Positions 1-41,146 of a stretch of 41,146 nt of DNA are shown here, piece after piece. Position 1 is the first letter of the stretch. Each line of letters opens with the position of its first letter. The notes under the pieces are model-generated. The model saw only the letters and a program-made list of their open reading frames with translations, had not been told where the DNA came from and did not search any database. The stretch comes from Thermoplasmata archaeon (lineage in GTDB: Archaea > Thermoplasmatota > Thermoplasmata > Lutacidiplasmatales > UBA184), in the NCBI GenBank assembly GCA_030037735.1, contig JASHQC010000009.1, forward strand, positions 1-41,146. The letters are read 5' to 3'. A program made the position numbers and the translations under genes.

Positions 1-1
1 C

Positions 2-1261
2 ACCTTCGACTTCTGGCTCCTCCTCTATGCGCTCCTGGCGCTCATCCCGCTCCTCTCCCCCCGGGCGCTCATCCTGTCGGTGCCTTGGATCGGCTGGACA
101 TTCTTGACGGACTCCGACCGGTACGTCCAACTGGGGACCCAGTACACGCTCGTCGCGGCGGTCCCGCTGTTCCTCGGGCTCGCCTACGGACTCATGCGAG
201 TCCCCATCGGCCGATCCCTCCCGAACGATGCGGTGGCGGAAGCAGTTGGGGGCCAGACGTGGCCTTCCATAACGGCGGTCCATGTGCCTCGACGGCCTCC
301 TCGCGGCCTCCGAGCCTTCTGGACCGCGGCGATTTCGGCAATGATCGTCGCCAACGTTGTCCTCTTGCCAATCAATCCGCTGCTATCGGACCTGAGGGTC
401 CAGCTTGGTGAGCCGTTCCAGCAGGAGTACCAGGACCATTCCCTTGCGGTGGCCCCTGGTCTCACGTGGGCCGAGCAACTCGCCGGCATCGTTCCGCCGG
501 CCGCGACGGTCACGGCCCCGCCGCAGATATTTGACTTGGTCGCCAACGATCCGCACGCTTACGTGCTCCTGGGTCGCTCCATGGAGAATCTCACGGCGAT
601 CCTTCCGCTGAACCTCACCGGCGGACCCGACTACGTGCTGCTGTACGCCGGCTTCCTCCCGTCGATTGGTCCGAACCTCAGCGCGAATTTTTCGAACCCG
701 GCCCTCTATGGTCCCCGGGGATTCGTAGCCTCAACCACGCTCGGCGCCCTCATGCTGTACCAGCGCGCCTACACGGGCGCCGCCGAGTTCTTCGGCCCTG
801 TACCGGCACCAGCCTCGGAGACGTACTACCCCGACAGCGGGCTGGCCGCCGGAAAGGTGGGCGAGATCCAATCGAACGCCTCCGCCCCTGGGCATCTGGC
901 GATTACGACGGTCCCGGGATCGCATCGGACGGGAGAGGTCTGGACCGGCCCGGGCGTGCTGCTCCTGCCCGGTGCGTACACGGTGCGTCTGCTCGCGGCC
1001 GCGACAGGCCCCGGAGTCGGCGTCGCCTCGGCGCCCCCGTTCCTGCAGGTGCGCATCCAGGGGTTCGCCCCACCGTTGCTCAATACCTCGGTTCCCGCGT
1101 CGGACTTCACGCCCGGCCAGTGGAGCACCCTCTCTTTCCAGGTGAGCACGTCGGTCCCCCTGCTGGATCTCAACGTGGAGGGGTACCTACTCAACGGAAA
1201 GGTGGGGCTCGCCGTTGGGGAGGTCGTCATCACCCCGACCGATCCAGGCATTCAGGGTTGA
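2..1261 (+). CDS. DUF2079-like multi-pass membrane protein, 5' truncated
   Basis: The frame is open from the window edge, so the N-terminal part with most membrane helices is missing; 419 residues are visible. The first residues form a hydrophobic helix ending in LLSPRALILSVPWIGW, followed by a YVQLGTQYTLVAAVPLFLG segment. This order (aromatic loop, then a helix leading into YG-type residues) resembles the DUF2079 family of predicted archaeal and bacterial membrane proteins. Another membrane helix (AISAMIVANVVLLPINP) lies near residue 110. The rest is an extracytoplasmic region with several N-x-S/T sequons (NLT, NLS, NFS, NAS, NTS). The part starting near LAGIVPPAATVTAPP resembles the family's C-terminal soluble domain. 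The last 150 residues are beta-rich and may be an extra carbohydrate-binding-like domain. Function is unknown; a role in envelope biogenesis is only a guess. Confidence 0.6.
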   Translation, partial: TFDFWLLLYALLALIPLLSPRALILSVPWIGWTFLTDSDRYVQLGTQYTLVAAVPLFLGLAYGLMRVPIGRSLPNDAVAEAVGGQTWPSITAVHVPRRPPRGLRAFWTAAISAMIVANVVLLPINPLLSDLRVQLGEPFQQEYQDHSLAVAPGLTWAEQLAGIVPPAATVTAPPQIFDLVANDPHAYVLLGRSMENLTAILPLNLTGGPDYVLLYAGFLPSIGPNLSANFSNPALYGPRGFVASTTLGALMLYQRAYTGAAEFFGPVPAPASETYYPDSGLAAGKVGEIQSNASAPGHLAITTVPGSHRTGEVWTGPGVLLLPGAYTVRLLAAATGPGVGVASAPPFLQVRIQGFAPPLLNTSVPASDFTPGQWSTLSFQVSTSVPLLDLNVEGYLLNGKVGLAVGEVVITPTDPGIQG

Positions 1262-1701
1262 CCGGACAGCCGGATCGTGCCGCTTCTCGGGCCCGGCCCG
1301 GGAGATCGTCGGTGGCGAAACGTCGTCAGCGACCAACCGACGCTTGAGGCGCCGGGCGTTCTCGCGAACATGGAGAACTGGCTCACGGGCGAGCTGTCGC
1401 TCGTCAGATTTCTCTGCCTCGCGAGAGCGCGGCCGGACATTTTCGGCTGCGTGGGAATGGAGTGTCCGAGTCTCTGGAAAACTTTCCGGAGCTGAACCAA
1501 TCGATTGACTACTCTCCCCAACGCTGGGGGGGCTCGATGGCCGGGCGGACCGGTGAGGTTCTGGTCTCGCGAGCTCGACCTCCACCGGCGTAGAAAGTTC
1601 AGCCGAACCCACGGAGCCCTCCCTGGCGTCCAACAGGCCGCGAGTGGGCCGATGGAATGTGAGGCGAAGATCCTCCTCTCCCTCGGACCCCATGGGGGCG
1701 G
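1262..1701. other. intergenic stretch without a convincing gene
   Basis: About 440 bases separate the membrane protein from the TATA box of the phosphotransferase. Several frames stay open on both strands, but all are Arg/Pro/Ser-rich in the manner of non-coding GC-rich DNA, and none has a recognisable domain or start signal. No tRNA-like or strongly paired segment was seen. Confidence 0.5.
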
Positions 1702-1709
1702 CTATATCC
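1702..1709 (+). promoter_or_regulatory. TATA box of the phosphotransferase gene
   Basis: CTATATCC is centred about 26 nt before the ATG at 1731, the usual archaeal spacing from TATA box to transcription start. The mRNA would begin at or next to the start codon (leaderless), which supports 1731 over an upstream in-frame start at 1644. Confidence 0.6.
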
Positions 1710-1730
1710 AAATGGGTGCGAAGGTACGGC

Positions 1731-2720
1731 ATGGCGCGCAAGCGGGCCGTCCACCGTTCGACCGGTCCGCCGGCCGCTGGTGAACGGCGGGATTGGGAAC
1801 ACCTTCCTGTCACGCTGCGGGAGGCGCTCGAGGAACACCTCAAGGCACGTGTGATTCAAGCGGTTTCGGAACCGGAGGGGTTCTCGCCCGGCGTGGCCGC
1901 GCGACTCGAACTGTCGGACGGACGGCGAATCTTTGCGAAGATCGTCGGAAGTAGTCCGAATCCGGACTCGCCGAACCTCCACCGAATCGAGGCGCGGGTA
2001 CTGGCCCAGATGCCGCGCACGGCGCCGGTGCCCCGGCTCCTGTCGGTCTACGACGACGGAGAGTGGGTCGCCCTCTTTCTCCGGGAGGTAGAGGGACACA
2101 CGCCCCACCTTCCCTGGACGAGGACCGAACTCGAGCGCACCCTACGGGCCATCGAGTCGCTTTCCACGCTCCTCACACCGGCCCCCTTCTCGGCGCCCAC
2201 GTTCGGAGAGAAGCACCAGAAGGCGCTCACCCTCTGGCGGGAGATGGCCACCGCGTTTCAACGGGATCCAGAAAGCCTGTCGGATCTGGACCCATGGGCT
2301 CGTCGCCACCTTCCCGAACTGGTCCGGCTGGAGAAGCGCGTTTCCGTCGCCACCGCAGGGAAGACGCTGCTGCATTCCGACCTGCGGGCCGACAACATTC
2401 TCGTTTCGAAGGACCGGATCTATTTCGCCGACTGGCCGGGAGCGTGCCTGGGGGCGGGCTGGGTCGACCTCGTCATCTTTCTGCCCAGCGTCGCGATGCA
2501 AGGGGGACCTCCTCCGTGGGAGATTTTCGATCAAAGCCCTCTCAGTGACGGCGTCAACCCGAGGGACGTGAACGCGGTTCTGGCCGCCCTTACGGGGTAT
2601 CTACTGGGTAGCGCGCGAAAACCTCCCCCACCCGGGCTGTCCACGCTCCGGCCTTTCCAACACGCCCAAGGCATCGAAGCGTTGACTTGGCTGAAGCGTC
2701 GGCTGGAACCGGCCCGATAG
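1731..2720 (+). CDS. aminoglycoside phosphotransferase (APH)-family kinase
   Basis: This is a 329-residue small-molecule kinase of the APH/choline-kinase fold. The catalytic loop HSDLRADN is at residues 215-222 (Brenner motif HxDxxxxN) and the metal-binding DWPG starts at D234. An N-lobe lysine (K70, in IFAKIVG) fits the ATP-binding position. The ATG at 1731 was chosen because a TATA box sits 26 nt upstream; the frame extends 29 codons further upstream with Arg/Ser-rich sequence. The substrate cannot be told: members act on aminoglycosides, choline, homoserine, fructosamine and others, and an archaeal chromosomal copy need not be a resistance enzyme. The next gene follows after about 160 nt and may have its own promoter. 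Confidence 0.8.
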   Translation: MARKRAVHRSTGPPAAGERRDWEHLPVTLREALEEHLKARVIQAVSEPEGFSPGVAARLELSDGRRIFAKIVGSSPNPDSPNLHRIEARVLAQMPRTAPVPRLLSVYDDGEWVALFLREVEGHTPHLPWTRTELERTLRAIESLSTLLTPAPFSAPTFGEKHQKALTLWREMATAFQRDPESLSDLDPWARRHLPELVRLEKRVSVATAGKTLLHSDLRADNILVSKDRIYFADWPGACLGAGWVDLVIFLPSVAMQGGPPPWEIFDQSPLSDGVNPRDVNAVLAALTGYLLGSARKPPPPGLSTLRPFQHAQGIEALTWLKRRLEPAR

Positions 2721-2883
2721 ACGGTACGTGGGCGAGGACGCGGGCGCCGGCGATTCCGGACCCGGCTCCTCGTCGATCCCGGTCCGGAAAGGGCCCCCGA
2801 GTGACCCGGTCGGGTCTCGCGCCCCGTGGGAAGGACTCGACCGGGTCAGGGATTTGAATCTCTGCGAATTCCCGCGCCCTGCC

Positions 2884-3759
2884 GTGACTTCTCAATCCGG
2901 GAAAGCCGAGGCGTTCCGCGCCTTGCACCACAGGAGGCAGCTGCTGGTTCTCCCGAATGCCTGGGATGTGCCGAGCGCTCGCGTGTTCGAGGAGGCGGGA
3001 TTTCCGGCGGTCGCAACCTCCAGTGCCGGCCTCATGGTCTCGCTAGGGTACCGAGATGGGGAGGGAATGCCCCGTCGCGAGCTCGTCGCGGCGGTTCGCC
3101 GGATCGCGGAACGACTTCGCATCCCGCTCAGCGCCGACATCGTGGCGGGGTACGGACGCACCCCGAGACAAGTCGTCTCCACCGTGAGGGCCGTATTGGA
3201 GGCCGGCGCCGTCGGGATCAATCTCGAGGATGGGATCCCGGGCTCCTCGGATTTGTTCCCGGTCAACGCCCAGGTCCGGAAGATCAAGGCGATCCGCGCG
3301 CTCGCCGAGACGACCGGCATCCCGCTAGTGATCAATGCCCGGACCGATGCGATACGACGGGCCGCAGGAGAAGCACCGGCCCGGCTTCACGAGGCGATCC
3401 GCCGTTCCCAGGCCTACCGAGATGCCGGGGCAGATTGCGTGTACCCAATGGGCCTCACGGACGCCGGCTCGATCTCTGAATTCGTACAGGCGCTCGACTT
3501 TCCGACCAACGTCATGGTGCGCGCCGGACTCCCCCCGTTCGCGGAGCTTGAGCGGCTGGGGGTTCGTCGCGTGAGCTTCGGACCCTCCGCGTCCTACGCC
3601 ACCCTGGGAATGTTGAAGCGCATCAGCCGGGAGATTCTCGAGCACGGAACCTTCGACGGACTTGTAGAGGGGGCAATCACCCATGACGAGCTCAACCGCC
3701 TCGCCGAACCGCGCGAGGAATCTCCTCCAGTCCCAGGGCCCTCGGCCGGAACGACGTAA
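2884..3759 (+). CDS. isocitrate lyase/PEP mutase superfamily enzyme
   Basis: The 291-residue product matches the PEP mutase/2-methylisocitrate lyase/oxaloacetate decarboxylase group. Landmarks in order are NAWDVPSARVFEEAGF with ATSSAG, SADIVAGYG (metal-site aspartate region), GAVGINLEDG, INARTDA, AYRDAGADCVYPMG and GVRRVSFGPSAS. These enzymes make or break C-C or C-P bonds of alpha-oxoacids with Mg2+. The KKCGH catalytic signature of true isocitrate lyase is absent, so a carboxy-PEP mutase-, methylisocitrate lyase- or decarboxylase-like activity is more likely. The frame is open back to 2728, but the first 52 codons are Pro/Gly/Arg-rich and outside the family. The GTG at 2884 is preferred, with a weak A/T-rich element (TTGAAT) about 30 nt upstream. 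Confidence 0.75.
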   Translation: MTSQSGKAEAFRALHHRRQLLVLPNAWDVPSARVFEEAGFPAVATSSAGLMVSLGYRDGEGMPRRELVAAVRRIAERLRIPLSADIVAGYGRTPRQVVSTVRAVLEAGAVGINLEDGIPGSSDLFPVNAQVRKIKAIRALAETTGIPLVINARTDAIRRAAGEAPARLHEAIRRSQAYRDAGADCVYPMGLTDAGSISEFVQALDFPTNVMVRAGLPPFAELERLGVRRVSFGPSASYATLGMLKRISREILEHGTFDGLVEGAITHDELNRLAEPREESPPVPGPSAGTT

Positions 3760-3924
3760 GTGCGCGATATGCGGTGCCGGTCGGAAATAGTATCTATTCG
3801 GGCGTGCGCTGGTTAGGGCCGAAGTCGTACCGGCGGTCGGTCCGGCGCTCAGGCATTCTCTGCGCCGGCTCATCGGCCCTGCGCCAGAGAAGGAGGGACC
3901 CTGCGAGAGAGCTCACGGTCCGGA

Positions 3925-4212
3925 GTGGTGGTCTTCTGCTCCCTCCCGATCGGCTTCGTGCTGGGGGGATTCGTCGAGTTCTTCACTCCCTGGCTCGGCA
4001 CGTACCTTGGGGTCAGCGCAGCCGTCGTCTTCGGCGTCGGCATCGTACTCGTCGAAGGCCCGACGCTCATCGCGGCCATCTTTCTCGCTCGGAAGGTGAC
4101 CCGAGCGTGGGTTCGGAGCGCGCTCCAGGCGGCGGGACCCTTCCTCGGCTTCTTCGCCTACGTGGTGGGCTACGGCGTTCTCCGACACCCGCCATTCGCC
4201 TTTCCGTTCTGA
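3925..4212 (+). CDS. small integral membrane protein, function unknown
   Basis: The 95-residue protein is mostly hydrophobic, with about three membrane segments: residues 3-20 (FCSLPIGFVLGGFVEFF), 27-53 (LGVSAAVVFGVGIVLVEGPTLIAAIF) and 68-85 (AAGPFLGFFAYVVGYGV). Basic residues between helices 2 and 3 (ARKVTRAWVR) suggest a cytoplasmic loop. The start is uncertain: two GTG codons stand in tandem at 3925 and 3928, and a strong purine run (GGAGGGA, 3892-3898) lies just before an upstream CTG at 3901 that is too close for normal use. A TATA-like AGTATCTATT is near 3788. No family was recognised. It stands alone between a PEP mutase-like and an NmrA-like gene. Confidence 0.55.
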   Translation: MVVFCSLPIGFVLGGFVEFFTPWLGTYLGVSAAVVFGVGIVLVEGPTLIAAIFLARKVTRAWVRSALQAAGPFLGFFAYVVGYGVLRHPPFAFPF

Positions 4213-4305
4213 GGGCGGGGCCGACGACGTTGGGCAAGGGCCCACGCGCCCATCCTGTCCTTCCGAACCGACAAGCATTTCCCCGCTAGGGGGTCGAGCC
4301 GAGTC

Positions 4306-5214
4306 ATGCCATCTTCCAAATCGGCCGTTCACATGCTCGCCGACAAATCCCTTCACGTGCTGGTCACGGGGGCCACCGGTCACCAGGGCGGTGCGGTGCT
4401 GCGTCACCTCAGGGCCCGAGGGCACCGACTCCGCGCCCTGGTCCGGGACAAGAGTACGCCCGCGGCGAAGGCCCTGCAGGCCCTGGGTGTCGAGGTGTTC
4501 CAGGGTGGCTTCGAGGACGCACCCGCGATCGAACGGGCATCGAAGTACGTGGATGCGGCCTTCCTGATGAGCACTCCGGCCAAGGGTCCGGAGGTAGAGA
4601 GGACCGAGGGCATGGCGGCGATCGATGCCCTTCGGGGGGCGGATGTTCCCTACATCCTCTACTCGTCCGTGGCGTCCGCCCACCAGCAGACGGGCATCCC
4701 ACATTTCGATAGCAAGTTCGCCGTCGAGCATCACCTCCGGAGCTCCGGCACCCCGTTCGCTATCGTGGCCCCGGTGGCGTTCATGGAGAACGCGATCTTT
4801 CCGTTCTCGCTCCCTTCCCTGCGACAGGGCCAACTGGGCTTCGGCCTTCCTCCGGACAAGCCGCTCCAGGTCGTGGCCCTCGACGATCTGGGGGCGTTCG
4901 ACACGTACGTACTGGAGAATCCCGCTAAGTTTCAGGGACAGAGGGTCGAAATCGCCAGCGACGAGGTCACGGGACTCCAGGAGGCGGAGATCCTGAGTCG
5001 CCGGGCGGGCCGTCCCATCCAGTACCGGCCGATCCCGCTCGAAGCCCTCCGACAGCGGAACGTGGACCAGGCCAAGATGGCGGAATGGCTGATGCAACAC
5101 GGGTACTCCGTCGATATCGAGCGGCTCCGGCGCGATTACCCGAACGTGGGCTGGCACCGGTATGACGAGTGGGCTGCGGAGCAGGACTGGCCGCGCCTGC
5201 TCGCCCCGACGTAA
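4306..5214 (+). CDS. NmrA-like NAD(P)-binding atypical SDR
   Basis: The 302-residue protein has a Rossmann fold with the N-terminal nucleotide-binding motif VTGATGHQGG (residues 16-25), the NmrA/HSCARG variant of GxxGxxG. It is followed by RALVRDKSTPAAKALQALGVEVFQGGFED, typical of this group, in which the loop basic residues favour NADP(H). Later landmarks are YILYSSVASAHQQTGIPHFDSKFAVEHHL, where the Y-x3-K dyad of classical SDRs is replaced by F-x3-K, and FAIVAPVAFMENAIF. Relatives are NADP-redox sensors or quinone/isoflavone-type reductases, and the missing tyrosine favours a sensor or non-classical reductase. A weak A/T-rich element (AAGCATTT, 4273-4280) lies about 30 nt before the ATG. 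It is convergent with truA. Confidence 0.8.
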   Translation: MPSSKSAVHMLADKSLHVLVTGATGHQGGAVLRHLRARGHRLRALVRDKSTPAAKALQALGVEVFQGGFEDAPAIERASKYVDAAFLMSTPAKGPEVERTEGMAAIDALRGADVPYILYSSVASAHQQTGIPHFDSKFAVEHHLRSSGTPFAIVAPVAFMENAIFPFSLPSLRQGQLGFGLPPDKPLQVVALDDLGAFDTYVLENPAKFQGQRVEIASDEVTGLQEAEILSRRAGRPIQYRPIPLEALRQRNVDQAKMAEWLMQHGYSVDIERLRRDYPNVGWHRYDEWAAEQDWPRLLAPT

Positions 5215-5224
5215 CTCCGTTGGC

Positions 5225-6058
5225 CTATCTTCGTCGGGGGCCGGTCCCACCGACCGATAGGGGAAAGAGTTCCCGGCCCACCACCTCTCGCAACCGGGCG
5301 CGTTGCACGAGACCGGAGAAGTGGCGGGATTGCGCCCGCGTGGGACGGCTCCATTTCCGCGTCCACGTGACGGGATACGCCACCTCCCACAGCACGAGTC
5401 CTTCCGGTTCCGCCAGTGGCAATGTAAGGCGCACCTCGCCGCGAAGGGCCCCCTCCAGTCGCCCCATGCTGAGACTCCCGTCGTCGACCTTTCGGAGGGC
5501 GGCGATGATCTTTCGCACCATCCCCCAGACGAAGGATCGTGCCCTCACATCGATCACCAGCCACTGACTGCCGAGACGGCGCACCTGTACCCGCTCGATC
5601 GTCCGGAGCGTGGGAGGCTCGGCGGGCAGGTCCCGGCCGAACGAGCGGGCATCCACCTCCCCCCGGAACATCCGGGCCGCCTTCGACCACCGCTCTAAGC
5701 GGTGCCCCTCTGCCGGCTCGAAGTACCGGTACCAGCGGCCCGTGGCGGCCCGGGCGGAGAAGCCTGGGGGGACCTCGGTCGCGGCGTCGAAGAAGATGTC
5801 CGGCGCGATGCCGTTCAGCGCCCGTATCACGGCCGCTCCCGGGAGCGTTGAAGTGAGGGTCAGCGCGTTCCCGCGGGCGCTCACCCCCCGGTCGGTCCGG
5901 CTCGCCACGGCGAGGCCGGCCGCGTCCGCGGATGGGGCCACGCCCGTCCGTGGAATTCCTTCGCGCAGGATCCCTTCGACCGTCCGGAGCCCCGGCTGGC
6001 GCGCCCATCCGGCGAAACCCGCCCCGTCGTACCCGAACCGGATCAGCCAACGCGCCAT
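5225..6058 (-). CDS. truA: tRNA pseudouridine synthase A
   Basis: TruA converts uridines 38-40 of the tRNA anticodon stem-loop to pseudouridine. The protein opens with WLIRFGYDGAGFAGWARQPG, the conserved TruA N-terminus. The catalytic aspartate lies in SRTDRGVSARGN, equivalent to the G-RTD-GVHA motif. The second half contains WYRYFEP and SFVWGMVRKI, the family's RNA-binding and core elements. Length (277 aa) is normal. The ATG at 6058 is used; a TTG directly before it is less likely. It is the last gene of a minus-strand run and begins 31 nt after the stop of the unknown protein gene, so it is probably cotranscribed. It converges on the NmrA-like gene with only 10 nt between stops. Confidence 0.92.
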   Translation of the reverse strand: MARWLIRFGYDGAGFAGWARQPGLRTVEGILREGIPRTGVAPSADAAGLAVASRTDRGVSARGNALTLTSTLPGAAVIRALNGIAPDIFFDAATEVPPGFSARAATGRWYRYFEPAEGHRLERWSKAARMFRGEVDARSFGRDLPAEPPTLRTIERVQVRRLGSQWLVIDVRARSFVWGMVRKIIAALRKVDDGSLSMGRLEGALRGEVRLTLPLAEPEGLVLWEVAYPVTWTRKWSRPTRAQSRHFSGLVQRARLREVVGRELFPLSVGGTGPRRR

Positions 6059-6088
6059 CAATGGATTGGAGCCGGAATCCTTCGAGTT

Positions 6089-6661
6089 TCAACGAGCTTT
6101 TCCGGATCCAAGAGGTGTTTTCTCCGACCGCTCGAGCAGGTCCCGGAACGTCTCGAAAAACTTAAGGTAAGGATCCGTGCGTCGCCGATCCTCGAGGTCT
6201 AGGAGCGCGATCTCGTACAGGGCCTTGGCCTTGGCATCCCCTCTTTTCGCATGGACCAGATAGGTGCAGAGGAGTTGGTAGTTGGCGAGCACGATCGCCT
6301 CCGGCCGTGGCGTGCTCATCTCCCCCTTCCGCGGTCGATGGATCTGCTCGAGCGGGACCTTCTCCGCGACGGCCCGTCGATGGGAGAACCCGAAGAACCG
6401 GCCGGCCCCCAGCACCCGAGTCACTTCCTTCACACTGCCGCCGAACGAGTTGGTCAGGCGGTCGGTCTCGTGCCAGCACCATAGTCCGAAGCCGTAGTCC
6501 CCGGTGAGGTACTCCTTCCAGGCCTCTCCATACAACTGGGCTTCGCGTTCCTCCGGGGTGAGCTCCGCGGGCAGGTTGGCTCTCCAGTCGCCGAGGAAGG
6601 CGTCGATGCGCATCGTTGGCGAGAAGCTCCTGAACGCCGGAACCGGCGCGACCGCGCTCAT
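6089..6661 (-). CDS. hypothetical protein, 190 aa
   Basis: I do not recognise this family. The product is soluble and rich in aromatic and charged residues, with segments such as GDWRANLPAELTPEEREAQL, GLWCWHETDRLTNSFGG and RPEAIVLANYQLLCTYLVH. The C-terminus looks helical and charged (LDLEDRRRTDPYLKFFETF). The ATG at 6661 is preferred over an internal ATG (MRIDAF) 16 codons later because a TATA-like GCTTAAGC lies 34-41 nt upstream, overlapping the stop of the amidohydrolase gene. The frame itself is open further upstream with low-quality sequence. Close packing with truA and the amidohydrolase suggests co-expression, but the partners do not point to one pathway. Confidence 0.75.
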   Translation of the reverse strand: MSAVAPVPAFRSFSPTMRIDAFLGDWRANLPAELTPEEREAQLYGEAWKEYLTGDYGFGLWCWHETDRLTNSFGGSVKEVTRVLGAGRFFGFSHRRAVAEKVPLEQIHRPRKGEMSTPRPEAIVLANYQLLCTYLVHAKRGDAKAKALYEIALLDLEDRRRTDPYLKFFETFRDLLERSEKTPLGSGKAR

Positions 6662-6696
6662 CGACTCGATCCCTCCCCCATCCCAATCGCGCGGGC

Positions 6697-8256
6697 TTAA
6701 GCCGCTGGCGCGGGGAACGTTCTCCGCCCGCCCATCCAGGTTTCCACGACCGGAGGCCGTTCCGACGCGAGAGCACCGTCGAGCGACGTCGCCGAGGTCA
6801 CCACGAAGTCCGCTGGACTTCCGACCGCCAGCTGCCCGAGTCCGGGCTCCCCCAGGATGGGCCCGGCATTTCGAGTGTACAGCTGGAACGCCTCGATCGG
6901 AGCGAGCCGCTCGGAGGAGGTGAACCGCCCGAACTCCGATCTCGGAGCCCGGAAGACCGCCGCCCGAACGCCGGTCCACGGATCGAGGGGTTCGACCGGC
7001 GAATCGCTCGCGCCTCCCAATGGGAACCCGTGGTCCGTCAAGGTCCGGAAGGCGTACGTCCACCGAGCCCGGTCTTGACCCAACCGCTCGACGATCCACC
7101 GGTCCGTTTCAACGAAATGGGGCTGAACGACCAGATGGGGGCGAACCTTCTCCAGCGAGGACCATAGCGTAGGCGGAGTCATCGAGGCGTGCTCGATCCG
7201 CGGAGTGCCCGAGGTCTCCACTTTCGTTAACAAGTCGAGGACGCGGCTCACCGCCCGGTCCCCAATGGCGTGCAGCGCCGGAGGCAAGCCCAGTGACCTT
7301 GCCTGTTCGAGGGCTCGCACCAGGCTCTCATCGTCCCAGATCGGATACCCCGTCGTCTCGGGACGATCAGCATAGGGCGCGCTCAGCCACGCGGTCCGGG
7401 TCCCAAGGGCCCCGTCGGTGATTGCCTTGACTCCTGCGACTCGCCAGCCACCGCCACTCGGTGCTGTGGGAAGAGAGTGGTACCGATCGAGGCTCCGCAG
7501 GTCGAGGTAGAACCGGATTCGGACTGGTAGCCCGCTATCTGAGAGGGCGGCGACCACGTCCACCTCCTCCGGCGTCGCCAGGACCGGGCACAGGGTGGTC
7601 AACCCCATCGCGGCGGCGTTCCCTAGCAACCGTTGGAAGGCTGTGAGGTTCGTCCGGGCCCAGCTCCGGCTTGCGTCCGACGCGTTCAGGCGCGCAAGGG
7701 CCGAGTCGTACACCAAGCCGTTCAACCGGCCGGCCGAGTCCCGGCCGAATCGCCCCCCCGGAGGATCCGCGGAGGTCTCGTCGATCCCCAGCTCCGCGAG
7801 CGCCCTCGAGTTCAGCGCGGCGGCGTGCATGCTGACCTGGAAAAGGATCAGCGGTTGCTCCTCGGAGATCCGGTCGAGCTCGTCCCGAGTGGGTTCCCGA
7901 CGGTCGGCCCAGAGGGACGAGTCCCACCCCACGCCGACCAGCGGATGGGCGGAGTCCGGAGTCAGCCGGCTTCGAAGGCGGCTCGCGAACTCCTCCCTAC
8001 TCTGCGTACCACGCAGGTCGACGCCTTCCCGTTGAAGGACCGTGTCGGTAAGGTGCATGTGGAGGTCGATGAGCCCGGGCAGGACGAGATGGCCCCGGAG
8101 GTCCGCCACCTCGGTCTCGGACCCCTTCGCCCGACGCACGACGTCGTCCGACCCCACCGCCTGGACCTCTCCGTCCTCGACGAGGAATCCCTCGGCAAAA
8201 CCGTCGCCCGTGAACACCCGGCCGTTGATCCAGGCTCGGTCGACCGACGACCCCAT
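6697..8256 (-). CDS. YtcJ-like metal-dependent amidohydrolase
   Basis: The 519-residue protein belongs to the YtcJ/amidohydrolase-3 group: a beta-sandwich N-terminus (AWINGRVFTGDGFAEGFLVEDGEVQAVG), then a TIM barrel. Metal-site elements are present: DLHMHL (HxH) near residue 65, GVKAITDGALGTRTAW (likely carboxylated lysine), ALHAIGDRAV, PRIEHASM and GGASDSPVEPLDPW (catalytic Asp). The family hydrolyses amides of varied substrates (N-substituted formamides, amino-acid amides and others), so the substrate is open. The start at 8256 has a TATA-like element (GGATAAGC on the minus strand, 8279-8286) about 26 nt upstream. The gene lies 45 nt after glnA on the same strand; release of ammonia or an amine near glutamine synthetase would be consistent, but that is inference. 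Confidence 0.85.
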   Translation of the reverse strand: MGSSVDRAWINGRVFTGDGFAEGFLVEDGEVQAVGSDDVVRRAKGSETEVADLRGHLVLPGLIDLHMHLTDTVLQREGVDLRGTQSREEFASRLRSRLTPDSAHPLVGVGWDSSLWADRREPTRDELDRISEEQPLILFQVSMHAAALNSRALAELGIDETSADPPGGRFGRDSAGRLNGLVYDSALARLNASDASRSWARTNLTAFQRLLGNAAAMGLTTLCPVLATPEEVDVVAALSDSGLPVRIRFYLDLRSLDRYHSLPTAPSGGGWRVAGVKAITDGALGTRTAWLSAPYADRPETTGYPIWDDESLVRALEQARSLGLPPALHAIGDRAVSRVLDLLTKVETSGTPRIEHASMTPPTLWSSLEKVRPHLVVQPHFVETDRWIVERLGQDRARWTYAFRTLTDHGFPLGGASDSPVEPLDPWTGVRAAVFRAPRSEFGRFTSSERLAPIEAFQLYTRNAGPILGEPGLGQLAVGSPADFVVTSATSLDGALASERPPVVETWMGGRRTFPAPAA

Positions 8257-8301
8257 CGGCGGGGTCGACGGCGAGCGGGCTTATCCGCTCGCCCGCAGCG
8301 C

Positions 8302-9789
8302 TCAGACGTCCAGGTACCGGTAGAACTCGTATGGGTGAGGTCGCAGGTTGAGCTGCAATTGCTCCTCCATCTTGAGTTCCCGGTAGGTCTCGAGGAATGG
8401 GCCCGAGAAGACCGGGGACAGGAAGGCATGGTCCGACGCGAGGCAGTCCAGCGCCTCCCCCAGCGAGCCGGGCAGCTCCCGGATGTTGAGCGCCTTCCGC
8501 TGCTCGGGCGTGAGCTTGTAGATGTCGGTGTCGACGGGGTTGCCGGGGTCGATCTTGCGCTTGATGCCGTCCAGGCCGGCCATAGCGAGCGCGGCTTCGA
8601 CGAGGTAAATGTTCGCCGAAGAATCGGGAGTCCGGTACTCCAGGCGCTTGGCCCCGGGATGCCCTTTGAGATAGTACGGAATCCGCACGTTCGCGGAGCG
8701 GTTCGATTTGCTGTACGCGATGAAGACCGGCGCCTCGAACCCAGGCACGAGCCGGCGGTACGAGTTCGTGATGGGGTTCGTGATGGCACAGAGGGCCCGC
8801 GCATGCTCCAGTAGCCCCCCGATGTAGTACCGGCAGATCTGGCTGATCTCGGCGTACGGGTCGGAGGCGTCGTAAAAGACGTTCGTGCCCTGGGTCCATA
8901 GCGACTGATTCGTGTGGAGCCCTAGCCCGTTGTCGCCGAAGACCGGTTTCGGCATGAAGGTGGCCACCTTCCCGTGCTGCCGGGCCACGTTCTTGATGAC
9001 GAACCGGACATCCTGCACGTGGTCCGCGGTGGGAACGAGGTCGTCAAACCGGATGTTGATCTCGGCCTGGCCGGCGGTGCCCACCTCGTGATGGTGCGCA
9101 TCGATCCGGATGTGGAAATCATCCATCAGGATGTTGCACATCTCGCTCCGCAGGTCCTGGAGCTGATCGGCCGGCGCCGCCCGGTGATACCCCTCCTTGA
9201 ATCGGATTGAGCCGAAACCGTCCTGTTCTTGCCACGGCGCCTCGGAGCTGTTGATGAGATATCCGGAGCCACTCCAGGCGTCACGGACCCCGTCGGCCGA
9301 GGGGATCAATCGGACCCCGTCGAAGACGAAGAACTCGACCTCCGGCCCCCAGTAGGAATGATCGTACCCGGCCGCCTCGAGAACCTGGACGGCCTTGCGG
9401 GCGATGCCGCGCGGGTCTCGAGGGTAGGGGGTTCGGCTTCCGCCTTCCAATATGTCCGCGATGAATCGCGCGCTGCCCGAACCGGCGCTTCCCCAGGGAA
9501 GCGTGGCGAAGGTACTCGGGTCGGGGAGAAGGACCATGTCGGATTCGTAAATCTCCCGAAACCCCCGGACGGACGACCCGTCCAGCTTGGGGATCCCCGT
9601 CACGAAGGAGTCGGGTTCGAGCGCGTCAACGGGCAGATGGAGATGGTTGAAGCCACCAAGAATGTCGGTGTAGAAAATCTCCACCCAGCGGAGCTTCCGC
9701 GCCCGAAGGTCTTCGAGGACCTCCGCGCCGCGAGACTCTGTCATCGCCATCATCCCCCCGCTACCGCCTGACCTGACTGCTGCCGACAT
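8302..9789 (-). CDS. glnA: glutamine synthetase, type I
   Basis: It condenses glutamate and ammonia to glutamine using ATP. Signatures in order: LDGSSVRGFREIYESDMVLLPDP; GPEVEFFVFD (metal-binding glutamates); HHHEVGTAGQAEIN; KPVFGDNGLGLHTNQS (ATP/glutamate site); NSYRRLVPGFEAPVFIAYS; KRLEYRTPDSSAN; DGIKRKIDPGNPVD. The adenylylation-site sequence typical of GSI-beta is replaced by DIYKLTPEQ, so it looks like the shorter GSI-alpha type, not controlled by adenylylation. The first methionine of the frame (9867) lies inside the promoter; 9789 or the ATGs at 9753/9750 fit better, each with a G-rich stretch upstream. Residues before ESRGAEVLEDLRARKLRWVE are non-conserved, so the true start could be the later one. 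An Lrp regulator gene is divergent. Confidence 0.93.
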   Translation of the reverse strand: MSAAVRSGGSGGMMAMTESRGAEVLEDLRARKLRWVEIFYTDILGGFNHLHLPVDALEPDSFVTGIPKLDGSSVRGFREIYESDMVLLPDPSTFATLPWGSAGSGSARFIADILEGGSRTPYPRDPRGIARKAVQVLEAAGYDHSYWGPEVEFFVFDGVRLIPSADGVRDAWSGSGYLINSSEAPWQEQDGFGSIRFKEGYHRAAPADQLQDLRSEMCNILMDDFHIRIDAHHHEVGTAGQAEINIRFDDLVPTADHVQDVRFVIKNVARQHGKVATFMPKPVFGDNGLGLHTNQSLWTQGTNVFYDASDPYAEISQICRYYIGGLLEHARALCAITNPITNSYRRLVPGFEAPVFIAYSKSNRSANVRIPYYLKGHPGAKRLEYRTPDSSANIYLVEAALAMAGLDGIKRKIDPGNPVDTDIYKLTPEQRKALNIRELPGSLGEALDCLASDHAFLSPVFSGPFLETYRELKMEEQLQLNLRPHPYEFYRYLDV

Positions 9790-9836
9790 GCCGCCCTCGT
9801 CCACTCGACCGCTCCTCGCTACATGAATCCTGCGCC

Positions 9837-9872
9837 GACAAATTTGGACAAACATCCCAAGAAACAAATATC
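9837..9872. promoter_or_regulatory. divergent glnA/lrp control region with direct repeat and TATA element
   Basis: This is an A/T-rich island in GC-rich surroundings. GACAAA occurs twice (9837-9842 and 9847-9852), separated by TTTG, giving a 10-bp period (one helical turn). CAAATATC at 9865-9872 is the likely TATA element for the lrp gene, and its complement may serve glnA. The repeat is positioned on the glnA side, where an Lrp-type regulator would act. Confidence 0.5.
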
Positions 9873-9904
9873 AAGTGGACATAGTAACCCGGAGGAGGTC
9901 ACCC

Positions 9905-10378
9905 ATGGGTCAAACGTCCGATGTGGATGATCTCGACCGGTCGCTCCTTCAGGAACTCAACATCAACGCCCGGCGGAGCGACCGGGAGATCGCCCGACGG
10001 CTCCACGTCTCTCCCACGACCATCAGCCATCGTCTCGAGCGGCTGGAGAAACTCGGTGTCGTTCGTGGCTACATTCCGCTCCTCGATGACGAACTCTTGG
10101 GATGGGACCTTTGGGCGACCATCGGGATCCGGATTCTGAAGGGGAAGCTCCGGGAGGTGGAGGAGCGGCTCGGGAAAGATCCCCGAGCGTACGCCATCTA
10201 CGATGTGACGGGGGAGTTCGACGCGCTGGTCATCGGGCGGTTCCGGGATCGGCGAGACCTGGACCGGTTCGTCAAGCACACCCTCCAGGACCCGTACGTG
10301 GAGCGGACCAGCACCCAGGTGGTGCTGAACCGGGTGAAAGAGGATCGACGCGTGCCGCTCTCGGCGCGCCCGGCCTGA
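9905..10378 (+). CDS. Lrp/AsnC-family transcriptional regulator
   Basis: The 157-residue protein has an N-terminal HTH (DLDRSLLQELNINARRSDREIARRLHVSPTTISHRLERLEKLGVVRGY) and a C-terminal RAM/ligand-binding domain (LWATIGIRILKG ... YAIYDVTGEFDALVIGRFRDRRDLDRFV). Such proteins form dimers or octamers and often sense amino acids. The ATG at 9905 has a very good Shine-Dalgarno (GGAGGAGGT, 9891-9899); the in-frame GTG at 9875 lies in the promoter and is rejected. Divergence from glnA suggests control of glutamine synthetase and of itself, like archaeal Lrp proteins linked to nitrogen metabolism. The aldolase gene follows in the same direction but with its own TATA box. Confidence 0.92.
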   Translation: MGQTSDVDDLDRSLLQELNINARRSDREIARRLHVSPTTISHRLERLEKLGVVRGYIPLLDDELLGWDLWATIGIRILKGKLREVEERLGKDPRAYAIYDVTGEFDALVIGRFRDRRDLDRFVKHTLQDPYVERTSTQVVLNRVKEDRRVPLSARPA

Positions 10379-10404
10379 GCGGATCTACCGCCCCCGAGAA
10401 ACGC

Positions 10405-10412
10405 CTTTAAGC
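10405..10412 (+). promoter_or_regulatory. TATA box of the LsrF-like aldolase gene
   Basis: CTTTAAGC lies about 35 nt before the ATG at 10444, giving a leader of roughly 5-10 nt. Similar TTTAAG/TTAAG elements recur before other genes of the window. Confidence 0.6.
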
Positions 10413-10443
10413 CACCGTCCCGACTGCCGGTGAGGGAATCACC

Positions 10444-11259
10444 ATGGACTGGGGACTGCGCAACCGGATGGCTCGGTTTGTCAAACCGAGCACCGGTCAC
10501 ACCGTCATGCTCGCCGCCGACCACGGCTACTTCATGGGCCCGACACGACGGCTCGAGAATCCCCGAGCGACCCTGGAGCCATTGCTGCCGTTCGCCGACG
10601 CGATTGCGGTTACCCGCGGGGTGCTGCGGAACTCGATTCCCCCCACCGCAGACGTTCCAGTGGTCCTCCGCGTATCGGGCGGGGTCACGGTGCTCAAGGA
10701 GGACCTCAGCGACGAATCGATCACCACTTCGGTGGAGGAGGCGCTCCGGCTGAATGTCTCGGCTGTGGCGCTCTCGGTCTTCGTCGGCGCTCCGCACGAG
10801 CATCAATCGCTCGTGTCGCTGGCTGAATTGGTGGACGAGGGGGAGGCGTTCGGAATGCCGGTCATGGCGATCACTGCCGTCGGGAAGGAGCTCGAGAAGC
10901 GGGACGCGCGCTACCTCTCGCTGGCGTGCCGAGTCTCCGCCGAACTGGGGGCGCACATGGTGAAGACCTACTACTGCGAGAACTTCGACAAGGTGGTCGA
11001 GGGGTGTCCGGTACCGCTCGTCGTCGCGGGCGGGCCTAAGCTAGACACCGACCGGGCCGTTCTCGAGATCTGCGAGGGAGCGATGGCGAAAGGCGCCATC
11101 GGGGTCGACATGGGGCGGAACATCTGGCAGTCCGACCATCCAGTTGCGATGATCCAGGCGATCCGCGCTATCGTTCACGAGAAAGCGACGGTGCGGGAGG
11201 CGGCCCAGATGCTCGACGCGAGCAAGAAAGCCTCCCCGGCGCGTTCTGTGCCTGCGTAG
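10444..11259 (+). CDS. lsrF: LsrF-like class I aldolase/thiolase (DeoC/LacD family)
   Basis: The 271-residue TIM-barrel protein follows E. coli LsrF closely in motif order: DWGLRNRMARFVKPSTGHTV, MLAADHGYFMGPT, TRGVLRNSIPP, HEHQS, MAITAVGKE, VKTYYCENFDKVVEGCPVP, VVAGGPK and GVDMGRNIWQSDHPVAM. The Schiff-base lysine would be K174. LsrF cleaves 3-hydroxy-5-phosphonooxypentane-2,4-dione by transfer to CoA in autoinducer-2 breakdown. No other lsr gene (kinase, isomerase, transporter) is visible here, so the archaeal substrate may differ. Related archaeal aldolases make fructose 1,6-bisphosphate or the ADH precursor of aromatic amino acids, but the match to LsrF is better. It has its own TATA box and a weak Shine-Dalgarno. 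Confidence 0.8.
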   Translation: MDWGLRNRMARFVKPSTGHTVMLAADHGYFMGPTRRLENPRATLEPLLPFADAIAVTRGVLRNSIPPTADVPVVLRVSGGVTVLKEDLSDESITTSVEEALRLNVSAVALSVFVGAPHEHQSLVSLAELVDEGEAFGMPVMAITAVGKELEKRDARYLSLACRVSAELGAHMVKTYYCENFDKVVEGCPVPLVVAGGPKLDTDRAVLEICEGAMAKGAIGVDMGRNIWQSDHPVAMIQAIRAIVHEKATVREAAQMLDASKKASPARSVPA

Positions 11260-11283
11260 CCACGCTCTTCTCGGCCGCGCAGT

Positions 11284-11291
11284 TCATATTG
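11284..11291 (+). promoter_or_regulatory. TATA box of the tRNA-Leu gene
   Basis: TCATATTG (within GTTCATATTGG) is centred about 27 nt upstream of the mature tRNA 5' end at 11314, the expected archaeal promoter spacing. Confidence 0.55.
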
Positions 11292-11313
11292 GCCCACGGT
11301 ACCCGGGGGCTGC

Positions 11314-11398
11314 GCGGGGATCGCCCAGCCTGGTCAAAGGCGCCAGATTCAGGGTCTGGTCTCGTAGGAGTTCGTGGGTTCAAATCCCTCTCCCCGCA
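11314..11398 (+). tRNA. tRNA-Leu, anticodon CAG
   Basis: A perfect 7-bp acceptor stem (GCGGGGA/TCCCCGC) encloses a D arm (GCC...GGC with GG in the loop), a 5-bp anticodon stem CCAGA/TCTGG around loop TTCAGGG, and a long variable arm (TCTCGTAGGAGTTC) typical of type II leucine tRNAs. The T arm has the canonical TTCAAAT loop; its stem has one U-U mismatch. The discriminator is A, as usual for tRNA-Leu. CAG reads CUG, the preferred leucine codon here. No intron is evident. CC of the CCA end appears to be encoded by the following bases, but the A is not. Confidence 0.95.
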
Positions 11399-11500
11399 CC
11401 TGAACTGCTTGGGTCCTCCGCGCCCCCGATTCATCCGGAAGCACCAATCCTCGTGCGGCCCCGACCACGCAAGGGAGGGGGCCACGCGCCACCTTTCGCC

Positions 11501-11525
11501 CATAGTCCTACATAGTCTCATATAG
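11501..11525 (+). promoter_or_regulatory. tandem CATAGTC repeats overlapping the toxin-antitoxin promoter
   Basis: CATAGTC occurs at 11501-11507 and 11511-11517 (10-bp period) and is followed by CATATAG at 11519-11525, which serves as the TATA box 25 nt before the antitoxin ATG at 11547. This arrangement suits autorepression by the antitoxin or the toxin-antitoxin complex. Confidence 0.55.
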
Positions 11526-11546
11526 CGACTTCTGGTACCATTTCCG

Positions 11547-11738
11547 ATGGCGATAACGACCATCCAGCTCTCTCCGGAGACTCGAGAGCACCTTCGGGCG
11601 GTGGGACGTAAGGGAGAGACCTACGACCAGATAGTTCGGCGTCTCCTGAAGTCCGCCGAGTACTCAGACTTCATGGAGGAGCAGTACGAGATCCTTCGTC
11701 GCGCGAAGCATTGGGTCCGGCTCGGGCGTTCGACGTGA
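11547..11738 (+). CDS. antitoxin-like small protein of a RelE-type TA pair
   Basis: The 63-residue protein begins with TTIQLSPETREHLRAVGRKGETYDQIVRRLL, a ribbon-helix-helix-like DNA-binding segment of the kind found in archaeal antitoxins next to RelE toxins (DUF7557-like). The C-terminal half (FMEEQYEILRRAKHWVRLG) is a charged helix that probably wraps the toxin. The ATG at 11547 is 25 nt downstream of a TATA box, so the transcript is likely leaderless. Its stop overlaps the toxin start in a GTGA, a hallmark of translational coupling. Confidence 0.8.
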   Translation: MAITTIQLSPETREHLRAVGRKGETYDQIVRRLLKSAEYSDFMEEQYEILRRAKHWVRLGRST

Positions 11739-11998
11739 TTCGAGGGGTACTTCTCTCGGAGCGAGCGGACCGTTTTCTTCGCGGCCTCCCGCGGGACGTT
11801 CATGACCGGGTCCGAACGGCCCTGTTGGAGTTTGCCCGCTCCGGTCGGGGGGACCTCAAGCGACTCAGCGGTACCAAGGGCCGCGACGACCTCTTCCGAT
11901 TGCGGGTGGGCGATTATCGGATAGTGTTCGCGCTCACGAGCACCGAGATCCGGGTCACTCGTATCATCCATCGCAGCGAAGGCTACGACTGGCTTTAG
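11735..11998 (+). CDS. RelE/ParE-family toxin
   Basis: The 87-residue protein has the RelE fold signature: VLLSERADRFLRGLPRDVHDRVRTALLEFAR, then LKRLSGTKGRDDLFRLRVGDYRIVFALTSTEIRVTRIIHRSEGYDW. The basic cluster and the RLRVGDYRI strand with a C-terminal R-x4-Y fit ribosome-dependent mRNA endonucleases of the RelE type; ParE (gyrase inhibitor) is the alternative. The start is the GTG at 11735, overlapping the antitoxin stop; an upstream in-frame ATG lies inside the antitoxin gene. The pair sits directly after a tRNA gene, a common position for small accessory modules. Confidence 0.87.
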   Translation: MIRGVLLSERADRFLRGLPRDVHDRVRTALLEFARSGRGDLKRLSGTKGRDDLFRLRVGDYRIVFALTSTEIRVTRIIHRSEGYDWL

Positions 11999-12060
11999 GG
12001 CGAACTCCTGATCAACAGCAATCGGAGAGCTTAGGGGGGCCCACCCAATGGGGGCACCCT

Positions 12061-12138
12061 CCGGAGTCCCGGGGCCCAAGCTTGCCTCGTAGCGGGCGGG
12101 GGACCCTCCGATCTGGGTTCAGACGGGATTGACTCCGG
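12061..12138. other. long imperfect stem-loop, unassigned structured element
   Basis: CCGGAGTC (12061-12068) pairs with GACTCCGG (12131-12138). Inside it CCG (12069-12071) pairs with CGG (12124-12126) across a 4-nt bulge, and GGCCCA (12073-12078) pairs with TGGGTT (12114-12119), the latter with two G-U pairs on the plus strand. The loop is GC-rich. It may be a terminator-like element after the toxin gene, a small RNA, or a relic of a mobile element; no known RNA family was recognised. Confidence 0.35.
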
Positions 12139-12214
12139 CCGCCCCGCAACCGATTTGGAACTCGACCGCGGAAATAGTCCATCCCGGGACTCCCGTGGAA
12201 TTGCGAGAGTAACG

Positions 12215-12222
12215 GATTTAGA
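12215..12222 (+). promoter_or_regulatory. TATA box of the methyltransferase gene
   Basis: GATTTAGA is about 35 nt before the ATG at 12254. It makes that ATG the better start, because an upstream in-frame start at 12155 would precede the promoter. Confidence 0.5.
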
Positions 12223-12253
12223 GCGACCCAACGTGGAATGCCTCGAGTCGATC

Positions 12254-12991
12254 ATGTCGAGCGAATGGGTGGAATGGCATCGAGGCTATGCGCCAGGTCA
12301 GCCGCTGACGCGGCGCCTGCAGGTGGTTCAGGCCCGAATTCGGGAGGCACTCGATAGTCGCCCGCCCGGTACGATCCGAGTCATCAGCATATGTGCCGGG
12401 GATGGACGAGACCTTCTCGGAGTTCTGGCCACCCATCCGCGAGCCCGCGATGTGCGGGCTCGTCTCGTCGAGATAACTCCGGCGCTCCTCGAAGCGGGTC
12501 GTGAAACTGCGATCCGTGACGGCCTGACCGGAGTGGAGTGGAGGCTGGAAGACGCCTCCACGACAACCGCGTACGTCGGCGCCACGCCGGCCGACCTTCT
12601 CCTCGTGTGCGGGGTGTTCGGCAACATCACCGACGAGGACATCCGGAACACGATCCATCTCTTGCCGGAGCTCTGTGCGCGGGCCGCGATGGTGATCTGG
12701 ACCCGAGGACGCTTCGAACCGGACCTTACTCCGACCATCCGGGGCTGGTTCCCGGAAGCCGGGTTTGCCGAGGTCTCATTTGTCACCATCCCCGGAACCA
12801 CGATGTCGGTGGGCACCCACCGTCTGGCGATCGAAGGGCGACCTTTCCTGCCCGGCATCAGGCTCTTCACCTTCCTCCCGTACGAAGAGAGGCCCTCAAC
12901 GTTGGCCAAAAACCGAAAGGGCCGCCCGTCGCGCGCCCCACCGTCCGCGACTCCACCCTCTCGACCGCGCCGGCCCCGGGGAACCCGATGA
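12254..12991 (+). CDS. class I SAM-dependent methyltransferase-like protein
   Basis: The 245-residue protein has a Rossmann-like core with motif I as VISICAGDGRDLLGVL, a variant of the SAM-binding ExGxGxG loop. ARLVEITPALLEAGRE follows (acidic residue for the ribose), then WRLEDASTT and ADLLLVCGVFGNIT (motif IV-like). The substrate is unknown. The C-terminal 35 residues are Arg/Pro-rich and probably disordered. The start at 12254 (MSSEWVEWHRGY) fits a TATA box 35 nt upstream. The stop overlaps the ATG of the MaoC-like gene (ATGA), so the two are probably translationally coupled. Confidence 0.75.
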   Translation: MSSEWVEWHRGYAPGQPLTRRLQVVQARIREALDSRPPGTIRVISICAGDGRDLLGVLATHPRARDVRARLVEITPALLEAGRETAIRDGLTGVEWRLEDASTTTAYVGATPADLLLVCGVFGNITDEDIRNTIHLLPELCARAAMVIWTRGRFEPDLTPTIRGWFPEAGFAEVSFVTIPGTTMSVGTHRLAIEGRPFLPGIRLFTFLPYEERPSTLAKNRKGRPSRAPPSATPPSRPRRPRGTR

Positions 12992-13494
12992 GCGAATACC
13001 CGTTGCCCTTCTCCGAATTCCACCCTGGCCTTGAGTTCACAACCCCGGCCCGTCTCGTCACGGCGGAGGACATCCGGTCGTTCGCCGCCCTCAGTGAGGA
13101 CCACAACCCGCTGCACGAGGACCCCGGGTTTGCCCGTACGACCCGCTTCGGGACCGTCATCGCTCAGGGGGCGCTGACCTTCTCGATCCTCACCGGCCTG
13201 TGGGACCGCGCCAGGTTCATGTCCGGGACCGTCGAGGCGTTCGTGGGAGTCCAGAGCTTGCACTTCCTGCGCCCGGTCCGGGCCGGCGATTCCCTGCGCG
13301 CCCGTGTTCGAGTGACCGCTACGGAGCCTCGTACCCGTGGCCGGGGACTCGTCACCTTCGAGAACGAACTCGTCAACGACCGAAACGAGGTGGTGCTGAC
13401 CTGCCAAGCTACCGCCCTGTTACTGGGAGAGCGCCCCGCGGCGCACCACCGGTCTCTTTCGAGCCCGAGTTCCTCTGGTCGGAACGTCCTCTGA
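12988..13494 (+). CDS. MaoC-like (R)-specific enoyl-CoA hydratase
   Basis: The 168-residue single-hotdog protein carries the hydratase-2 signature SEDHNPLHEDPGFARTTRFGTVIAQGAL. The catalytic pair would be D38 and H43 in D-x2-NPLH, which add water to trans-2-enoyl-CoA to give (R)-3-hydroxyacyl-CoA. Typical following elements are present (VQSLHFLRPVRAGDSL). The final 20 residues are Ser-rich and non-conserved. It overlaps the methyltransferase gene by 4 nt and so lacks its own promoter. The pathway (fatty-acid-like, or acyl-CoA breakdown) is not determined by the context. Confidence 0.88.
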   Translation: MSEYPLPFSEFHPGLEFTTPARLVTAEDIRSFAALSEDHNPLHEDPGFARTTRFGTVIAQGALTFSILTGLWDRARFMSGTVEAFVGVQSLHFLRPVRAGDSLRARVRVTATEPRTRGRGLVTFENELVNDRNEVVLTCQATALLLGERPAAHHRSLSSPSSSGRNVL

Positions 13495-13542
13495 CGGTTC
13501 TCCAGCGACTGCCTAGGGTCGTTGAATCGTCCCGGCAAGTCG

Positions 13543-13550
13543 ACTTTATC
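13543..13550 (+). promoter_or_regulatory. TATA box of the 114-aa unknown
   Basis: ACTTTATC is centred about 28 nt before the ATG at 13575, implying a leaderless transcript and supporting that start. Confidence 0.55.
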
Positions 13551-13574
13551 AGACTCACGAGGCATCCGCCCGGA

Positions 13575-13919
13575 ATGGCTGCAGTCGCTCCCTTGGAACT
13601 GCGCGTGGAGGTCTACACCGAGGGCGACCTCTCCCCGGCACTGGCCGAGAGGATTGGCTCCCTTCTCGCGCAACGGTGGCCGGTGGAGTGGGACGTCAAC
13701 ATCCCGATGCATGTGAACTTCGAGCACCCGGCCGAATGGCGGGCGATCGTGCCACCGCTTGGAGGGGCGAGCCCAGAGGGTCTCCACCGCCAGCTGGCGA
13801 CCGACCTCCTCGCGCTCGATCCGGCTCACCCCCTCCGCTTCCGGACGCGCTGGGACTTCCCGCAGGAGCCCAATCACCAGGAAGTCTACGAGCAGCACTG
13901 GAGGCCCAAAGCCCGCTGA
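13575..13919 (+). CDS. hypothetical protein, 114 aa
   Basis: I do not recognise this family. The protein begins LELRVEVYTEGDLSPALAERIGSLLAQRWPVEWDVNIPMHVNFEHPAEWR and ends with RFRTRWDFPQEPNHQEVYEQHW, giving an alpha/beta look with many aromatics and no membrane segment. The frame stays open far upstream through the end of the MaoC-like gene, but the TATA box at 13543-13550 fixes the ATG at 13575. It is convergent with the zinc alcohol dehydrogenase. Confidence 0.7.
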   Translation: MAAVAPLELRVEVYTEGDLSPALAERIGSLLAQRWPVEWDVNIPMHVNFEHPAEWRAIVPPLGGASPEGLHRQLATDLLALDPAHPLRFRTRWDFPQEPNHQEVYEQHWRPKAR

Positions 13920-13994
13920 CGTCACCGGTTTTCCGGTCCGTATCATCGAGCCGGTCCGGCCGTGCGGAGTGCGACGGAGAGGTGCGAGTCGTAT

Positions 13995-14987
13995 TCATCC
14001 CGTCGGCAACAGGACGGCGGCGCCCTCGAGGCCGCCCGTCCTCATCCGGGCCAGCGCCTCGTTCGCCTGCTCGAGGGGATAGCGAGTGATCACGGTCCGT
14101 ACCCGGGCTCGCGAGAGGATGGCGAAGAACTCTTCGCCATCCTTTCGCGTCAGGTTCGCCACGGACCGCACGACGCGCTCGCCCCACAGGATCTCGTAGG
14201 GGAAGCTCGGAATGTCACTCATGTGAATCCCCGCGCAAATCACCACGCCGCCCTTCGCGAGCGCGGCGAGGGCCGTCGGCACGAGGGCCCCCACAGGGGC
14301 GAAGATCAGTGCCGCGTCGAGCGGTTCCGGGGGCGGTTCATCGGAACCGCCCGCCCACACAGCTCCCAGACTTCGTGCGAACTCTTGGCCGTGAATGTCG
14401 GAGGGCCGGGTGAAGGCGTACACCTTCTGTCCCCGGTATCGAGCCACCTGAACCGCGATGTGCGCGGAGGCGCCAAATCCGTAGAATCCGATGCGCTCGG
14501 CGTCGCCGGCCATCCTCAGCGCGCGGAAGCCGATCAGACCCGCGCAGAGGAGCGGCGCCGCCTCCGCATCCCCATAACCGGCCGGAATGGGGAACGTGAA
14601 CCGCTCGTCCGCCGCGGTGAACTCCGCATACCCGCCGTCGATGTCGTATCCAGTGAACCTCGCTCGGTCGCAGAGATTCTCCCGGCTGGATCGGCAATAC
14701 ACGCACTCGCCGCAGGCCCAGCCCAGCCAAGGAACCCCCACCCGATCCCCCTCATGCACCCGGGCGACTTCCGACCCCACCAAAACGACCGACCCGACGA
14801 TTTCGTGTCCCGGAATCAGGGGCAACTTCGGATGCTGAAGTTCGCCATCCACGACGTGCAGGTCAGTTCGGCAGACACCGCAGGCACCGACCCGGACTAA
14901 GACCTCATGGGGGCCTAGCTTTGGCACGTCGTGCCGGTCGTCCCGTCTGAGCGGAGAGCGCGGCGTGTCGAGCACCATTGCCCGCAT
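13995..14987 (-). CDS. zinc-dependent alcohol dehydrogenase (MDR family)
   Basis: The 330-residue protein has the full zinc-ADH pattern: GACGVCRTDLH (catalytic-zinc cysteine), GHEIVG (zinc histidine and glutamate), CGECVYCRSSRENLC (four structural-zinc cysteines), and a Rossmann domain starting IGFYGFGASAHIAVQVARYRG. In the Rossmann motif the usual GxGGLG is altered to GFGASAH, as in the AdhA-like subgroup. It interconverts an alcohol and an aldehyde or ketone with NAD(P). The ATG at 14987 has a good Shine-Dalgarno on the minus strand (AGGAGGGG near 15000) and a TATA-like TTATGG about 45 nt upstream. It is divergent from the KaiC-like gene. Confidence 0.9.
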   Translation of the reverse strand: MRAMVLDTPRSPLRRDDRHDVPKLGPHEVLVRVGACGVCRTDLHVVDGELQHPKLPLIPGHEIVGSVVLVGSEVARVHEGDRVGVPWLGWACGECVYCRSSRENLCDRARFTGYDIDGGYAEFTAADERFTFPIPAGYGDAEAAPLLCAGLIGFRALRMAGDAERIGFYGFGASAHIAVQVARYRGQKVYAFTRPSDIHGQEFARSLGAVWAGGSDEPPPEPLDAALIFAPVGALVPTALAALAKGGVVICAGIHMSDIPSFPYEILWGERVVRSVANLTRKDGEEFFAILSRARVRTVITRYPLEQANEALARMRTGGLEGAAVLLPTG

Positions 14988-15137
14988 CCGCTGCGACCCC
15001 TCCTAACGAGCTTCGCATGTCGGCGATAGCCATAAGCGGGCCGCGAACGGTTTGAGTAGCTAGGAGACGCAACCACCCGTTGCGGTGAGGGCGTCCCGGA
15101 CAGGAATCGGTACGTTGAACGCGAAGGAGCCCCCGCC

Positions 15138-16679
15138 GTGAGCGCGTCCCCGTTGGACAGTCACGTTACGGGGCCCACGCCGGCGGATTGGTTACCGGTC
15201 GAGATCAGCCGTTTTCTCTCGGACCCCACCCCGCAAACCTTCACCGTGCGAGGGCCCCCGGGCGCCGGCAAGACGACCTTCGCTCTCGCGGTGTTGGAGC
15301 AGTTCCGGGGCTACCGGGCCTTTGTCACCGCGCGCGTACCCCGGTCCTCCATCATTCGAGCCCATCCGTGGGTGAGTGCCGCCGATCAAGACGGCATCGA
15401 CATCATGGAATCCCTGCGGTTTCGGGGGGGGCCTGATCTGGCCGGCCTTCGGGTGGGCCAGCTGAGAGACGCTCTCCAGGCCCGGGCGGAGGACCTCGTC
15501 GAGCTCACGTCGGTCCTCCGCTTGCCGAAAGAACTGGAGGATGCGGTCGCCTCCCACGAAAGCTGGCCTAAGCTGGTGACGATCGATTCCTGGGAAGCGT
15601 GGGTGGAGAACACGCTCGGGTCGAGCCCGCGGTCGTTGGACGAACCCACGACCCGCTGGGAGCTGGAACGCTCCCTCCTCGACGTGTTCCGGGACTCTGG
15701 TGTCCACACGATGCTCGTCGTCGAGCGAGAGGAGCGAACGCGCTTGGACTACGTAGCCGATGGGGCACTTTCCTTGACGGTCAGCGAATCCGATGGCCGG
15801 GCCGAACGCTGGATCTCCTTCCAGAAGCTCCGGGGAACGAAGCTGGGCAGCCTCTCCTACCCCTTTACCTTGGAAGGAGGCCGGTTCCGCTGCATCCAGC
15901 CGACGCCGTTCCATGCGCCACTCGTTCCTGTCCCGGATGAGCGCGACCCCGGACCCGCGATGGCCGGGCTCTGGCCGGGTTCGATCGCGCTGGCGACCCG
16001 GTTTGGGCGGCTCCCGATACCGGGCTCGACCCTTTTGGAGGCGGATGGAGAGACGCCGGTGCGCCTGCTCTGGAGATTGGCGGTACCCATGGTCGCCGCC
16101 GCCCTGCGCTCGGGAGGGCATGTCGTCGTTCGACCCCCGAGCCACCTGTCCGCCCAAGAAATTTGGAAGGCCCTGGAGCCCATTCACCCATCGGTGGGAC
16201 TCGAGAGCAGCCTGCGCATCCTGACGTCGGAGAACGAGAGCGCTCTCCCCGGTACTCCGGAAGGGCCGTTCCTGAGGGTACCGGGCGAAGGACTTGTCGA
16301 GGCACACCGTTCGATTGACAAGGTAGACTCCGCCGGATTCTTCCGGGACGTTCTTCCCCCCTCCGCGCGCTCGCTCGTCGTGCTCTTCGTGGATTCTCCG
16401 TTCGAGCCGACGGGGGACGGGGCGGGTCCCGAGCCTTTCATGGCCCTCGCCGGCCTCGCCCGCCGCTCCGGCAACGTCGCCATCGTGCTCGTCGCCCGGG
16501 CGAGCGACGCCTTCATCGAACCGATCCGGGCCCGGTCCACCCTCCACCTGCTCGTCCATTCCCGACGGGGACAGTTCTTCCTCACCGGGATCCGGCCGTG
16601 GACCCCGCACTTTGCGCTCACACTTCCTCGACCGGACGATGGCCCGGCTCGTCCCTACGAGCTCGTTCCTATCGTCTGA
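15138..16679 (+). CDS. KaiC/GvpD-like RecA-superfamily ATPase with degenerate second domain
   Basis: The 513-residue protein has an intact Walker A (GPPGAGKT, residues 39-46) and a Walker B-like strand KLVTIDSW ending at D150, in a RecA/KaiC-type N-terminal domain with a later FQKLRGTKLG segment. From about residue 270 a second domain resembles a RecA repeat (LPIPGSTLLEADGETPVRLLWRLAVPMVAAAL ... SLVVLFVDS ... NVAIVLVAR) but has no P-loop lysine. Double-domain KaiC relatives usually have two P-loops; GvpD-type regulators of archaea are related single-site ATPases. No gas-vesicle gene is visible. A signalling or regulatory role is inferred. The GTG start at 15138 has AAGGAG 9 nt upstream. The gene stands alone. 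Confidence 0.7.
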   Translation: MSASPLDSHVTGPTPADWLPVEISRFLSDPTPQTFTVRGPPGAGKTTFALAVLEQFRGYRAFVTARVPRSSIIRAHPWVSAADQDGIDIMESLRFRGGPDLAGLRVGQLRDALQARAEDLVELTSVLRLPKELEDAVASHESWPKLVTIDSWEAWVENTLGSSPRSLDEPTTRWELERSLLDVFRDSGVHTMLVVEREERTRLDYVADGALSLTVSESDGRAERWISFQKLRGTKLGSLSYPFTLEGGRFRCIQPTPFHAPLVPVPDERDPGPAMAGLWPGSIALATRFGRLPIPGSTLLEADGETPVRLLWRLAVPMVAAALRSGGHVVVRPPSHLSAQEIWKALEPIHPSVGLESSLRILTSENESALPGTPEGPFLRVPGEGLVEAHRSIDKVDSAGFFRDVLPPSARSLVVLFVDSPFEPTGDGAGPEPFMALAGLARRSGNVAIVLVARASDAFIEPIRARSTLHLLVHSRRGQFFLTGIRPWTPHFALTLPRPDDGPARPYELVPIV

Positions 16680-16841
16680 GAGTCCACCGCACGAATGCAC
16701 CCGGGCGGAGTACGAGCGGTCGTCCTGTTGAACGAACGCTCCCCGGCACGGTGATAACCTCCACCGAACTCCACCCAACCCAGGGTCGAGGTCTGACTCC
16801 CCGGTCCCGCCCTGCGTCAACGGTACGAAGCCTCCGAATCC

Positions 16842-17357
16842 ATGTCTCCAGAACAAGCGAGCACACTCCCGCGAGCACCGGTCTCGCTACGGGTGAATGG
16901 AGCGGACCACCCGATCTCGCTGGAACGGGACCGGAGCCTGCTCAACGTTCTTCGGGAAGAGCTGGGACTCACCGGCACGAAGTACGGCTGCGGGGAAGGG
17001 GAGTGCGGCGCCTGCAAGGTCCTCGTGGACGGGGTCGCCGTTCGCTCGTGCATCACCCCGGTGGGGGAGGCGATCGGACGTTCGATCACGACCATCGAAG
17101 GACTCGCCCACGGGGACCGCCTGCACCCGGTCCAGCAGGCGTTCATCGACGTCGGCGCCTTTCAATGCGGTTTCTGCACGCCGGGAATGATTCTGGCCGC
17201 GGTTTCTCTGCTGGCCCGGAACTCGCGACCCACCGAAGGAGAGATCCGAGCCGCGATGGATGGCAATATCTGCCGCTGCGGCGGGTACCTCCGGATCGTC
17301 GAAGCGATCCAGAAGGTCGCCCAGTCCCCTAGCCTCGCGGACGGGGGAACGCCGTGA
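16842..17357 (+). CDS. molybdenum hydroxylase small subunit (two 2Fe-2S clusters), IorA/CoxS-type
   Basis: The 171-residue protein has two 2Fe-2S domains. The plant-ferredoxin-like one carries YGCGEGECGACKVLVDG plus a later C in VRSC. The alpha-helical one carries QCGFCTPGM and CRCGGY. It passes electrons from the molybdenum cofactor to an acceptor. Length and motifs match the small subunit of xanthine dehydrogenase/isoquinoline oxidoreductase/CO dehydrogenase-type enzymes. The start at 16842 is an ATG; the first 15 residues precede the conserved domain. It overlaps the large-subunit gene in a GTGA, so the two are coupled. Confidence 0.92.
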   Translation: MSPEQASTLPRAPVSLRVNGADHPISLERDRSLLNVLREELGLTGTKYGCGEGECGACKVLVDGVAVRSCITPVGEAIGRSITTIEGLAHGDRLHPVQQAFIDVGAFQCGFCTPGMILAAVSLLARNSRPTEGEIRAAMDGNICRCGGYLRIVEAIQKVAQSPSLADGGTP

Positions 17358-19477
17358 GCCGTCTCCCCTCGGCACACCCGTTCGACCTTCTTCCGCCGGC
17401 CGAGCGGAATTACTTCGAGCGGTTCGGGAACGGTCTCGTGGTCGTGCTCCCGGCCCAACGACCCGGTCCTTCGGAGTGGGGCCGGGGAGGCCCTCCGCAC
17501 GGCGGGGCATGGATCCATCTGGGTGGGGACGGAAAGGCCCGCGCGTTCACCGGCAAAGTGGAGGTGGGGCAAGGGACACGGACCGCCCTCTCCCTGCTGG
17601 TCGCGGAGGAGCTCCACTTGCCGCTTTCCTCGGTCGAGCTCACCATGGGAGACACCGACGTCTGCCCCTGGGACATGGGAACGTTCGGCAGCCGGTCGAT
17701 GCCCGACGCGGCCCAGCATCTCCGGCTAACCGGGGCTGCCACGAGGGTCTTCCTCCTGGAGATTGCGGCGGCCCAACTCGAGGCCTCCCCCGGCGACATC
17801 GAGCTGTTGGATGGCCAGGCCCGGGTGAAGGGCGCCGCGGGATCGCGCTCGATAGGGTATGGAGAGCTGGTGAAGGACCTTCAGCGCATCGAGCTGGTTC
17901 CTCCGTCCACGGAACCGACGCCTCCCTCCCAGTGGACACGCGCCGGCCACCCGGCCCAGGACCTGGGTTCTCGAGAGGTCGTGACCGGCACGCGCCAGTA
18001 CACCTCCGACCTCCATCCGCCGGGCTTGCTGTACGGGAAGGTACTCTTCCCGCCCGCACACGGGTCGAAACTGCTCGGCGTCGACCTGTCTCGGGCCCGG
18101 GCCCTGCCCGGGGTCACCGCAGTACAGGAAGAGGATTTCGTCGGCGTCGCCGCGCCCGACCCGGCCACCGCGCAAGCCGCGATGAAAGCCCTCCGGGCGG
18201 AATGGCAAACCACCGCTCAACCTTCCGAGAAGGAAATCGTCGACTATCTTCGACGGCACCCTACTGAGGGGGAGGACTCCTGGGACGTTCTCCATTACGA
18301 GACGGGAAACGTCGCGGACGCGTTCGCGGCTTCTCCGGTTTCGCTCCAAGCGACGTACACGACCGCGTACATCGCGCATGTCCCATTGGAGACCCACGCC
18401 GTCCTCGCCTCTTGGAACGGGGATCGGCTCACCGTCGCGCTCGGCAGCCAAACTCCCTTCCGTGCTCGACACGCGATTGCGGAGGCTCTGGGCCTTCCGG
18501 AGTCGAGTGTCCGCGTCATGGTACCGCCCACCGGGGCCGGCTTCGGGGGGAAGCACGCCGACGAGCTCGCCGTCGGCGCCGCCCGTCTCGCCCGCGCGTC
18601 GGGACACCCAGTCCGTATCGTGTACTCCCGTGAGGAGGAGTTCACTCAAGCCTACTTCCGGCCGATGTCGGTGGTCGACATCCGGTCGGCGGCGGACAAG
18701 GACGGCCGACTCACGGCCTGGGAATTTCACAACGTCAACGGCGGCTCCGCGGCCGCTCGCCTTCCGTACCGCGTCGCGCACCAGAAGATTGACAACCAGC
18801 CCACCGATTCTCCGCTGCCCCAGGGCCCCTACCGGGCCCTCGCCGCAACGGCGAACAACTTCGCCCGGGAGTCTCATCTGGACGAGCTCGCCGCCCGGGT
18901 ACACGCCGATCCTGTCGAGTACCGACTCCGTCACTTGGCGGACGATCGCCTCGCGGCGGTCCTCCGGGCGGTGGTCCAACGAGCTCAGTGGGTCCCTCGC
19001 ACGAGTCCTGTGGGGCCGACCGGTCGCCCCGATGGAAAGGGCCAGGGTATCGCGGTCGGGCTCGAGAAAGGGGGCCGGGTGGCCACCTTTGCCGAGGTCC
19101 ACGTCGGCCCGGACCGGCGGCTCGAGATCCTCCGGATGGTGACCGGAATTGAGTGCGGCGCTATCGTGCATCCTTCCAATCTTCAAAACCAAGTGGCCGG
19201 CGGAGCGGTGATGGCCCTGGGAGGCGCACTCTTTGAGGCCATCCACTTCGAGAACGGAAGGATCCTCAATCCGAAGCTCTCCGAGTATCCCGTCCCCCGG
19301 TTCCACGACGTCCCGCCCATCGACGTGGTCCTCCTAGACCGGCCGGATCTGCCCTCCCAAGGCGCCGGGGAGACGCCGCTGATCGCCGTGGCACCGGCCC
19401 TTGCGAACGCCATCTACGATGCCACGGGACGGCGGCTTCGCTCGCTGCCGTTGGTCCCCGACGGAACCGTTCCCTGA
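17354..19477 (+). CDS. molybdopterin-binding large subunit, IorB-type aldehyde/xanthine dehydrogenase family
   Basis: The 707-residue protein binds the molybdenum cofactor and hydroxylates an N-heterocycle or oxidises an aldehyde. The N-terminus starts directly with a cofactor-domain segment (AWIHLGGDGKARAFTGKVEVGQGTRT), then a hammerhead domain (TGTRQYTSDLHPPGLLYGKVL, about residue 210), then the rest (PPTGAGFGGKHADELAVGAARLA). This permuted order is characteristic of isoquinoline 1-oxidoreductase beta subunits. The catalytic glutamate is E673 in GAGETP. No FAD-binding medium subunit is encoded nearby, again as in IorAB, where electrons go to a cytochrome or other carrier. No maturation factor or signal peptide is visible. 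The substrate is unknown. Confidence 0.88.
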   Translation: MSRLPSAHPFDLLPPAERNYFERFGNGLVVVLPAQRPGPSEWGRGGPPHGGAWIHLGGDGKARAFTGKVEVGQGTRTALSLLVAEELHLPLSSVELTMGDTDVCPWDMGTFGSRSMPDAAQHLRLTGAATRVFLLEIAAAQLEASPGDIELLDGQARVKGAAGSRSIGYGELVKDLQRIELVPPSTEPTPPSQWTRAGHPAQDLGSREVVTGTRQYTSDLHPPGLLYGKVLFPPAHGSKLLGVDLSRARALPGVTAVQEEDFVGVAAPDPATAQAAMKALRAEWQTTAQPSEKEIVDYLRRHPTEGEDSWDVLHYETGNVADAFAASPVSLQATYTTAYIAHVPLETHAVLASWNGDRLTVALGSQTPFRARHAIAEALGLPESSVRVMVPPTGAGFGGKHADELAVGAARLARASGHPVRIVYSREEEFTQAYFRPMSVVDIRSAADKDGRLTAWEFHNVNGGSAAARLPYRVAHQKIDNQPTDSPLPQGPYRALAATANNFARESHLDELAARVHADPVEYRLRHLADDRLAAVLRAVVQRAQWVPRTSPVGPTGRPDGKGQGIAVGLEKGGRVATFAEVHVGPDRRLEILRMVTGIECGAIVHPSNLQNQVAGGAVMALGGALFEAIHFENGRILNPKLSEYPVPRFHDVPPIDVVLLDRPDLPSQGAGETPLIAVAPALANAIYDATGRRLRSLPLVPDGTVP

Positions 19478-19563
19478 GGAACCAGGTCGCCCCTTCGTTT
19501 CCCGCCGACCGGCGGCTTTTTGGAGAATTCCTAGGGCTTCTCGCCGGGCTCGTGAGGGTTCTA

Positions 19564-19960
19564 GGCTCGGCGGCGTACCCAGACCGGAGCCGATGAGTCC
19601 CCGATGACTCCTGGAATCTCGATGACAAAATCCGCTCTGCTCTCCAGCACGGAGTGGGCACGCCGGGTAGCGACGATCAGACGGACGGCGAGATAGTCCT
19701 CAGATGACTGCGGGTTGATGGTATCGTACGCGGTATCGGCCGACCTCGAGGAGCATGGCAAGGACCTGGACCTCGAGCACGTCCGGCGACTTTCGGATCT
19801 CGCTCGTCCAGTCTACCGGCGGCCCGCCAATCTCCACTTCGCCCAGGCTGTTATCGCCGGGGACCGGGATGCTGTTCAGGACCTCGACGACGAGGTCCGG
19901 GTGGCGTGTCGTGAAACCGTAGAACCACGCGTCCTGAGGCATCCGGAACTCGAGTTTCAT
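19564..19960 (-). pseudogene. remnant resembling the N-terminal domain of an HTH_10/Bat-type regulator, frameshifted and without HTH
   Basis: From an ATG at 19960 the minus strand reads MKLEFRMPQDAWFYGFTTRH then PDLVVEVLNSIPVP and ends at a TGA (19700-19702) after YRVRYHQPAVI, 86 codons in all. This resembles the N-terminal sensor domain of archaeal HTH_10 (Bat-like) regulators. In a different frame the reading continues with EDYLAVRLIVATRRAHSVLE and FVIEIPGVIG, ending at 19564. I read this as one gene split by a frameshift near 19715. The C-terminal HTH_10 domain expected after about 150 residues is absent. The alternative is a short intact sensor-only protein of 86 aa. Confidence 0.45.
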
Positions 19961-20623
19961 GATGGCGAGACGGTCCCGATTGGAGGGCGGATCTTCGCTC
20001 GAACGTCTGACGGACCGGGTGTCCATCGGTCCTCGAGCGACTCGCGCCAAGGACGGGCCGAGCGTCATCCCGTCGTTGGAGGGGCAGGCCCCGTCCGTAT
20101 GGAAGGTTCGTCGCGAGCGGAGTTTCACTCGGTTAAACGTTGAGGCGGTCGAAGGGACAGGGGGGCGCCGTCCGGGCACCGTTGCCGGGATAGAATCGAA
20201 CGTCTCGAGCGCCGTGCTGGAAACACGCGTAGAGGTAGGAGTATCGGCGTCCCACCTTTCGGGGGTATCGCCGCCAATATAGCAGATGGATGGGCGCATG
20301 GACACCGGGTCTCGCTGCCCATCGCTCGGCGGCTCGGCCCAGTTCGGGGCCGTAGCGGGTCGCCGACCTCAAGTCCTCTATGCGGACCCGTTCGGGCCGT
20401 TGGGTGCGTGATTGTAGATAGATGCGGACCCGGGCCGGCGAGGGACGGCGGACACCTCCCAGAAACACCACCGTGGATACCGTTCCTCCGGGGCAGGTGT
20501 AAACCCAACCGACCGGTCCCCTCGCCCCGGCGATCCCGTGGGGCCGGGTTCGACCCCTGCAATGGTGAAGGCACGTTCCGGAGGACGTGAGGACGAACTT
20601 CTCCGGACCGGTCGCGGAAGGGC
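19961..20623. other. gene-poor stretch, possibly decayed coding DNA
   Basis: No gene can be assigned with confidence. On the minus strand, one open frame (20133-20627) has an unusually protein-like middle (ARVRIYLQSR, HLLYWRRYPRKVGRRY, YLYACFQHG), but its third-position composition is less GC-biased than the neighbouring genes and it has no start signal or recognised domain. No tRNA-like or repeated elements were seen. Together with the adjoining regulator remnant, it looks like a decay zone. Confidence 0.35.
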
Positions 20624-20989
20624 TCATGCGTCCTGCGCCGACGCCATATGCTTCAGCCAGTCGCTATGGAACAGTTCGTCCCACGCCCGGCGGGTGCGGG
20701 ACACCCCTTCGGGAAAGCCCGTAAGAACGTGGTCGATGTGTCCATCCGTCCACTCGAGGAAGACCTGAGGAATCAGGTAGTCCGGTGACCAATCCCCGTG
20801 GGCCCTGACCAGTGCATCGGCCTCTCCTTCTTGGTCGGCTTCGTCGATGTCCAGTCGACGGACCGGTATCCCGAGGCGATCTCCCAACGCGTGGACCTTT
20901 TCCTCCGACAGGGGGACGCAATGGGGGCACCAATCCGCGAGCACGATGGTCAGGCGCGCCGGACAAGAGTTGCGGGTCCCCGTCGTCAT
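20624..20989 (-). CDS. thioredoxin/glutaredoxin-like protein with CPHC
   Basis: The 121-residue protein has a thioredoxin-fold start, RLTIVLADWCPHCVPLSEEKV, with the redox pair in CPHC at about residues 21-24. LGIPVRRLDIDEADQ follows, then LIPQVFLEWTDGHIDHVLTG, where the IPQ carries the cis-proline expected opposite the active site. It probably acts as a thiol-disulfide reductase or small-molecule redoxin in the cytoplasm (no signal peptide). The frame is open further upstream, but the ATG at 20989 is supported by a TATA element (CTAAAT on the minus strand, 21014-21019) about 25-30 nt before it. A perfect 7-bp inverted repeat lies between the TATA element and the start. It is divergent from the Fur-like gene. 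Confidence 0.8.
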   Translation of the reverse strand: MTTGTRNSCPARLTIVLADWCPHCVPLSEEKVHALGDRLGIPVRRLDIDEADQEGEADALVRAHGDWSPDYLIPQVFLEWTDGHIDHVLTGFPEGVSRTRRAWDELFHSDWLKHMASAQDA

Positions 20990-20995
20990 CGATCT

Positions 20996-21019
20996 CCCGG
21001 ACAGCCGTCCGGGATTTAG
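20996..21019 (-). promoter_or_regulatory. TATA element and start-proximal inverted repeat of the thioredoxin-like gene
   Basis: CCCGGAC (20996-21002), AGCC, GTCCGGG (21007-21013) is a perfect 7-bp inverted repeat. It abuts the minus-strand TATA CTAAAT (21014-21019) and ends 7 nt before the ATG at 20989. This covers the expected transcription start, a typical place for an archaeal repressor operator. Confidence 0.5.
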
Positions 21020-21073
21020 GCGGTGGGTAGTCCCCGGGAAACCCACGCCCCTGGGGCCGCGGTCGGCCACTCC

Positions 21074-21082
21074 GTAAATAAT
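21074..21082 (+). promoter_or_regulatory. TATA box of the Fur-like gene
   Basis: GTAAATAAT lies about 35 nt before the ATG at 21113. It places that start ahead of an upstream in-frame codon at 21023. Confidence 0.55.
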
Positions 21083-21112
21083 CGGAGGGCGTCGGCGTGG
21101 GGGAGTTCTCCG

Positions 21113-21451
21113 ATGGCGTCCAAGGATACGCCCCCCTCCAGTGAGGGCCGACCGCGCGCTTCAGCGTCGAAATCCTCGATGGCCCACCGTCCTCATCGTC
21201 ACCGGGCACCCCTTCCGGTAGTCCCTGGAAGCGTTCCCGAAGGGGTCGCGCTCACCTCGCCGCCTCCGGAAACGCCCCACGGCCACCTCATCTGCCATCG
21301 CTGCGGGCGGATCGCCGAGCTGGAACTCACCGAACTCGACCGGCACTTGCTGATGGAGCTCTCCCGCCGGCGTCCGGACGGATGGGAGGTCGAGGGGGTC
21401 ACCTTCTCGCTGACCGGAACCTGCCCCGGATGTCGCCACAAAGCTCGGTAG
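21113..21451 (+). CDS. Fur-like metal-binding/dimerisation domain without DNA-binding domain
   Basis: The 112-residue protein ends with HGHLICHRCGRIAELEL ... WEVEGVTFSLTGTCPGCRHK. This reproduces the C-terminal half of Fur-family regulators: the histidine-rich strand, a first CxxC, an acidic helix, and a second CxxC that binds structural zinc. The winged-helix DNA-binding domain that normally precedes it is missing; the first 55 residues are Ser/Pro/His/Arg-rich and low in complexity. It could be a metal-sensing dimerisation partner, a zinc-binding rubredoxin-like protein, or a truncated Fur. The start is fixed by the TATA box. It faces the thioredoxin-like gene and precedes an iron-dependent dehydrogenase. 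Confidence 0.6.
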   Translation: MASKDTPPSSEGRPRASASKSSMAHRPHRHRAPLPVVPGSVPEGVALTSPPPETPHGHLICHRCGRIAELELTELDRHLLMELSRRRPDGWEVEGVTFSLTGTCPGCRHKAR

Positions 21452-21524
21452 TACCCGCCGGTCGGCTTGCCGTCGGGGTTGCTCTCGGAACCCGATTCCT
21501 CCCGGGGGAGGACCGTTCCCCGTG

Positions 21525-22679
21525 ATGGGATTCTTCACGTCGCCACGCATCTGCATCGGTCCCGGCAGCATCGAGCAACTGAGCTCACTGGGCGCGCGTC
21601 GGGCCTTTGTAGTCGTCGATCCGGCGGTGGCGGAACGAGGAGGCGACCGACGGATCCGGGAGGAACTGTTGAAGGATGGCGCCCAGGTCGAGGTCTCTCG
21701 CTCTGTGCGCATCGCCCCGACGATCGACTCGCTGGCCACGGGAGCGCGCGCCGCCTCCGAGTTCTCTCCCGATTGGATCGTCGCCGTAGGAGGCGGGAGC
21801 ACGATCGACACGGCGAAGGGAATCTGGCTTCGATACGCCCGCCCGGATCTTGAGTTGAGTTCCCTCACGCCGCTCATTGAATTGCGCCTGCGCGAGCAGG
21901 CCCGACTGGTGGCCGTGCCGACGACCAGCGGAAGCGGTAGCGAGGCGACCTGGATGGCTCATTTCTGGGACGCGCGCGGTCGACCCGTGGAGGTCGCGTC
22001 GCGGGAACTAGTGTCGGACTGGGCGCTGCTCGACCCGAGCCTGCCGGCCACGATGCCCGCCGTAGTGACCGTCGATAGCGCGATCGATGCGTTGGCCCAC
22101 GCCCTCGAAGCGCTCGCCTCGGCATGGTCCACTCCTCTCTCCGACGGCCTCGCGCGGGAGGCGGTGGGTACGCTGGTCCGACGACTCCCCGACGCGCTGA
22201 ACCACCCCGACGACCTCGAGCTGCGGGGGGCAATCCATTCCGCGGCCACGATGGCCGGGCTCGCCATCTCCAACGCGCAGAGCGGACTGGTCCACGCCAT
22301 CGCCCATGCGATCGGGCCGCGGTGCGGACTCTCGCACGGGCGACTGGTCGCGATCCTTCTTCCGTGGGTTATGGAGTTTAACTTCCCGGCGGCGCGCGAC
22401 GCGTACCAATCACTGGGCGGAATCCTGGGGGCCGCCACCGTCCAGCACGCCGCGCCCTTCGGGGACTGGTTCCGCCAATTCAATGATCGACTGGGCGTTC
22501 CTCCAACGCTGGCCGCCGGCCGGGTCGACGTCCAGTCCCTCCGGGAAGATCGGGCGGAGTGGCTGCCCTACGTGCAGAGCGCCACGTCGTTCGGCGCGAA
22601 CCCCCGGATCCCGTCCTCGGAGGAGCTCATCGCCCTCCTCGAGCGGGTATCGGGCGACGTCCGGCCCGCCCCTCTATAG
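21525..22679 (+). CDS. iron-containing alcohol dehydrogenase
   Basis: The 384-residue protein belongs to the group III, Fe-dependent ADH family, which reduces or oxidises alcohols/aldehydes with NAD(P). Motifs: TSPRICIGPGSIEQL at the N-terminus, IVAVGGGSTIDTAKG (dinucleotide-binding), AVPTTSGSGSEAT, and metal ligands in IDALAHALEAL, GLVHAIAHAIG and CGLSHGRL. The ATG at 21525 follows a GTG and a purine-rich stretch (GGGGGAGGA near 21505). The substrate is not predictable; relatives include lactaldehyde and butanol dehydrogenases and hydroxyacid-oxoacid transhydrogenase. It converges on the PhoU-family gene. Confidence 0.92.
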   Translation: MGFFTSPRICIGPGSIEQLSSLGARRAFVVVDPAVAERGGDRRIREELLKDGAQVEVSRSVRIAPTIDSLATGARAASEFSPDWIVAVGGGSTIDTAKGIWLRYARPDLELSSLTPLIELRLREQARLVAVPTTSGSGSEATWMAHFWDARGRPVEVASRELVSDWALLDPSLPATMPAVVTVDSAIDALAHALEALASAWSTPLSDGLAREAVGTLVRRLPDALNHPDDLELRGAIHSAATMAGLAISNAQSGLVHAIAHAIGPRCGLSHGRLVAILLPWVMEFNFPAARDAYQSLGGILGAATVQHAAPFGDWFRQFNDRLGVPPTLAAGRVDVQSLREDRAEWLPYVQSATSFGANPRIPSSEELIALLERVSGDVRPAPL

Positions 22680-22722
22680 AGGACTATAGACCGCCAGCGG
22701 CTGCTCCCGAGACGGTTGACCG

Positions 22723-23811
22723 TCAGGCGGAGGCGGGCACTTTGGCGGGGGACACGGGGGTTGTCGTGGTGGCCACGATCGCGGTCTGGGCGGCGCGCTG
22801 CACCGTGTGGTTGATGGCGATCTCAGCCAGGTCGCTCGCATAGAAGGCGCTCCGCTCGAGGCTCTCGAGGACGTACGCGAGCCCGACGGCGAGCCGTCCC
22901 CGCTTCTTCGTGAGCTCCTTCAGGATCGATTCCCGCTCCCGCGTCACTCGTTGCGCGGCGTCGAGCACCTCGTTCGCCTTGTCGATGTCCTCGTTGGCGA
23001 GGCTATCAATCGCTCCCGTGAGCCCCTCGGATGCCGAGAGGGCCAGCCGGTCCAGTTCGGCCAGAACGCCCGAAGGGATCGTCTCCTTTCCGAGAAGGGG
23101 AACCGTCTCGGCGATCCGCACCGCGTGGTCCGCGATCCGCTCTAGGACGCGGGACGCGAGAAGGTACGTGGCGCACTCGGGGAGCGTGAGGCCGATGGAA
23201 CTCAGGACCCGGCCGTCGCGCAGGGCGGAGGTGATCTGCTTTCCGATGAACCAGTGCAGCCGGTCGACCTCCCAGTCGCGCTCGATGACATCCCGGGCGA
23301 TCGAGGGGTCGCGGGCGTGGAACGCGGCCATCGCGTCGCTCTGCATCGCGCGGACCATCTGGTACATCCGCCGGATTACCGAGGGAATCGGCAGCGGGTT
23401 GGGCCCGATGACGTCCTGCAGGACCACCCCGTCGGCCGTCTCCTCCAGTATCTCGGGTCCGATCATCCGCTGGGCGAACCCGCGCACCACCTCCCGGGTC
23501 CGGGCGCTCATCCGTCCCTCCGTCCGGATCTCAAGGAGCGGGGCCCCGGCGATGTACTCGGCCACGAGCAGCCGGAACAGATGCTCGGGGTTCATCTCGT
23601 TCGTGACACGCAGTTCCCTCCGAGGGGTCTCCCCGTGAGGCGCCCCCTCTGCCCGGAGCATCAGCGAGCCGTCAGGGGCCCCGTGGAACAGTAGCACATC
23701 GCCGGAGCCGAGACCCCGGCTCACAACCCACGCCTTCGGCAACGACACGATGAACGTGGAACCCCCGGTCTTCTGGATACGCCGCGCCTCTCCCCCGTCT
23801 GCAGTACGCAT
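22723..23811 (-). CDS. PhoU-family regulator with N-terminal AbrB-like domain
   Basis: The 362-residue protein begins with RRIQKTGGSTFIVSLPKAWVVSRGLGSGDVLLFHG, an AbrB/SpoVT-type DNA-binding fold common in archaeal PhoU proteins. Two PhoU three-helix repeats follow (MYQMVRAMQSDAMAAF ... ERDWEVDRLHWFIGKQI and VLERIADHAVRIAETVPLL ... DKANEVLDAAQRV), with the E-x4-D-x4-R pattern that binds metal clusters. Such proteins tune phosphate uptake. No pst transporter genes lie beside it. The ATG at 23811 is 26-36 nt from the TATA box TCTATATAGA, so the mRNA is likely leaderless. Confidence 0.9.
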   Translation of the reverse strand: MRTADGGEARRIQKTGGSTFIVSLPKAWVVSRGLGSGDVLLFHGAPDGSLMLRAEGAPHGETPRRELRVTNEMNPEHLFRLLVAEYIAGAPLLEIRTEGRMSARTREVVRGFAQRMIGPEILEETADGVVLQDVIGPNPLPIPSVIRRMYQMVRAMQSDAMAAFHARDPSIARDVIERDWEVDRLHWFIGKQITSALRDGRVLSSIGLTLPECATYLLASRVLERIADHAVRIAETVPLLGKETIPSGVLAELDRLALSASEGLTGAIDSLANEDIDKANEVLDAAQRVTRERESILKELTKKRGRLAVGLAYVLESLERSAFYASDLAEIAINHTVQRAAQTAIVATTTTPVSPAKVPASA

Positions 23812-23837
23812 AGGTAGGCGGTCCGACCCTCCTTGAG

Positions 23838-23847
23838 TCTATATAGA
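23838..23847 (-). promoter_or_regulatory. palindromic TATA box of the PhoU-family gene
   Basis: TCTATATAGA is a perfect 10-bp palindrome located 27-36 nt upstream of the ATG at 23811 on the minus strand. Being symmetric, it could in principle also fire toward the plus strand. Confidence 0.6.
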
Positions 23848-23938
23848 TGTTGGTTCGTCGCTCGGTTGAAACGGTTTTTAGACGGAAATCGGGAGAGACG
23901 AGACGCATTCGTCCTCGGCGGCAATGAGCGGAGCGCGC

Positions 23939-23948
23939 CTCAAATAGG
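23939..23948 (+). promoter_or_regulatory. TATA box of the SoxAB-type operon
   Basis: CTCAAATAGG lies 30-39 nt before the ATG at 23978. Nearly the same sequence (CTCAAATAGC) occurs at 29486-29495 in front of the candidate small RNA. Confidence 0.5.
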
Positions 23949-23977
23949 CCGGGGTCTCGTCGCCGTCCGTTTCTCTC

Positions 23978-25648
23978 ATGGACTCTCCCCGGCCCATTCC
24001 GTTCACCTTCCGAGGAGGGCCGGAGTCGGCGGAGGGGGGCGAGACTCTCCTTCAGCATCTGGCCCGGAAGGGCCTCCCCACGTTGCAGCGCTCGATCCGG
24101 TACCATCGACCGCGAGCGCCGTTCTGCGGAATCGGACACTGCACGAACTGCTTGGTCCGGGTGAACGGGGAACCGAACGTCCGAGCGTGCCGCTACGCCC
24201 CGCACGAGGGAGATGCGGTCACCACGTCCAATGCATGGCCTTCCCCGTCGCATGACCTGATGGGGGCTGTCGACTTCCTTTTCCCCCGCGGATTGGACAC
24301 GCTCCACGGATTTCGGCGACCGGCGTGGGCCACCCCGTGGATACAGCGGGTCGTCCGCCGCTTGGCTGGGTATGCCCCTGTCGCATCGACGACAGCTCCC
24401 ACACCCTCTGCGGAGTCCGGGCCCATCGACCTCGACGTGCTCGTTGTGGGAGCGGGCCCCGCCGGAAGGCAGGTGAGCCAACGACTCGCCGAAGGGAGTC
24501 AGTCGGTCGGACTCCTCGACCGGGGCCCGATCTCGGCGCCTCCCCCCGGAGTCGCGCTGTTCCCTTCGACGACCGCGGTGTTCCTCCCTCCTCCGCGGTC
24601 GGGCTCCGAGCGTCGGTTCGAGGCCGTCGCCTTGGAGGATCACGACCGGGGCCGCTTGTTCCGAGCCCGAACGGTCGTGGTCGCCTCCGGCGCGTACGAC
24701 GCGTCGTTGCTGTTCACGGGGAACGACCGCCCTGGCATCATGACGGCGGAGGGTGCGCTTTCCATGGCGCCCGGGGACCGCGCGCCGCCCTTCCACCGTG
24801 CGTTGATTGTCGGCGGAGGAGCCCGAGCGGCCGAGATGCTCGACCGGTTCGGCGCTCACGTCGAGGCCATGGCGGCGCCGGGGGCGATCTCGCCGGAGGT
24901 CGTGCGGCGGGCCTCCGACCTTTCCATCGAGCTTTACCCGCGAACCCTACTGTTGTCCGCGCTCGGCAGGGGACGCGTGCGCCGGGCCCGCCTCCTCGCT
25001 CGCGGTGGAGGCCCCGAATTCTCCCTATCGATCGACGCGATCGTACTGGCGCACCGACGACTCCCTCACAACCAGTTGCTCTTCCAGGCGGGCGCACAGA
25101 TGGAATGGAGGGGAACGGCCGGGAGTTACTTCCCGGTCTTAGGCGAGGGAAACCAAACCACCGTCCCCGGACTCTTGGCCGTCGGAGAGGTTGCCGGCTT
25201 TGCCGATGGCGTGGCGGCGGAGGCGAGTGCGCTCGTGGCCGCCGACGCCATTCTTGGTCGGGAGGTTCCCCCCGCCCAGGAGCGGGGCCCCGATGCACCG
25301 AACGAGCTCGAAGGATACTATCGCGAGCTGCTGCGCCGTCCGGACGGCTGGAGCAAGCAGGTCGTCTGTGCCTGTGAGGATGTACTCCTCCGCGAGGTAC
25401 GGGAGTCCGTCGCACGCGGGTATTGCGGTCTCGAAGTGGTCAAACGGTACACCGGCCTGGGAACTGGGCTCTGCCAAGGTCGCTACTGCCTGCCCGACAC
25501 CCTCCTCGTGCTGTCGATCCTCGAGGAACGATCCCCTCCGCAGGTCGGTTACATCCGCCAGCGTCCTCCGGTGATCCCGGCCCCGCTGTCCGCCCTCGCC
25601 GAGCTGCCGGAACCGGCGTCCGAAATTCCCGCCTCGGGGACTCCATGA
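23978..25648 (+). CDS. fused 2Fe-2S/FAD/BFD subunit, SoxA/HcnAB-like
   Basis: The 556-residue protein joins three parts. Residues 1-90 are a Fer2_4-type domain with FCGIGHCTNCLVRVNG and a later RAC (2Fe-2S). Residues about 148-420 are an FAD domain (LDVLVVGAGPAGRQVSQRL; VVVASGAYD; LIVGGGARAAEML; PGLLAVGEVAGFADG). Residues about 460-515 are a BFD-like cluster domain (VVCACEDV ... TGLGTGLCQGRYC). It matches alpha subunits of sarcosine oxidase, opine/hydroxyproline dehydrogenases and HCN synthase (HcnA+HcnB fused), but lacks the C-terminal aminomethyltransferase domain of true sarcosine oxidase. The first FAD domain is shorter than usual. It overlaps the next gene by 4 nt (ATGA). Confidence 0.85.
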   Translation: MDSPRPIPFTFRGGPESAEGGETLLQHLARKGLPTLQRSIRYHRPRAPFCGIGHCTNCLVRVNGEPNVRACRYAPHEGDAVTTSNAWPSPSHDLMGAVDFLFPRGLDTLHGFRRPAWATPWIQRVVRRLAGYAPVASTTAPTPSAESGPIDLDVLVVGAGPAGRQVSQRLAEGSQSVGLLDRGPISAPPPGVALFPSTTAVFLPPPRSGSERRFEAVALEDHDRGRLFRARTVVVASGAYDASLLFTGNDRPGIMTAEGALSMAPGDRAPPFHRALIVGGGARAAEMLDRFGAHVEAMAAPGAISPEVVRRASDLSIELYPRTLLLSALGRGRVRRARLLARGGGPEFSLSIDAIVLAHRRLPHNQLLFQAGAQMEWRGTAGSYFPVLGEGNQTTVPGLLAVGEVAGFADGVAAEASALVAADAILGREVPPAQERGPDAPNELEGYYRELLRRPDGWSKQVVCACEDVLLREVRESVARGYCGLEVVKRYTGLGTGLCQGRYCLPDTLLVLSILEERSPPQVGYIRQRPPVIPAPLSALAELPEPASEIPASGTP

Positions 25649-26811
25649 TTCAAGCCTCCGGGCCACCGGACCGGATCGCCATTGTCGGGGCCGGAATCAT
25701 GGGCTTGTTCACGGCGCACCACTTGGCCCGTGCCGGTGCTGGACCGATCACGGTCGTCGACCGCGGCTGGCTCTCGAACGGTGCGTCGGGGAGAAACGGC
25801 GGCGGGGTGCGGCAGCAGTGGGAGACTCGAGCGACGGTGCGCCTCGCCCGGGAATCGGTGGAAACCTACCGCCGATTTGGCCGGGAGTTCGGATACAACA
25901 TCTGGTTCCGCCAGGGAGGGTACCTGTTCCTCGCAGAAACGGAGACCGAGCAGCGTCACCTCGCCCAGGTCGTGTCCGTCGTCCAGTCCGAGGGACTGGA
26001 CGGGCGATTGGTCAAGCCGGAGGAGGTTCCCCGGTATGCCCCTGGCTTGGTTACGAGCGGGTTGCTCGGAGGCAGTTACCTGAGGTCCGACGGCACTCTC
26101 TATCCGTTCCCCGCGCTGTGGGCTCTCAAGGAGGCGATCATCCAACAAGGGGTGGACCTCCGGCTGGGTACAGACGTGACCGGTGTCCGTGTCGACGCCG
26201 GACGGGTTACCGGCCTGGACACTTCCGCCGGCGTGCTGCCGGCGACGATCGTCGTCAATGCCGCGGGCGGCTGGTCCCGGGAGCTCTCGGCCCGGGCGGG
26301 GCTCTCGGTGCCCAACCAAGCGACCCGACACGAGATCCTCGCCACGGAGCCGGTCAAGCCATTCTTGGACCCGATGGTCACTCGTCTCCGGGACGGCCTG
26401 TACTTCAGCCAGACGATGCGGGGAGAGATCGTCGGCGGGCTCTCGCTGGCGCATCCGCCCGGGACTCAGGCCGGCATGCTGAGCTCCCCCGCGTTCCTCC
26501 GGGCGATGGCCCGCGCGCTCGTGGGCATCCTTCCCTCCCTGCGACATCTCGGCGTGCTGCGCGCCTGGTCGGGTTTCTATGACGACACGCCCGACGGCCT
26601 TCCCGTGATCGGTGAGGATCCCCGGCTGCGGGGATTCGTCCACGCGAACGGATTCGGCGGCCACGGGTTCATGCTCGCGCCGGCCGCGTCCCGCCGCGTG
26701 GCCCAGGCGGTACTTCAGGAGAAAACCGACCTCGACCCCGGCCTGTTCTCGGTCGACCGGTTCCTCACACCGGGCACGGGCCGGCCGGTCGAGGGCCTTC
26801 AGCTCGGCTGA
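25645..26811 (+). CDS. DAO-family FAD oxidoreductase, SoxB/HcnC/PDH-beta-like
   Basis: The 388-residue protein is the catalytic partner of the preceding subunit. It has the N-terminal FAD motif IAIVGAGIMGLFTAHHL, the SNGASGRNGGGVRQQW loop typical of SoxB/HcnC-type enzymes, and the C-terminal FYDDTPDGLPVIGED and GFVHANGFGGHGFMLAPA, where the second FAD contact lies. These enzymes oxidise secondary amino acids (sarcosine, proline, hydroxyproline, opines) or glycine, with electrons leaving through the 2Fe-2S/FAD subunit rather than to oxygen. The substrate cannot be fixed from sequence; an archaeal dye-linked L-proline or hydroxyproline dehydrogenase is a fair guess. The start overlaps the upstream stop. 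Confidence 0.88.
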   Translation: MIQASGPPDRIAIVGAGIMGLFTAHHLARAGAGPITVVDRGWLSNGASGRNGGGVRQQWETRATVRLARESVETYRRFGREFGYNIWFRQGGYLFLAETETEQRHLAQVVSVVQSEGLDGRLVKPEEVPRYAPGLVTSGLLGGSYLRSDGTLYPFPALWALKEAIIQQGVDLRLGTDVTGVRVDAGRVTGLDTSAGVLPATIVVNAAGGWSRELSARAGLSVPNQATRHEILATEPVKPFLDPMVTRLRDGLYFSQTMRGEIVGGLSLAHPPGTQAGMLSSPAFLRAMARALVGILPSLRHLGVLRAWSGFYDDTPDGLPVIGEDPRLRGFVHANGFGGHGFMLAPAASRRVAQAVLQEKTDLDPGLFSVDRFLTPGTGRPVEGLQLG

Positions 26812-26866
26812 CGGCCCAAATCAACGATATCTCCCTTAGCGCCTCCCGAGCGACGGAGGCTACCTC

Positions 26867-28207
26867 GTGCCGGACACGCCCGCCTTCGAACCGCGGGCTC
26901 CGTTCGAGAGGGCCTTCCGGGCAGGGATCGAAGGTGCCGATGCCTACCGTGCGGTCCGAGCCGGCCTCCGGCTGCACGACGACATCCTTCGCATCGGGAA
27001 CCGGTTCGTGGCGGTCGACCGGTTCCGGGAGATCGCCTTCGTCGCACTCGGGAATGCCGCGGGAGCCATGGCGCTCGCGGCACAGCAGATGCTCGGCGAC
27101 CGGCTCACGCAGGGACTCATGGCCAGCGCCGTCCCGGCCCCCGACGCGCTGCAGTTCCAGAGCGTGATGGTGCCCGATCCGTGGCCCGGGTCGTCGCAAG
27201 GAGCCGCGGCCCTCGCCAGCGTCTTGGAACTTTCCGGCGATCTCAAGGCGCAGGACTTGCTTCTATTGCTCCTCTCACCGGGCGCTCTCTCGGTCACGGC
27301 CGGCCCTCCGTCCGGGTGGGACGCCAACGCATGGCGGGACTTGCTGCAAAGGGTGACCGTTCGTTCCGGGCCTATCGACGCGGTACGCGTGGCCCGGGTG
27401 CTTGGCACTGGGGGCGTCGGAGGCCGCTTGGGAGCGGTGGCGAACGAGCCCCTCGCCGTGACGTTGGTGATCGACCGGGGAGAGGGGCCGGAATGGGTCG
27501 GGGGCGGCCCCACCGTCCCGCTGGGCCTGGAGGAACCCACTGCAGTGAGGACTCTTCTCTCCGGCACCGTCGATGTCGATGCCGCTCGATCCCCAACTCC
27601 GCGCATGGGGCGGAACGTGCACCGACCCGTGGTCGTGACAGGCCCCGCCGACGCGGTAGAGGCCTCGGGCAATCTGCTCGCCGGACAAGGCTGGATCAGC
27701 CGGATGGTCTCTCTCCACTTACCAGGCTCGCCCGATGAGGTGGCGGCGCGGTTCGTCGAGGGGATGGAGACCATCCGGCGCGACCAGGTTGCCGAGCCTC
27801 GCCGGCTGTCTACGGACGCCGAGGAGCGCGCGTCCGAGACCGGGCGCCTGTACCTTCCGGTCCCGTCGACGGCGACCCCCGTGGCTCAGTCCCGGCCCGA
27901 ATCGCGAGGGCTCGCCGTGTTCGCGAGCGCCACGTTCAACACCGTCGAGGGAGGAGAAGGGTCCGACGAGGTCCGGGCTTTCCTCCGCGCGGCCGCCCGG
28001 CAATCGACGCGACGCGAGGCCTTCATCGGAGCGCTGCGCACCGCGGGCGAGATCTCCGGCCGCGGTGGTGTCGCCGGTAACTGGCTCGGTCGCCGGGTCG
28101 GGGCGGACGCGTCGAGCGAGCCGGCGGTTGAAACGTTCTCCGTCCGGGCCGGCTTCACGGATGTGGGGACTCTGCTGGTCGGTTTCGTTCCGTGGGCGGC
28201 GCGCTAG
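26867..28207 (+). CDS. glycerate 2-kinase-like protein (GckA/MOFRL family) lacking key motifs
   Basis: The 446-residue protein follows the outline of the GckA/TtuD glycerate kinase family: an N-terminal RAFRAGIEGADAYRAVRAGL, then ALGNAAGAMALAAQQMLGDRLTQGL, VPDPWPGSSQGAAALASVL, DLLLLLLSPGALSV and GGGPTVPLGLEEP. The signature elements are changed: GAGKAxxAM becomes GNAAGAM (the lysine is N63), LLSGGGSAL becomes LLSPGALSV, and the KGGxLA stretch reads GVGGRLGA. The C-terminal MOFRL motif with GTDGxDGPT is not visible. It is probably catalytically dead or altered. The start is a GTG with a TATA-like GATATCTC about 38 nt upstream. Its stop overlaps the stop of the convergent SHOCT-like gene through CTAG. 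Confidence 0.6.
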   Translation: MPDTPAFEPRAPFERAFRAGIEGADAYRAVRAGLRLHDDILRIGNRFVAVDRFREIAFVALGNAAGAMALAAQQMLGDRLTQGLMASAVPAPDALQFQSVMVPDPWPGSSQGAAALASVLELSGDLKAQDLLLLLLSPGALSVTAGPPSGWDANAWRDLLQRVTVRSGPIDAVRVARVLGTGGVGGRLGAVANEPLAVTLVIDRGEGPEWVGGGPTVPLGLEEPTAVRTLLSGTVDVDAARSPTPRMGRNVHRPVVVTGPADAVEASGNLLAGQGWISRMVSLHLPGSPDEVAARFVEGMETIRRDQVAEPRRLSTDAEERASETGRLYLPVPSTATPVAQSRPESRGLAVFASATFNTVEGGEGSDEVRAFLRAAARQSTRREAFIGALRTAGEISGRGGVAGNWLGRRVGADASSEPAVETFSVRAGFTDVGTLLVGFVPWAAR

Positions 28208-28791
28208 GCCGTCGGGGTGGTGCCGGGCGCCCCGACTTCCGCCGCAGCGAAGTGCCGTTTGAGCGCCATGTACTCCTCGAACGAGATCTGGCGACGCGCG
28301 CGTACAGCTCCGGCCTGCCGCAACGACGTGATCTGATACGTCCGAAGCAACTCTTCCACTGGTCGGCCTCCCATCCGTGGGGGTACGGGGGGTGATCCGG
28401 TCGGTCCCTTCGGAGGCTCGACCTCGGGGGGATGTTCCGATACTCGCGCTCTCAGCGTCGCGTACTCCCTATCCGTGAGCTCCCCGTCGGCATGGAGGAG
28501 CTCCACCAGTTCCATCTGACGGGGTCGATAGGTCTCCAGCAACTCCTCCAGGGCGCGCTCCGGCCGGGGTACCGGAACGGGGCCTCTACCGACTCCGGCG
28601 GCCTCGGAGGCGCGGGCCAACCGGTCGGCAAGATCCCGGAGCGAACGCGCGAGTTCGGCGTCGTCCAAATCGGCCTCGCCCGCCTCCGGCTCGAACCGGG
28701 CCGTGAGGCGGGCCCGCCGGGGCGCGCCATCCGCGGCAGCGGGCAGCTCCTGCTCCACCGTGAGCTCGTACTCCCTCCGGCGTGGCGCCAT
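28204..28791 (-). CDS. hypothetical protein with two SHOCT-like motifs
   Basis: The 195-residue protein has a beta-like N-terminus (EYELTVEQELPAA ... RARLTARFEPEAGE), a helical middle, and two short helical motifs: ELLHADGELTDREYATLRARV and RRQISFEEYMALKRHF. These match the SHOCT pattern (x-G-x-[IL]-T/S-x-E-E/Y-[FY]-x-x-[LK]), a small oligomerisation-like domain usually found at C-termini. No membrane segment is visible. The frame continues upstream, but the ATG at 28791 is preferred, with a TATA-like GTACTTTT (minus strand, about 28824-28831) some 35 nt before. It is divergent from the HxlR gene, so the two may be co-regulated. Confidence 0.6.
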   Translation of the reverse strand: MAPRRREYELTVEQELPAAADGAPRRARLTARFEPEAGEADLDDAELARSLRDLADRLARASEAAGVGRGPVPVPRPERALEELLETYRPRQMELVELLHADGELTDREYATLRARVSEHPPEVEPPKGPTGSPPVPPRMGGRPVEELLRTYQITSLRQAGAVRARRQISFEEYMALKRHFAAAEVGAPGTTPTA

Positions 28792-28910
28792 CGAGGAACC
28801 GGAGAGCTTCGGGGAGAAAAGTACTCCCACCGCGCCACGCGGCCAGTGGACGGTGCACCGAAGGGGCCGACCCCACGCAAGGGATTCGGCTGCCGTTTGG
28901 TATATCTGCG

Positions 28911-28931
28911 TTACTCGATAGAGATGAGTAA
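28911..28931. promoter_or_regulatory. inverted-repeat operator candidate upstream of the HxlR gene
   Basis: TTACTC (28911-28916) and GAGTAA (28926-28931) form a perfect 6-bp inverted repeat with a 9-nt spacer, directly abutting the TATA box of the HxlR gene and lying between it and the divergent SHOCT-like gene. Spacing and position fit a dimeric winged-helix regulator acting on its own promoter. Confidence 0.5.
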
Positions 28932-28932
28932 G

Positions 28933-28940
28933 TATATATT
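28933..28940 (+). promoter_or_regulatory. TATA box of the HxlR gene
   Basis: TATATATT lies 30-37 nt before the ATG at 28970. It is one of the strongest TATA elements in the window. Confidence 0.65.
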
Positions 28941-28969
28941 CCGCCACCTGCTGATGGCCCCCGGTGCAT

Positions 28970-29437
28970 ATGGTACCAGCCAGCGCGCGCACGCACCCCG
29001 GAGACGGTCACACGGGTAAGGAGGCCTACACGCCCGAGGGACGGGCACTCTGCCCCGTCATGGCGGCCATCTCGATCATCGGCACCGAGTGGCGGCTCGC
29101 CATCGCGCATCGACTGCTGGACGGTCCGCAACGGTTCAGTGAGCTCCTTAGATCCAACTCCCGGTTGAATGCCAAAACCCTCAGCGCGACGCTGAAGTAT
29201 CTCGAGCACGCGGGCGTCGTGCAGCGCACGGTCGTCAGCACCCGGCCCTTCAGCGTCGTGTACTCGCTGACCGAGATGGGACTCAGTCTCGCGCCCGCCA
29301 TCCGAGAGCTCCGCGCGTGGGGGGAACGGTGGGTGTTGCCCCGCATGAAGGGAAAGGCGTCGGCCGCCGCTTCGGTGTCGCCTGCTCCGGCCGTTCCACC
29401 GGCGCTGACCACACCGTCCGCGGGCCGACGTCGCTAG
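28970..29437 (+). CDS. HxlR-family winged-helix regulator
   Basis: The 155-residue protein has the HxlR core: CPVMAAISIIGTEWRLAIAHRLLDGPQRFSELLR, SRLNAKTLSATLKYLEHAGVVQRTV, PFSVVYSLTEMGLSLAPAIRELRAWGERW. The conserved cysteine near the start of the domain (ALCPVM) is the redox- or aldehyde-reactive residue of some members. The C-terminal 30 residues are Ala/Pro-rich. The ATG at 28970 is preferred over a GTG two codons earlier, given the TATA box. The inverted repeat just upstream suggests autoregulation and possibly control of the divergent SHOCT-like gene. Confidence 0.9.
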   Translation: MVPASARTHPGDGHTGKEAYTPEGRALCPVMAAISIIGTEWRLAIAHRLLDGPQRFSELLRSNSRLNAKTLSATLKYLEHAGVVQRTVVSTRPFSVVYSLTEMGLSLAPAIRELRAWGERWVLPRMKGKASAAASVSPAPAVPPALTTPSAGRRR

Positions 29438-29485
29438 CAAAAACGCCCTTTCGGGGAGGGTGTTTCAGCCCCCCTCCCTCGGCCC

Positions 29486-29495
29486 CTCAAATAGC
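29486..29495 (+). promoter_or_regulatory. TATA-like element before the candidate small RNA
   Basis: CTCAAATAGC matches the element in front of the SoxAB-type operon in nine of ten positions. A transcript starting 25 nt downstream would begin near 29517 and run into the hairpin that follows. Confidence 0.4.
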
Positions 29496-29516
29496 CGGGG
29501 CCGGATGGTTCCTGCA

Positions 29517-29605
29517 CACCACCCCGAAGGTCCCGCCCTACATCGCAAAGGAGAGACGGCACCGCGTCTCTCGCGTGCGGGGGGACCTTCACCCTGCTTT
29601 TTCCC
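29517..29605 (+). ncRNA. candidate small structured RNA
   Basis: A nested hairpin spans 29526-29590. GAAGGTCCC (29526-29534) pairs with GGGACCTTC (29582-29590); inside, CGCA (29544-29547) pairs with TGCG (29576-29579); the tip is GAGAGACG (29551-29558) with CGTCTCTC (29565-29572) around a 6-nt loop. TTTTT (29600-29604) follows within 15 nt, as in archaeal terminators, and a TATA-like element lies about 25 nt before the presumed start. It does not match tRNA, SRP, RNase P or 5S RNA that I know. The alternative is a strong terminator or processing hairpin in the HxlR mRNA, whose stop is 88 nt upstream of the hairpin. Confidence 0.4.
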
Positions 29606-30178
29606 CAGAGATTCTTCGTCAGCGGGCATCCTTCACGTTTCATGGACGCCCCAAGCGAGGTAACCTCCCTCGGGGATTCCTTCCCGTTCGTCATGTACGG
29701 TATCGAGCCACACCCCTGCATCGACCCCGCTTCGTTTCGCCGAGTTGGAACGTTGCTCCGTCGCGTGCTCCCTGGCCTCGCTACCCGAGAGTTGAGCGCC
29801 GTTCGACGACCCTGGGTTCCGGGGAGTACTTCCCCATGGGCCCCCGTCGTCGCCCGCGCACGAACGCTGCGCCACTAGCGTCCGGTTCGATGTCCGGGGT
29901 GGACTCGACAGCCGGAAGGTGAGGAGCCGACCGGCTACCGGGATCGGGCGCCGGTAGAACTTCCCCGCCCGAGGACGAAGCGGCGCACCCTTTCCCGGTC
30001 GCTTGCGACCGGACCCGGCCACGAGGGATGCGGTAGCGGTCCCGCTGCCGCCGCGGATCTCCCTCGGCGCCGGACCCGCCGTTCGGGGGCCGTCCGCCCC
30101 TGGCGGCCTCGCCGGACCCGCCGTCTGCCTCCCTTCTCCGGTGGGTCCGCCCGGCGGAGGGAGGTCTCAGGGGAAACC
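29606..30178. other. non-coding stretch with several inverted repeats upstream of the ATPase operon
   Basis: No gene is supported here. A plus-strand frame from 29642 (78 codons) and Arg-rich minus-strand frames are open but carry no domain. Palindromic elements cluster near the right half: CTACCGG (29935-29941) with CCGGTAG (29951-29957), and CCGGTCGC-TT-GCGACCGG (29995-30012), a perfect 8-bp inverted repeat. They could be operators of the downstream unit, or stems of an untranslated leader. Confidence 0.4.
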
Positions 30179-30532
30179 ATGGAACCTTCCGAAGCCCTCT
30201 CAACGTCATCGAGACAACCCGTTCCCGCCGAACCACTTCGTTGGCTCGACGAGACGACCCTCGCCTTTCCCGGGGACCTGGACACCGATTCCCGGGTCGA
30301 GTACGTAGGTCGGGTCCGGGTGCCGATCGCCGGACCGTACCGCCCGTGGGCCCGGTTGTACCGTCTCCCGGACCTCCGGCGCGTGTGGGTCGTCCGGCTC
30401 TGGGACCGGCAATGCGCCGTGCGACGGATGACATCGACAGCAATCTTGCTCGAGTTCGCCCGGCTGAACCGGTTTCCCGCGCTGGCGGCCAGGGTCCGGT
30501 GGTTGGATCGACTCGGCCGGAGCGACCGGTGA
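30179..30532 (+). CDS. 117-aa unknown, coupled to the HerA-like ATPase
   Basis: I do not recognise this family. After a disordered 20-residue start the protein reads LRWLDETTLAFPGDLDTDSRVEYVGRVRVPIAG, then ARLYRLPDLRRVWVVRLWD, then a basic helical end (ILLEFARLNRFPALAARVRWLDRL). It is basic, with no membrane helix or signal peptide. The ATG at 30179 has GGAGGT about 15 nt upstream. The stop TGA overlaps the GTG of the ATPase gene (GTGA), so the two proteins are made together and probably act together, for example as an adaptor or DNA-binding partner. That function is inference from coupling only. Confidence 0.65.
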   Translation: MEPSEALSTSSRQPVPAEPLRWLDETTLAFPGDLDTDSRVEYVGRVRVPIAGPYRPWARLYRLPDLRRVWVVRLWDRQCAVRRMTSTAILLEFARLNRFPALAARVRWLDRLGRSDR

Positions 30533-33198
30533 CGAGGGCCTCGCCGGGCCTTGTGCCCGCCTTTCGGCTAGATGCCGGGGCCGGGACCCACTGGCTAACG
30601 GTCTTCCTTGCTCGGCTGGCTGAGCGACTCCGCTCCGTTTCGTCGGGGGAGGCGCTACTCATCGAGCAATGGTGGGACGGGCACGCGGGAGAGGTGCATC
30701 TTCTCCCGTACTCCGAGCGGCTCGTCCTCGCAATGGAAGCCGTTCGCGAGGGCATCCCTCTGCCCTGGACGCGGAGTTTCCGGAACCGTGCCTGCGCGCC
30801 GCCGCCCGGACTTCTCGAAGGATGGATCTGGGTTGTTCCGCCTGTGCCGTCCGACATCACGCTCGATCCCTACGATGCGTCTCTCTCGTCCCCTGTACCG
30901 GGGGGTCGATCGACGGAACCTTCGGACCCCCGGCCCTCCCCCGATGCGGTGACGTCCGACGACCTCCTCTCCTCCGAGAGTCCTTACTGGGTTGGCTTGC
31001 AGACCCACTGGACCACCGGCTCCGACGGAGAGGTGTGGGCATCCGCCCGGGGTCGGATTGCCGCGGCGACCCCCGCCGCGCTCCAGGCGCTCGGGTCGGC
31101 GCTGGAGGATCGGCTACGCCACGTAGCCCGATGGCCGGCAGAGTCCCGGCTAATCGTGCGGGCCGTTCGTCCGAGACGTCGTCTTTCGCGGGCTTGGGCC
31201 TCGGGCGCCCGCCCGCGTTGGTGGACGCCCCGGGCGCAGCGACTCCAGGCGGATCGGGTTGCCCTAGCGGTTCCCCTCCCCCTCGGCCCGGACCCACACG
31301 ACGACCCGCGCCTCCGACACGCCGTGGTGCTAGGAGCCTCCGGCTCCGGTAAGACCGCCGCCCTCGCTCACTTCGCTCGGGAGGCGCTCGCGGAGCGTCG
31401 GTCGGTGGTCCTCTTCGACGTGCACGGGGACCTAGCACCCCGGGTCACGGCCGGGCTTCCGTCCGCGATCCGGGAGCGCGTCATCGGCATCGATGTCGTG
31501 GGCCGCCCCACCGCCGTTCCCGGTCTCTCGGTCCTGGGCCCGGTCACCATCGGCGACCGGGACGCGCTGGTGGCCCATCTCGTGGCCGCTTTCAAGCGGC
31601 TATCGACGGAGAACGGGGAGACGTTTTGGGGGTTCCGCCTCGAGCGGCTGTTCGAGACGTTCCTTCACCTCGTCCAAGAACAGGGAGGGGACCTCGTCGA
31701 CCTGTGGAGCCTACTCACTGACCCTCGGCGACGGGACGCGGCCCGGCTCACGACGGAGCGCCCCGAGGCCGCGCAGTTCCTCGAGGAGTTGGACGGGATC
31801 GTGCGCCGGCAACCGGATTTCCTTTGGCCGGCCGCCTCGCGCGTCGCGAAGGTCGTCGGCTCGCCGCTTCTCACCGCGCTGCTCGCGCCGCACGACCGAC
31901 CACTGGAGGTCGGAGCTCGTCTCAGCGAGGGGGACTCGGCGATCTGGCGCCTGCCGATGGGCGAGCTCGGGCCGGAGGGGGTCACGTTCACCGTGACGCT
32001 TCTCCTGACCCGGGTGTACCTGGAGCAAGTCCGGCGCGCCGCGCGGGAGGGGCTAGCCCAGGACCTTCGAGTGCTGTTTGTGCTGGACGAGGCCCATCTC
32101 TTCCCGGCCCGTCTCTTGAGCGAGATCGTCGCTGAGGGACGCAAGTTCGGCCTCGGTCTGGTCGTCGCGACGCAATACCCGGCCCGGCTGGCACCGGAGT
32201 TGCGAGACGCGCTCGCCGGCGCGGCGGGTACCGTCTTCCTCTTCCGAGTGCCCTGGGCGTCGGCGGTCGCGACCGGGGCCTGGGCCGGGCTCGGCCCTGA
32301 CGCGGCGCAGAGGGTTCTGCCGACGCTCTCGCCGGGCTGGGCCCTCGTGAGTACCACCGGTCCTCACGCGGCGCGCCAGCTCATTCCGATGCCGCTCGGT
32401 CTTCCCGCGGACCTACCGGGCTGGCAGAAGCTGGTGCGTCGGTCCGCCGACCGGTTCGGTTCTCCGGTGCCGTACCGAGAGGGAGCGGCCGCCCGGTCCT
32501 ACGAATCCCTCGAGGAGGAGATCCTTCTCGGACTGGTCGGCCTCGACGCAGAGGGCGGGACCATCACCCGCGCCCGGCTATTCCGTTGGCTCGACACCGA
32601 CGACCCGTTCGATCCGGTCGCCGGCCTCCAAGCGCTCGAGAGGCTCCAGCGACGCGGCTGGGTCCGGGTGAACGGCGAGGAGATCCTCCTCTCGGCGGCC
32701 GGTGCCGACCGGGTCGGGCTCGCGGCTCGGACTGGAGCGCGGCCGGAGAGCGTCGAACATCGCGCCCTGCTCGTCGCGGCCGTGCGCATCTTCGCACGGC
32801 ACCACGAGCGGCTCGAGGTGCTTCGTCAGGGCCGATTCGACACCCGGCTTCCTGATGGCCTCGTTCCCGTCCTTCCCCGGGAACACCGAGGCTGGGGGCC
32901 GGCGCAGCTCGCGGCCTATCTGGACCGTCGGCGGGAGGAATGGCTGTGGCGCGCCTTCGGGGGGCGGAACGTGCACGTGGAGGCAGAAGTGTCGGGCGCC
33001 ACCCGGCGAGAGCGAATCGAACGCGACTGGGCGAAGGCCCGCGACGCAGGGGCGTTCCTCCTCTGTCTCGTAGCCGACGCCGGCCGGGCCCGGTCCATCC
33101 GCCGGTTCCTCCTTCGGGCCAACGTTCCACGGACCCGCGCAACGGTCTGGACGCTCCGGTCGGCCCGGGAGATTGCTGAGCCCCCTTCCTCAACGTGA
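30529..33198 (+). CDS. HerA/VirB4-like ATPase with C-terminal winged-helix and PD-(D/E)xK-like segments
   Basis: The 889-residue protein has an N-terminal region of about 240 residues without a known motif. A HerA-FtsK-type ATPase follows: Walker A GASGSGKT at residues 269-276, FDVHGD shortly after, Walker B VLFVLDEAH at 515-523 and a sensor strand VVATQYP near 549, as in DNA-translocating or conjugation ATPases. Residues about 650-720 look like a winged helix (LEEEILLGLVGL ... LERLQRRGWVRVNGEEILLS). The C-terminus has RLPDG (D776) and VHVEAEVSG (E818, E820) followed by basic helices, the layout of PD-(D/E)xK nucleases fused to mobile-element proteins. The GTG at 30529 overlaps the upstream stop; earlier in-frame starts lie inside the 117-aa gene. 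No relaxase, integrase or pilus gene is visible. Confidence 0.75.
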   Translation: MTRASPGLVPAFRLDAGAGTHWLTVFLARLAERLRSVSSGEALLIEQWWDGHAGEVHLLPYSERLVLAMEAVREGIPLPWTRSFRNRACAPPPGLLEGWIWVVPPVPSDITLDPYDASLSSPVPGGRSTEPSDPRPSPDAVTSDDLLSSESPYWVGLQTHWTTGSDGEVWASARGRIAAATPAALQALGSALEDRLRHVARWPAESRLIVRAVRPRRRLSRAWASGARPRWWTPRAQRLQADRVALAVPLPLGPDPHDDPRLRHAVVLGASGSGKTAALAHFAREALAERRSVVLFDVHGDLAPRVTAGLPSAIRERVIGIDVVGRPTAVPGLSVLGPVTIGDRDALVAHLVAAFKRLSTENGETFWGFRLERLFETFLHLVQEQGGDLVDLWSLLTDPRRRDAARLTTERPEAAQFLEELDGIVRRQPDFLWPAASRVAKVVGSPLLTALLAPHDRPLEVGARLSEGDSAIWRLPMGELGPEGVTFTVTLLLTRVYLEQVRRAAREGLAQDLRVLFVLDEAHLFPARLLSEIVAEGRKFGLGLVVATQYPARLAPELRDALAGAAGTVFLFRVPWASAVATGAWAGLGPDAAQRVLPTLSPGWALVSTTGPHAARQLIPMPLGLPADLPGWQKLVRRSADRFGSPVPYREGAAARSYESLEEEILLGLVGLDAEGGTITRARLFRWLDTDDPFDPVAGLQALERLQRRGWVRVNGEEILLSAAGADRVGLAARTGARPESVEHRALLVAAVRIFARHHERLEVLRQGRFDTRLPDGLVPVLPREHRGWGPAQLAAYLDRRREEWLWRAFGGRNVHVEAEVSGATRRERIERDWAKARDAGAFLLCLVADAGRARSIRRFLLRANVPRTRATVWTLRSAREIAEPPSST

Positions 33199-33233
33199 TG
33201 CTCCGAGGTGACCTTCCGGACTCGGGATTGAAT

Positions 33234-33782
33234 ATGCGGGCCTTCATCGCCATCGATCTCCCCTCCCTCGTCGGGCCCATTCCCCTCGGGCTCCGACCGG
33301 AAGACCACCTCACGCTCCACTTCTTCGAGGATCTTCCGGTGGAACGCCTGGCGACAGCGATCGAGGCGATGGTGGAGGCCGTCATCGGCTCCGACCCGTT
33401 TGACCTCGAGGTGCGGGGAGTCGGTGCGTTCCCCACATTGCATCACCCGCGCGTGCTGTGGGCCGGTGTGAGCGAAGGAGCGGCGACCGTCCAGTCCCTT
33501 GTGGCGCGACTGCGCCACGCCCTCGAAGCCGGGGGATTCCCTGTCGAACCTCGACCGTACGTTCCCCACCTCACACTCTCTCGGGTCCGGTCGGGCCGCG
33601 ACGCCCGATGGGCGGGCCGGTTCCTCGCGGATCCGGCGAACGCGACCCGGGTCTGGACTCGGACCCGAGTGGCGGAACTCCTACTCAAGGAGAGCGAGCT
33701 CCTCCCGACCGGCGCACGGCACACGGTCCGGGCGCGAGTGGCACTGCCTGGCGCCTCACCCCCTCCGTCTGGACCCTCTTGA
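33234..33782 (+). CDS. thpR: RNA 2',3'-cyclic phosphodiesterase (2H family)
   Basis: The 182-residue protein starts MRAFIAIDLPSLVG, the typical ThpR/LigT N-terminus, and has both 2H catalytic motifs: HLTLHFFED (about residue 30) and HLTLSRVRSG (about residue 110). The enzyme opens 2',3'-cyclic phosphates at RNA ends to 2'-phosphates, and archaeal members also ligate tRNA halves in reverse in vitro. The ATG at 33234 was chosen because it gives the canonical N-terminus; an in-frame GTG at 33195 overlaps the ATPase stop and would add 13 residues. The frame arrangement suggests read-through transcription from the ATPase unit. Confidence 0.92.
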   Translation: MRAFIAIDLPSLVGPIPLGLRPEDHLTLHFFEDLPVERLATAIEAMVEAVIGSDPFDLEVRGVGAFPTLHHPRVLWAGVSEGAATVQSLVARLRHALEAGGFPVEPRPYVPHLTLSRVRSGRDARWAGRFLADPANATRVWTRTRVAELLLKESELLPTGARHTVRARVALPGASPPPSGPS

Positions 33783-33827
33783 CGCCGCCCCGGGAGCACC
33801 TTTCCACGCCCGGGCGGACGTCGGACG

Positions 33828-33834
33828 AATTAAG
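33828..33834 (+). promoter_or_regulatory. TATA-like element of the Ig-like surface protein gene
   Basis: AATTAAG lies about 70 nt before the ATG at 33900, so the transcript would have a leader of roughly 40 nt, unlike most genes here. Part of the leader is C-rich. Confidence 0.4.
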
Positions 33835-33899
33835 ACCCGTCGCTCCCTCTGGGAAGGTCGCTCCCCCCTGCTCCCGCCCCCGAGAGCAGGCGCAGAACC

Positions 33900-36089
33900 A
33901 TGCGAGGCGCGACCCGTCTTCCGGTGACCCACTTCGTCCGCGCGGCGGTTCGGAGCGTACCCGCCATGGCCGTGACGCTCCTGCTGCTGGCTGTTGGTCT
34001 CGCCGGCGCGCCGGCCGCATCGGCAGCAAGCTCCCGCATCGCGCCGGCCATCTCCGGATCATGTCTCGGCGCTGCGGCACCGCCCTCCGCGAACGGAACG
34101 CTGGTGCTAGTGGGAAACTCGACTCCCTTGCCCTCGGTCATCGGCGTGTCGGTCCAGGTGGATTACTTCTACAACGAGACGGTGATCTCCGATAACACCC
34201 CGACCGACCGTTGCGTGGCAACTACCGCCGACGGCACGACCACGACGGGAGGGAACTTCTCGGTCCCCCTACCGGTGCCCGCCGATCGGTGCGTTCGGGG
34301 TGGGGGCCCATGCGTTCTCTACTCGGGCCCCTTCGGGCCCCTCGGCTTCGCCACCTCCGGCGCTCCGGCGGGATTCTCGGAGCGGGACCCGGCCGCGGGC
34401 GCCAGCCCGGGAACGATCGAGTGGTACGCCGACCTCTCTTCGGCAAAACTCAACGTGACGGGGACCCGGGTCGTCAGCACGAACGCGCCCGTCGATCTCT
34501 CGGTCAGTGCCTGGAACGCGGTAGGAGACGCCGCTCCCGGCCCGCTGACGTACAGCTGGAGCCTCGCCGGGCTCGGATGGGGCATCTCCTCCCAACAAGG
34601 GGCCAACGTCACGGTCGAGGGCACCGCCAGCGGCTGGACGGGATCGCTCTCGGTGACCGTCGAGGCCACGTACGGCGCGACGACGGAGTCGCTCCAATCC
34701 CCCACCCTCTCCCTCCAACCCGTTCCGACGCAGATTCTCTCTGGAGTCCCCTCCGCCAATCCGGTGGACCCGGGCGTGCCGGTCACGTTCTACCTCGTCG
34801 GTTCCGGGGCCGCCGGGTACTCCTACTCCGCGACGGTGGACCCGGGCCTCGGCGCGGGCTCGGTGACGGGCCCTTGTGCCAGTACCCCGCTGGGCAACGG
34901 CACCACCAACCTCGCGTGCCAGGTGCAGGCTGCCTATCCGGCAGCGGGCACCGCTCTCCCCACCGCCTCCATCTCGAACGGCTACTCCACGAACCAACTC
35001 GCCCTCGCGTCGGTGGCGGTGAATCCGGTCGAGCAGGTGACCCTGAGCGCCCCGAACTTCGTCACGTACCCGAACCGGACGATCCCACTTACGGTGAACG
35101 TCACCCACGGAACCGGGAGCGCCCCGTACGGGCCGGCGTGCCTCTCGGTGAGCGGCAGGCCCGGCCTCACCTGCCAATCGCAAGCGGCGACGACGTGGGT
35201 CTTCGAGGAGCGCTTCGCTTCGACCGGCGACTACGAGCTCCGAGCCTCCGTCACGGATCGCTTCGGGGAGAACGTGACGTCGTCCGCGGTCGTGGTCGTC
35301 GTGCCGCTCCTCACCGCCCGGGCTAACGGCAGCACCTCGGTCACGCTCGTCGCGAACCAAACCACAGCGCTCTCCGTCGTGGTCTCCGGCGGCGCGCTAC
35401 CGCTCACCACCTGGTGGAATCTTTCCGGCCCGTCGGAGACCCTCTGCTGGGGCGACCTCGCTTTCGACGGCACGATCACCTGCTCGTATCCCACCTCGGT
35501 GCTGGGATCCGCCAATCTGACCGTCACGCTGCGGGATGTTCTCGGCACCGAGGTCGCGGTCGTCTTCCGGATCACCGTGACCTCCGCCCCGGTCCGGCCG
35601 GCCTCGACGAGCCCGCCGCTCTTCTCGGGAACGTCGGGCGAGGTGCTCCTCGCGGCGCTGGCCGCGCTCGCGGTGGGGAGCCTCCTCGTCGCGTGGGGCG
35701 TTCGACGGTGGCAGCGGGCTGCCACGACCCAGAAGCCGGGCGACCGGGTGGAGGAGAACGAACTGGAACGCATGGCGCGGGGACGGGACCACCTCCTCGC
35801 GCAGGCGAGCCCGGATACGCCGCGACGACCGGACGAACTTGTGAGGGGATGGACCGGCCCACCGGTCGCGCCGGAGGAGTGGGCCGAATGGATCGCCGCG
35901 CTCGTCGCCGACGGCAGCCTAGTCCCCAGCCGCGCCGGCGACCGACGCCTGGTCTATCGTCGAGCGCCGCCCCGGCCGCTCACGCCGACCATCCAGTTCG
36001 ACCCGACGGTCTTGGAGGCGGTGCGGCCTCCCCTTGACCGCGACACCAAGCCCCCGGAGGAGTCCGAAGAGCCTCAGGGCGGCGGGTGA
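33900..36089 (+). CDS. secreted Ig-like surface protein with C-terminal membrane anchor and cytoplasmic winged-helix-like tail
   Basis: The 729-residue protein has a signal peptide (SVPAMAVTLLLLAVGLAGAPAASA, residues 19-42) and a long beta-rich Ser/Thr/Gly-rich ectodomain. Repeated PKD/Ig-like units are suggested by phrases such as PLTYSWSLAGLGWGI and TSVTLVANQTTALSVVVSGG. Many N-x-S/T sequons point to archaeal N-glycosylation. A single membrane helix (about residues 580-602, EVLLAALAALAVGSLLVAWGV) is followed by basic residues and a 125-residue cytoplasmic tail. There, ENELERMARGRDHLL and EEWAEWIAALVADGSLVPS with DRRLVYRRA resemble a winged helix. The topology suggests an envelope sensor or adhesin. 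The 3' end overlaps glyA by 16 bp, convergent. Confidence 0.7.
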   Translation: MRGATRLPVTHFVRAAVRSVPAMAVTLLLLAVGLAGAPAASAASSRIAPAISGSCLGAAAPPSANGTLVLVGNSTPLPSVIGVSVQVDYFYNETVISDNTPTDRCVATTADGTTTTGGNFSVPLPVPADRCVRGGGPCVLYSGPFGPLGFATSGAPAGFSERDPAAGASPGTIEWYADLSSAKLNVTGTRVVSTNAPVDLSVSAWNAVGDAAPGPLTYSWSLAGLGWGISSQQGANVTVEGTASGWTGSLSVTVEATYGATTESLQSPTLSLQPVPTQILSGVPSANPVDPGVPVTFYLVGSGAAGYSYSATVDPGLGAGSVTGPCASTPLGNGTTNLACQVQAAYPAAGTALPTASISNGYSTNQLALASVAVNPVEQVTLSAPNFVTYPNRTIPLTVNVTHGTGSAPYGPACLSVSGRPGLTCQSQAATTWVFEERFASTGDYELRASVTDRFGENVTSSAVVVVVPLLTARANGSTSVTLVANQTTALSVVVSGGALPLTTWWNLSGPSETLCWGDLAFDGTITCSYPTSVLGSANLTVTLRDVLGTEVAVVFRITVTSAPVRPASTSPPLFSGTSGEVLLAALAALAVGSLLVAWGVRRWQRAATTQKPGDRVEENELERMARGRDHLLAQASPDTPRRPDELVRGWTGPPVAPEEWAEWIAALVADGSLVPSRAGDRRLVYRRAPPRPLTPTIQFDPTVLEAVRPPLDRDTKPPEESEEPQGGG

Positions 36090-37408
36090 CCCACGAGGTC
36101 GAAGTAGCGATAGGCCGCCTCGCCGGCGCCAAAACAGTAGCGGAGACCGGTGAAACCAGATTTGAACGCGGCCGAGTCGGCGGCGACCGACTCCGGCGCC
36201 TTGCCATGATGCAAGAGGTCGTCCATCAGCTCCGCGATCCGGGCCATCTCCTTCTCGGTCATCCCCACCCGGGTCACCTCCGGAGTGCCGAGCCGGATTC
36301 CGCCCGGGTGCTTCGAACTCGTGTCACCGGGTAGGAGGTTCTTGTTCGTGATGATCCCGGCCGCGGCCAGCCGCCGGGCCACCTCCTCGCCCCCGCCCTC
36401 GCGGGTCACCCGAACGGCGAGCGTGTGGGAGGCGGTGAAGCCCAGCTCCTCGCCCAAGACATCGAAACCCCGCTCGTGCAACGCCGCGCCGAGCGCCTTC
36501 GCGTTCGCAATCACCTGCCGGGCGTACGCGCGGCCGAAGGCCAGGTGCTCCGCGAGGCTGACGGCCAGCGCCGCCATCGCGTGCAGGTGATGGTTGCTGG
36601 TGACGCCGGGGAAGGCGCCCGACGCGAGCCGCTTCGTCACGTCCGGGTCGTCCGTGTTCGCGAGGAGAATCCCGTGCTGCGGCCCGGGCAACGTCTTGTG
36701 GGTGGAGGCGGAGATCACCACGCACCCCTCGTGGAGCGGGTCCTGGAACTCGCCGCCGGCGATCAGCCCGAGCACGTGGGCGCCGTCGTACCACCCGCGG
36801 GCGCCGATCTCCTCGAGCGTGGGGGAGAGCTCCTGGACCGGGAGTGGGAACAGAAACAGCGACAGCCCGAACAGGCAGAGCTTCGGTCGGACCGCGCGCA
36901 GGATCTCCCGCGTCCGCGCCACGTCAATCGTCATTCGCTGGGCGTCCCACACGTAGTAGACCGGTTTCACGCCCCGGAGGCCGAAGGCGCCGAACGACGC
37001 GCTCGAGATGTGGGCGCCATCGGCGAGACGACAGGTGCCCACGAGGTCGCCGGGCTCGGAGAGCGCCTTCAGCACCGCGAGGTTCGCCACCGTCCCCGAG
37101 ATGGGGCGCACGTCGGCGAACGAGCAGCGGAACAGGCGCTTGGCCAAGTCCAGACAGAGCGTCTCTACCTCATCGACCTGCTCGTTCCCCTCGTAGTAGC
37201 GCTCCCCGGGGAGGCCCTCGGCATACCGGGCGTCGAAATCGCTGATCATGAGCTCCCTCGCGTACGGCGAGAGCAGATTCTCGCTGGCGATCAACGGAAT
37301 CGCGTGCTCGAACCGGGTCGTGTGCCGCCGCACGGCGTCCCGGACCTGCTCCACCGCCCGGGCCATGTCGCCCTCGGTGCCATCTCCGCCCACCGGAACC
37401 TCGGCCAC
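36074..37408 (-). CDS. glyA: serine hydroxymethyltransferase
   Basis: The 444-residue PLP enzyme interconverts serine and glycine with a C1 carrier (tetrahydrofolate or, in archaea, often tetrahydromethanopterin). Motifs: IPLIASENLLSP at the N-terminus, GLPGERYYEGNEQVDEVETL, SGTVANLAVLKAL, GWYDGAHVLGLIAGGEFQDPL, and the PLP lysine in SASTHKTLPGPQHG (K238). The usual GGHLSH-type segment reads DGAHISSASFG. The start is a GTG at 37408; an ATG 14 codons later (37366) is possible and would also keep all conserved parts. The upstream region is very C-rich on the plus strand. It converges on the Ig-like protein gene with a 16-bp overlap. Confidence 0.92.
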   Translation of the reverse strand: MAEVPVGGDGTEGDMARAVEQVRDAVRRHTTRFEHAIPLIASENLLSPYARELMISDFDARYAEGLPGERYYEGNEQVDEVETLCLDLAKRLFRCSFADVRPISGTVANLAVLKALSEPGDLVGTCRLADGAHISSASFGAFGLRGVKPVYYVWDAQRMTIDVARTREILRAVRPKLCLFGLSLFLFPLPVQELSPTLEEIGARGWYDGAHVLGLIAGGEFQDPLHEGCVVISASTHKTLPGPQHGILLANTDDPDVTKRLASGAFPGVTSNHHLHAMAALAVSLAEHLAFGRAYARQVIANAKALGAALHERGFDVLGEELGFTASHTLAVRVTREGGGEEVARRLAAAGIITNKNLLPGDTSSKHPGGIRLGTPEVTRVGMTEKEMARIAELMDDLLHHGKAPESVAADSAAFKSGFTGLRYCFGAGEAAYRYFDLVGHPPP

Positions 37409-37549
37409 TAGGCCCCCACCCCCCCTTTTCCAGTGGAACTCCGTGAACGGTCTCTCACGTCCGGACCCCCTCCGGGAACGGTCCAGATCTCTCCCGCCAC
37501 CCCCCTCAAGAACTCAACCTCAACCCGATGGCGGCCCACCATCCATTAC

Positions 37550-37557
37550 CATATAAT
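37550..37557 (+). promoter_or_regulatory. TATA box of the thioesterase gene
   Basis: CATATAAT lies 26-33 nt before the ATG at 37583 but only a few nt before another in-frame ATG at 37562. Transcription should start near 37580, so 37583 is the usable, leaderless start. Confidence 0.6.
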
Positions 37558-37582
37558 CCGGATGACCGCTCCTGACCTCCTG

Positions 37583-38122
37583 ATGTGTCCTCCCCCCGCC
37601 TCTCCTCCCTCTTCCTCCCCCTCAACCCCCTCTTCCTCCACTCCCCCCTCCCCTTCCTCCCGTCCATCCCCCTCGGGCCTCTCCCCCCGCCCCCGTCCTT
37701 GGCCCCGCTCCCGACGATTCAAGGTACAGTACGGTGAACTCGATCTCCTCAACCACCTCAACCACACCGTCTACTTCCGGTTCATGGAAACCCTCCGCAC
37801 GGAGTACTACCTCCACCTCCGCCACAGCACCGACCCCCACGACCTCGACATCATCATCGCCGAAGCGCGATGCCGGTACCTCGCGCCCGTCGCGTATCAG
37901 GCCGAGCTCCTGGGAGAGGTCGCCCCGGCGCACCCGATCGGACGGACGAGCTTCTCGCTGTTGTACCGCTTCTCCGACGAACGGCAAGGGGTCGTCACGG
38001 CCCGTGGACTCACGGCCATCGTGGCGTACGATTACTCGAACGGATCCAAGAAGCCGATCCCGGACGCCTTGCGCTCCGCGCTAGAGCGGGACGCCGTCAA
38101 CCCGAAGGACGAAGGCTGGTAA
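37583..38122 (+). CDS. hotdog-fold acyl-CoA thioesterase with Pro/Ser-rich N-terminal extension
   Basis: The 179-residue protein has a 4HBT/YbgC-type hotdog domain starting RFKVQYGELDLLNHLNHTVYFRFMET, with the D/N-H-x-N-H active-site region, then DIIIAEARCRYLAPVAYQAELLGEV and TSFSLLYRFSDE. It likely hydrolyses an acyl-CoA. The first 45 residues are almost only Pro and Ser (encoded by a polypyrimidine tract) and have no counterpart in the family. No start codon exists between this tract and the domain, so the extension is probably translated. The ATG at 37583 is set by the TATA box. It stands alone between glyA and a small unknown. Confidence 0.82.
   Translation: MCPPPASPPSSSPSTPSSSTPPSPSSRPSPSGLSPRPRPWPRSRRFKVQYGELDLLNHLNHTVYFRFMETLRTEYYLHLRHSTDPHDLDIIIAEARCRYLAPVAYQAELLGEVAPAHPIGRTSFSLLYRFSDERQGVVTARGLTAIVAYDYSNGSKKPIPDALRSALERDAVNPKDEGW
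37590..37690 (+). repeat. polypyrimidine tract, low complexity
   Basis: About 100 nt are some 90% C or T on the plus strand (C-runs and TCC/CCT units), in frame with the thioesterase gene and encoding Pro/Ser. Further C-runs lie upstream at 37411-37430. The marked strand asymmetry is unlike anything else in the window. Confidence 0.7.
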
Positions 38123-38191
38123 GAACGCTCCACTCGCAAGAGGGGGGTGGGGGAGGGGGGTCTCCACGGCCCAGGTGGCCGGCACGGGAGT

Positions 38192-38497
38192 CTAGGGGTC
38201 CGGAGTGTATCCCGGGTTCTCGCGGGCGAGGCCCGGGAGCGGGGGAGGCCATGGCGTGGGTTCGATGAACGTGGGGTCGTCGACGACCGATTCGAGGTGG
38301 TAGGTCACACCGGTTCCTTTGAGGGCGACGTGGAGCTTCTGGAGGCGCTCGCGGAACTGCTTCACGCTCGACCACTCGAAGACCAGGTCGTGGCTGCCGA
38401 CGATAAAGGAGAGGCCGGCATGCTCCCGGAGGCGCTCCGCGATCAAGAGCGGGGAGATCCCGTCGGGCGAGAAGTAGAGGTCCACGTATGTATGCAT
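38192..38497 (-). CDS. hypothetical protein, 101 aa
   Basis: I do not recognise a named family. The compact alpha/beta start reads MHTYVDLYFSPDGISPLLIAE and continues with LREHAGLSFIVGSHDLVFEW and FRERLQKLHVALKGTGVTYHLESVVDD; the last 25 residues are Pro-rich. The ATG at 38497 has a clear TATA box (CTTAAATA on the minus strand, 38528-38535) 31-38 nt upstream. The ferredoxin-like pattern (beta-alpha-beta with a GTGV turn) suggests a small ligand-binding or regulatory domain, but that is only a shape-based guess. It is divergent from the Kelch/PKD protein gene, with two separate TATA boxes. Confidence 0.72.
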   Translation of the reverse strand: MHTYVDLYFSPDGISPLLIAERLREHAGLSFIVGSHDLVFEWSSVKQFRERLQKLHVALKGTGVTYHLESVVDDPTFIEPTPWPPPLPGLARENPGYTPDP

Positions 38498-38527
38498 ATT
38501 CTCTCGCGCGAGATTGCGCGGAATCCC

Positions 38528-38535
38528 TATTTAAG
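38528..38535 (-). promoter_or_regulatory. TATA box of the 101-aa unknown
   Basis: CTTAAATA on the minus strand (TATTTAAG on the plus strand) is 31-38 nt before the ATG at 38497. Confidence 0.6.
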
Positions 38536-38586
38536 TCGGTCGTAAGGTCCGAATCGCTGCGGCGTTGCGAGGGCGCTCGGCCGGGG

Positions 38587-38597
38587 GATTAAAATAG
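38587..38597 (+). promoter_or_regulatory. TATA box of the Kelch/PKD surface protein gene
   Basis: GATTAAAATAG lies 23-33 nt before the ATG at 38620, implying a leaderless transcript for a secreted protein. Confidence 0.65.
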
Positions 38598-38619
38598 CAG
38601 GGAGTGCCACGAATCGCCC

Positions 38620-40860
38620 ATGTCAAGGGCTGCGTTCCTCACCGCCGTACTGACTATTGCGATCGTGACCGTCGTGAGCGGCGGGTCGGCATCCACCGCG
38701 CCCAGTGGGGGCGCCGGGGCGCTGAACGCTTTTGCGGGAACCGCGCATCCATCCCCCGCCATCACTCTTGCTGGGCCGGGTCTGCTCGAACGGGCCGTGG
38801 CGAGCATCAACGTCGCGCCGTCTCATCCGGACTCAGCAGTGCCGTGTGCGGTCAGTTCGGATATGGCGGCAACCTGCGACGGTTCCGCTCCCGCCCTCCT
38901 CTCCCATCTCGGAATGACATCCGGCCGGAACCTCGCGACGGCGGCGGGGGAATCCACCGGTGCGTTCCACTCCCGCGGGGCAGCCGTTTCGTCTCCCGCG
39001 CGTGCATTGACGCCCGCAGTCGGAGACATGGCCTGGTACAACGTGACGGGCAACCTCTCGACCGCCTCGGGGGGGAATATCCCAGCCATCGGGTACGGAG
39101 CCCGGATGGCCTTCGACCCCCGACTCCAGGAGGTCGTCCTGTTTTCCGGGAGCGGGTATGCCACCAGCGAGCCCTACGAGAACATTACGTGGGTCTACAA
39201 CGGGGTGGACTGGACCAACCTGACGGGGAGCCTCAGCCTGGCGCCGTCGCCACGGCTGTGGCCCGGATTCGGCTACGATCCCACTCTGGGCGGGGTCGTT
39301 CTCGTCGGGGGATGGAACGCCAGTGACGATGGGCTCAACGACACGTGGCTGTTCACCGGAAGCTGGAAGAACATCACGTCGACCACCGGCCCACTGCTCG
39401 ATAACGACGGAGATTACCTGGCCGAAGGCGGGATCGGTGGGTCCGCGGCGGCGTGGGACCCGGCGCTGCAGGGCTTCCTGCTCGTGGATGGGTGCGACGA
39501 TGACGAATGCGGTGAGGCGTACGCTCTCACCTGGCTCCTCAACTCGACGGGCTGGCACACGATCGACTACGGGCCGGGTTGGGGATCTGAGACGTGGCTG
39601 GGCTACACCGGGATGGCCTACGACGCGACGGACGGGTACATGGTCCTCTACGGCGGCTTCGACGTGGAATCGGACCACCCCCAGAACTACACGTACACGT
39701 ACTCCGGAGGCCCGGAGTTCGCCGGCAACTGGGTCAACATCAGTGCCTCGGATGCCGGATGCACCCCGGCCTGTGCCACTCCTCCGGGCCGCGACGACAG
39801 TTCGATCACCTGGGATGCTCAGCTAGGCGGGATCTTCCTGACGGGCGGGTACAACTACACGGACACGTTGAACGACGGGTTGTACAACGACACGTGGGAG
39901 TTCCTGGGGGGCCTCTGGTACCCGCTCACTCCGTCGGCTCCGGCTGCCTTCCTGCCGATTGAGGGGCCGGCCCTCTCCACCAATTCCACTGATATCGGCG
40001 TCTTCATGGTCGGCGGGGATTGCTACCCGGGCTCCTGCGGGAGCAGCGAATGGGTGTTCGAGACTCCGCCCGAGGCGACCCTTTCGGAGTCGCCGAACCC
40101 GGTCGACGCGGGAGGCGTCGCCACGTTCAACGCCGGGTGGACCACCGGCACTGGTACGGGATGGTACGCCGGGTGGAACCTCTCCACCGGCGACGGTCAC
40201 CACACGACGCTGCGCGCGGCGGTCGGGCTGAACAGCTTCACTGCCTTCACAAAGGCAATCTCGTACACGTACGCCCTCTCGGGGAACGCTACCGCTCGTG
40301 TGACCTGGTCCGATTTCTTCTACATCAGCAACACGAGTGCCGTCCTCCACCTGACGGTGGACCCCTCGCTGGCGGCGACCATCAAGGCCTCGTCCACGTC
40401 GATCAGCGCAGGAGGGTCGGTGACCTTCACCACGAGCCCGACCGGTGGCAGTGGTACGTACACCTATGCCTGGGAGTTCGGCGACGGAACGACCAGCACG
40501 GCGGCAGCCCCGCCCGCGCACGTGTACGCGAAGGCCGGAAACTACACCGTGAACCTGACCGTGACCGACAGCACCGGCAATTCCATCAAGAGTTCCATCT
40601 CTATCGTGGTGGCCGCAGCACCGGCCTTCCTGGGCCTGGGCGCCACGCTGACGTACCTGATCATCGGACTCGTGGCGGTCGTCGTGGTGATTGCGGCTGC
40701 AGTCCTACTGATGCGACGACGGAAGAAGCCGGCCGCCCCGCAACCGTGGCAGGCCGGGACGGCTCCTTCGGGAGCAGGGGGACCGCCGCCGGGCGCGACG
40801 TCCGAGGTCCCGCCTGGGGTCGGAGGAGCGCCTCCGCCTCCTCCGCCGCCCCCATCGTAG
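38620..40860 (+). CDS. secreted Kelch-like plus PKD surface protein with membrane anchor
   Basis: The 746-residue protein has a signal peptide (AAFLTAVLTIAIVTVVSGGSAS, residues 4-25), a Ser/Ala-rich linker, then a Kelch/galactose-oxidase-like propeller at about residues 140-490. The repeated units are of the type RMAFDPRLQEVVLFSGSG ... NITWVYNGVDWTNLTG, GFGYDPTLGGVVLVGGWN and AYDATDGYMVLYGGFD. Two PKD-like domains follow; the second (about 587-668) has YTYAWEFGDGTTST and HVYAKAGNYTVNLTVTD. A membrane helix lies at about 676-702 (TLTYLIIGLVAVVVVIAAAVLL), then RRRKK and a 40-residue Pro/Gly tail ending in a run of prolines. More than ten N-x-S/T sequons suggest glycosylation. It is probably a cell-surface adhesin or glycan-binding protein. 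Confidence 0.85.
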   Translation: MSRAAFLTAVLTIAIVTVVSGGSASTAPSGGAGALNAFAGTAHPSPAITLAGPGLLERAVASINVAPSHPDSAVPCAVSSDMAATCDGSAPALLSHLGMTSGRNLATAAGESTGAFHSRGAAVSSPARALTPAVGDMAWYNVTGNLSTASGGNIPAIGYGARMAFDPRLQEVVLFSGSGYATSEPYENITWVYNGVDWTNLTGSLSLAPSPRLWPGFGYDPTLGGVVLVGGWNASDDGLNDTWLFTGSWKNITSTTGPLLDNDGDYLAEGGIGGSAAAWDPALQGFLLVDGCDDDECGEAYALTWLLNSTGWHTIDYGPGWGSETWLGYTGMAYDATDGYMVLYGGFDVESDHPQNYTYTYSGGPEFAGNWVNISASDAGCTPACATPPGRDDSSITWDAQLGGIFLTGGYNYTDTLNDGLYNDTWEFLGGLWYPLTPSAPAAFLPIEGPALSTNSTDIGVFMVGGDCYPGSCGSSEWVFETPPEATLSESPNPVDAGGVATFNAGWTTGTGTGWYAGWNLSTGDGHHTTLRAAVGLNSFTAFTKAISYTYALSGNATARVTWSDFFYISNTSAVLHLTVDPSLAATIKASSTSISAGGSVTFTTSPTGGSGTYTYAWEFGDGTTSTAAAPPAHVYAKAGNYTVNLTVTDSTGNSIKSSISIVVAAAPAFLGLGATLTYLIIGLVAVVVVIAAAVLLMRRRKKPAAPQPWQAGTAPSGAGGPPPGATSEVPPGVGGAPPPPPPPPS

Positions 40861-40929
40861 TGCCGAGTCTCGGAACCGGAAGACAGGAGGAGCGGACGGT
40901 GCTAGGCCGGCAAGATGGGCGCGCACCGA

Positions 40930-41146
40930 AAAACTCCGGAGACCCCGTTCGCTCCTCAGCCCCGTCGCCCCACCAGCGTCGTCGGGTCACGGTAAGGCTG
41001 CTCCCGTCAGGACCTGACCCGGTTCCCGTGATGGGTAACCGCTAGGGCGCTCCTCCGAGCGCTCGTCGCGGTGCCCGCGGCCCAGTGGAACAGAGCGTCG
41101 ACGGAGACGAACGAGACGGATTCCCTCGGTGCGCGTCGCTCCTGCC
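40930..41146 (-). ncRNA. signal recognition particle (7S) RNA, 5' part beyond the window
   Basis: The minus strand carries archaeal SRP RNA elements. Helix 6 is GCGCTC-GGAG-GAGCGC (41047-41062), with the GGAG tetraloop bound by SRP19. Helix 8 has a TCACGG/CCGTGA base (41026-41031 with 40987-40992) and the conserved internal loop GTCAGG...AGCAG, capped by TGAC (41006-41009) instead of GGAA. Helix 5 has CGTTCG/CGAACG (41108-41113 with 40946-40951) and CCGTCG/CGACGG. A T-run (40929-40933) marks the likely 3' end. The 5' domain (helices 1-4) would lie past 41146. It is convergent with the Kelch/PKD gene. Confidence 0.88.

Follow-up and report, generated by a model that had tools for sequence, protein, structure and literature searches.

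A near-core gene of the archaeal order Lutacidiplasmatales encodes a VirD4/HerA-type ATPase joined to a nuclease-like domain

The 889-residue protein described here joins a VirD4/HerA-type ATPase to a winged helix and a nuclease-like domain, and its gene is best read as a vertically inherited, near-core, chromosomal gene of the host. We give a probability of about 0.5 to the reading that the Lutacidiplasmatales encode in it a DNA-processing translocase of their own, with pump and nuclease in one chain. The window, by which we mean the whole 41,146-nt stretch of DNA that was analyzed, is contig C8 of a 1.77-Mb genome (112 contigs, 85% complete), and it contains the following features.

30179..30532, plus strand: 117-aa upstream partner; core residues 41-116 predicted as beta4-alpha2, no known family
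30529..33198, plus strand: 889-aa VirD4/HerA-type ATPase with winged helix and nuclease-like domain; GTG start
30529..31248, plus strand: N-terminal region, residues 1-240; poorly conserved, with invariant E46, Q158 and R174
31333..31356, plus strand: Walker A GASGSGKT, residues 269-276; from sequence and ortholog alignment
32071..32091, plus strand: Walker B, residues 515-521; D520 and E521 invariant
32140..32175, plus strand: R538-K539 (candidate arginine finger) to sensor Q549; from ortholog alignment
32500..32712, plus strand: predicted winged-helix domain, residues ~658-728; AF2 model, Foldseek matches to wHTH proteins
32752..33156, plus strand: nuclease-like domain, residues ~742-876; invariant residues and AF2 model
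32854..32856, plus strand: D776 codon
32980..32988, plus strand: E818-x-E820 codons
33195..33782, plus strand: ThpR-like 2'-5' RNA ligase/cyclic phosphodiesterase, the usual third gene; Pfam LigT_PEase 7e-17

The original prediction had described a two-gene unit, and both ORFs, the motifs and the 4-nt overlap between the stop of the 117-aa gene and the GTG start of the 889-aa gene (common GTGA) were found at the predicted positions. Gene calls were made with a home-made caller on GC-rich DNA, and alternative starts of the ATPase were obtained at 30412 from the gene caller and at a TTG at 30241 in the ORF lists, the latter giving 985 aa. In genomes G005, G003 and G029 the orthologue likewise begins within a 4-nt overlap; such an overlap marks the start of the pair of orthologues most similar to the window protein (69% and 59% identity), indicating that the start at 30529 is right. 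Since the ThpR-like gene in turn overlaps the ATPase stop in the window, the unit consists of three genes; across the surveyed loci ThpR lies 9-41 nt downstream of the ATPase or overlaps it, and it directly follows the ATPase in about 20 loci of the family. The coupled pair of the original prediction therefore stands, but the unit usually has ThpR as a third member. An apparent ATPase-ThpR fusion in G009 was rejected as an out-of-frame reading past a frameshift. Of the window ORFs scanned, none could be recognised as an integrase, a relaxase or a pilus gene, in agreement with what had been noticed earlier. Elsewhere in the window (11314-11998), a tRNA-Leu (11314-11400) is followed by two small overlapping ORFs of 63 and 95 aa that by eye resemble a toxin-antitoxin pair, the second protein being RelE-like.

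The 117-aa protein had been predicted to be a private partner of the ATPase, and about three quarters of the examined loci have it upstream of the ATPase gene; it gave no significant family match and no fold match. An alignment of 40 upstream proteins showed a conserved core of about 75 residues behind a variable N-terminal tail, and the predicted fold of this core had a pLDDT of ~84-98 per block over residues 41-117. In genus g4 (loci L049, L050, L051 and L059) a different small ORF takes the place of the partner with the same 4-nt overlap with the ATPase start, and in three of these four loci its core resembles RLSLLVRIGS.LVLRYPL.

Walker A, Walker B, a candidate arginine finger upstream of strand 4 and the glutamine sensor are all present in the 889-aa protein, placing it in the VirD4-like branch of the HerA/FtsK superfamily; the pair of arginine and glutamine belongs to the features given for the HerA/FtsK clade (PMC10853773). 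In 25 orthologues, down to 28% identity, G269, G272, G274, K275, D520-E521, R538-K539 and Q549 are invariant, with a few positions of Walker A varying conservatively, and D776, E818 and E820 of the C-terminal domain are invariant across the same set; this invariance is far beyond chance. The two Walker motifs and the sensor glutamine of the original prediction were thereby confirmed. When the protein was searched against Pfam, TrwB_AAD_bind (PF10412; 1.4e-7) and DUF87 scored over their cut-offs, HerA_C also matched, and no match fell outside the ATPase. The best domain match was the VirD4/TrwB coupling-protein ATPase, followed by HerA, and a profile search of solved structures returned HerA-type and TrwB proteins as relatives. 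The protein had been called HerA/VirB4-like; its P-loop core is complete, but the VirB4 label does not hold, the family being closer to VirD4/TrwB (PF10412 matches 24 of the 25 orthologues). No NCBIfam model reached its cut-off: CedD, the best name (3.5e-8, far below its cut-off), and the HerA models scored ~23-33 bits against cut-offs of 600-970, with the canonical HerA equivalogs NF040819 and NF040937 at 26-29 bits against 970 and 800.

For the region behind the ATPase, AlphaFold2 was run on an alignment of 47 homologues, yielding a model of residues 640-889 with a mean pLDDT of 89.7. The winged-helix-like stretch noticed earlier was supported by this model (model residues 19-89) and by the Foldseek matches to wHTH proteins, and after it come a helix and strands, then a helical insertion, the strand that carries ExE, a helix, a strand, a helix and a strand. 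This modelled order is compatible with the alpha-beta-beta-beta-alpha-beta core of PD-(D/E)xK nucleases, in which D would lie at strand 2 and ExE, replacing ExK, in strand 3. The last 250 columns of the alignment include 18 invariant ones, and E740, H744, Q767-G768, P775-D776, E818, E820, R829 and K836 do not vary in the 47 homologues. The predicted pattern D776 ... E818-x-E820 is thus present and fixed, and with it the D ... (D/E)x(K/E) pattern of PD-(D/E)xK proteins; the ExE motif is without the usual lysine, and K836, invariant in the same 47 rows, sits in the next helix. BamHI is a known ExE case among PD-(D/E)xK nucleases. A Foldseek search of the 640-889 model against PDB and BFVD, whose result is dominated by the winged helix, gave mostly winged-helix matches; a few phage endonucleases matched weakly and no nuclease significantly, and the C-terminal domain was recognised neither by Pfam nor by PDB sequence profiles. 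As to the restriction-endonuclease fold that had been expected, the predicted order is compatible with it, while Pfam, PDB-sequence and Foldseek searches brought no confirmation. Because the residues are strongly constrained and the predicted fold is compatible, we call the domain nuclease-like and regard it as a putative nuclease, and the earlier view that pump and nuclease-like domain share one chain is supported. A Replic_Relax (PF13814) identity for the C-terminus, considered because of the motif of that family, was rejected, as there was no Pfam match in the orthologues or at their places in 61 relatives.

The 70 loci found in GTDB genomes carry the labels Thermoplasmata or Euryarchaeota, one being labeled only 'bacterium', and many of the MAG names among them are those of Lutacidiplasmatales genomes from acid soils (PMC9287336). 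When the 103 genomes of the family (Lutacidiplasmatales) were searched, 88 gave a match, which in nine of them was the paralogue only; with orthologues separated from the paralogue by score, a true orthologue is present in ~79 of the 103 genomes and, paralogue-only matches again left out, in ~31 of the 36 most complete ones. The surveyed genomes are incomplete MAGs, and the gene is missing from about five members of the family whose genomes are fairly complete. Orthologues are mostly single-copy. The order HxlR regulator, 117-aa gene, ATPase, ThpR, surface protein and glyA is kept in ~12 genomes, with genes for a sarcosine-oxidase-like protein, an FAD oxidoreductase and a DUF4147 protein further upstream in the conserved neighborhood; in other genera the flanks differ, and the partner overlap, ATPase and ThpR often stay together. 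The identity of orthologues tracks that of the chromosomal HerA (Spearman 0.82, n=24), and in the ATPase tree the orthologues of the family form one group (support 91/91). No relative was found in the viral contigs of IMG/VR, and plasmids yielded no orthologue, the two matches obtained there being distant coupling proteins.

Other Thermoplasmata also have a VirD4/HerA-like ATPase that is followed by this Q..PD..ExE..K domain, namely f11 (hhalign 94%, 1.8e-7), f19 (hhalign 69%, 4e-5) and f27, the family labels being those of the tool. The f19 relatives, probably Thermoplasmataceae to judge from genome size, GC and archaellum genes, are chromosomal, and by eye their neighbors are archaellum or citrate-synthase-like genes. 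Element-borne relatives occur in genera of the family to which the window belongs; they are VirD4-like ATPases of ~1,150 aa that adjoin a T4SS pilin, a VirB4-like ATPase and a VirB6-like protein with five TM segments, and whose Q..PDG..ExE..K domain aligns with that of the window family (hhalign probability 97%, E 4e-10). Loci L136-L143 are elements of conjugative type. Besides the VirD4-nuclease fusion they carry VirB4, a T4SS pilin, the five-TM protein and an ORF that looks integrase-like but matches no Pfam model; among the genes examined there, none is a relaxase. In L060 of family f3 (6607-9149, genome G038) the relative is split between D and ExE into ORFs of 737 and 95 aa, either through a frameshift or as a true two-gene arrangement. 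The ATPases of f31 and f5, which matched weakly, were rejected, since they are truncated or have no nuclease-like domain. The window genome itself has, besides the class-wide HerA, another VirD4/HerA-like ATPase, 834 aa long and lacking the nuclease domain (locus L145, contig C90, 7139-9643), which by eye adjoins KaiC-like genes and a Drg-type GTPase and is present across the family.

In the Lutacidiplasmatales (f1), NurA was found neither in 25 genomes with the Pfam profile nor in 61 genomes with a class profile (A6), and searches for the NurA-linked HerA gave only matches of ~1e-41 to the other HerA, leaving a gap that an end-processing enzyme of the fused kind could fill. The class profile is insensitive and missed the NurAs of f19, so the claims of NurA absence rest mainly on the Pfam profile, which scored over its cut-off in 26 of 31 f19 genomes. 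Replacement of NurA was therefore rejected as a general explanation: the apparent mutual exclusivity of fused ATPase and NurA in a 300-genome sample of the class is an artefact for f19, and since f19 has both, the fused protein does not merely substitute for NurA; within the family of the window the exclusivity may hold. A search for Mre11 with one sequence found it in f19 only, and f2, which has NurA, was negative too.

The original prediction inferred a DNA-processing, defence or plasmid-restriction module. That the protein is a restriction machine of the HerA/FtsK-capture type which acts by itself against plasmids or viruses appears unlikely. The PADLOC HerA and mad8 models match the ATPase, sequences diverge fast (in other genera, identity to the window protein is mostly 36-46%), and DndH likewise fuses a restriction-type nuclease to HerA/FtsK (PMC10853773); in DndH, however, the HerA/FtsK domain is at the C-terminus, whereas the nuclease-like domain here is C-terminal to the pump, and the window gene is without dnd or modification neighbors and fixed rather than patchy. 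Furthermore, PADLOC matched none of ten other window proteins, immediate neighbors included, and a gene that is near-core, mostly single-copy, in housekeeping synteny, tracking its host and without viral or plasmid orthologue does not support such a module. Host DNA processing is likelier. Still less probable is a C-terminal domain that has no nuclease activity and serves for DNA binding or as a structural module, in a protein whose work is confined to moving DNA, for instance during chromosome segregation. The domain belongs to no recognised nuclease family and the ATPase has distant FtsK-like matches, but the invariance of its motif residues in 47 sequences and the retention of D/E/E/K in f19, f11, f27 and the element-borne relatives are hard to explain without catalysis.

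It is also doubtful, at much the same level as the restriction machine, that the protein is a conjugation coupling protein domesticated to prepare chromosomal DNA and pump it from cell to cell in the manner of Ced/Ted, its own nuclease replacing the relaxase and producing the strand to be transferred. TrwB/VirD4 is its best family, sharing the P-loop core and motifs, the distant homologues with the same domain are VirD4-like ATPases of T4SS-type elements, and archaeal conjugative plasmids lack a recognised relaxase (PMC9905601). Ced/Ted import likewise uses domesticated, conjugation-derived HerA/VirB4-like ATPases (PMC9905601, PMC11868833); no CedA/CedA1-like membrane genes were recognised near the window gene, though, and CedB and CedD have no described nuclease domain. 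In contrast to VirD4/TrwB, the window gene is chromosomal and its product carries the additional wHTH and nuclease-like domains without a transmembrane segment (maximum 19-residue hydropathy 1.34). No VirB4, channel or pilin gene was found around the orthologues, which bears out the earlier reading that the gene stands outside any conjugative element, and the tree does not put the family's genes within the element group. Not every homologue sits in a conjugative element, then, although some distant ones do. A broader scenario can be offered only tentatively: VirD4-type ATPase-nuclease fusions might be the DNA-processing enzymes that replace the absent relaxase when Thermoplasmata conjugate, host lineages having domesticated them for DNA exchange or break processing.

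We return to a host-encoded DNA-processing translocase. A pump and nuclease-like domain in one chain, strong constraint and a fixed host operon speak for routine processing of DNA and against a mobile cassette for defence. The ATPase, which presumably forms a hexameric ring, would pump duplex DNA, the winged helix would bind DNA, and the attached PD-(D/E)xK-like domain, if active, would cut or resect the DNA as it emerges, so that a single chain may act as HerA-NurA does in end processing. The 117-aa protein would be made in step through overlapping translation and is probably a loader, adaptor or regulator. We infer either DNA-end processing or DNA exchange as the function. The pumps of HerA-NurA (PMC8708640) and TdtA-NurA (PMC5365140) feed DNA to, or work with, a nuclease. 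The window protein shares with HerA-NurA a HerA-clade pump with its Walker, arginine and glutamine features that would work with a nuclease, and it differs in being one chain, in having no mre11/rad50 neighbors, in a genome that holds a separate HerA, and in a nuclease domain unlike NurA, which has an RNase H fold (PMC9905601). In Thermus ICETh1 an FtsK-HerA pump, TdtA, and a NurA-like nuclease are both needed for efficient DNA donation (PMC5365140); these are two proteins in a mobile element, whereas the window's are fused and chromosomal.

Pump-nuclease pairs elsewhere act in end resection, defence and DNA donation, usually as two proteins, and here one chain appears to hold both. The fused protein is a near-core gene of an uncultivated order of acid-soil archaea, and it has its nuclease-like domain in common with the coupling proteins of conjugative-type elements in archaea, which have no known relaxase. 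These element-borne relatives suggest a relaxase-free way in which archaea might cut the DNA to be transferred, and they provide a concrete protein and residues with which this cutting may be probed, the relatives in f19, a family that is probably cultivated, being usable for that purpose.
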